From Ktedonobacterales bacterium (GTDB taxonomy: Bacteria > Chloroflexota > Ktedonobacteria > Ktedonobacterales > DATBGS01), in assembly GCA_036557285.1 (NCBI GenBank), contig DATBHW010000080.1, positions 1-35,983 of the forward strand: 35,983 nucleotides of DNA, read 5' to 3'. Position numbers and translations under genes: made by a program. Position 1 is the first letter of the stretch; each line of letters opens with the position of its first letter. This document shows, piece by piece, positions 1-35,983 of the stretch. A model generated the notes under the pieces. It searched no databases and was not told where the DNA came from. It worked only from the letters and a program-made list of their open reading frames with translations.

Positions 1-1207
1 CGGGGACCGGCTCGGCCAGCCGCCATGCCCCGGTGGTCGGGTCGAACTGGAGCGTCTGCTCGATGCCCAGCAGTTCGCGGCCATCGCCAATCAGCCTCGC
101 CTGCGGCTTGCCCCGCTCGCGGCGCAGCACCAGCACGTTATCCGCCACGCCGTTCAAGCCCTGCGTCGCGTTCACCTCGTCCAGCGCATCCTCGCGGCTC
201 TCCTTGCCCGTATGGTGAATCACCAGGATGCTCACGCTGCGGGCATGGGCCAGCGCCTGCACCTGCTCCAGCGAGGCATAATCCTCCCCATAGAGCGTCG
301 CGCTTCTGGCGTGGCCGCGAATCTTCGCCAGCGTATCCAGAATCAGCAGCCGCGCCTCGGGATGCCCCAGCAGCCAGACCTCCAGCAGCCGCAGCCCGCC
401 ATCGTCCAATCGCGGCCAGCGGGTCGTCACCTCCAGCCGACTCGGCGGCGGCTCCCCCTGCAAGAGTTGCTCTGTGCGGTTCCGCAGCCGCTTGGGGCTG
501 TCCTCCAGCGCCAGGTAGAGGACATCGCCCGCCTCCACCGGCGTCTTGCCCAGCGCCACGCCGCCGGAGGCCACCGCCAGCGCCAGCCCCAGCGCCAGCC
601 ACGACTTGCCCAGTTTGGGCTTGGCCGCCAGCAGCGTCAACCCTTCGGGCAGCAGGTCCGGCACGACCCACAGCGTCTTCGGGAACTCCTGGCGCAGCAG
701 GTCATCCACGCGCACCAGCGTCGGAGCCAGCGCGGCCAGCCGCGCACGCGCCTCTTCGGGCGACAGGTCCAGCGTCTCCTCCTCCGCCTGCGCCGCCAGC
801 GCCTCCACCGCCCGCACCGCCTCCCTGGCCGGTTCGTCGCTGTGATAGCCGATAGCGGCCAGGTCGCCAGCCACCTCCAGCACCTTGCGCCCCTGGGAGG
901 CTTGCCGGACCAGATTGGCATAATGCACCGCGTTGAGCGAGGTCGGCGCGGCATTGGGCAGGCTGTTCACGTAGACGAACCCGCCCGCTCGCTCAAGCTG
1001 GCCGGTGCGCTCCAGGCGCGTCGAAACCGTGACCACATCTACGGCCATGCCGTCGGCGTCCAACTGGCGCATCGTGGCAAAGATCGTCGCGTGCGCCTCG
1101 CGGTAGAAATCGTCGGGGGTGAGCGTCCTGACGGCGAACAGCGCCGACGGGTCAATCAGGATACAGCCCAGCAGCGCCTCTTCGGCATCCAGGGCGTGCG
1201 GGAACAT
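1..1207 (-). CDS. DnaB N-terminal domain / RepA-like AAA ATPase, replication helicase (partial)
   Basis: The frame is open from position 1207 to the window edge (about 402 codons), so the C-terminus is missing. Residues 1-100 resemble the DnaB helicase N-terminal domain (MFPHALDAEEALLGCILIDP, then DDFYREAHATIFATM). The second half is a RecA-fold ATPase of the RepA/AAA_25 type: Walker A AAKPKLGKSW, then YLALEDSPKRLRNR, Walker B RLLILDTL, and the sensor-like VIHHTGK. RepA-type hexamers unwind replicon origins, and DnaB-N/AAA_25 fusions are common in phages, plasmids and integrated elements. I chose ATG 1207 because GGAGGAG lies 8 nt upstream; an in-frame ATG cluster near 1226-1234 sits directly on its own purine run. 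It follows the zinc-ribbon gene on the same strand after about 100 bp and probably shares its LexA-like promoter. Whether it replicates a mobile element or serves the chromosome cannot be seen here. Confidence 0.85.
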   Translation of the reverse strand, partial: MFPHALDAEEALLGCILIDPSALFAVRTLTPDDFYREAHATIFATMRQLDADGMAVDVVTVSTRLERTGQLERAGGFVYVNSLPNAAPTSLNAVHYANLVRQASQGRKVLEVAGDLAAIGYHSDEPAREAVRAVEALAAQAEEETLDLSPEEARARLAALAPTLVRVDDLLRQEFPKTLWVVPDLLPEGLTLLAAKPKLGKSWLALGLALAVASGGVALGKTPVEAGDVLYLALEDSPKRLRNRTEQLLQGEPPPSRLEVTTRWPRLDDGGLRLLEVWLLGHPEARLLILDTLAKIRGHARSATLYGEDYASLEQVQALAHARSVSILVIHHTGKESREDALDEVNATQGLNGVADNVLVLRRERGKPQARLIGDGRELLGIEQTLQFDPTTGAWRLAEPVP

Positions 1208-1310
1208 CGGGGAGTCTCCTCCAGCCATCATCATCCTCCTCCACACAGACGCATCCCCCCGCCACCTGTCGGCAGGGGGAATGCGCCCGAACACAACCAC
1301 AACCGTCACA

Positions 1311-1526
1311 TCAGCACGCGCTGTAGCCGCAGGCATAGCACTTCTGGCAGCCTTCTTCATAGACCAGGGCGTTGCTCCCGCACTCTGGACACACGTAGCC
1401 CAGGGGCCGCATCGGCGGCTCAGCCTCGTCCTGCTCTGGCGGGCCGGATTCCACGTCGTCCTCGCCCTGCGCCAGCGCCTCGCGCACAGGCAGCCTGTCA
1501 TAATCGCCAATGGATTGCACACGCAT
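1311..1526 (-). CDS. Small zinc-ribbon protein resembling the C-terminal tail of B12-dependent ribonucleotide reductase (NrdJ)
   Basis: A 71-residue protein starting at ATG 1526, preceded by AAAGGAGAAG at good spacing. Residues 1-40 are acidic and probably disordered. The last 26 residues hold three cysteine pairs: CPECG, then GCQKC, then CGYSAC at the extreme C-terminus. This pattern, including EEGCQKCYACGYS, closely matches the tail of adenosylcobalamin-dependent ribonucleotide reductase, where the terminal cysteines pass electrons to the active site. No catalytic RNR domain is fused: the upstream in-frame stretch is low-complexity and unrelated. Family knowledge supports zinc binding; a role as a redox partner acting in trans is inference. 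It lies between a LexA-like promoter and the RepA/DnaB-like ATPase, which suggests DNA synthesis or repair. Alternatively it is a generic zinc ribbon. Confidence 0.75.
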   Translation of the reverse strand: MRVQSIGDYDRLPVREALAQGEDDVESGPPEQDEAEPPMRPLGYVCPECGSNALVYEEGCQKCYACGYSAC

Positions 1527-1658
1527 AGGGAAATCTTCTCCTTTCAAGAGGGGAACCAACCACCACCCCATCCACCCCCCTGCTCGCCAGCACGCAGCCG
1601 CAGCACTCAGAGGGGAAGCGAGCGCCCCTGGGGGCAAAGAATCAGACGCTCTTTTGCA

Positions 1659-1687
1659 AGAGTAGAACAAAAGTTCTACCTTGTCAA
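1659..1687 (-). promoter_or_regulatory. Promoter of the zinc-ribbon/RepA-like operon
   Basis: On the minus strand TTGACA (1682-1687) is followed after exactly 17 bases by TACTCT (1659-1664). The predicted transcript starts near 1652 and leaves a leader of about 125 nt before ATG 1526. The -35 hexamer is perfect; the -10 is moderate. Confidence 0.7.
1662..1679. promoter_or_regulatory. LexA/SOS-box-like operator
   Basis: The 18-bp perfect palindrome GTAGAACTTTTGTTCTAC (minus-strand reading) lies between the -35 and -10 hexamers. Its core GAAC-N4-GTTC is the consensus of LexA sites in Gram-positive bacteria (Cheo box). A repressor here would block RNA polymerase. The regulator itself is not in the window, so LexA is inferred from the motif only. 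Confidence 0.6.
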
Positions 1688-1741
1688 GCCCCTGACCGGA
1701 CGGCTCCATCACACAGGAGGTGTTGGCAAGCGAAGCATATT

Positions 1742-2120
1742 ACTTGTAGCGCCGCCATCTTGGCGGCCAACGATTCGCTAGAGCGAGCGTGCGCCCTCCA
1801 GGCCACCGTACCAACAGGCCAGCGTTGGGCCGCCGAGACGGCGGCGCTACCAGTGGCGTTCGCCCTCCGGTCCACCGTACCGGCAGGCCAGCGTTGAGCC
1901 GCCAGGATGGCGGCGCTACAAGTGGCCCCCCGCCTGGCAAGATGGCGGCCAACGATTCGCTAGAGCGAGCGTGCGCCCTCCAGGCCACCGTACCGGCGGG
2001 CCAGCGTTGAGCCGCCAGGATGGCGGCGCTACAAGTGGCCCCCCGCCAGGCAGGATGGCGGCGCTGCAAGTGGCCCCCCGCCAGGCAAGGTGGCGGCGCT
2101 GCAAGTGGCCCCCCGCCAGG
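1742..2120. repeat. Cluster of palindromic GC-rich dispersed repeats
   Basis: A noncoding 380-bp tract built of related units. It opens with ACTTGTAGCGCCGCC (1742-1756), whose exact inverse GGCGGCGCTACAAGT recurs at 1909-1923 and 2022-2036. A longer unit carrying AACGATTCGCTAGAGCGAGC and CCCTCCAGGCCACCGTACC occurs twice (about 1769 and 1950). The right end holds short tandem copies of roughly 35 bp, each ending in GGCGGCGCTGCAAGTGG. The same family recurs at 9696-9920. Several open frames cross this tract in all phases, but they only translate the repeat. Confidence 0.9.
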
Positions 2121-2131
2121 CGGCAGACATG

Positions 2132-2140
2132 TGCTATAAT
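2132..2140 (+). promoter_or_regulatory. Extended -10 promoter for typA
   Basis: TGCTATAAT is a perfect extended -10 element. It follows directly on the last repeat copy, and no -35 resembling TTGACA is visible. It would give a leader of about 90 nt before the proposed typA start. Confidence 0.6.
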
Positions 2141-2225
2141 GATGGATGGGGCGCCGCCAGACGTGCTGGAGGCGCTTATCTCTCTGTATATGAACCGCCT
2201 GCCTGGGCAGGGATTGAGAAAAGTT

Positions 2226-2241
2226 GGGGTGATCTGGTATT
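2226..2241 (+). promoter_or_regulatory. Shine-Dalgarno and ATT start region of typA
   Basis: GGGGTGATC (2226-2234) matches the anti-Shine-Dalgarno region with one mismatch. An in-frame TGA overlaps it (2230-2232), and ATT follows at 2239-2241. Between that stop and the P-loop there is no ATG, GTG, TTG or CTG in the typA frame, which makes ATT the best start. Confidence 0.6.
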
Positions 2242-4149
2242 AGCTCTCTAACCCGTCACGACATTCGCAACATCGCTCTTATCGCCCACGTTGATCATGG
2301 CAAAACGACCCTGGTTGATGGCCTGCTGAAACAAAGCAGCGTCTTCCGCGAAAATCAGCAAGTTGGCTCACTCATCATGGACTCCAACGAGTTAGAGCGC
2401 GAGCGCGGCATCACCATTCTTGCCAAGAACACGGCAATTCTCTATAAGGGCATCAAAATCAACATCATAGACACCCCCGGCCACGCCGACTTCGGCGGCG
2501 AGGTCGAGCGTGTCCTCAACATGGCCGATGGCTGCTTATTGCTGGTGGATGCTGTCGAAGGCCCCATGCCGCAGACGCGCTTTGTCTTGCAGAAGGCGTT
2601 TGCACTCGGTCTGCGCCCCATCGTCGTCATCAACAAGATAGACCGCCGCGACGCCCGCCCGCAGCAGGTACTCGGCTGGACGCAAGACCTGTTTTTGGAA
2701 CTGGCAACCAGGGATGAGCAGCTTGATTTCCCGGTGCTGTACGCGATTGCCCGCGAAGGCATTGCCCGCCGCAGCCTGGAAGATACCAACCAGGGGCTTG
2801 GCCCGCTCTTCGAGGCCATCGTCCAGCACATCCCCGCGCCCGTCGTAGACAGCGAAGCCCCCCTGCAACTGCTGGTGACGACGCTGGACTACGACGACTA
2901 CAAAGGCAAATACGTTATCGGGCGCATCAGCCGGGGCAAGATTCGCTCCGGCATGACCGTCGCGCGCCTTGATCGTGACGGCGCAATCAGCCGCCACAAG
3001 GTAGCGCAGATCTTCACCTATCGAGGCTTGCAGCGCCTGGAAATTGAGCAGGCTGAAGCCGGGGATATTGTGGCGATCACCGGCATTGCCGAAGCCAACA
3101 TTGGCGAAACCATCACCGACCCTGAGCAGCCAGAGGCGCTGGCGACGATTGCCATTAACGAGCCAACGCTCAAGATGACCTTCAGCGTCAGCACCAGCCC
3201 CTTTGCAGGCCGCGAAGGCAAATACTGCACCTCTCGCCAACTGCGGGCGCGGCTGTATCGTGAACTGGAAACCAACGTCAGCCTGCGCGTCGAAGACGGC
3301 TCCAGCGCCGACGAGTTCATCGTCTCTGGCCGGGGCGAACTGCACCTGGCGATTCTCATCGAGACGATGCGCCGGGAAGGCTACGAGTTTCAGGTGTCGC
3401 GCCCCGAAGTCATCACCAAAGATGAGGATGGGCGCGTCATGGAACCCGTTGAGCAGTTAATTCTGGATACCCGCGAGGCATATATCGGACCCTTGAGCGA
3501 GACCCTGAGCAAGCGCCAGGCAAAACTGAGCAACATGAGCCACGACGGCAATGGCAACGTGCGCCTGGAATATCACCTCCCCACGCGCGGCCTGATCGGG
3601 TTCCGCAGCGCCTTTCTGACGCTGACCCAGGGCAACGGCGCGATGGGCAGCCTGCTGGTAGGCTATCAGCCCTGGTCGGGCCAGATTGGCAGCGCGCGCA
3701 TGGGCGCGCTCATCGCTTCGGAGACTGGTGTCGCCGTGACCTATGGCCTGAACAACGCGCAGGAGCGCGGCGATACCTTTATCGAGCCGGGTACAGCGGT
3801 CTACGAAGGCATGATCGTTGGCCTGAACAGCCGCCCTGCCGATCTGGTCGTCAACGTCTGCAAAGAGAAGAAACAAACGAACGTGCGTTCTTCTACCGCC
3901 GAGATTGCGGTGCGGCTGACGCCTGCCATCAAATTAAGCCTGGAACAATCGCTCGACTTCATCGCCCCCGATGAACTGGTCGAAGTCACGCCCCAGGCCA
4001 TTCGCCTGCGCAAGCGGTATCTCACGCAGCACGAGCGCGCCCGCACACGCGAGGGACGCGCGAGCGACCAACGGGAGCGAGAGGGCCGAGGCCCAGCCGA
4101 GGCCAGCGGCCCTTCCCACAGGGAGGGACAGCCTGTGGCGGCGTCGTAA
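2239..4149 (+). CDS. typA: Ribosome-associated GTPase TypA/BipA
   Basis: TypA is a translational GTPase of the EF-G/LepA type that binds the 70S ribosome and aids large-subunit assembly and stress adaptation. With the ATT start the protein has 636 residues: G1 AHVDHGKTT (16-24), G2 RERGITI (54-60), G3 DTPGHADF (78-85), G4 NKID (132-135), then domain II, an EF-G-like domain and the TypA C-terminal domain (LPTRGLIGFRSAFLTLTQG). The first ATG (2377) would remove the P-loop, so it cannot be the real start. The family is about 610 residues long; the excess is a charged C-terminal tail of about 35 residues (from around TQHERARTREGR) derived from a repeat also present at the end of nth. The noncanonical start recalls infC and could mean initiation-factor-sensitive autoregulation; this is inference. 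A sequencing error upstream is the alternative. Confidence 0.95.
   Translation: MSSLTRHDIRNIALIAHVDHGKTTLVDGLLKQSSVFRENQQVGSLIMDSNELERERGITILAKNTAILYKGIKINIIDTPGHADFGGEVERVLNMADGCLLLVDAVEGPMPQTRFVLQKAFALGLRPIVVINKIDRRDARPQQVLGWTQDLFLELATRDEQLDFPVLYAIAREGIARRSLEDTNQGLGPLFEAIVQHIPAPVVDSEAPLQLLVTTLDYDDYKGKYVIGRISRGKIRSGMTVARLDRDGAISRHKVAQIFTYRGLQRLEIEQAEAGDIVAITGIAEANIGETITDPEQPEALATIAINEPTLKMTFSVSTSPFAGREGKYCTSRQLRARLYRELETNVSLRVEDGSSADEFIVSGRGELHLAILIETMRREGYEFQVSRPEVITKDEDGRVMEPVEQLILDTREAYIGPLSETLSKRQAKLSNMSHDGNGNVRLEYHLPTRGLIGFRSAFLTLTQGNGAMGSLLVGYQPWSGQIGSARMGALIASETGVAVTYGLNNAQERGDTFIEPGTAVYEGMIVGLNSRPADLVVNVCKEKKQTNVRSSTAEIAVRLTPAIKLSLEQSLDFIAPDELVEVTPQAIRLRKRYLTQHERARTREGRASDQREREGRGPAEASGPSHREGQPVAAS
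4057..4082 (+). repeat. 26-bp repeat inside the typA 3' end
   Basis: Identical to 5404-5429 in nth. Here it is read as RASDQRERE. It is part of the extra C-terminal tail of TypA and lies beyond the conserved domain. Confidence 0.85.
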
Positions 4150-4181
4150 AGCATGCGGCCATGAAAGCTGAGGGTATTAAC

Positions 4182-4658
4182 GTGAACGAAGCTGAGATCA
4201 GCCAGTACATCACCGATAGGTTTCAGGGCGTGGATGTGGTGGTCGCTTCGGACGCCAGTTTCTTCTTCTACAACCCGGATAGTACCGTGCCGCCGGATCA
4301 CCGGTTTCCGTTTGTGACGATTGTGACGAGCGATGCCTTTGACCAGTTCTCCAACCTCAACCGCCCGTCAGTCTTTCGACTGAACATCGGCCTTGGCAAG
4401 CAGACGTTTCGCTCGCTGTTCGGCTTGCCAAAGGCGTCTTCCGGCAGGGACAGCGCGGCTGAAAGCGGCGCTACCTCCAGTGACCACGACTTCACCGCCC
4501 TGGATCACCTGATGCCTCATCCTGTGTATGGGCGGATGTACTGGGTGTGTGTACTCAACCCCAGCGCCGAGACGCTTGAAACGAAGGTGCGGCCATTGCT
4601 GGCCGAGGCTTACGAACTGGCAGTGAGCAGGTATAATAGACAGGCGGCCCGCAGATAA
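4182..4658 (+). CDS. DUF6194 family protein
   Basis: A 158-residue protein that I recognise as DUF6194, a family of unknown function found in actinobacteria and Chloroflexota. Conserved stretches are ISQYITDRFQGVDVVVA, SFFFYNP, RFPFVTIVTSD, FSNLNRPSVFRLNIG, FRSLFG, FTALDHLMPHPVYG and VCVLNPS. I prefer GTG 4182 because GAGGG lies 7 nt upstream and the family begins just before this helix; ATG 4161 is in frame but has no ribosome binding site. A serine/alanine-rich loop (about residues 92-107, ASSGRDSAAESGATSS) separates two conserved blocks and contains GCGGCTGAAAGCGGCGCTAC, resembling the palindromic repeat DNA nearby. It begins 32 bp after typA and is probably cotranscribed. No enzymatic motif is evident. 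Confidence 0.8.
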   Translation: MNEAEISQYITDRFQGVDVVVASDASFFFYNPDSTVPPDHRFPFVTIVTSDAFDQFSNLNRPSVFRLNIGLGKQTFRSLFGLPKASSGRDSAAESGATSSDHDFTALDHLMPHPVYGRMYWVCVLNPSAETLETKVRPLLAEAYELAVSRYNRQAARR

Positions 4659-4683
4659 GCCTCAACCTGCCGTTCGAGAGCGG

Positions 4684-4702
4684 CGCCCGCCACGCGCGGG
4701 CG
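4684..4702. repeat. Small GC-rich palindrome upstream of nth
   Basis: CGCCCGC and GCGGGCG form a 7-bp stem around a 5-base loop in the 98-bp gap between the DUF6194 gene and nth. There is no T-run, so it is not a typical intrinsic terminator. Confidence 0.5.
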
Positions 4703-4756
4703 ACCCTACTCACGCAGGGCGCTGTAATCGCCGAAGAGATTCAATGGGGGAGCAAG

Positions 4757-5518
4757 ATGACCGAGCAAGAACGAGCCAGCGAATTGATTGCGCGACTCCA
4801 CCAGGCGTATCCTGACGCAAAGTGTTCCCTCGATTTCACCACGCCGCTGGAGCTGCTCATAGCGACGATCCTGTCGGCCCAGTGTACCGACGAGCGCGTC
4901 AATATGGTCACGAAGACCCTCTTCAAGAAATACCGGACCGCCCAGGATTACGCGGCGGCCCCGCTGGCGCAGCTTGAACAAGATCTCAAGCAGGTGAACT
5001 TCTATCGCAACAAGGCGAAGAACATCCAGGCCACCGCCGCGATCCTCGTCCAGCGTTATGACGGCCAGGTTCCCCACACGATGCAAGAACTCATCGCCCT
5101 GCCCGGCGTTGCCAGAAAAACCGCCAACGTCGTTCTGAGCAACGCCCTCGGCCAAGTCGAAGGGATCATCGTAGACACCCACGTAAGACGCCTCAGCCAA
5201 CGACTGGGCCTCACCAGCAGCGAAGACCCGCTCAAGATCGAGCAGGAACTCATGAAGAAGCTGCCCCGCCAGGATTGGCTCGCCATCACCCACCTCCTGA
5301 TCTATCATGGGCGGGCCGTGTGCCAGGCCCGCAAGCCGCTCTGCCAGCAATGCGTCTTGATTGACCTCTGCCCTACTGGCTCCGGCTATGTCGTCGGCGC
5401 GGGCGCGCGAGCGACCAACGGGAGCGAGAATGCGGGAACCCAGTTCCCGCAAGCACCCGCCGCCGGAGGCGCGGGCGCGCGAGCCGCTGCCAAAGCTTCT
5501 GGCAGCCCTGAGCCATGA
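4757..5518 (+). CDS. nth: Endonuclease III (DNA glycosylase/AP lyase)
   Basis: Removes oxidised pyrimidines and cleaves the resulting abasic site in base excision repair. Visible features: ELLIATILSAQCTDERVN near the N-terminus, the helix-hairpin-helix LPGVARKTANVVLSNA with its catalytic lysine, VDTHVRRLSQRLG with the catalytic aspartate, and the 4Fe-4S ligands in C-x6-C-x2-C-x5-C spacing (CQARKPLCQQCVLIDLC). The conserved protein ends near residue 210. The total of 253 reflects a low-complexity tail of about 40 residues (GAGARATNGSENAGTQ and on) made of repeat DNA. ATG 4757 has GGGGGAG upstream. Its TGA overlaps the hyuA start by 4 bases, so translation is probably coupled. Confidence 0.95.
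   Translation: MTEQERASELIARLHQAYPDAKCSLDFTTPLELLIATILSAQCTDERVNMVTKTLFKKYRTAQDYAAAPLAQLEQDLKQVNFYRNKAKNIQATAAILVQRYDGQVPHTMQELIALPGVARKTANVVLSNALGQVEGIIVDTHVRRLSQRLGLTSSEDPLKIEQELMKKLPRQDWLAITHLLIYHGRAVCQARKPLCQQCVLIDLCPTGSGYVVGAGARATNGSENAGTQFPQAPAAGGAGARAAAKASGSPEP
5396..5484 (+). repeat. Repeat-derived tail of nth, with direct repeats and a hairpin
   Basis: GGCGCGGGCGCGCGAGC occurs exactly at 5396-5412 and 5468-5484. The 26-bp block 5404-5429 is identical to 4057-4082 in typA but is read here as ARATNGSEN, a different frame. Between them, GCGGGAAC and GTTCCCGC (5432-5450) form a hairpin. Confidence 0.85.
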
Positions 5519-7617
5519 GCGCGTATCGTTTCGGCATAGACGTGGGAGGCACCTTCACCGATCTGCTCGCCTTTGATGAGCAGGCTGGCGCGCTCCTGCG
5601 TTACAAAGTCTCCAGCACTCCCCAGGCGCCTGAAGAGGGCGCGCTGCATGCCCTCCAGGCGTTCTTTCATGACCAGCCCGACGCGCCCGTGAGCCTCATC
5701 AGCCATTCCACCACGCTTGCCACCAACGCCCTGCTGGGGCAATTGCACCTGGACCTTCCCCGGCTGGCGCTCATCACCACCGCCGGATTTCGTGACGTAT
5801 TGGAGATTGGCCGTCAGGGCCGCGCAGAAGTCTATAACCTCTTTGTGCGCCGTCCTCCTCCCCTGGTAGCGCGGCGTGACCGCTTTGGCGTTCGTGAGCG
5901 CCTGGACGCGCGCGGCGTCGTGGTCGAACCGCTAGATGAAGCGGCCTTGCGCGGCATTGCGCGTGAACTCTCCGAGCGTGGCATCAGGCACGCGGCCATC
6001 TGCTTCCTGCACGCCTATCAGAACCCCGTCCATGAACGACGCGCCCGCCAGGTTCTGCTTGAGCAGTTCCCCGGCCTGTCCATCACCCTCTCCTCTGAGG
6101 TAGACCCGGAGGAGCGCGAGTACGAGCGCGCCAGCACCACCGTCATGAACGCGCTGCTCGCCCCGATTGTGCGCGACTACCTCCAGCGGCTAGAAACGGC
6201 CCAGGAGAGGCGCGAGGCCGCGCTGTTTATCATGCAATCCAACGGCGGGGTATCCAGCGCGGCTCAGGTCATGGCCCGGCCAGCTACTATCATCGAATCC
6301 GGCCCCGCCAGCGGCGTCATCGGCGCGGCCCATCTTGGGAAGCTGCTTGGCATCGAACGGCTGCTGAGTTTCGATATGGGCGGCACCACCGCCAAGGCTG
6401 GCATGATTCTGGATGGCATGCCCCAGGTCGTAGGAGAGTTCGAGGCAGCGGGGCGCACGCACAGTGGCCGGGCGGTACGCGGGAGCGGCTATCCGGTTCG
6501 CTTCCCGTTTATTGACCTGGCGGAAGTGAGCGCGGGCGGCGGAACCATCGCCTGGATTGACGGCGCTGGCGCGGTGCGCGTCGGCCCACAGAGCGCGGGC
6601 GCAGACCCCGGCCCCGTCTGCTATGGCAAAGGCGCTCAGGAGCCAACGGTCACAGACGCTCATCTGGTGCTGGGGCGTCTCAATCCGGGCCAGCTTGCGG
6701 GCGGCGCGGTGGTCCTCTCGCGGGAGCTGGCCGAGGACGCGCTGGCGCAGATGGCCGGGCGCATTGCGGGGTTTGACAGCGTTCGTCTGGCTGCCGGTAT
6801 TATTCGCCTCATCAATGCAGATATGGCGAAAGTCCTGCGTATCGTTTCGCTGGAACGCGGGCATGATCCCCGGCTCTTCACCCTGGTGGCCTTTGGTGGC
6901 GCTGGCCCACTGCATGCCTGCGCCCTGGCCGATGAACTGGCGCTCCCCCGGATTCTCATCCCTCCCCAACCAGGGCTTTTCTCCGCCTGGGGTCTGCTGG
7001 TGGCCGACCACACGCACACCGAATTGCGCTCTATCCTCGCGTCTGCCTCGGCATGCCGCCCGGACCAGTTGGAGGGCATCTTCAAGCAGTTGGAAGCGAA
7101 GGGCCAGCAGGCGCTCGCCAGAGAACAAACAGAGCCAGGCCAGATCGCCTTTCGGCGCAAGCTGGAAATGCGCTACATGGGCCAGTCCTTTGACCTGACG
7201 CTGCCTGCCCCTGCTCTGCTCGATGCCAGCGGGCTGCGAGAAGTACAGGAGGCATTCCACGTCTTGCACGAACAGACCTACGGCTATGGCGCGCGCGACA
7301 ACGAGATCGAGTTGGTAGCGGCCAGGCTCGAAGCGATTGTTCAGAGCGCCAAACCCGCGCCGCCAGCCTACTCGCTCCGACACAGCCAGCCAGATAGCGA
7401 GGCCCAGGTGGGAGAGCGGCCCGTCTTCTTCGATGAATCGGGCGCATTCCACGCGACCCCGATTTATCAGCGTGAGCGCCTGCTCCCAGGCAATATCGTG
7501 AGCGGCCCGGCCATTATCGAGCAATATGACACGACTACTATGCTGCCGCCCGGCTGGAAAGCCAGCGTTGACCGCCTGACCAATCTCGTCCTTGAGCGCA
7601 GCGGAGGAGAGCTATGA
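5515..7617 (+). CDS. hyuA: Hydantoinase/oxoprolinase subunit A (HyuA)
   Basis: ATP-dependent amidohydrolase subunit of the N-methylhydantoinase/5-oxoprolinase/acetone carboxylase superfamily. The 700-residue protein has the normal family length. The N-terminal Hydant_A_N domain begins with the actin-like phosphate loop FGIDVGGTFTD (6-16), followed by SHSTTLATNALL and a central domain with IESGPASGVIGAAHLG, LLSFDMGGTTAKAG and DPGPVCYG. The C-terminal part includes FGGAGPLHACALADEL. HyuA pairs with HyuB; both are encoded here, but a short cassette separates them. The substrate (hydantoin, 5-oxoproline or another lactam) cannot be read from the sequence. It overlaps nth by 4 bases and ends in an ATGA overlap with a short 38-codon frame that looks like the original hyuB start. 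Confidence 0.93.
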   Translation: MSAYRFGIDVGGTFTDLLAFDEQAGALLRYKVSSTPQAPEEGALHALQAFFHDQPDAPVSLISHSTTLATNALLGQLHLDLPRLALITTAGFRDVLEIGRQGRAEVYNLFVRRPPPLVARRDRFGVRERLDARGVVVEPLDEAALRGIARELSERGIRHAAICFLHAYQNPVHERRARQVLLEQFPGLSITLSSEVDPEEREYERASTTVMNALLAPIVRDYLQRLETAQERREAALFIMQSNGGVSSAAQVMARPATIIESGPASGVIGAAHLGKLLGIERLLSFDMGGTTAKAGMILDGMPQVVGEFEAAGRTHSGRAVRGSGYPVRFPFIDLAEVSAGGGTIAWIDGAGAVRVGPQSAGADPGPVCYGKGAQEPTVTDAHLVLGRLNPGQLAGGAVVLSRELAEDALAQMAGRIAGFDSVRLAAGIIRLINADMAKVLRIVSLERGHDPRLFTLVAFGGAGPLHACALADELALPRILIPPQPGLFSAWGLLVADHTHTELRSILASASACRPDQLEGIFKQLEAKGQQALAREQTEPGQIAFRRKLEMRYMGQSFDLTLPAPALLDASGLREVQEAFHVLHEQTYGYGARDNEIELVAARLEAIVQSAKPAPPAYSLRHSQPDSEAQVGERPVFFDESGAFHATPIYQRERLLPGNIVSGPAIIEQYDTTTMLPPGWKASVDRLTNLVLERSGGEL

Positions 7618-7639
7618 GTACCGAGCAGAGAGGGCCGCC

Positions 7640-7668
7640 TTGCTCTATTGCCCCAAATGGGGCATACT
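7640..7668 (+). promoter_or_regulatory. Promoter with internal palindrome before the DUF433 gene
   Basis: TTGCTC (7640-7645), 17 bases, then CATACT (7663-7668). The spacer contains the perfect palindrome TGCCCCAAATGGGGCA (7649-7664). This layout is usual for autoregulated toxin-antitoxin operons; the operator role is inferred. Confidence 0.45.
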
Positions 7669-7705
7669 GGACACTGAGAACTGATTTAAGGAAAGGGGAA
7701 ACACT

Positions 7706-7948
7706 ATGGAGCAGACACGGTATCCCTTGATTGAACGTGACCCCGAAGTGATGAATGGCAAGCCGGTGATTAAGGACACTCGTCTGACGGTGGAACTGAT
7801 CTTAGAGCGGCTAGCCGATGGCTATACCGTCGAGCAATTGCTTGATAATTACCCACGCTTGACCCGTGAAGGCATCCTGGCCGTCTTAGACTATGCGGCT
7901 GGCCTGGCGCATGCCGAAGCAGAGCGGGCAGAGCGTGCCGCCTCATGA
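7706..7948 (+). CDS. DUF433 antitoxin-like protein
   Basis: An 80-residue protein of the DUF433 (VapB45-like) family: IERDPEVMNGKPVIKDTRLT followed by VELILERLADGYTVEQLLDNYPRLTREGILAVLDYAA, a helix-turn-helix-like fold. Family members commonly precede a DUF5615 PIN-like toxin, overlapping it by 4 bases. That overlap is present here (ATGA at 7945-7948), but the downstream toxin survives only as a stub. The ribosome binding site AAGGAAAGGGG is strong. The gene sits between hyuA and hyuB, which are usually adjacent, so the module probably inserted there. Without an active toxin it may be an orphan antitoxin or local repressor. Confidence 0.85.
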   Translation: MEQTRYPLIERDPEVMNGKPVIKDTRLTVELILERLADGYTVEQLLDNYPRLTREGILAVLDYAAGLAHAEAERAERAAS

Positions 7949-8046
7949 AGTTTGTGGCTGATGAGAATATCTTCAAGCACACGGTTCTTCAACTGCGCAG
8001 CGAATACCTCTTTCCAGCGATGAGGATGAAGGACAGGAGCGCTAGT
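7945..8046 (+). pseudogene. DUF5615 toxin stub, in frame with hyuB
   Basis: The frame opens with MKFVADENIFKHTVLQLRS, the characteristic start of DUF5615 PIN-like toxins (MKF-x-ADEN, then a first helix). After about 19 residues the likeness stops, and a short unrelated linker leads straight into the hyuB start with no stop codon. The catalytic core is absent, so no nuclease activity is expected. A fusion HyuB with 34 extra N-terminal residues could be made by translation coupled to the DUF433 gene. Confidence 0.7.
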
Positions 8047-9696
8047 ATGGGAACGAGTCAGCAGCCAGGGCCAGACCCGATCATCGTTGAGGTCATCCGC
8101 AACGCCCTGCTCTACGCCAGCGAAGAAATGGGCATTGTCGTGCGCAACGCCTCTTTCTCGCCCAACATCAAAGAGCGGCTCGACCATTCCTGCGCGCTCT
8201 TTGATGAGCGTGGCAGGCTGATTGCCCAGGCGGAGCATATCCCGGTTCATCTTGGCTCCTTGCCCGTTGGCATCTCCAATACACTGGCGTACCTGGAGAG
8301 GCACGGCCAGCGCCTGGATGCGGGCGACATGATCGTCGTCAACAATCCCTATATCGCTGGCACGCACCTGAACGACATCACGCTCATTCGCCCCATCTAT
8401 TACGAGCAGCACTTGGTGGGCTATGCCGCCAGCAAGGCCCATCACACCGACGTTGGCGGGAGAGTCCCTGGCAGCATCTCCAGTGACGCCACCGAAGTCT
8501 TCCAAGAGGGGCTGATTCTGCCTCCGGTCAAATTGATGGTTGGCGCTCGCTTCCAGCAGGATATTGCCGACATCATCTGCGCCAACTCGCGCACCCCGGC
8601 CTCGCGTATGGGCGATCTGCGCGCCCAGGTGGCCGGAAATCTCCGGGGCGAGCTTCATCTCCAGGAAGTGATCGCGCGCTACGGCTTGCCCATCTTTCGC
8701 GCCGCCGTCAATCGCATTCTGGATGAATCAGAGATACGCCTGCGACACCAGCTCGCGGGCTTTCCTGCTGGCCGCTACGAAGCTGAAGACTATCTTGATG
8801 ACAGCGGACAGAGCGACACTCCTGTGCGGCTGAAAGTAACGCTCACCCTTGCCGACGGCGCAATCAGTGTGGACTATACCGGCACAGATGCCCAGGTTCA
8901 GGCGCCTGTGAATGCCGTGTTTGGCGTCACGCTCTCAGCCGTCTATTACGTGCTGCGCAGTGTCACCGACCACACCATCCCCATGAACGAGGGCTGCTTC
9001 CGGCCTGTCACCGTTTCTGCGCCAGAAGGCACGCTGCTCAACCCGCGCTTCCCAGCGCCTGTGGCGGGCGGGAATGTCGAAACCTCCATGCGCAACGCTG
9101 ATGTGCTCCTTCAGGCATTCGCCAAAGTCGCGCCTGAGCGTGTGCCAGCCTGTGGCGGCGGAACCATGACGAATCTGATGGTGGGCGGAGATGATTGGGC
9201 TTTTTACGAAACGATTGGCGTCGGCATGGGCGGGCGTCCGGGGCTGGATGGCATTGACGGCATCCAGACCAACATGACCAACACCCTCAACACCCCCATT
9301 GAGGCGATGGAGCGACACTTTCCCATCCGCATGACTCACTATGAGTTCCGCGAAAACAGCGGCGGGCAAGGGCAATGGCGCGGCGGCTGCGGCCTGGTGC
9401 GCGGCTTCGCGCTCCTGACGGATAGGGCAACCGTGACGTTGCTGGGTGATCGCGCTCGCTTTGCTCCGCCAGGCGCTCAAGGAGGCCAGCCAGGAAGAAC
9501 CGGCGAGCGCACCCTTCTCCGCCACAATGACCACCAGACACACGTACCCCTTCCCGCCAAAACCACTTTTCTCATGCGTCAGGGCGATGAACTCATCATA
9601 CAAACCCCTGGCGGCGGTGGCTTTGGCTCTCCGGCTCAGCGCGATCTGGACCAGATAGCGCATGATCGTGAGAGCGGCCTCTCTACCCTCTCATAG
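8047..9696 (+). CDS. hyuB: Hydantoinase/oxoprolinase subunit B (HyuB)
   Basis: Catalytic partner of HyuA. From ATG 8047 the protein has 549 residues, normal for the family: DPIIVEVIRNALLYASEEMG, FSPNIKERLDHSCALFD, VVNNPYIAGTHLNDIT, AYAA-type KAHHTDVGGRVPGS, and the glycine-rich end QTPGGGGFGSP. I prefer 8047 because GGAG lies 7 nt upstream and the family starts here. The frame also extends upstream to 7945, but that extension is the toxin stub. hyuA and hyuB normally abut; here about 430 bp of inserted sequence separates them. The stop codon TAG overlaps the first base of the inverted-repeat element. Confidence 0.93.
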   Translation: MGTSQQPGPDPIIVEVIRNALLYASEEMGIVVRNASFSPNIKERLDHSCALFDERGRLIAQAEHIPVHLGSLPVGISNTLAYLERHGQRLDAGDMIVVNNPYIAGTHLNDITLIRPIYYEQHLVGYAASKAHHTDVGGRVPGSISSDATEVFQEGLILPPVKLMVGARFQQDIADIICANSRTPASRMGDLRAQVAGNLRGELHLQEVIARYGLPIFRAAVNRILDESEIRLRHQLAGFPAGRYEAEDYLDDSGQSDTPVRLKVTLTLADGAISVDYTGTDAQVQAPVNAVFGVTLSAVYYVLRSVTDHTIPMNEGCFRPVTVSAPEGTLLNPRFPAPVAGGNVETSMRNADVLLQAFAKVAPERVPACGGGTMTNLMVGGDDWAFYETIGVGMGGRPGLDGIDGIQTNMTNTLNTPIEAMERHFPIRMTHYEFRENSGGQGQWRGGCGLVRGFALLTDRATVTLLGDRARFAPPGAQGGQPGRTGERTLLRHNDHQTHVPLPAKTTFLMRQGDELIIQTPGGGGFGSPAQRDLDQIAHDRESGLSTLS

Positions 9697-9920
9697 TTCC
9701 ACCACCCATCGGGGGCCACTTGTAGCGCCGCCTTCCAGGCGGCCATCGCTGGCCTGTTGGTACGTTGGCCTGGAGGGCGAATGCTCGCCCAGGCGAATCG
9801 TTAGCCGCCAGGATGGCGGCGCTACAAGTGGCGTTCGTCCTCCAATCTATCGTAGCGGCAGGCCAACGTTGAGCCGCCATCCTGGCGGCGCTACAAGTGG
9901 CCCCCGATGGGTGGTGGAAC
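9696..9920. repeat. 225-bp element with perfect 37-bp terminal inverted repeats
   Basis: Bases 9696-9732 are the exact reverse complement of 9884-9920. The arms include GGGGGCCACTTGTAGCGCC. The interior carries GAGCCGCCAGGATGGCGGCG-like units and, in inverted orientation, the longer unit seen at 1742-2120. The single strand could fold into a very long hairpin. It fills the gap between hyuB and the next promoter and could stop transcription both ways. No transposase is present, and no convincing target-site duplication is visible. Confidence 0.9.
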
Positions 9921-9938
9921 CCCCTCTTAATTTCCTGG

Positions 9939-9967
9939 TTGACGGTATGACACGCGGCTGCTATCAT
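9939..9967 (+). promoter_or_regulatory. Promoter of the ligase cluster
   Basis: TTGACG (9939-9944), 17 bases, TATCAT (9962-9967). This is one of the best sigma-70-like promoters in the window and lies just beyond the inverted-repeat element. The leader of about 105 nt holds CAGCCGTTGC twice (9997-10006 and 10042-10051) and a second TATACT (10019-10024). Confidence 0.65.
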
Positions 9968-10077
9968 CGTGATGCTGGTAGCCGGAGCGAGGATGTCAGC
10001 CGTTGCTGGCAGGGCAGGTATACTGTGGTGGGTGAAAGCGCCAGCCGTTGCAGTATTACATGGGGGCTGGTGGTTTC

Positions 10078-10797
10078 ATGAAGCGGGAGTATCATCGCTG
10101 GCATAGTACATCACTTGATCGGGATATGGAGCTGCTGGCGTTTGGGTATGCTGGCGCGCGCGTCATCGCCTTCCCAACCTCGATGGGCCGCTTTTTCGAC
10201 TGGGAAGATCGCGGGCTGGTCGGCGCATTGAGTAAGCATCTGGAACGTGGCTGGATTCAGTTGTACTGCGTTGATAGTGTTGACAGCGAAAGCTGGTATG
10301 CCAAAGGGCGTCTTCCGGCTGAGCGCGTACAGCGCCATGCCCAATACGATCACTATCTCTTAACCGAAGTCATACCCTTCACTGCCCAGGAGAACGCCGA
10401 CCCCTTCGTCATCACCACCGGGGCCAGCTTCGGAGCCTACCACGCCGTCAACTTTGCCCTGCGCTATCCCCACCTGGTCAACCGCACCATCGGGATGAGC
10501 GGCGCTTATAATATTCGGCACTGGGCGGATGGCTACTCCGACGACACCCTCTACTTCAACTCCCCGCTCGATTTCATCAGCAACGAGCATGAGCCAGAAC
10601 GCTTGACAGCCTTACAGCGCCAGGATATTATCCTCGCCATCGGGAGCGACGATCCCTCCTGCCCCAGCAACCAGCAGCTATCGGGCATCCTCTGGAGCAA
10701 GAGCATCGGCAACGCCTTGCGCGTTTGGGATGGCTGGCGCCACGATTGGCCGTATTGGCAAGAGATGATTCAACGGTATATCGGAGGACATGATTAG
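10078..10797 (+). CDS. Esterase-family alpha/beta hydrolase of the ligase cluster
   Basis: A 239-residue cytosolic protein of the PF00756 esterase family (esterase D/antigen 85 fold) with no signal peptide. It shows FGYAGARVIAFPTSMGRFFD, YCVDSVDSESWY, the nucleophile elbow GASFGAYHA, and DDPS and GWRHDWPYW near the likely acid and histidine. I chose ATG 10078 because relatives start with MKREYH; TTG 10048 and ATG 10060 are in frame but lack better ribosome sites. The next gene begins 17 bp later, so the product probably acts with the ligases, for example trimming, releasing or loading an activated ester. This role is inference from context. Confidence 0.85.
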   Translation: MKREYHRWHSTSLDRDMELLAFGYAGARVIAFPTSMGRFFDWEDRGLVGALSKHLERGWIQLYCVDSVDSESWYAKGRLPAERVQRHAQYDHYLLTEVIPFTAQENADPFVITTGASFGAYHAVNFALRYPHLVNRTIGMSGAYNIRHWADGYSDDTLYFNSPLDFISNEHEPERLTALQRQDIILAIGSDDPSCPSNQQLSGILWSKSIGNALRVWDGWRHDWPYWQEMIQRYIGGHD

Positions 10798-10813
10798 CGA
10801 AGGGAGCCGGAGC

Positions 10814-11821
10814 ATGGTCTTGAAGGTTGGGCTGATTGTCGGGCGGGAGTGGTCCTTTCCTCCTGCTTTCATTGAAGAAGTCAACCGCCGTAATGATGGC
10901 GTCGAGGCCGAGTTCGTCAAGCTCGATGGCATCCACATGGACGACCCCTGCCCCTACGCGGTCATCATTGATCGCATCTCCCACGAAGTCCCCTTCTATC
11001 GCACCTATCTGAAACACGCCGCGCTTCAGGGCGCCCATATCGTCAACAACCCCTTCATGTGGACCGCCGATGATAAGTTCTTCGAGGCATCGCTGGCAAC
11101 CAGACTGGGCATCGCCAGCCCCAGGACCGTCGCTTTGCCGAACAAAGAGTATGTCCCCGGCATCGTTCACAACGAGAGCCTGCGTAACCTGGTCTACCCC
11201 CTCGACTGGCAGGGCATCGTTGACTACGTTGGCCTGCCCTGTGTTCTCAAAGACGCGCATGGCGGTGGTTGGAAAGAGGTCTACATCTGCCACTCGCTGG
11301 AAGAACTCATCTCCCACTACGACCACTCTGGCCTGCTGACGATGGTCGTTCAGGAGTTCATCCGCTGGGACCAATTCGTTCGCTGCATCGCCCTGGGTCG
11401 AGAGGAAGTGCTGCCGATCAGATATGACCCGGGCGAGCGCAGATACCACGACGACGATACGTACCTCAGCCCGAAGCTTCGCCAGCGCATCATCGCCGAT
11501 TCGCTGAAGCTGGTACGCGCCCTGGGCTATGATATGAACTCCCTGGAATGGGCCATCCGCGCTGGCGTCCCCTATGCCATTGATTTTATGAACCCCGCCC
11601 CCGATATGGACATCAACTCGCTCACCCCCGTTTTCTTTGACTGGGCCGTCAAGCATATGGCCGATATGGCTATCCGGCTGGCAAAGGAGCCACGCCCGCA
11701 GCGCCGCGATGTACGTTGGGATACCCTTTTTGCCGAAACCGACGAGAGCAGCCAGGCCACGCCTGCGCCTCAGAAGCCTCTACGCCGGTCTAAAGTGGCA
11801 GCGCCCGCCAGAGACGCTTGA
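10814..11821 (+). CDS. ATP-grasp ligase (RimK/D-Ala-D-Ala ligase-like)
   Basis: A protein of about 335 residues with an ATP-grasp fold: a Rossmann-like start (KVGLIVGREWSFP), VNNPFMWTADDKFF, the nucleotide-binding lysine and glycine loop in CVLKDAHGGGWKEV, the adenine-contact strand VVQEFI, and a metal-binding end in YAIDFMNPAPD. ATP-grasp enzymes activate a carboxylate as acyl phosphate and join it to an amine. ATG 10814 has AGGGAG upstream; ATG 10790 overlaps the esterase end and lacks one. The C-terminal 35 residues are basic and proline-rich. It lies 12 bp before the circularly permuted ATP-grasp gene. The substrates are unknown. Confidence 0.88.
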   Translation: MVLKVGLIVGREWSFPPAFIEEVNRRNDGVEAEFVKLDGIHMDDPCPYAVIIDRISHEVPFYRTYLKHAALQGAHIVNNPFMWTADDKFFEASLATRLGIASPRTVALPNKEYVPGIVHNESLRNLVYPLDWQGIVDYVGLPCVLKDAHGGGWKEVYICHSLEELISHYDHSGLLTMVVQEFIRWDQFVRCIALGREEVLPIRYDPGERRYHDDDTYLSPKLRQRIIADSLKLVRALGYDMNSLEWAIRAGVPYAIDFMNPAPDMDINSLTPVFFDWAVKHMADMAIRLAKEPRPQRRDVRWDTLFAETDESSQATPAPQKPLRRSKVAAPARDA

Positions 11822-11833
11822 GAGGAGCTTCTT

Positions 11834-13186
11834 ATGCTGCTGCGGGAAGCAATTCAGAGCTATCACGAACTGCTCTATGACGACCTGGCTGCTGCGTCGC
11901 AGGCCCAGCTTGACGACCAGCTTCAGCGTCGTGGCCTCTTCTTTGGTCAGCGACCACTCTGCACCGTCCTGCGCCCCCGCTTCATCACCAGTGAACAGTA
12001 CCGCTTCTTGCAAACGCGGGTGCAGACGCTCTTGAGCGCCTTCGATACAGCCTTGCGCGCCGCTCTGGAGCAGGAGAGTATCCGCGCCCAGTTTTGCCTG
12101 ACCGATTGGGAAATCGATCTAGTCCAGCATGACCCCGGCTTTCGCGCCGCCAGCCCAACCTCGCGGATTGATACCTTTTTCGTCACCGAACATGGCGGGC
12201 TGCGCCTGACCGAGTACAATGCCGAAACCCCGGCTGCCCAGGCGTATAACGACGCTCTTTCGGACATCTTTTACACCTTGCCGGTGATGCGCGAATATCT
12301 GCGCCGCTATGAGGTGCGCGCCCTGCCAGCGCGCCACAGTTTGCTTCATGTGCTGCTGGACGCCTACCAGCAATGGGCGGGACGCAGCGAAGCGCCCCGG
12401 ATCGCCATTCTGGATTGGCGGGAAGTACCGACCTACAGCGAGTTCGTTCTCTTTGAGCAGTACTTCAAGTCGCAGGGTCTGGACTGTCTTATCGCCGACC
12501 CGCGCGAAGTGGAGTATGAGAACGGACGCCTCTCCATCGGCGATACCCCCATTGACCTGATCTACAAGCGCGTCCTGCTGAGCGAACTGATTGAGCGCGG
12601 CGGGCGCGACCACCCGGTCATTCGCGCAGTGCGCGATAGGGCCGTCTGTATGGTCAACCCCTTCCGCTGCAAAATCCTGCACAAAAAGGCCAGCCTGGCG
12701 GTCCTGAGCGATGAGCGCAACGCCAGTATCTTCAGCAGCCAGGAGCGCAAAGCCATCGAAGACCATATCCCCTGGACGCGCCGCGTAGAGGAGCGTCAGA
12801 CGCTCTACCGCGATCAGCCGGTGGACCTGATCCCCTTTATCCTTGAACACCGCGAGCGGTTCGTCCTGAAAGCCAACGACGAGTACGGAGGCAAGGGGAT
12901 CATCCTGGGTTGGGAAACCGACGAGCAGAACTGGACACGCGCGCTACAGACCGCCCTGAGCGAACCCTTTGTCGTGCAAGAGCGCGTGGCCGTCCCCAAC
13001 GAGGCTTATCCCTGCCTGGTTGACGGGCGCCTTCAGATTACGGATCGCATTATGGATACTGCGCCGTTCGCCTGGTACGGTGAGTATATAGACGGCTGCC
13101 TGACTCGCCTCTCAACCGACGCCCTGGTGAACGTCACCGCTGGCGGCGGCTCGACAGTGCCGACGTTTCTCGTAGACAAGCGGTAA
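11834..13186 (+). CDS. Circularly permuted ATP-grasp protein
   Basis: A 450-residue protein that I recognise as a circularly permuted ATP-grasp (CP_ATPgrasp/DUF404-like). Supporting stretches are [53 protein letters not shown], the ATP-binding [26 protein letters not shown], and the end [16 protein letters not shown]. Such proteins are found beside amidoligases in predicted peptide-synthesis operons and probably form an amide bond. The ribosome site GAGAGGAGC lies before ATG 11834. It is the third gene of four in one direction. No inactivating change is visible. Confidence 0.87.
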
Positions 13187-13271
13187 TCACATATCAGAGC
13201 TTGTTGGAGGCAGGAGCTTCCAAACAAAGCAGGTGACATCTATCGCGGACAGGATTATGAGGGAGGCCAGC

Positions 13272-14390
13272 ATGACTATGAAGCCACCATCCCTTACCAT
13301 CGGCATTGAAGAAGAGTATCAGATCATTGACCCGGAGACGCGCGAACTCCGCTCCTACATCACGCAGATGATGGAGGGAGAACAAACCCTCCTCCTGCAA
13401 GAGATCAAGCCCGAACTACACCAATCAATTGTCGAAATTGGCACCAACGTTTGCCAGACCCCGGCGGAGGCGCGGGCCGAACTCGTGCGCCTGCGCAAAG
13501 GGGTCATGGACCTGGCGGCCAGGGGCGGGCTGAAGATCGTCGCTGCGGGGACACACCCGTTCTCTTCGTGGATGGAGCAGGAAATCACCCCCCAGGAACG
13601 CTACCTGGGCGTTCACAAGGATATGCAGGAACTGGCGAGGCGCCTGCTGATCTTTGGCACCCATGTGCATGTAGCGATTGAAGACCGCGAATTTCTGGTA
13701 GACGCCATGAACGTTGCCCGCTATCTGCTGCCCCATCTGCTCTGCCTGGCGACCAGTTCACCGTTCTGGATGGGCCGCCTTACCGGCCTGAAGTCCTACC
13801 GCAGCATCATCTTTCGCAACTTCCCGCGCACCGGCATTCCGCGTGTTTTTGATTCCTGGGCCGACCTCACCTCGTTAGTAGACACATTGGTCGCCACCAA
13901 TAATATCCCTGATGGCACCAAACTCTGGTGGGATATTCGCCCAAACTGGAAGTATCCCACGTTGGAACTGCGCATCTGCGATGTCTGCACACGAGTGGAC
14001 GAGGCCGTTTGTGTCGCGGCCATCTTCCAGGCCATCGTCGCCAAGCTCTGGAAGCTGCGCCGTGACAACCTGACCTTCCGTGTCTACCAGCCTGAACTCA
14101 TCGAAGAGAACAAGTGGCGCGCTGTGCGCTACGGTCTGGATGGGAAGCTCATTGATTTTGGCAAGCGAGAGGAGCTGCCTGCGCGCGAATTGATCGGTGA
14201 GTTGATCGGCTGGTTCATTGATGATGTCGTGGATGAGCTAGGAAGCCGCAACGAAGTAGAGTACGCCGCCCATATTCTGGCGGAAGGCTCCAGTGCTGAC
14301 CGCCAGCTAGCAACGTATGAGCGCACCAACGACCTGAAAGCGGTGGTTGATCAGTTAATCCAGGAAACCGCCGAAGGAGTGGTCAGTTAG
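13272..14390 (+). CDS. Carboxylate-amine ligase, GCS2/YbdK family
   Basis: A 372-residue member of the glutamate-cysteine ligase type 2 family: [67 protein letters not shown] and YERTNDL near the end. GCS2 proteins form gamma-glutamyl-type amides using ATP; E. coli YbdK has weak glutamate-cysteine ligase activity. I chose ATG 13272 because GAGGGAGG lies upstream; the frame extends to GTG 13233 without a good site. It closes the four-gene cluster after an 85-bp gap. Glutathione synthesis is possible, but two different ATP-grasp partners and an esterase point to another product. Confidence 0.92.
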
Positions 14391-14418
14391 CGGCTACCGA
14401 GCGCATACGAGCCAGCTT

Positions 14419-15351
14419 TCACGCGCGAACGTGTGGCATCACCTCTTGAGCAAAACGCTCGATTTGCTCTACGCGCTCCGGCCAGCGCGGGACCATAAAT
14501 TGGAGGGCAAGGTGGCTGACTCCAATCGCTCGATACGCCATCAGCGCCTCGACAAGCTGCTCTGGCGTGCCGCGTAAATAGTGCGCATCCGGTGGAACCG
14601 GCTCGTGTGTCACTTCAATGGGGCGACAGCAGGCCAGGAGAATCTGTTCAGGATCGCGGCCCATTTCAGCAGCGGCACGCCGCACCGTATCATAGCCCGC
14701 TTTGAGTTCTTCCGTCGTTACTTCGACAAAATAGGGGAACCACGCATCACCATATTTCGCGGCGCGTTGTTGGGCATGCGCGCCTTCCCCGCCAACCCAG
14801 ATGGGGATACGCGGCTGCTGGAGTGGTTTTGGAAAGAAAGCCAGGTCGTGAAAGCGATAGAACTGGCCGTTGAAGCTGGCATGTTCCTCGCCCCAGAGGC
14901 GGTCGAGTATCTGAAGCTGCTCATCGGTCATTTTTCCCCGGCTCTTATAGGAAACCCCCAGGGCTGCAAACTCCTCTTCCATCCAGCCAACACCGACGCC
15001 CATGATCAAGCGCCCTTTGGAGAGACGCTCGATGGAAACGGCCACGCGCGCCCAGTATAATGGGTGGCGATAGGGCAGCACCAGGACACTGATCCCCAGT
15101 GTGATCTTGCTGGTGCAGCCCGCGAGAAAAGCCAGGCAGGTGAGCGAATCCAGAAAAGGACGGTCAGGCGGAACGATGAACTTGTGATTCTCGCTGTAGG
15201 GATACGGCGTGCGAATCTGCCAGGGTGTAACCACGCGATCAGCCGACCAGATAGCGTCAAAGCCCAGCGCCTCCGCGCTCTGCGCGGCTTCCATCAGTGT
15301 ATCTGGCCCGGCGGCGCGTCCTGAGATGGGCAAAAAGACCCCAAACTGCAT
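14419..15351 (-). CDS. LLM-class (luciferase-like) F420-dependent oxidoreductase
   Basis: A 310-residue TIM-barrel protein of the bacterial luciferase-like family, closest by eye to the F420-dependent class: MQFGVFLPISGRAAGPDTLM, ALGFDAIWSADRVV, LAFLAGCTSKITLGISVLVLPYRHPLYWAR, GRLIMGVGVGWMEEEF and PRIPIWVGGEGAHAQQRA. It probably uses reduced F420 or FMN to oxidise or reduce a small molecule. ATG 15351 has AAGGAG at good spacing; the upstream in-frame extension to 15462 is not conserved-looking. The crotonase gene lies 65 bp upstream on the same strand, suggesting one operon. It converges with the ligase cluster (28-bp gap). Confidence 0.88.
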   Translation of the reverse strand: MQFGVFLPISGRAAGPDTLMEAAQSAEALGFDAIWSADRVVTPWQIRTPYPYSENHKFIVPPDRPFLDSLTCLAFLAGCTSKITLGISVLVLPYRHPLYWARVAVSIERLSKGRLIMGVGVGWMEEEFAALGVSYKSRGKMTDEQLQILDRLWGEEHASFNGQFYRFHDLAFFPKPLQQPRIPIWVGGEGAHAQQRAAKYGDAWFPYFVEVTTEELKAGYDTVRRAAAEMGRDPEQILLACCRPIEVTHEPVPPDAHYLRGTPEQLVEALMAYRAIGVSHLALQFMVPRWPERVEQIERFAQEVMPHVRA

Positions 15352-15416
15352 GAGGAAACTCCTTAACAGATGCAGTACAGATGCAGCACGGGCGCGGCGC
15401 TGCTCAAACCGCCGGG

Positions 15417-16193
15417 CTAGTTGCCCACCCAGGTTGGTTCGCGCTTCTCCAGAAAGGCACACATGCCCTCCTGCGCATCCACTGCCAGCGCATTCATGCT
15501 CATGACCTCTTTAGCATAGGCATAGGCTTTGGGCTGGTCCAGGTCAATCTGGCTATAGAACGCTTGCTTTCCCAGCGCCACCGTCAGCGGGCTGGCCTGA
15601 GCAATCGAGAGCGCCAGCGCGCGCGCCGCGCCTGCCAGTTCTTCAGCGGGAACCACCTGATTGACCAATCCCCATTCGGCGGCTGTCTGCGCGGAGACTA
15701 GCTCACCAGTCAATAGCATTTGCAGCGCGCGCTTACGCCCAACGGCGCGGCTCAGCGCAACCATCGGCGTCGTGCAAAAGAGGCCAATCCTGACGCCCGG
15801 CGTGGCAAAGCGCGCTTCTTCAGCGGCAACTGCCAGGTCGCAGGTTGCAACAAGCTGACATCCAGCCGCAGTGGCGATGCGATGCACCTGCGCAACAACC
15901 GGCTGCGGAATCGCCTGTATGGTCGTCATCAATTCGGTACACACGTCAAACACGTAACGGTAATTATTGATCGTACCCCCAACCAGTTCACGCAGATCGT
16001 GACCCGCCGAGAACGCAGGACCATTCGCCGCCAGAATGATGGACCGGACCTCCTTCTCCCTCCCCAGCGTCTTGAAAGCGTCAACCAACTCGTTCATCAT
16101 ATCTACCGAGAGGGCATTACGTCGTTCCGGGCGGTTCATCGTGATGGTAGCAACCGGGGTATCGTGGTTCACCAGAATTGCTTCGTAGCTCAT
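15417..16193 (-). CDS. Enoyl-CoA hydratase/isomerase (ECHDC3-like crotonase)
   Basis: A 258-residue crotonase-fold protein. Supporting stretches are ITMNRPERRNALSVDMMNEL, the oxyanion-hole strand FSAGHDLREL, the second oxyanion motif HRIATAAGCQLVATCDLAVA, and FATPGVRIGLFCTTPMVALSR with the C-terminal LTGELVSAQTAAEWGLVNQV. The HRIATAAGCQ/LFCTTP combination resembles ECHDC3-type proteins rather than classical FadB-like hydratases, in which two glutamates act; the reaction is therefore uncertain. The ribosome site AGGAGGGACGAA precedes ATG 16193. The LLM oxidoreductase follows on the same strand. Confidence 0.88.
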   Translation of the reverse strand: MSYEAILVNHDTPVATITMNRPERRNALSVDMMNELVDAFKTLGREKEVRSIILAANGPAFSAGHDLRELVGGTINNYRYVFDVCTELMTTIQAIPQPVVAQVHRIATAAGCQLVATCDLAVAAEEARFATPGVRIGLFCTTPMVALSRAVGRKRALQMLLTGELVSAQTAAEWGLVNQVVPAEELAGAARALALSIAQASPLTVALGKQAFYSQIDLDQPKAYAYAKEVMSMNALAVDAQEGMCAFLEKREPTWVGN

Positions 16194-16310
16194 TTCGTCC
16201 CTCCTGAGAACGCCTGCCTGGTCCTGGGTGAGCGCCAGGCCGGGTTACACGCGTCAGCATCAGAGATCTTCCTGCTTTTCCGACTCTCATTAAGAGCATA
16301 CTACATTTCA

Positions 16311-16469
16311 TCACCCGCTATACAGGCTATCGAACCGGGCCAGGATTTCCCGATACACAGCGGCCAATTGGTCAAGGCTCGCAAGGGAGACCCATTCGTC
16401 AGGCGCGTGGTGATTCCCCCTGCCGGACCAGGCACAATGGCTGGAATTACCAGCAGCGCCAGTAACCTG
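16311..16469 (-). pseudogene. Degraded C-terminal end of an M20-family peptidase
   Basis: Directly after the deacetylase stop, the minus strand reads DSRLLALLVIPAIVPGPAGG in one frame. It continues as NHHAPDEWVSLASLDQ and AVYREILARF in another, ending at TGA 16311-16313. Together these match the end of M20 amidohydrolases (SDSR, IPA-x-x-GPG, HAPDEWV, VY-x-x-I). A frameshift near 16420-16430 and the missing N-terminal part mark it as a remnant. The likeness is judged by eye only. Confidence 0.55.
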
Positions 16470-17366
16470 CTATCCAGGCCGCTGAATCTCTGTGGCGTCG
16501 GCGATCTCGCTCAGCGTCATGAAAGCGGCTCCCCGCTCTTTCATATATGCGATCAGCCGGTCAAGCATGGGCAGCATATGCGCCCGGCCACTTGTCTGCG
16601 GATGAATCGTCAGTGTATAGCAGCACCCCTCCTCTTCCGAGGCCGCGTAATCGAAGATCGCGCGCCATCGCTCCTCAAGGTGGCTCACCGCCGTCAAACC
16701 TGCCTGGATTCGAGCGATAAACTCCATCGCCGGAAAGTCATCCAGATACCAGGACACAGGAATCTCCAGCACCCGACCGGGCGGGCCGAAGACGCTGGCC
16801 GCATCCGCCACTTCATAACCGCCAAGTTTCTTCGTGGAGGGCCGTGTTACCTGACGCGGGTAATACGGATGCAGATCGTTCGCCATCAGGCTGCTATCCC
16901 AGGTGAAGCCCAGTTCTTCCAGCAAGCCCAGGGTATGCGCGCTCACATCCCAGCCAGGAGACCGATACCCGCGCGGCTTCACCCCAATGCGAGCTAATGC
17001 GTCCATGCCCCGCATGAGAACCTGTCGCTCGTCCTCTCTAACAAGCTGCGTCGGGTTCTCATGCGCATAGCCATGATGCGCAACTTCGTGTCCGGCGGCG
17101 ACCACCTCTCGACAGGGGTCGGGGAACGTATCAGCCGTATGACCAGGAATACACCATGTCGTTTTAATGTGATGCTTCTCAAATAACTTGAGCAACCGCT
17201 GAGCTGCCACCTCTGCCCCAAACTCGCCGCGCGAGAGATATTCCGGCGAAAGGTTATGGAAGGTTCCATCCCAGAGAGACAAAGCGTCGAAGTCAACCCC
17301 CAACCCAACGGCAACCGTCTTTCCGGCAGGGAGTCTGACCCGCCCTGCCACTTGCTGATAGGTCAC
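16470..17366 (-). CDS. Polysaccharide deacetylase family protein (NodB-like)
   Basis: A 298-residue protein of the carbohydrate esterase 4/NodB fold. It has VGLGVDFDALSLWDG with the metal-binding aspartate pair, HHIKTTWCIPGHTAD, the metal histidines in GHEVAHHGYAHENP, GYRSPGWDVSAHTLGLLEELGF and TLTIHPQTSGRAHML. No signal peptide or membrane segment is seen, so a cytosolic PuuE/allantoinase-like or other amidohydrolase role is as likely as peptidoglycan deacetylation. GTG 17366 is preferred: AGGAGG lies 6 nt upstream, while ATG 17372 abuts it. The M20 remnant sits immediately downstream. A divergent promoter region separates it from the agmatinase gene. Confidence 0.88.
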   Translation of the reverse strand: MTYQQVAGRVRLPAGKTVAVGLGVDFDALSLWDGTFHNLSPEYLSRGEFGAEVAAQRLLKLFEKHHIKTTWCIPGHTADTFPDPCREVVAAGHEVAHHGYAHENPTQLVREDERQVLMRGMDALARIGVKPRGYRSPGWDVSAHTLGLLEELGFTWDSSLMANDLHPYYPRQVTRPSTKKLGGYEVADAASVFGPPGRVLEIPVSWYLDDFPAMEFIARIQAGLTAVSHLEERWRAIFDYAASEEEGCCYTLTIHPQTSGRAHMLPMLDRLIAYMKERGAAFMTLSEIADATEIQRPG

Positions 17367-17408
17367 AGCCATCCTCCTGCAATTGGATTACTCGATAAAC
17401 CGATCTCT

Positions 17409-17417
17409 GTTATAGCA
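17409..17417 (-). promoter_or_regulatory. Extended -10 promoter for the deacetylase gene
   Basis: TGCTATAAC on the minus strand, about 40 bp before the start codon. No clear -35 is visible. Confidence 0.5.
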
Positions 17418-17472
17418 TGGCTTTCTGCTGCTGGCAAACTGCTAGAGGGGAACAACAGGGCGGCGCTGGTTG

Positions 17473-17481
17473 TGCTATACT
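17473..17481 (+). promoter_or_regulatory. Extended -10 promoter for the agmatinase-family gene
   Basis: TGCTATACT, about 62 bp before ATG 17543, divergent from the deacetylase promoter. Confidence 0.5.
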
Positions 17482-17542
17482 GATCCTGCTGTGGCTATGA
17501 CAGCGGCAATAAATCTCCTTCTGAAGACCGGAAAGCACGCGC

Positions 17543-18466
17543 ATGACTGACCAGGACTCGCACCCTCCAGGGCCATACCAGGCTATCACATCATTTGGCG
17601 ATCCGCCCGAACCCTGGGGAAACGCGGAAACGGCTGCCGCAGTGATTATCCCGGCGCCGCTCGAATATACCGTCTGCTATGGACAGGGAACACAGCAGGG
17701 ACCGGCAGCTATCATCGCTGCTTCCACACAGATGGAACTCTATGACGAAATCCTCGACTGGATACCGATGAGTGTCGGCATTGCTACCCACCCGGCGCTC
17801 TCTTATGCGGGATTATCACAGGAAGCGGCGCTCCAGGTGACGGAACAAGCAGTCGCAGCGGTCCTCACGCGCGGCCAGCTGCCAGTCACCCTGGGGGGGG
17901 AACACGCCCTTACCCCGGCTTGCCTGCGCGCGGTCCAACAGATCGGTGATTTTGCCCCGCTCGGCCTCATCAGCTTCGACGCGCACGCCGATATGCGCTT
18001 CAGCTACGAGGGGACTCCACTCAGCCACGCCTGCGCCATGCGCCGCGCCCTGGAAATCCCAGGCATCAGCGCGTTGGAACTGGGCATCCGCAGCATCAGC
18101 CCGGAAGAGGTGACTGACATGCGCAAGCTGCGCCCACCGCTGGAGATTGTCTGGGCGCATCAATTTGCAGAAATGCAGCTTGGTGCTTTGCTCGACCAGT
18201 TACCGGCGCGCGTCTATGTCACCGTCGATCTGGATGTCTTTGACCCATCCTGCATGCCTGCGGTGGGTACACCGGAACCAGGGGGTATTGGATGGTATGA
18301 TTTTCTGCGCGCCTTTCAACGGATTGCTGAGCAGAAGCAGGTTGTAGGACTCGATGTGGTTGAACTGGCTCCAATTGCCGGACTACACCATCCAGACTTT
18401 TTTGCCGCAAAGCTGGTGTACAGGATGCTTGGGCATATTTTTTTCCAGCGTCGCCAATCCAGCTAA
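17543..18466 (+). CDS. speB: Agmatinase/arginase-family ureohydrolase
   Basis: A 307-residue binuclear manganese hydrolase. The metal-binding motifs are intact: GGEHALT, SFDAHADMR and VDLDVFDPS, with the substrate-loop glutamate region DVVELAPI near the C-terminus. The likely reaction is agmatine to putrescine plus urea, feeding polyamine synthesis. Related enzymes act on guanidinobutyrate, formiminoglutamate or guanidine, so the substrate is not certain. The start ATG 17543 has only a weak GGAAAG site. The release-factor-like gene follows after 51 bp. Confidence 0.88.
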   Translation: MTDQDSHPPGPYQAITSFGDPPEPWGNAETAAAVIIPAPLEYTVCYGQGTQQGPAAIIAASTQMELYDEILDWIPMSVGIATHPALSYAGLSQEAALQVTEQAVAAVLTRGQLPVTLGGEHALTPACLRAVQQIGDFAPLGLISFDAHADMRFSYEGTPLSHACAMRRALEIPGISALELGIRSISPEEVTDMRKLRPPLEIVWAHQFAEMQLGALLDQLPARVYVTVDLDVFDPSCMPAVGTPEPGGIGWYDFLRAFQRIAEQKQVVGLDVVELAPIAGLHHPDFFAAKLVYRMLGHIFFQRRQSS

Positions 18467-18517
18467 TCGCCCTGGGCGCTGCGCATCGATCATCAGCTTG
18501 CGTCAAAAGGAGCCAGT

Positions 18518-18865
18518 ATGGCCGAGATATATCCAACAGATCGTGATTCCCTGGAGCGCGACTGTGACATCACCTATTTTATTGCCAGCGGCCCCGGTGG
18601 GCAGCATCGCAATAAAGTAGAAACGGGCGTGCGGCTCACGCATCGCCCAAGCGGAATTATCGTGACAGCCACCGAGCGCCACTCTCAGCAAGCCAACCGC
18701 GAAGCCGCTTTTGTGCGCATGGCCGCGCGGCTGGAGGAGCGGCAGCGCGTCCCAACACCGCGCAGGCCAACGCGCCCCACCGTCGAAAGCCGCGCGCGCA
18801 GGCTGGAAGCCAAACATCGAACGGCGTCGCTCAAGCGGCTCAGATCGACACCGCCTGATGAATAG
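18518..18865 (+). CDS. Short GGQ peptide-release-factor-like protein (ArfB-like rescue factor)
   Basis: A 115-residue protein with only the class I release-factor catalytic domain: FIASGPGGQHRNKVETGVRL contains the GGQ loop that triggers peptidyl-tRNA hydrolysis. There is no codon-recognition domain. The C-terminal third is basic (RPTRPTVESRARRLEAKHR, then SLKRLRS) and resembles the tail that ArfB/YaeJ pushes into the empty mRNA channel of stalled ribosomes. Rescue of stalled ribosomes is therefore likely, though this subfamily, annotated as release-factor-like, differs from E. coli ArfB in the residues around GGQ. AAGGAG precedes ATG 18518. Confidence 0.88.
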   Translation: MAEIYPTDRDSLERDCDITYFIASGPGGQHRNKVETGVRLTHRPSGIIVTATERHSQQANREAAFVRMAARLEERQRVPTPRRPTRPTVESRARRLEAKHRTASLKRLRSTPPDE

Positions 18866-18905
18866 CCAGCAGCAAGTGTATCCAGGCGCTGAAGATCTGG
18901 CTATT
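18861..18905. terminator. Hairpin between convergent genes
   Basis: AATAGCCAG (18861-18869) and CTGGCTATT (18897-18905) are a perfect 9-bp inverted repeat around a 27-base loop. It overlaps the stop codon of the release-factor-like gene and lies before the end of the convergent phosphorylase gene. It has only a short T-run, so it is a weak terminator candidate. Confidence 0.4.
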
Positions 18906-18927
18906 TGCCTTCAATCGCAGCGGCCCA

Positions 18928-19773
18928 TCACAAGAGTGGGGGCAGCGCCTCGATGATCCCGCGCATCAATGCCAGAAATTGCGGCAGGACGGCTTTCGCG
19001 GTGGCAAGCACTTCCGCGTGATTGATCTGCTCTTCTGTGCCTGGCGTGGCGGCGTTGGTAATACAACTGATCCCCAGCACTCGCATCCCCGCATGCCGGG
19101 CGATTACCACCTCTGGAGCCGTAGACATGCCAACCGCATCGGCTCCCCAGGCCCGCAGCATGGTCAGTTCGGCCCCGGTTTCATAGCTGGGGCCAGTGAC
19201 CATCACATACACCCCCTCGTGTAAGGGGATATGCAGGCGCTCCGCAACCTCTTTTGCCACAAACCGCAAGCCCTGGTCATAGGCTCCCGCCATTGCTGGA
19301 AAACGGGGGCCAATCTGCTCGTCGTTCGGCCCGATCAACGGGTGCAGGCCCGCCATCCCAGGCAAAAAGATATGGTCGCGGATCACCATAAATGCCCCTG
19401 CCGGAAAGTTCGGGTTCAGACCACCTGCCGCATTTGTCACCACCAGGGCTTCGGCCCCCAGCGCCCGCAAGACACGGATGGGAAACGCCAATTCCTGCGG
19501 GGTTCGCCCCTCGTAGAGATGAATACGGCCCTGCATAGCAACGACCCGGCGATGCGCCAGCCGCCCTAAAACCAACATTCCGGCATGGCCTGCCACTGTT
19601 GATACAGGAAAATGGGGGATCGAGGCATAGGGAATCCGCACAGCATCCTCAATCTCATCAGCCAGAACTCCCAGGCCAGAGCCAAGAATAACAGCGACTT
19701 CCGGCTGTAATGGGGTCTTGCCGCGCACATAGGCAACAGCATCTGCAAGATGCAGCTCCATATCAGCGTTCAT
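18928..19773 (-). CDS. Purine nucleoside phosphorylase
   Basis: A 281-residue trimeric-type (PNP/MTAP family) phosphorylase that converts purine nucleosides and phosphate to base and ribose-1-phosphate. Landmarks are AVILGSGLGVLADEI (phosphate loop), HFPVSTVAGHAG, MQGRIHLYEG, VTNAAGGLNPNF, YVMVTGPSYETGAEL and VGMSTAPEVVIARHAGM. The asparagine in ITNAATP is the usual purine-contact position for guanosine/inosine enzymes. The length is normal. Start 19773 is kept; ATG 19761 is an alternative. apt, another purine-salvage gene, lies about 4 kb away. Confidence 0.95.
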   Translation of the reverse strand: MNADMELHLADAVAYVRGKTPLQPEVAVILGSGLGVLADEIEDAVRIPYASIPHFPVSTVAGHAGMLVLGRLAHRRVVAMQGRIHLYEGRTPQELAFPIRVLRALGAEALVVTNAAGGLNPNFPAGAFMVIRDHIFLPGMAGLHPLIGPNDEQIGPRFPAMAGAYDQGLRFVAKEVAERLHIPLHEGVYVMVTGPSYETGAELTMLRAWGADAVGMSTAPEVVIARHAGMRVLGISCITNAATPGTEEQINHAEVLATAKAVLPQFLALMRGIIEALPPLL

Positions 19774-19804
19774 CTCTCTATGCCATCCTTTCTGCTATGC
19801 TATA

Positions 19805-19810
19805 TATAAT
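19805..19810 (+). promoter_or_regulatory. -10 element upstream of the dehalogenase gene
   Basis: TATAAT within an AT-rich run (19800-19810) in the divergent gap before the dehalogenase-like gene. No -35 is visible. The same run could serve the phosphorylase gene on the other strand. Confidence 0.4.
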
Positions 19811-19884
19811 GATACCATTCCTTCGCGCAAGCACTCTCTATGAGTCAACGTTCAGACCAGAGTTCAAGGAGCGAGAAAAAGATC

Positions 19885-20778
19885 ATGGAACTGCTTCGTA
19901 CCCCTGACGAACGCTTTGCCAACTTGCCGGATTATCCCTTCGCGCCCCACTATGTCGAAGTCAATGGAGTGCGCATTCACTACCTTGATGAAGGGCCAGC
20001 CGACGCTGAGCCGGTGCTGCTCATGCACGGTGAGCCTTCCTGGTCGTACCTCTATCGCAAGATGATCCCCATTATCACCGCCGCAGGCTATCGAGCGATT
20101 GCCCCTGATCTGGTGGGCTTTGGCCGCTCGGATAAGCCCGCCCAGCGCGAGGATTATACCTATCAACGCCATGTTGATTGGATGCGCGGCCTGCTAGAGC
20201 AGCTTGATTTGAGGCGCATTACGCTCGTCGGCCAGGACTGGGGCGGGCTGATCGGCCTGCGGCTGGCCGCCGAACACGAGGATCGCTTTGCGCGCATTGT
20301 AGCAGCCAATACCGGCCTTCCCACCGGCGATCATCCGATGGGCGAAGCATTTACGCGCTGGCAGCAATTCTCGCAGCAAGTCCCTGAGTTTCACGCCGGG
20401 GGCATCGTCAGGGGCGCGTGTGTCAGCAAGCTCGCGCCGGAAGTCATCGCGGCCTATGACGCGCCGTTCCCCGATGATCGCTATAAAGAGGGCGCGCGCC
20501 AGTTCCCCATGCTTGTGCCTACCAGGCCAGATGACCCGGCAGCGCCAGCTAACCGCAAAGCCTGGGAGGTCTTTGCCCGCTGGCAAAAACCCTTCCTGAC
20601 CGCCTTCAGCGACTCAGACCCCGTTACGCGCGGAGCCGATCAACTCTTCCAGAAACTCATCCCCGGCGCGAAAGATCAGCCGCATACGACGATCATTGGC
20701 GGCGGCCATTTTCTTCAGGAAGATAAGGGACCAGAACTCGCTCAGATCGTGGTGGATTTCATAAGGCGAGCCAGATGA
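19885..20778 (+). CDS. Haloalkane dehalogenase-like hydrolase (HLD-I type)
   Basis: A 297-residue alpha/beta hydrolase with the hallmarks of HLD subfamily I: FAPHYVEVNGVRIHYLDEG, oxyanion region LMHGEPSWSYLYRKM, nucleophile elbow VGQDWGG (aspartate followed by the halide-binding tryptophan), acid residue in FSDSDPVTRG, and histidine in GGGHFLQED. These enzymes hydrolyse carbon-halogen bonds to alcohols. ATG 19885 (MELLRTPDERF) matches how the family starts; ATG 19840 adds 15 unmatched residues without a ribosome site. Activity on halogenated substrates is inferred from the motif set. Confidence 0.88.
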   Translation: MELLRTPDERFANLPDYPFAPHYVEVNGVRIHYLDEGPADAEPVLLMHGEPSWSYLYRKMIPIITAAGYRAIAPDLVGFGRSDKPAQREDYTYQRHVDWMRGLLEQLDLRRITLVGQDWGGLIGLRLAAEHEDRFARIVAANTGLPTGDHPMGEAFTRWQQFSQQVPEFHAGGIVRGACVSKLAPEVIAAYDAPFPDDRYKEGARQFPMLVPTRPDDPAAPANRKAWEVFARWQKPFLTAFSDSDPVTRGADQLFQKLIPGAKDQPHTTIIGGGHFLQEDKGPELAQIVVDFIRRAR

Positions 20779-20819
20779 AGGAGCAGCATAAAAGGCTGGT
20801 CTGGTCAGCCATTGTTGCA

Positions 20820-20834
20820 GTACAATCTTTGTAC
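20820..20834. promoter_or_regulatory. Palindromic operator candidate overlapping a -10-like TACAAT
   Basis: GTACAATCTTTGTAC is a perfect palindrome with a 3-base centre, about 72 bp before the alpha/beta hydrolase start. TACAAT (20821-20826) within it could be a -10 element. Confidence 0.4.
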
Positions 20835-20905
20835 GAGGCATCCGGCATCTGCTCGATACGCGGCCAGGCGCTGGAGTTGTTCATATGAAGGCAGGAGAGC
20901 CGCTG

Positions 20906-21721
20906 ATGACATCACCCACTTCTGACACTGCCGTTTCCAGGGAAAGGATTGAGCGCACCATCACTGTGCGCGGCATCGAAACCCATCTCTTTGAGGGCGG
21001 GTCGCCAACCGCTCCGCCGCTGCTCTATCTGCATGGGACCAGTCTGGGCAATCTCTGGCTGGAGTATCACCAGAGGCTGGCTCAGCGTTTCCATCTCATC
21101 GCGCCCGATATACCCGGCTTTGGCCTGACGCCGCGTCCCGACTGGATGCGCGATATGAGCGACTACATTCTCTACTTCCGCGATCTGCTCGATACGCTGG
21201 AGCTAAAGCAAGCGATCTTCGTTGGTCACTCGCTGGGCGGCTGGATGGCTGTTGAGGTTGCTATCTGGTTCCCGGAGCATGTGAGCAAGCTGGTCCTCTC
21301 CAACGCGGCAGGCATTCGTGTCAAAGGGTCGCCCACTGCCAACCTGTTCGCCATGAACCCGCAAGAACTCTTTGCCACCGTCTTCGATGACCCCTCCGCA
21401 GGCGCTCCGCTTATTCCAGCCGAGATGAACTTTGACTACATCATAGATCAGTTTCGCCAACGCACCACCCTGGCCTCGCTGGCCTGGAACCCGCACTATG
21501 ACCCCAAGCTGGAGCGCAGATTGGAGCGTGTGCAATGCCCGACCCTGATTCTCTGGGGCGAAACTGATCGCCTGATTCCAGCCGCCTATGGCGAGCGTTA
21601 CCAGCAGTTGATTCCAGAGGCGAAGCTGATCACGCTCCGGGGCACCGGCCATATGCCGATGTTCGAGAAGCCTGCCGAGTGGAGTGAGCAGATCACCACG
21701 TTTTTGCTCTCCGATGGCTAG
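20906..21721 (+). CDS. Alpha/beta hydrolase (meta-cleavage-product hydrolase-like)
   Basis: A 271-residue alpha/beta hydrolase with serine nucleophile elbow VGHSLGGWMA, oxyanion region YLHGTSLG, acid in LWGETDRLIP and histidine in GTGHMPMFEKP. The overall pattern resembles carbon-carbon bond hydrolases and epoxide-hydrolase relatives, but the substrate cannot be assigned. I prefer ATG 20906 because AGGAGA lies 8 nt upstream; ATG 20885 is also in frame. It is followed after 81 bp by the luciferase-like gene, so all may be one catabolic transcript. Confidence 0.87.
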   Translation: MTSPTSDTAVSRERIERTITVRGIETHLFEGGSPTAPPLLYLHGTSLGNLWLEYHQRLAQRFHLIAPDIPGFGLTPRPDWMRDMSDYILYFRDLLDTLELKQAIFVGHSLGGWMAVEVAIWFPEHVSKLVLSNAAGIRVKGSPTANLFAMNPQELFATVFDDPSAGAPLIPAEMNFDYIIDQFRQRTTLASLAWNPHYDPKLERRLERVQCPTLILWGETDRLIPAAYGERYQQLIPEAKLITLRGTGHMPMFEKPAEWSEQITTFLLSDG

Positions 21722-21802
21722 CGCCCGCTATGAAGAGTTTGATCGTCCATCGTCGGCGCTGCATTACTGGCGCGCTGCGTCAAGAGCAAGGAGAACCTGC
21801 GC

Positions 21803-22987
21803 ATGGGTAAGCTTCAATTTCACTACTTTCACCTGATGCCCTGGCCGCACCTGCCAGCGGACTTCGACGAGAAATATGACTCCACCTGGGTCACGCTCCC
21901 AAACTCCATTTACGACCCGGTGAAAGGCCACGAGGTCTATAACCGCTATTTCAACGAGATTGAGCGCGCCGACAAGCTGGGCTGGGACAGCGTCATCGTC
22001 AACGAGCATCACCAGAACGCCTATGGCACCATGCCCTCGCCCAACATCATGGCCGCCGTACTGACACAGCGCGTGAAGCGGGCCAGGATTGGCATTGTGG
22101 GCAACGCCCTGCCCCTGCACGATGACCCGCTGCGCGTGGCTGAAGAAATTGCTATGCTCGATGTCATCAGCGGCGGGCGTATCATCTCCGGCTTCGTGCG
22201 TGGCACAGGTATGGAATATTTCAGCTACAACGTCAATCCAACGCTCAGCCGCGAGCGCATGAACGAAGCGCACGATCTGATTATCCAGGCGTGGACACGC
22301 CCTGGCCCCTTCGCCTTCGAGGGTGATCATTACAACTACCGCTACGTCAACATCTGGCCGCGCCCGATTCAACAGCCGCATCCGCCTATCTGGCTGCCTG
22401 GCACTGCCAGCATGGAAACGATTGACTTTGCCGCCAAATACAAATATCCTTATATGACCGTCTTCATGCCAATGGAGCAGCGCAAGATGGCCTATGAACT
22501 CTATCGCCGCGTGGCCGAGGAGAAATACGGCTACGAGGCGCAGCCAGAGCAGTTGGCCTTCTGTGTGCCGGTGATGGTCGCGGAGACCGATGATCAGGCT
22601 ATGAAAGACGCTGAGCGGTATATGATGTGGCTCTTCGACAGGGGGTTGAAAGTGCGCCCGGAGTTTAACTTCCCGCCAGGCTATATCAGCGAGCGCAGCC
22701 TCATGGCTGTGCTAAAGAGCGGCGCTATGACTCGCCCCAAGCCGACGCTGAAGGATTTGATCGAGAATGGTGTCGTCATTGTGGGAGGCATTGATACCGT
22801 TCTCGAAAAACTCTCGTTTTACACTGATGAATTACATGCCGGAATGCTCGTCACCGGAGGACAGGTCGGCGAGATTCCTGATTATCTGGTGCTGCGCAAT
22901 CAGGAACTGATGGCAAAAGAAATCATGCCGCATTTCCGCGATAAGCCCGCCAGACAGGAATCCCAACCCGCCGAGATTCAGGCGTGA
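21803..22987 (+). CDS. LLM-class flavin-dependent monooxygenase (luciferase-like)
   Basis: A 394-residue luciferase-like TIM-barrel protein: LQFHYFHLMPWPHLP at the start, GWDSVIVNEHHQNAYGTMPSP, RARIGIVGNALPLHDDPLRVAEE, LDVISGGRIISGFVRGTGMEY, and RPIQQPHPPIWLPGTAS. The NEHH motif and length are typical of FMNH2-using alkane or sulfonate monooxygenase relatives. The flavin reductase gene just downstream would supply reduced flavin, fitting a two-component monooxygenase. AAGGAG lies 9 nt before ATG 21803. The substrate is unknown. Confidence 0.88.
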   Translation: MGKLQFHYFHLMPWPHLPADFDEKYDSTWVTLPNSIYDPVKGHEVYNRYFNEIERADKLGWDSVIVNEHHQNAYGTMPSPNIMAAVLTQRVKRARIGIVGNALPLHDDPLRVAEEIAMLDVISGGRIISGFVRGTGMEYFSYNVNPTLSRERMNEAHDLIIQAWTRPGPFAFEGDHYNYRYVNIWPRPIQQPHPPIWLPGTASMETIDFAAKYKYPYMTVFMPMEQRKMAYELYRRVAEEKYGYEAQPEQLAFCVPVMVAETDDQAMKDAERYMMWLFDRGLKVRPEFNFPPGYISERSLMAVLKSGAMTRPKPTLKDLIENGVVIVGGIDTVLEKLSFYTDELHAGMLVTGGQVGEIPDYLVLRNQELMAKEIMPHFRDKPARQESQPAEIQA

Positions 22988-23053
22988 GCCGGACCGCGCG
23001 GGGCGTGCCCTTCCTCGGAAATAAGAAGCAGTAGTAAGCAGGTAAGCTCTATC

Positions 23054-23620
23054 ATGGCTATCACACCGGAGACCTTCAAGGCGCTCCTCGCGCACCTTGC
23101 CGGGGCAGTTACCATCATTACCACACGCGGGGCTGATGGGCAAATCTGGGGATTTACCGCCAGCTCCGTGTGCAGTGTCTCGCTTGAGCCGCCGCTCGTC
23201 CTGTTCTGCCTGGAACACACGGCAGATTGCCATCCGGCTTTTCTGGAAAGCAGCGTGTTTGCTATCAACTTCCTTTCATCTGAGCAGAGCGGCCTCTCCG
23301 CGCTCTTCGCTATGAAAGGCGCTGTTAAATATCGGGAGACACCCTTCACCGAAGGGGCGTTTCATTTGCCCCTTTTGCCTGGCGCGCTGGTTCACCTGGA
23401 GTGCAGCGTTTACGCCAGGTATCCCGGTGGGGACCATACTATTATCGTTGGGCAGGTCGAGGGCGGTTCACAGACAACCGCGCAGGATTCCCTCCAACCG
23501 CTGCTCTATTACGCGCGTTCTTACGGGACATTCGCTGGCCTGTCTGAAGCAAAAGCTGGCTACCCCAATAGCAATTCCAGCATGCAGAAAAGCCGCCAGC
23601 GCCTAATACTGGATGAGTGA
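23054..23620 (+). CDS. Flavin reductase-like protein (HpaC/RutF family)
   Basis: A 188-residue flavin reductase-like (PF01613) protein. LAGAVTIITTRGADGQIWGFTASSVCSVS is the typical flavin-binding start, followed by PPLVLFCLEHTADCHPAFLES, FAINFLSSEQ and HTIIVGQVE. It would use NAD(P)H to reduce FMN or FAD for the preceding luciferase-like monooxygenase, 66 bp upstream on the same strand. AGGTAAG serves as a modest ribosome site. Its last 18 bases overlap the 3' end of the convergent apt gene. Confidence 0.9.
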   Translation: MAITPETFKALLAHLAGAVTIITTRGADGQIWGFTASSVCSVSLEPPLVLFCLEHTADCHPAFLESSVFAINFLSSEQSGLSALFAMKGAVKYRETPFTEGAFHLPLLPGALVHLECSVYARYPGGDHTIIVGQVEGGSQTTAQDSLQPLLYYARSYGTFAGLSEAKAGYPNSNSSMQKSRQRLILDE

Positions 23621-24166
23621 GAAGATATTCTGCCCGGCAAGGCGCTGGCGGCCCTGCAACGCCGTAAGTTCAACGAGGAAGGCGATGCCCACGACATCAC
23701 CGCCTAAACGTTGTACCAGATCAAGCGCCGCGCCGACGGTGCCGCCAGTCGCCAGCAGATCATCCACCACCAGCACCTTCTGCCCTCGCTGGATGCCATC
23801 GGTATGAATCTCCACGGTGTTAGAGCCATATTCAAGCGCATATTCCACATGGATAGTCTCGGCAGGAAGTTTTCCAAACTTGCGCACCGGCACAAAACCC
23901 GCATGCAGGAGGAGCGCCAGGGGCGCGCCAAAAATAAAGCCCCGCGACTCGACCCCGATCACCTGCTCGATACCTGCATCCTTAAATGGCTCCGCCAGCC
24001 CCTCCAGCGCGACACGGAACGCACGCACATCCTTGAGCAGCGGCGTAATATCGCGGAACAAAATACCCAGCGTAGGGAAATCGGGAATATCCCGAATAAT
24101 GCTCTTCAGCCAATCAGCGCGCTCCTGGTGGCCGAGAGGCACGCTCAAATCAACAGCATCCGCCAT
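23603..24166 (-). CDS. apt: Adenine phosphoribosyltransferase
   Basis: A 187-residue purine-salvage enzyme converting adenine and PRPP to AMP. IRDIPDFPTLGILFRDITPLL is the characteristic start; GVESRGFIFGAPLALLL follows, then the PRPP loop VLVVDDLLATGGT, then FLVELTALQGRQRL. The ribosome site GGGAGG lies 6-7 nt before ATG 24166. The 3' end overlaps the flavin reductase gene by 18 bases in convergent arrangement. Confidence 0.95.
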   Translation of the reverse strand: MADAVDLSVPLGHQERADWLKSIIRDIPDFPTLGILFRDITPLLKDVRAFRVALEGLAEPFKDAGIEQVIGVESRGFIFGAPLALLLHAGFVPVRKFGKLPAETIHVEYALEYGSNTVEIHTDGIQRGQKVLVVDDLLATGGTVGAALDLVQRLGGDVVGIAFLVELTALQGRQRLAGQNIFSLIQY

Positions 24167-24273
24167 AAAATCCTCCCGCTAGAGGGTTTCAACGCTCTCC
24201 CAGCGCGCCAGTTTTTAGGAAGAGCAATGCCGCGTCAAGTGGCCTGATGTAGCTGGCGCACGAGGCCCCACAT

Positions 24274-24282
24274 ATTATAGCA
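24274..24282 (-). promoter_or_regulatory. Extended -10 promoter for apt
   Basis: TGCTATAAT on the minus strand, about 108 bp before the apt start; the same sequence occurs upstream of typA. Confidence 0.6.
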
Positions 24283-24362
24283 TCGGGCTGCCAGAGGAAG
24301 GTTGCCCAACGAGTAAGTCTGCTCGCCTGTCTCAAAACGGCTTAGAATATATCTTCGCGTGC

Positions 24363-24392
24363 TTGACACAGTATAAGTAGCTCCTATATAGT
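24363..24392 (+). promoter_or_regulatory. Promoter of rny
   Basis: TTGACA (24363-24368), then either TATATA (24385, spacing 16) or TATAGT (24387, spacing 18). The leader is about 95-100 nt. Confidence 0.65.
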
Positions 24393-24481
24393 AAGAGAAG
24401 GTTTCACTTCAGAAAGTGATGCCATGTATTGTACGATGCCAACCTTTCGAGCCTTTGCGGCCTTTTTCTGTCCTTTTATTC

Positions 24482-24497
24482 GGAGGTGACTCTCTTG
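24482..24497 (+). promoter_or_regulatory. Shine-Dalgarno and TTG start of rny
   Basis: GGAGGTGA (24482-24489) is a near-perfect ribosome site with TTG 5-8 nt later (24495). An earlier in-frame TTG at 24429 has no comparable site. Confidence 0.75.
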
Positions 24498-26039
24498 CTT
24501 CCCGATTGGATACTTATTCCAGCCGGCGCGTTCGCAGTATTGAGCCTCTTGTTGGGGATTTATATCGGCGGCATTCGCGGTACGAACCGATATAATCAGA
24601 AGCTGCGTGTCCAACAAGAGGAATATGAGCGGCGACTGCTGGAAGTGCAGGAACATCAACGCGATGTCCTGCGCGAAGCGAAAGAAGAAACGGCCAAGTT
24701 TCGTACTACGATTGAAGCTGAGAACCGCGAACGACGAGCCGAAATCAAACGACAAGAGCAGCGATTGTTTCAGAAGGAGGAAACGCTCGAACGCAAAACT
24801 GATAACCTTGAACGGCGCGAGCGTGGACTTGCCACGAAAGAGCGCCAACTTGATCAACTTCGTGAAGAACTGGAAACCGTCAAGCGACAGCAGCTTGCCG
24901 AATTGGAACAAATTGCTGGCCTGAGCGCCGAAGAAGCCAAAGCCCTCTTGATAGCCAGCATCGAAGAACAGGCGCGCAAGGATGCCGCGCGGCGCGTACA
25001 TGAGATCGAAACCACTGCCCGCGAAGAGGCCGAGCAGAAAGCGCGCGAAATTATTACCCTGGCTATTCAACGCTGCGCCTCCGATCAGGTCTCGGATGTG
25101 ACCGTTTCGGTGGTCCCCCTGCCGAACGATGAGATGAAAGGCCGCATCATCGGACGCGAGGGCCGCAACATCCGGGCGCTTGAAGCAGCTACCGGCGTTG
25201 ACCTCATTATTGATGACACCCCTGAAGCCGTTATCCTTTCGGGCTTCGATCCTGTGCGCCGCGAGGTGGCGCGAGTCGCGCTCACCAAACTCATTCTGGA
25301 CGGGCGCATTCATCCAGCGCGCATCGAAGATGTCGTCGCCAAAGCGCGCCAGGATGTCGAGAATATTATCCGCGAAGAGGGCGACCGCGCCCTGCTGGAA
25401 TCCAACGTTCACGCGCTGCCGCCTGAACTGGTGAAAATCCTGGGCCGCCTGCATTTTCGCACCAGCTACGGGCAAAACGTCCTCAACCACTCTATCGAGG
25501 TGTCCGTCCTGGCCGGAACGATGGCCGCTGAACTGGGCGCTGACGTGAAAGTGTGTAAAGAGGCTGGGCTGCTCCACGATATGGGCAAGGCCATTGACCA
25601 GGAAGTCGAAGGCCCACATGCCATCATCGGTGGCGAGATCGCCCGTCGGTATAACCGCTCGCCCAAAGTGATTCACGCGATGGTGGCGCACCACGCTACC
25701 GAAGCCGAGCCACAGTCGCTGGAAGCGGCGATTGTCCAGGCCGCCGATGCCATTTCAGCAGCCCGACCCGGCGCGCGGCGCGAGACCATTGATCTCTATA
25801 TCAAGCGACTCGAAGCCCTGGAGACTATCGCCAATTCCTTCATTGGCGTCGAAAAGTCGTTTGCCATTCAGGCGGGGCGCGAAGTGCGCATCATCGTCAA
25901 ACCTGAAGAGATTGACGAGCTTGCGGCGGCGCGCCTTGCCAGCGAGATCGCGCGGAAGATCGAAGAAAACCTGGATTACCCGGGCCAGATTAAAATCTGC
26001 GTAGTGCGCGAAACACGCTCCGTTGACTATGCCAAATAG
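24495..26039 (+). CDS. rny: Ribonuclease Y
   Basis: Membrane-anchored endoribonuclease that starts mRNA decay. From TTG 24495 it has 514 residues, the usual length. It has an N-terminal membrane helix ([20 protein letters not shown]), a long charged coiled coil (about residues 30-175), a KH domain with [19 protein letters not shown], and an HD domain with the metal pair in [11 protein letters not shown], plus [11 protein letters not shown]. The end [11 protein letters not shown] is typical. It has its own promoter and a strong terminator just after it. Confidence 0.95.
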
Positions 26040-26064
26040 GCGTGAAGAGAGGAAGAGAGACAGA

Positions 26065-26100
26065 GATGAGAGGAGCGTCTTGCACGCCCCTCTCATCTTT
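26065..26100 (+). terminator. Intrinsic terminator after rny
   Basis: GATGAGAGG (26065-26073) pairs with CCTCTCATC (26089-26097); GCGT/ACGC extends the stem across one mismatch around the loop CTTGC. TTTATT follows. It lies immediately before the PHP gene start. Confidence 0.85.
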
Positions 26101-26111
26101 ATTGAGAGCCT

Positions 26112-26975
26112 ATGAAGATTGACCTTCACACCCATTCAACCGCTTCTGATGGACTCTATACCCCGGCTGAACTCATCAAGCTTGCCCGCGAAGCTGGTCT
26201 ATCAATCATCGCGCTCACCGATCACGACACGACCAACGGCCTGGAGCCTGCACTGGCTGCCGGGCAAGCTCGACAGCTTGAAGTCATTCCCGGCATCGAG
26301 ATCAATACCGACATCTCCGGCGCGGAGGTGCATGTACTCGGTTATTTTCTTGAGTATCAGCAGGCCGCTTTCCAGCAAACCCTGCAAACGCTGCGCGAGA
26401 TGCGCGTGACCCGCGCCCAGCGCATGGTTGCGAAATTACAGGCGCTCGGACTCAACATCACCTGGGAGCGCGTGCGGGAACTGGCGGCAGGAACCGTTGG
26501 CCGCCCACATGTGGCCGCCGCTCTGGTCGAGGGGGGCTACGCCGCAAGTGTGGCCGATGCCTTCAACCGCTATCTTGGACGCAATGGCCCAGGCTACGTG
26601 CCGCGCTATAAGCTCGCGCCGCTCGACGCCATCAAACTCATCAACAGCGTACACGGCCTGCCGGTGATGGCCCATCCAGCCGGAATCTCTGGGCTTGAAC
26701 ACCTGCTTCCCTCTCTCTGCGAAGCTGGTCTGGTCGGTATCGAGGTGTACTACGGCGAATACGACGCCCAAACAGTAGAGTACCTGAAGAGCCTTGCTGA
26801 TTATTATCATCTCATCCCCACTGGCGGCAGCGACTATCATGGGCCAGGCATTCATCCCACCCAGCTTGGCGCGCGCGCGGTTCCTGAAGAAAGCGTGGCG
26901 CGTCTACGCACAAGCGCCCTGGAGCGCCGCCGTACTCCCGCGCCCGCGTTTGAGCTACCCCCTTATCGGATGTAG
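26112..26975 (+). CDS. PHP-domain phosphoesterase (RNase AM/nucleoside bisphosphatase-like)
   Basis: A 287-residue PHP-domain metal phosphoesterase resembling YciV/RnaAM, which removes 5'-terminal nucleotides from short RNAs and hydrolyses 3',5'-bisphosphonucleotides. Metal-binding motifs are IDLHTHSTASDG, ALTDHDTTNG, PGIEINTD, VGRPHVAAAL, MAHPAG and GGSDYHGP. ATG 26112 follows the rny terminator by only 11 bases, with a weak GAGAG ribosome site. Expression must come through that terminator or from a promoter that I cannot see. An RNA-trimming enzyme next to RNase Y makes functional sense. Confidence 0.92.
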   Translation: MKIDLHTHSTASDGLYTPAELIKLAREAGLSIIALTDHDTTNGLEPALAAGQARQLEVIPGIEINTDISGAEVHVLGYFLEYQQAAFQQTLQTLREMRVTRAQRMVAKLQALGLNITWERVRELAAGTVGRPHVAAALVEGGYAASVADAFNRYLGRNGPGYVPRYKLAPLDAIKLINSVHGLPVMAHPAGISGLEHLLPSLCEAGLVGIEVYYGEYDAQTVEYLKSLADYYHLIPTGGSDYHGPGIHPTQLGARAVPEESVARLRTSALERRRTPAPAFELPPYRM

Positions 26976-27037
26976 GCATACTCTTGCAAGCCCTTGCCCC
27001 ATCCGCATCAGTTCCTTTTTGGCGTCGGTTTGACTTA

Positions 27038-27103
27038 GTGTACTCTTGACACCTTGCCCTTCCGCGCGCTATACTCATAGCCAAGAAAGTGTACAAGTTA
27101 CAC
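27038..27103 (+). promoter_or_regulatory. Promoter and paired palindromic operators of nadBCA
   Basis: TTGACA (27046-27051), 18 bases, TATACT (27070-27075). GTGTA-N5-TACAC (27089-27103) lies just after the -10. A near copy, GTGTA-N5-GACAC (27038-27052), overlaps the -35. Their centres are 51 bp apart, about five helical turns, which suits cooperative repressor binding. The regulator is not identified. Confidence 0.6.
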
Positions 27104-27145
27104 CAACTCAAAGCGATGCATTGATTGAGAAACGCTGATTTGTGG

Positions 27146-27200
27146 TCCCGGCTGCTCCGGGAAGATACCAAACTTCAGCGCCAGAACGCCAGAAACTGGC
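27146..27200 (+). promoter_or_regulatory. Structured leader of nadBCA
   Basis: The leader of about 185 nt contains the hairpins TCCCGG-CTGCT-CCGGGA (27146-27162) and GCCAG-AAA-CTGGC (27188-27200). I do not recognise a known riboswitch. Confidence 0.35.
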
Positions 27201-27267
27201 GAGAGGCCGCCTCAAGCGTGGGTTGCTGGCTCAAAGCCTCTCAACCTTCCAGGAGTAGGAGTGTCGG

Positions 27268-29106
27268 ATGACATTCGCCAGACCTGAGTGGGGAGCCGAG
27301 CAGCAAGCCGATGTTGCCGTTATTGGTGGAGGGGTTGCCGGACTCTCGCTCGCCCTCTCACTTCCATCCTCGCTGCATATCGTCCTGCTGACCAAAGGCG
27401 CGCTGGGCGAGAGCAACACGCGCTACGCCCAGGGCGGTTTGGCCGCTGCTGTGGGCAGCGATGACTCCCCTGATCTGCACCTGCGAGATACGCTGATTGC
27501 GGGCGCGGGCCTCTGCGACGAAACCGCTGTGCGCCTCCTGGTAAAGCAAGCTCCAGACGCTGTGCGCTGGCTCATCAACACAGGCGCAGAGTTTGATCGC
27601 AAGGATGCTGCCCAACACCCAGCCGCCACTCTCTCCGAGCGCCAGGAAGCCACCGCCTTTGAGACGTATATGATGGGCCACGAGGCCGCCCATAGCCGAC
27701 GACGGGTTCTGCACGCTCACGGCGATGCCACCGGCGCGGAGATTGAGCGCGCGCTGGTCGCGGCTGTGCGGGCAAGAGCCAACATCACCATCTACGAGCA
27801 GGCTTTCGCGCAAGAGGTGCTCTTGCAAGACGGGCAGTGCTGCGGCATTCTGGCGCTTGACCATTCCGGCAGATGGTTCCGGCTTCAGACACAGGCTACG
27901 GTCCTGGCGAACGGAGGCGCGGGGCGCCTCTGGCTGCGCACTTCCAATCCACCGCTGGCAACAGCGGACGGCCTGGCGCTGGCCTGGAGAGCAGGCGCGG
28001 CGCTCGCCGATCTGGAGTTCACCCAATTTCACCCTACAGTGCTGGTCACGCCCGCTGGCAGCGGCTCGGCTTTCTTGATCTCTGAAGCGGTGCGCGGTGA
28101 GGGCGCGTACCTGCGCAACCAGGCTGGCGAACGCTTCATGCCGCGCTATCACCCCGATGCCGAGCTAGCGCCGCGCGATGTTGTGGCTCGCGCCATCCTG
28201 AGCGAGATGCTGCGTGAAGGCGCTGGCGCGCGCGCGCCCAGCGCCTATCTGGACCTGCGCCATCTTCCCGGCGAAGCCATGCGCGCCCGCTTCCCAACGA
28301 TTGCTGCCATCTGCGCCCAACACGGCCTTGATCTGGCACGCGACCTCATTCCAGTCGCGCCCGCCGCGCACTATTTTATGGGCGGCGTTGCCGTAGATAC
28401 CTGGGGGCGTACAACGCTCCCCCGGCTCTATGCCATCGGCGAAGTGGCCTGTACTGGCGTTCACGGAGCCAATCGGCTCGCCAGCAATTCGCTGCTAGAG
28501 GGATTGGTCTTTGGTCGCCGCGCCGCAGCAGCCATCACACAAACGCTGGTTGGCGGCAAGCATGTCGGCGTGCAAACGGAAACTGATGCTGACACGCCCT
28601 CAGCCTGGCCCGATGCAACGCGCCTCTTCACCGACAAGCATAGTTCAGTCCAGACGTTATCAACCACCACAATCACTGCTCACGCTCCTATCACCGATGC
28701 GCGCATTCAGAGCGCGCTTCAGCGCATCATGTGGGAGCATGTCTCGCTCTACCGTGATGAGGAGGGTATGCAGCAGGCTTCACTGGCGCTCAAACGGCTG
28801 ATTGAGGAGGCTGCAACCGAGATGCAGGCGGGCGAAACGCCAGAGGGCAATGCCGCTGTTGATCAGCGGCCTGACGCCAGCACCAGTAGAGCATTGGCAG
28901 GCTATGAAACCACGAATATGTTACAGATTGCGCAACTGATTATCACCGCCGCCCGCCAGCGACGCGAGAGTCGCGGCAGCCACTATCGCAACGACTACCC
29001 AGCGACGGACCCCGCGCTTGCGGGACGACATACCCTTCTGATCAACGCCGCACTTCTACCACCGGAGCGCGAGCCAGCGTGTATTCAGGAGGCCAGCCAT
29101 GTATAA
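27268..29106 (+). CDS. nadB: L-aspartate oxidase
   Basis: FAD enzyme that oxidises L-aspartate to iminoaspartate, the first step of de novo NAD synthesis. Key features are the FAD-binding ADVAVIGGGVAGLSLAL near residue 15, NTRYAQGGLAAA, RRVLHAHGDATG, LANGGAGRLW, FTQFHPT, RYHPDAELAPRDVVARAI and GVHGANRLASNSLLEGLVFG. The 612 residues exceed the usual 510-550 because of a threonine/serine-rich insertion (about residues 430-475) before the C-terminal helical domain. AGGAG precedes ATG 27268. The end overlaps nadC by 8 bases. Confidence 0.95.
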   Translation: MTFARPEWGAEQQADVAVIGGGVAGLSLALSLPSSLHIVLLTKGALGESNTRYAQGGLAAAVGSDDSPDLHLRDTLIAGAGLCDETAVRLLVKQAPDAVRWLINTGAEFDRKDAAQHPAATLSERQEATAFETYMMGHEAAHSRRRVLHAHGDATGAEIERALVAAVRARANITIYEQAFAQEVLLQDGQCCGILALDHSGRWFRLQTQATVLANGGAGRLWLRTSNPPLATADGLALAWRAGAALADLEFTQFHPTVLVTPAGSGSAFLISEAVRGEGAYLRNQAGERFMPRYHPDAELAPRDVVARAILSEMLREGAGARAPSAYLDLRHLPGEAMRARFPTIAAICAQHGLDLARDLIPVAPAAHYFMGGVAVDTWGRTTLPRLYAIGEVACTGVHGANRLASNSLLEGLVFGRRAAAAITQTLVGGKHVGVQTETDADTPSAWPDATRLFTDKHSSVQTLSTTTITAHAPITDARIQSALQRIMWEHVSLYRDEEGMQQASLALKRLIEEAATEMQAGETPEGNAAVDQRPDASTSRALAGYETTNMLQIAQLIITAARQRRESRGSHYRNDYPATDPALAGRHTLLINAALLPPEREPACIQEASHV

Positions 29107-29959
29107 CCGCGAGGGGTTGCAGATTGACTCTGCGCTGATTGCGCGGGCGCTGGAAGAAGATATTGGCTTTGGCGATGTGACCACCCTCTGTACCGTTCCG
29201 GCTGAGCGTACCCTGACGGCAACCATCATTGCCCGCCAGCCAGGAGTGATCGCCGGGCTGGCAGTTGCCGCTGCGGTCTTTCACGCCGTTGATGTGTCGC
29301 TGCATATCGAATTGTTGGTAGACGACGGCACACAGGTCGCGCCCGACACACTGGTGGCCCGTATCGAGGGCAGCGCCCGCAGCATCCTGACGGCAGAACG
29401 CACCGCGTTGAACTTCCTGGGGCGGCTGTCCGGCATAGCGACGCTCACAGCCCGCTGTGTCGCCGCCATTGCTGGGGCGAGCGCGGCGATCATTGACACA
29501 CGCAAGACCACACCGGGGCTGCGCGCCCTGGAAAAATATGCTGTGCGCGTGGGCGGTGGGCGCAACCACCGCTTTGCCCTGGATGACGGCATTTTGATTA
29601 AAGACAACCATATTGCCGCCGCTGGAGGTGTCGGCCCGGCCATCGCTGGCGCGCGGCAGGGTGCGCCGCACCTGCTGAAGATCGAGGTGGAATGCGAAAC
29701 GCTGGAGCAGGTGCGCGAGGCTCTGGCCGCCGGAGCCGATGTCATTCTGTTGGATAACATGGGTGTTGGGCAGCAGCGCGAAGCCGTCGCCCTGATACGC
29801 CAATACGACGCGCGTATCCTGATCGAAGCGTCTGGCAGCATCGGAACAGACCCGGAGCGGCTGGCAGCCGTTGCGGCTACCGGAGTTGATTTTATCTCCC
29901 TCGGCGCTCTGACGCACTCTGCGCCGAACTTTGATCTCTCGCTGGAATGCAGCGAGTAG
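29099..29959 (+). CDS. nadC: Nicotinate-nucleotide (quinolinate) phosphoribosyltransferase
   Basis: A 286-residue enzyme that converts quinolinate and PRPP to nicotinate mononucleotide and CO2. It shows ALEEDIGFGDVTT, ERTALNFLGRLSGIATLTA, DTRKTTPGLRALEKYAVRVG, GGRNHRFALDDGILIKDNH, IEVECETLEQ, DVILLDNMG and EASGSI. All conserved residues that I can check are present. It overlaps nadB and is followed by nadA after 22 bp, so the three are one operon. Confidence 0.96.
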   Translation: MYNREGLQIDSALIARALEEDIGFGDVTTLCTVPAERTLTATIIARQPGVIAGLAVAAAVFHAVDVSLHIELLVDDGTQVAPDTLVARIEGSARSILTAERTALNFLGRLSGIATLTARCVAAIAGASAAIIDTRKTTPGLRALEKYAVRVGGGRNHRFALDDGILIKDNHIAAAGGVGPAIAGARQGAPHLLKIEVECETLEQVREALAAGADVILLDNMGVGQQREAVALIRQYDARILIEASGSIGTDPERLAAVAATGVDFISLGALTHSAPNFDLSLECSE

Positions 29960-29981
29960 AGCACAGCGGAGGTAGACGAAT

Positions 29982-31235
29982 ATGGCAATTCAATCACAAT
30001 GCGCTGAAAGCCAGGAAACACGGATTCTGCCGGTCCTCGCCGAATGGCGCGCCCAGGAACGGTCTGGCGGCGCGGCTGCTTTGCATCGCCCACGCCATAC
30101 CGGCGCGGAGCGGGCAGACAGCATCCCGCGTGAGTACGCGCTCATGTCCGCTGAAGAGCTTGACCACCGCATCGCCCAGGCCCGCGCGGAGTTGGGCGCG
30201 CGGCTGATCATCCTGGGCCATCACTATCAGCGCGACGAGATCATCAAATACGCCGATGCGCGCGGCGACTCCTTCAAGCTGGCGCAATTTGCCGCTTCCC
30301 ACCCGGAGGCCGATTATATCCTGTTCTGCGGCGTCCATTTCATGGCTGAAAGCGCCGACATTCTCAGCGGCCCCCATCAGACGGTGATTTTGCCCAATCC
30401 AGCGGCGGGCTGCTCGATGGCCGATATGGCCGACATCGGCGAAGTCGAAGAATGCTGGGCTTCGCTGGAAAGCGCGGGCGTGCTGGACCCGGTGAGTGGT
30501 CCTGATGGCCGCGAACTGGCGGGCGTGATTCCCGTCACCTATATGAACTCGGCGGCCAACCTCAAAGCCTTCTGCGGGCGCAACGGCGGCATTGTCTGCA
30601 CCTCCTCGAATGCCGAGGCCGTCTTGAAATGGGCGTTTGCGCGGGGGCAGCGCGTCCTCTTCTTCCCTGATGAGCATCTCGGGCGTAATACCGGCGTCAA
30701 GATGGGTATCCCCGACGAGCAGATGGTCGTCTGGAACCAGCGCGAACTGTTTGGCGGCATCGAGGATGAGGAGCAGCTTCGCCAGGCGCGCATCCTGCTC
30801 TGGAAAGGCTATTGCACCACCCATCAGCGTTTCACAGTGGAGCAGATCGCCAAAGCGCGGGCGGAGTATCCAGGCATCCGGGTACTCGTTCACCCCGAAT
30901 GTCGGCGCGAAGTGGTAGACGCCGCCGATCTGAACGGCTCAACCGAATATATTATTCAGCAGATCGAAAAAGCGCCCGCAGGCACGCAATGGGCCGTCGG
31001 CACCGAGATCAATCTGGTCCACCGATTGGCAGCCGAACATCCCGACCAGACGATCTTCTGCCTTGATCCGGTCATCTGTCCCTGCGCTACTATGTATCGC
31101 ATCCATCCAGCCTACCTGGCCTGGGTGCTGGAGGGGCTGCTGGATGGTCAGATCATCAATCAGGTCAAAGTTGATGAAGACATCGCCCATTGGGCGCGCA
31201 TCGCGCTTGATCGTATGCTGGCAACCAGAGGTTAA
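29982..31235 (+). CDS. nadA: Quinolinate synthase
   Basis: A 417-residue 4Fe-4S enzyme that condenses iminoaspartate with dihydroxyacetone phosphate to quinolinate. Landmarks are LGHHYQRDEIIKYAD, LFCGVHFMAESADIL, GCSMADMADI, VCTSSNAEAVLKWA, FFPDEHLGRNTG, VHPECRREVVDAADL and PVICPCATMYRIHP, which include the cluster cysteines. The N-terminal 50 residues are an extension beyond the E. coli length. GGAGGT precedes ATG 29982. Together with nadB and nadC it completes the aspartate route. Confidence 0.96.
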   Translation: MAIQSQCAESQETRILPVLAEWRAQERSGGAAALHRPRHTGAERADSIPREYALMSAEELDHRIAQARAELGARLIILGHHYQRDEIIKYADARGDSFKLAQFAASHPEADYILFCGVHFMAESADILSGPHQTVILPNPAAGCSMADMADIGEVEECWASLESAGVLDPVSGPDGRELAGVIPVTYMNSAANLKAFCGRNGGIVCTSSNAEAVLKWAFARGQRVLFFPDEHLGRNTGVKMGIPDEQMVVWNQRELFGGIEDEEQLRQARILLWKGYCTTHQRFTVEQIAKARAEYPGIRVLVHPECRREVVDAADLNGSTEYIIQQIEKAPAGTQWAVGTEINLVHRLAAEHPDQTIFCLDPVICPCATMYRIHPAYLAWVLEGLLDGQIINQVKVDEDIAHWARIALDRMLATRG

Positions 31236-31318
31236 AAGCAAGCGTATTGCTGTAGCGGGTATACTTCTTGCGGCTCCGTCAGGCAGGCGATTTCTCGTAC
31301 AACTTCAGGGGGCGCGCG

Positions 31319-31681
31319 ATGCAGCATCAGCAGGAACAACCAGATGATCTCAGAACGCTGGCTACCAATCTTGCATACCTGGATTGGAGACATGGCCTGA
31401 CGCGCAACGACATCAAGAGCGCCTATCCAGGCTTCCCGCAGTCACTCTATCTTCGTTTGCCCGATAGCAAGCGTTTCAGTTCCCCAAAAGATGTATTGCA
31501 ATCTGCCAGGCTGGCGGCCAGCCGCGCCGAAGGGGATTTTCTTGGCGCTGCGCCTGATATTCCCGCCAGCCTTTCGGTTGAAGAAGGCGGCCCACCGGAC
31601 TGGGGAGCATCTCCGTTGGTAACACCGGGCGGGGCCATTGACTCCGGCAGCGCAGAGGATCGGGAAGAGCCAGGAGTATGA
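31319..31681 (+). CDS. Hypothetical protein
   Basis: A 120-residue protein that I do not recognise. Residues 8-65 look folded (LRTLATNLAYLDWRHGLTRN, then LPDSKRFSSPKDVLQSAR); the LPD and SPKDV pattern faintly recalls DUF2795. The rest is acidic, proline/glycine-rich and probably disordered. ATG 31319 has AGGGGG 5 nt upstream; the in-frame ATG 31268 does not. TATACT at 31260-31265 could be a -10 element. No membrane segment is present. Confidence 0.55.
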   Translation: MQHQQEQPDDLRTLATNLAYLDWRHGLTRNDIKSAYPGFPQSLYLRLPDSKRFSSPKDVLQSARLAASRAEGDFLGAAPDIPASLSVEEGGPPDWGASPLVTPGGAIDSGSAEDREEPGV

Positions 31682-31685
31682 AAAA

Positions 31686-31757
31686 CGCGCGATGGTTCTC
31701 TTATTACCTGGCGGGCAGCGATTTTGCCATTCGTCCAGGCTGCCAGACCATCGCGCG
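31686..31757 (-). terminator. Long hairpin terminator for the ferredoxin gene
   Basis: CGCGCGATGGT (31686-31696) and ACCATCGCGCG (31747-31757) pair perfectly, with an inner CTGGC/GCCAG stem (31708-31712 with 31742-31746). On the minus strand it is followed by TTTTT (31681-31685). It starts 5 bases after the stop codon of the convergent hypothetical gene. Confidence 0.75.
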
Positions 31758-31783
31758 GTTGCTTTCGAGTGATTCGCTGGAAC

Positions 31784-32047
31784 CTACGCGCTTTTGAAGA
31801 AATCGGCGTTGATCTTGATATATTGCCGCCACTGCTCTGGAACGGCGCTCTCTTCGTAGATCGCATTCACCGGGCAGGCTGGCTCGCAAGCCCCGCAGTC
31901 AATGCACTCATCAGGATTGATATAGAGCATGTTCACTTCGGCAAAGCCGTCCTCGCTCTCCGTTGGGTGAATGCAATCTACCGGGCATACATCCACACAC
32001 GAAGCGTCTTTGACATCAACACAAGGTTCTGTAATAACGTAGGTCAT
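31784..32047 (-). CDS. fdxA: Seven-iron ferredoxin (3Fe-4S/4Fe-4S)
   Basis: An 87-residue ferredoxin of the FdxA type. The first cluster motif is CVDVKDASCVDVCPVDC and the second CIDCGACEPACPVNAI. The middle cysteine of the first motif is absent (CVDV), as expected when that site carries a 3Fe-4S cluster. The C-terminal helix region PEQWRQYIKINADFFKS matches mycobacterial and Thermus-type proteins. It carries single electrons; partners could include oxidoreductases elsewhere. It is monocistronic, with its own -10 (32174-32179) and a strong terminator. Confidence 0.93.
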   Translation of the reverse strand: MTYVITEPCVDVKDASCVDVCPVDCIHPTESEDGFAEVNMLYINPDECIDCGACEPACPVNAIYEESAVPEQWRQYIKINADFFKSA

Positions 32048-32173
32048 GCGATATACCTTCCTTTTCCAACGTTTATTCGGTATGCCGGATCGGCGTGCCT
32101 GTTAAATGAGATTGCTCGTCTTCCTAGCCATCCTGGCTGAAGGCGCTCATCGTCTGTGCGCGCTATCCCTCTC

Positions 32174-32179
32174 ATTATA
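32174..32179 (-). promoter_or_regulatory. -10 element of the ferredoxin gene
   Basis: TATAAT on the minus strand, about 127 bp before the ferredoxin start. No clear -35 is visible. Confidence 0.45.
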
Positions 32180-32240
32180 CCGATTTCTGCCCAGGAATGC
32201 GCTCTGGCCCCTGGTCACAGGCAATGCTTGATTTTTCTCC

Positions 32241-32288
32241 TGTAATTATATATCCTGGCCCTTATATTATATCCAATATAGTATATCC
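32241..32288. other. AT-rich island with repeated TATATCC
   Basis: Within a GC-rich chromosome, this 48-bp stretch is mostly A and T. It carries TATATCC-like motifs ending at 32255, 32274 and 32288. It lies between the end of trmD and the ferredoxin promoter. It could be an upstream promoter element or a protein-binding site. Confidence 0.4.
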
Positions 32289-32325
32289 AAATGGAGATGT
32301 TCTGGCTAGCCTGCGGTGAAAGGAT

Positions 32326-33078
32326 TTATGGCCCTCCCTGGCCTGGCTCATTTCCGGCTTCCTCGGTTTCAATCTCTGCCAGCAGTTTGAGATCAAATCT
32401 GCTCAATTCGGCTTTTGCCAGCACATCGGGGCGGCGGGCGCGGGTCCGTCGCAGCGCCTCTTTGCGCCGCCAGCGAGCGATAGCCCCATGATTGCCGCTG
32501 AGCAGGATGGGCGGAACCGGCCAGCCGCGAAAGTCCGGCGGGCGCGTATAGTGCGGATACTCCAGCAACCCGCTGCTATGCGATTCTTCCACCGCTGAAG
32601 CTGGCGCGCCCAGGACACCTGGAACCAGACGGCTGACGGCATCAATGACCACCATTGCCGCCAGTTCGCCACCAGTCAAGACATAATCCCCAATGGAGAG
32701 TTCATCGGTAGCAAGGTGGGCGTGGATACGCTCGTCCATACCCTCGTAATGCCCACAGATCAGGGTCAGGCGTGGCTCTTGCGCCAATCTCTGGGCATCC
32801 GTCTGAGTAAAGAGGCGGCCCTGGGGTGTTAGCAGAATGATGGGGCCGCCCTGGTAAACCGCCTCCACTGCGGCAAAGACCGGCTCGGCTTTCATGACCA
32901 TGCCCGCGCCGCCACCGTAGGGATAATCATCCACAATATGGTGCTTATCGGTGGCGGCGTCGCGGATATTATGCAGCGCCAGGGAAAGCAGCCCCTGTTC
33001 CTGCGCTCGCTTGAGGATGCTTTCCTCAAACGGCCCACGAAACATCCCTGGAAACAAGGTAAAGACATCAATGCGCAT
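32326..33078 (-). CDS. trmD: tRNA (guanine-37-N1) methyltransferase
   Basis: A 250-residue SPOUT methyltransferase that modifies G37 of tRNAs and prevents frameshifting. It shows [43 protein letters not shown], the knot motif [16 protein letters not shown], and [15 protein letters not shown] with [13 protein letters not shown]. The C-terminus is normal. In many bacteria trmD lies in rpsP-rimM-trmD-rplS; here none of those genes is adjacent. A purine-rich AAAGGAGAGGG lies rather far (about 14 nt) upstream of the start. TATGAT near 33160 (minus) is a possible -10. Confidence 0.96.
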
Positions 33079-33218
33079 GCGCCTGCCAGCCCTCTCCTTT
33101 AGCGCAGCGCCGTGATCGGCTTTCGCCAGGCTGCGCCAGGGTTCCCTCCTGCATCATAACATATCGCTGGCAAAAGAAGGCAAAGGGGGAGGAGACCGAA
33201 TGTGAAGCGCAGCGGGCT

Positions 33219-34724
33219 TTACGCCGCTGAATCGGCGCTGGCCGCTGCCTCTTGCGCTGTGGCTGGCAAAAGATCGCTGCCTACTGCTGGAAGCTGCTGG
33301 TAGAGATCAGCGCCGGTCAGGCCCGTCCTCCAGCTTCGAGCTTCTGCCAGATCAACCAGGAACCCGCTCTGCAAATCAATGTGCGCAGCCTGCCAGTACA
33401 GGCTGATCGCCCGGCGGGCAAAAGCAATATCATTGCGCGGTTCAAGGCGATCCAGGTCTTCAAAGAAGAAGCCGCAGCTGGTATACATCCGCTGCTGGTA
33501 AAACTGCGCTTCCAGCAGAAGCATCGTTCTCTGAAGCGCATCTTCATCTCTTGGCGAGCGCCCCTTATTGCTTTGTTTGCGCCAGAAAGCATGACCTTTT
33601 TTGCCATGCCGCTCCCAAAAGGCTTCTGGAGCCATCCAGCCCTGGCGAAGAGCCAGATAATCATTGCGCGCGGCCCAGGGGTCGGCGATGGTCTGCGCCA
33701 GTTCCTCCTCAAACAAACCATCCCCGCGCTCGCCCACGCGCCTCAGCGCCCGCCGGAGGGCTGGCTTCCAACGGGAATCGCCCTCGGTACATCCGCAGCC
33801 ATCCCCCCAGCGCAAAATGCCGTGATGGCAGCTCCAGGAACTAGGGGTTTGCAGGCGCACCTCGCGCCGCGCCGGAAAGCGGTGGAAATAGGCGCTGAGC
33901 GAACAGACCTCAAAGCCGTAAGCGGGCGCGCCCTTGCGCACCAGATGCGCCAGGAATTGATCGCGCCAGGGCTTATGATGCCCATACAACTCTCCATCAG
34001 TCGCCACCGTAATCAACTGAGGCTCACCATGTTCTTCCTTCCAGCGGTTCAGATGGTGGGGCAAATAACTTGCCGCGAAGAGATCAGCATTATTGGTCAT
34101 ATCCCACTCAAAAGAAACCCCACCCGAAAGAGGCGCATTGTAGAAGAACACAGTCATAGAGCGCCCGCTGGGCAGACGAACCAGATAAGGTTCAGTCACG
34201 TCAATCCCCTCTGAAGCCTGCCAGGGCGCCAGCACCGTATATTTGATGCCTCTCTCGGCCAGGGCTTCCAGGCTCGCCAGATCAACCGCCGTCTCGGCCA
34301 GCCACATGCCTTCAGGCGCGCGGCCAAAGCGATGCTGAAAATCGGCCACGCCCCAGGCAGCCTGGGTCCGCTTATCTCGCATTGTCGCCAGAGGCAAAAT
34401 AGTATGGTTATATGCCTGAGCCAGCGCGTTGCCATATCCCGTTCGCTGCACATTGCGGCGGTCTGCCTCAATAATGCGCGCGTAGACATCGGGCGCAGAG
34501 GTTTCTATCCAGCCTGCCAGCGTTGGCCCCAGATCATAGCTGATATACTCGAAATTGCCTGCTTCAGCATTGGGGCGATAGCACTCCGCCATGATCTTCT
34601 CGTTGAAATTGGCGTAAGGTCTGGCCCCTGGCTCTGCGGGTATCTGGCCGGTAAAAGGGTCTTCGCGCGGAGGCTGATAGAAATGCCCATGCAAACAGAG
34701 GAAACGCTTTGACATTACAGACAC
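33219..34724 (-). CDS. GH57/DUF3536 family glycoside hydrolase-like protein
   Basis: A protein of about 501 residues from the GH57-type (beta/alpha)7 barrel, DUF3536 branch. It starts with FLCLHGHFYQPPREDPFTG, the usual first motif. WLAETAVDLASLEALAERGI holds the candidate nucleophile glutamate and VATDGELYGHHKPW the candidate acid aspartate. SSWSCHHGILRWGDGCGC is a DUF3536-like feature. Known GH57 members are amylopullulanases, branching enzymes and 4-alpha-glucanotransferases; the exact activity here is unknown. GTG 34724 has GAGG upstream; ATG 34715 is the alternative. No signal peptide is visible, so it is cytosolic. Confidence 0.88.
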   Translation of the reverse strand: MSVMSKRFLCLHGHFYQPPREDPFTGQIPAEPGARPYANFNEKIMAECYRPNAEAGNFEYISYDLGPTLAGWIETSAPDVYARIIEADRRNVQRTGYGNALAQAYNHTILPLATMRDKRTQAAWGVADFQHRFGRAPEGMWLAETAVDLASLEALAERGIKYTVLAPWQASEGIDVTEPYLVRLPSGRSMTVFFYNAPLSGGVSFEWDMTNNADLFAASYLPHHLNRWKEEHGEPQLITVATDGELYGHHKPWRDQFLAHLVRKGAPAYGFEVCSLSAYFHRFPARREVRLQTPSSWSCHHGILRWGDGCGCTEGDSRWKPALRRALRRVGERGDGLFEEELAQTIADPWAARNDYLALRQGWMAPEAFWERHGKKGHAFWRKQSNKGRSPRDEDALQRTMLLLEAQFYQQRMYTSCGFFFEDLDRLEPRNDIAFARRAISLYWQAAHIDLQSGFLVDLAEARSWRTGLTGADLYQQLPAVGSDLLPATAQEAAASADSAA

Positions 34725-34995
34725 GTTGCTACCTCGCCTTTTCCGGGACTGCATTGTCCGCCCACCCCATCTTGCCTCTCTCTACTCAAACGTTCGAGCG
34801 CCTTAAAAGGTTCTCCAACTGAAGCAAAGAATCTGAGCCGACCACCGGCAATGAAAAGATGCCGATGGCAGGAGCGCGCTGGCTCTCTTGTCCCCCTGCT
34901 TCACTGCCGAACAAGTGAATACAGTAGCTCATCGGGCGAAAGAGAGACGAAACCCCTGCCATCAAGCGAAGGCTCGCCAGAAAAACCGTGGCGTA

Positions 34996-35535
34996 TCAGG
35001 CCGACGCTGCCTTCACTACCTGGGCGCTGGTGAGGAAGCTCTCATATGCTTCGCGCAGCTTCGGGTAGCGCAGCAGAAAGAACCCCGCGTATTCCTGCGC
35101 CAGAGGGCGCGGCTGGTGGATCAGTCGCATCCCCACATCTTTGAGCAAGCGATTGCCTTTGCGGCCATTGCATGCCCGACAGCAAGCCACCAGGTTCTCC
35201 CAGGTGCTCTGGCCCCCTCGTGAACGAGGCACGACATGATCCAGCGTGAGATCACGCGAGTGCTTACCACAATACTGGCACGTTTCCTCGTCACGTAGCA
35301 GGATATTTGCGCGTGTTGGGCGCAGAACCATACGGGGAACGCGCACATTTGCCAGTAACTGCACAATGACTGGCTCGTCTACACTCAGACGCCTTGCATT
35401 GATTGCCTCTTCAATCAGCCGCCGCACCCGCTCATCCACAAAGGCTACTTTATGTTTGGAGAGCAAGACAACCAGGCGTCTCTCCGGGATTACGGAGAGG
35501 GGTTGCAGGGCCGCATTAAGAACCAGCACTGCCAT
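34996..35535 (-). CDS. HNH endonuclease family protein
   Basis: A 179-residue protein with an HNH nuclease domain in the second half: the zinc cysteines CQYCG and CRACN flank LTLDHVVPRSRGG and TWENLVACC, the metal and catalytic histidine region. The N-terminal part (VLVLNAALQPLSVIPERRLVVLLSKHKV) is typical of a widespread single-gene family in actinobacteria, cyanobacteria and Chloroflexota, likely chromosomal rather than phage. ATG 35535 matches how this family begins (MAVLVLNAALQPL); the frame extends to 35583. The role is unknown; DNA repair or recombination is possible. Confidence 0.9.
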   Translation of the reverse strand: MAVLVLNAALQPLSVIPERRLVVLLSKHKVAFVDERVRRLIEEAINARRLSVDEPVIVQLLANVRVPRMVLRPTRANILLRDEETCQYCGKHSRDLTLDHVVPRSRGGQSTWENLVACCRACNGRKGNRLLKDVGMRLIHQPRPLAQEYAGFFLLRYPKLREAYESFLTSAQVVKAASA

Positions 35536-35875
35536 GTGATGACACCCTTCCTCTCTGTCCTCTGGCCGTTCGAGACCTATCATCAGAGCCGACGGCAGAG
35601 AGGCGAAGGTTCAGCGGGGCAAGAAAGAGCCACCGCGCCGTTTGCTCTGCCTAGCGCCGTCTACAACGACCGCGTGGATAGATAGGGCCTGACCAGCGAT
35701 CTATGACAAAAGGCATCTCACAGGTCGCTCGCAATCGGGACGCGAGCGGAACAAGACCGTCACACGAGCCAGTAAGCAGGCTCTGTGTGATCGTCTCATT
35801 CGTTTCCATGAGATGCTCCTGTATCATCGCTTGATCCAACCCACCTATCGCTGCCAGGAAGGCGCGGGGGTCATC
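35536..35875. other. Gap with two tandem hairpins, no convincing gene
   Basis: CGCTCGC/GCGAGCG (35726-35732 with 35742-35748) and TCACACGAGCC/GGCTCTGTGTGA (35760-35790, one bulge) fold next to each other. A 62-codon minus-strand frame (35651-35839) crosses them but has no recognisable domain. No T-run follows either hairpin. Confidence 0.4.
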
Positions 35876-35952
35876 TGGTCGGGGTGAGAGGACTTGAACC
35901 TCCGACCTCAGCGTCCCGAACGCTGCGCGCTAGCCGACTGCGCTACACCCCG
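35876..35952 (-). tRNA. tRNA-Pro (anticodon CGG)
   Basis: On the minus strand the acceptor arm CGGGGTG pairs with CACCCCG over 7 bp. The anticodon arm is CAGCG-TTCGGGA-CGCTG, giving anticodon CGG for codon CCG. The T-arm reads TCGGAGGTTCAAGTCCTC. The gene encodes the discriminator A and the terminal CCA (35876-35879). The length is 77 nt including CCA. Confidence 0.95.
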
Positions 35953-35983
35953 AAAGATTCTGGCTATTTGGTTGTCGAGTGCC

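Follow-up and report, generated by a model that had tools for sequence, protein, structure and literature searches.

The promoter at positions 1659–1687 of the window carries an operator that is very probably the SOS box of the only LexA in this genome, controlling a predicted operon of a free-standing RNR electron-shuttle tail and a putative helicase. The window, which is the whole 35,983-base stretch analysed here, is a complete contig (C80), and the ATPase ORF of the operon runs off its position 1. The genome consists of 82 contigs (5.1 Mb), and the genome-wide counts given below come from pattern searches. The features are as follows.

1..1231, minus strand: ATPase with DnaB_N and AAA_25 domains, start at 1231 or 1207, 3' end cut by the contig end (Pfam PF00772, 1.2e-28; PF13481, 6e-30; RSF1010 RepA in PDB, 6.4e-7)
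1232..1310, minus strand: intergenic stretch with a strong hairpin and no T tract (−42.1 kcal/mol for 1225–1312, z −4.5)
1311..1526, minus strand: 71-aa free-standing class II RNR C-terminal zinc-ribbon tail (PHROG 23565, 5.8e-9; NCBIfam B12-dependent RNR C-terminus; RBS AAAGGAG)
1659..1664, minus strand: −10 hexamer TACTCT, weak, overlapping the operator (from the sequence, 17-bp spacing)
1662..1679, no strand assigned: predicted LexA operator GTAGAAC-N4-GTTCTAC (nine perfect genome copies against 0 in the reversed control; identical box upstream of lexA)
1682..1687, minus strand: −35 hexamer TTGACA (from the sequence)

The operator and its probable regulator

On the minus strand, positions 1687–1659 read TTGACA-AGGTAGAACTTTTGTTC-TACTCT, a sigma-70-type promoter with TTGACA at 1687–1682, a 17-bp spacer at 1681–1665 and TACTCT at 1664–1659. 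This confirms the original prediction, which had placed a GAAC-N4-GTTC palindrome between these two hexamers at this spacing. The full element, GTAGAAC-TTTT-GTTCTAC (1679–1662, minus strand), occupies the spacer and the beginning of the −10. It had been called a perfect palindrome, which holds for the two 7-bp arms, as they are perfect inverted repeats, but not for the centre, which is asymmetric (TTTT, or AAAA on the plus strand). TACTCT matches the −10 consensus at 3/6 positions and is thus weak, and a consensus promoter scan with a threshold of at least 4/6 in each hexamer did not list this promoter. The ATG at 1526 stands 133 nt downstream of the promoter, and no structured 5' leader was found (z +2.2).

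The bare core GAAC-N4-GTTC was rejected as evidence, as its 66 genomic occurrences are barely enriched over the 54 in the control. The extended form TAGAAC-N4-GTTCTA has nine perfect sites in the genome and 0 in the reversed control; among 66 cores, about 0.1 would be expected to carry both TA flanks by chance.

The genome encodes a single LexA, with HTH and S24 peptidase domains. The lexA promoter carries a perfect box, 104 bp before the gene start and 8 nt downstream of TTGACA-17-TATGCT, so that the organism's LexA and its own promoter, which the original prediction had proposed to look for, were both found. A one-mismatch box lies 8 nt after the TATGCT of dinB, the same distance from the −10 as in lexA, and recA has only a two-mismatch site, located over its −10. 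Upstream of lexA, many relatives in the order carry the same box (families f1 and f4) or, in family f2, the variant GAAT-N4-GTTCTA, and the position relative to the −10 is fixed in most cases; only poor matches were found upstream of lexA in a few genomes within and outside the order (G050, G055, G058 and G034). Perfect boxes in relatives also precede genes for a UmuD-like S24 peptidase, a Rad52/22 protein, a SNF2 helicase and an HHH_8 protein. Read from the sequences, this comparison amounts to phylogenetic footprinting of an apparently autoregulated LexA operator. As there is one LexA, with the box in its own promoter, and as the box is kept in relatives and found at dinB and repair-type targets, it appears to be the SOS box of this organism. 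LexA as the regulator is thus strongly supported, in agreement with the LexA-type control that had been predicted, and LexA repression is the best reading of the promoter at 1659–1687.

Boxes also recur upstream of two uncharacterised protein types that have no Pfam match (L226 530–1354, L222 1664–2494, L202 732–1499, L030 2852–3634; L223–L225). One type contains FNPxxHLLQI...LPVxWRLVWFR and has a one-mismatch box in the source genome as well (C22:64880); the other starts with MPVLEATDRLTPKSALRHRP.

The deviating promoter layout counts against the LexA reading, as do the two-mismatch recA site, the weak −10 and the poor lexA-upstream matches in some relatives. The lexA and dinB boxes follow shortly after the −10. 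By contrast, each of the eight perfect boxes other than that of lexA, including 1662–1679, is nested directly behind TTGACA, with the second half-site running into the −10. That they share this nesting is a point in favour, since no more than 0.09% of genome positions have a TTGACA so close by. One of these sites, on contig C23, is 94% identical to the site at 1662–1679 over 36 bp. The genes that follow nested boxes are a mixed set: an alpha/beta hydrolase, a transglycosylase with a C39 peptidase, a phage-tail-like protein and short ORFs. The perfect box at 9915 of L022 (G000:C24:21214) precedes a 672-aa protein that matches phage tail PHROG 1887 (1.3e-14). Both the deviating layout and the mixed gene set would suit another repressor that shares the palindrome, with only lexA and dinB left as LexA targets. 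However, all 12 defined bases of the nested boxes equal those of the lexA box, nested boxes are present in relatives too, and in G054 the lexA promoter itself has its one-mismatch box immediately after TTGACA. We therefore regard a second repressor as very unlikely. With LexA as the regulator, the nested geometry would let the repressor exclude RNA polymerase.

The RNR tail and the mosaic ATPase

Both genes had been named correctly in the original prediction, the first as a detached RNR tail and the second as a replication ATPase. The 71-aa ORF starts at ATG 1526 behind the RBS AAAGGAG. It matches PHROG 23565, a phage RNR (5.8e-9), as well as the C-termini of B12-dependent RNRs, which makes it a class II RNR tail. 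Its C-terminal sequence is CPECGSNALVYEEGCQKCYACGYSAC, ending in CPECG...EGCQKCYACGYSAC, and it keeps all six functional cysteines (C-x2-C-x10-C-x2-C-x2-C-x4-C). In NrdJ of S. nassauensis, where the spacing agrees within one residue, the corresponding cysteines form a zinc site and a redox pair, and turnover with TCEP requires all six (PMC5704485). Homology to RNR is limited to the last 31–40 residues of the ORF, and its N-terminal half is unlike NrdJ.

The chromosomal NrdJ (C7:54 kb) has its own intact tail, CPQCGCNTLVYEEGCKKCYSCGYSEC, so the 71-aa ORF is an extra copy. The chromosomal nrdJ gene (G000:C7, ~54–56 kb; L258) also appears to contain an intein, with an open frame of 1733 aa whose C-terminal part is followed by an intein-like junction, as read by eye. 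Among the 47 genomes of the order searched, the only tails that looked free-standing were the 71-aa ORF and one in G028, for which neither a box nor an AAA_25 gene was recognised in the stretch examined. This rarity, the complete tail of NrdJ itself and the 80% DNA identity over 70 bp between the ORF and the chromosomal nrdJ end all point to a non-functional remnant of an nrdJ 3' end, or to an ORF that is untranslated, in which case only the ATPase gene would matter. A separately expressed domain also failed to restore truncated NrdJ in vitro (PMC5704485). On the other side, the ORF has all six cysteines, a good RBS and its own start codon, and with its dissimilar N-terminal half it is more than a plain 3' fragment. 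On balance we consider a remnant possible, if somewhat improbable. The peptide may contribute to the dNTP supply by way of NrdJ; alternatively, it may be a relic.

Larger free-standing frames for the RNR cysteine-rich domain, of 209 and 254 aa, occur on haloarchaeal plasmids (L305 3012–3641 and L306 2889–3653), where they are absent from the plasmid gene table. We rejected these plasmids as a parallel to the gene pair, as no helicase gene is named beside the cysteine-rich domain ORFs.

The ATPase ORF follows the 71-aa ORF after 79 nt. Its residues 11–110 form a DnaB N-terminal domain and residues 170–345 an AAA_25 domain, which refines the predicted replication ATPase to a DnaB_N protein with a RepA-like AAA_25 half. 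DnaB_C is absent by Pfam scan, unlike in the DnaB relatives scanned, and matches to PDB sequences lead from its two halves to DnaB N domains and to RSF1010 RepA (1g8y, 6.4e-7). To judge from its domains, the ATPase is a mosaic of replication modules that are familiar from phages and plasmids, and its most likely role is that of a RepA/DnaB-like helicase in replication or restart. The order and spacing of the two genes suggest that they are co-transcribed, with the hairpin, which lacks a T tract, possibly modulating expression. This hairpin (1225–1312) is a possible attenuator or processing site; its strength counts against shared expression, as it could separate the expression of the two genes.

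Origin of the gene pair and proposed response

The combination of an RNR tail with a DnaB_N-AAA_25 ATPase was found in no other genome searched. RepA-like ATPases with an AAA_25 domain are typically encoded by phages and plasmids, the nearest AAA_25 homologues in the order have an N-terminal part that, judged by eye, looks like a primase, and, as described above, another perfect box precedes a phage-tail-like gene. These points suggest that the module could be the replication operon of an integrated plasmid-, phage- or ICE-like element, an option already raised in the original prediction, with the host's LexA serving the element as a switch. LexA would then still bind and the element would replicate upon host damage, serving the purpose of the element and not that of the host. 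However, no phage, plasmid or viral contig among those searched has both genes, and such a source of the pair was rejected. Neither an integrase nor an attachment site or boundary lies within reach of the operon on the contig, which ends at position 1. The sole tRNA of the 35,983-nt stretch is at 35.9 kb, and the next gene to the right looks, from its sequence, like a housekeeping gene for a typA/bipA-like GTPase. An element is a real possibility, although we place it a little below an even chance.

No overlap was found between contig C80 and other contig ends, and models of defence systems gave no match. A LexA box at the AAA_25 genes of relatives was also considered; 1 of 19 loci has a near match (L189), which was rejected as its −35 faces away from the gene. 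The region that separates the operon from the following gene contains, at 1742–2132, direct and inverted copies of a GC-rich 26-nt repeat (ACTTGTAGCGCCGCCATCTTGGCGGC), and a similar stretch adjoining them (1695–1740) is found at many further sites across the genome.

Under LexA control of a host operon, LexA in an undamaged cell would cover the −35 and −10 and the stretch that separates them, excluding RNA polymerase. Upon DNA damage LexA would cleave itself and be inactivated, the promoter would open, and a single transcript would give the small RNR-tail peptide and the mosaic helicase. Induction by damage would be expected from established LexA biology. The two products might even form a kit for damage-induced DNA synthesis, where the tail acts in trans on the complete class II RNR, raising or re-tuning dNTP supply, and the mosaic DnaB-N/RepA-type helicase is able to recruit primase; we consider this specific scenario unlikely. 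The free-standing tail under apparent LexA control would make in-trans action of the RNR cysteine-rich domain directly testable. The comparison also provides a LexA operator with its promoter geometry and target loci, supported across relatives, for an order for which we found no LexA-box study in the literature searched.

Comparison with known systems

The predicted operator resembles the Cheo box of Gram-positive bacteria (GAAC-N4-GTTC; PMC4234289, PMC2248561) in its core, in the autoregulated lexA, in dinB as a target and in the location of the operator over the promoter. It differs in its flanks, which are TA here (TAGAAC-N4-GTTCTA) and of the CGAAC...GTTCG type there. Unlike in Cheo-type SOS systems, the recA box is degenerate and most perfect sites precede non-canonical genes.

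The 71-aa ORF is reminiscent of NrdJb, the cysteine-rich domain of class II RNR, which in P. aeruginosa is a separate gene (PMC5704485). Both are encoded apart from the catalytic subunit, and both end in a zinc ribbon whose six cysteines follow one order, at spacings that agree within one residue (C-x2-C-x9-C-x2-C-x2-C-x5-C in PMC5704485). However, the ORF lacks the full cysteine-rich domain of ~200 residues, with only its last ~31 residues being homologous, it is not found beside a tail-less NrdJa, and the NrdJ of this genome has its own tail. A further difference is that the ORF shares an apparent LexA-type operon with the putative helicase gene.

The ATPase shares the DnaB N-terminal domain with the DnaB replicative helicase but has AAA_25 in place of DnaB_C. 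With the RSF1010 RepA type it shares the AAA_25 domain, including a Walker A motif (KPKLGKS), whereas RepA has no DnaB N domain. It also differs from the AAA_25 relatives in the order, which have the primase-like N-terminal region instead of DnaB_N.
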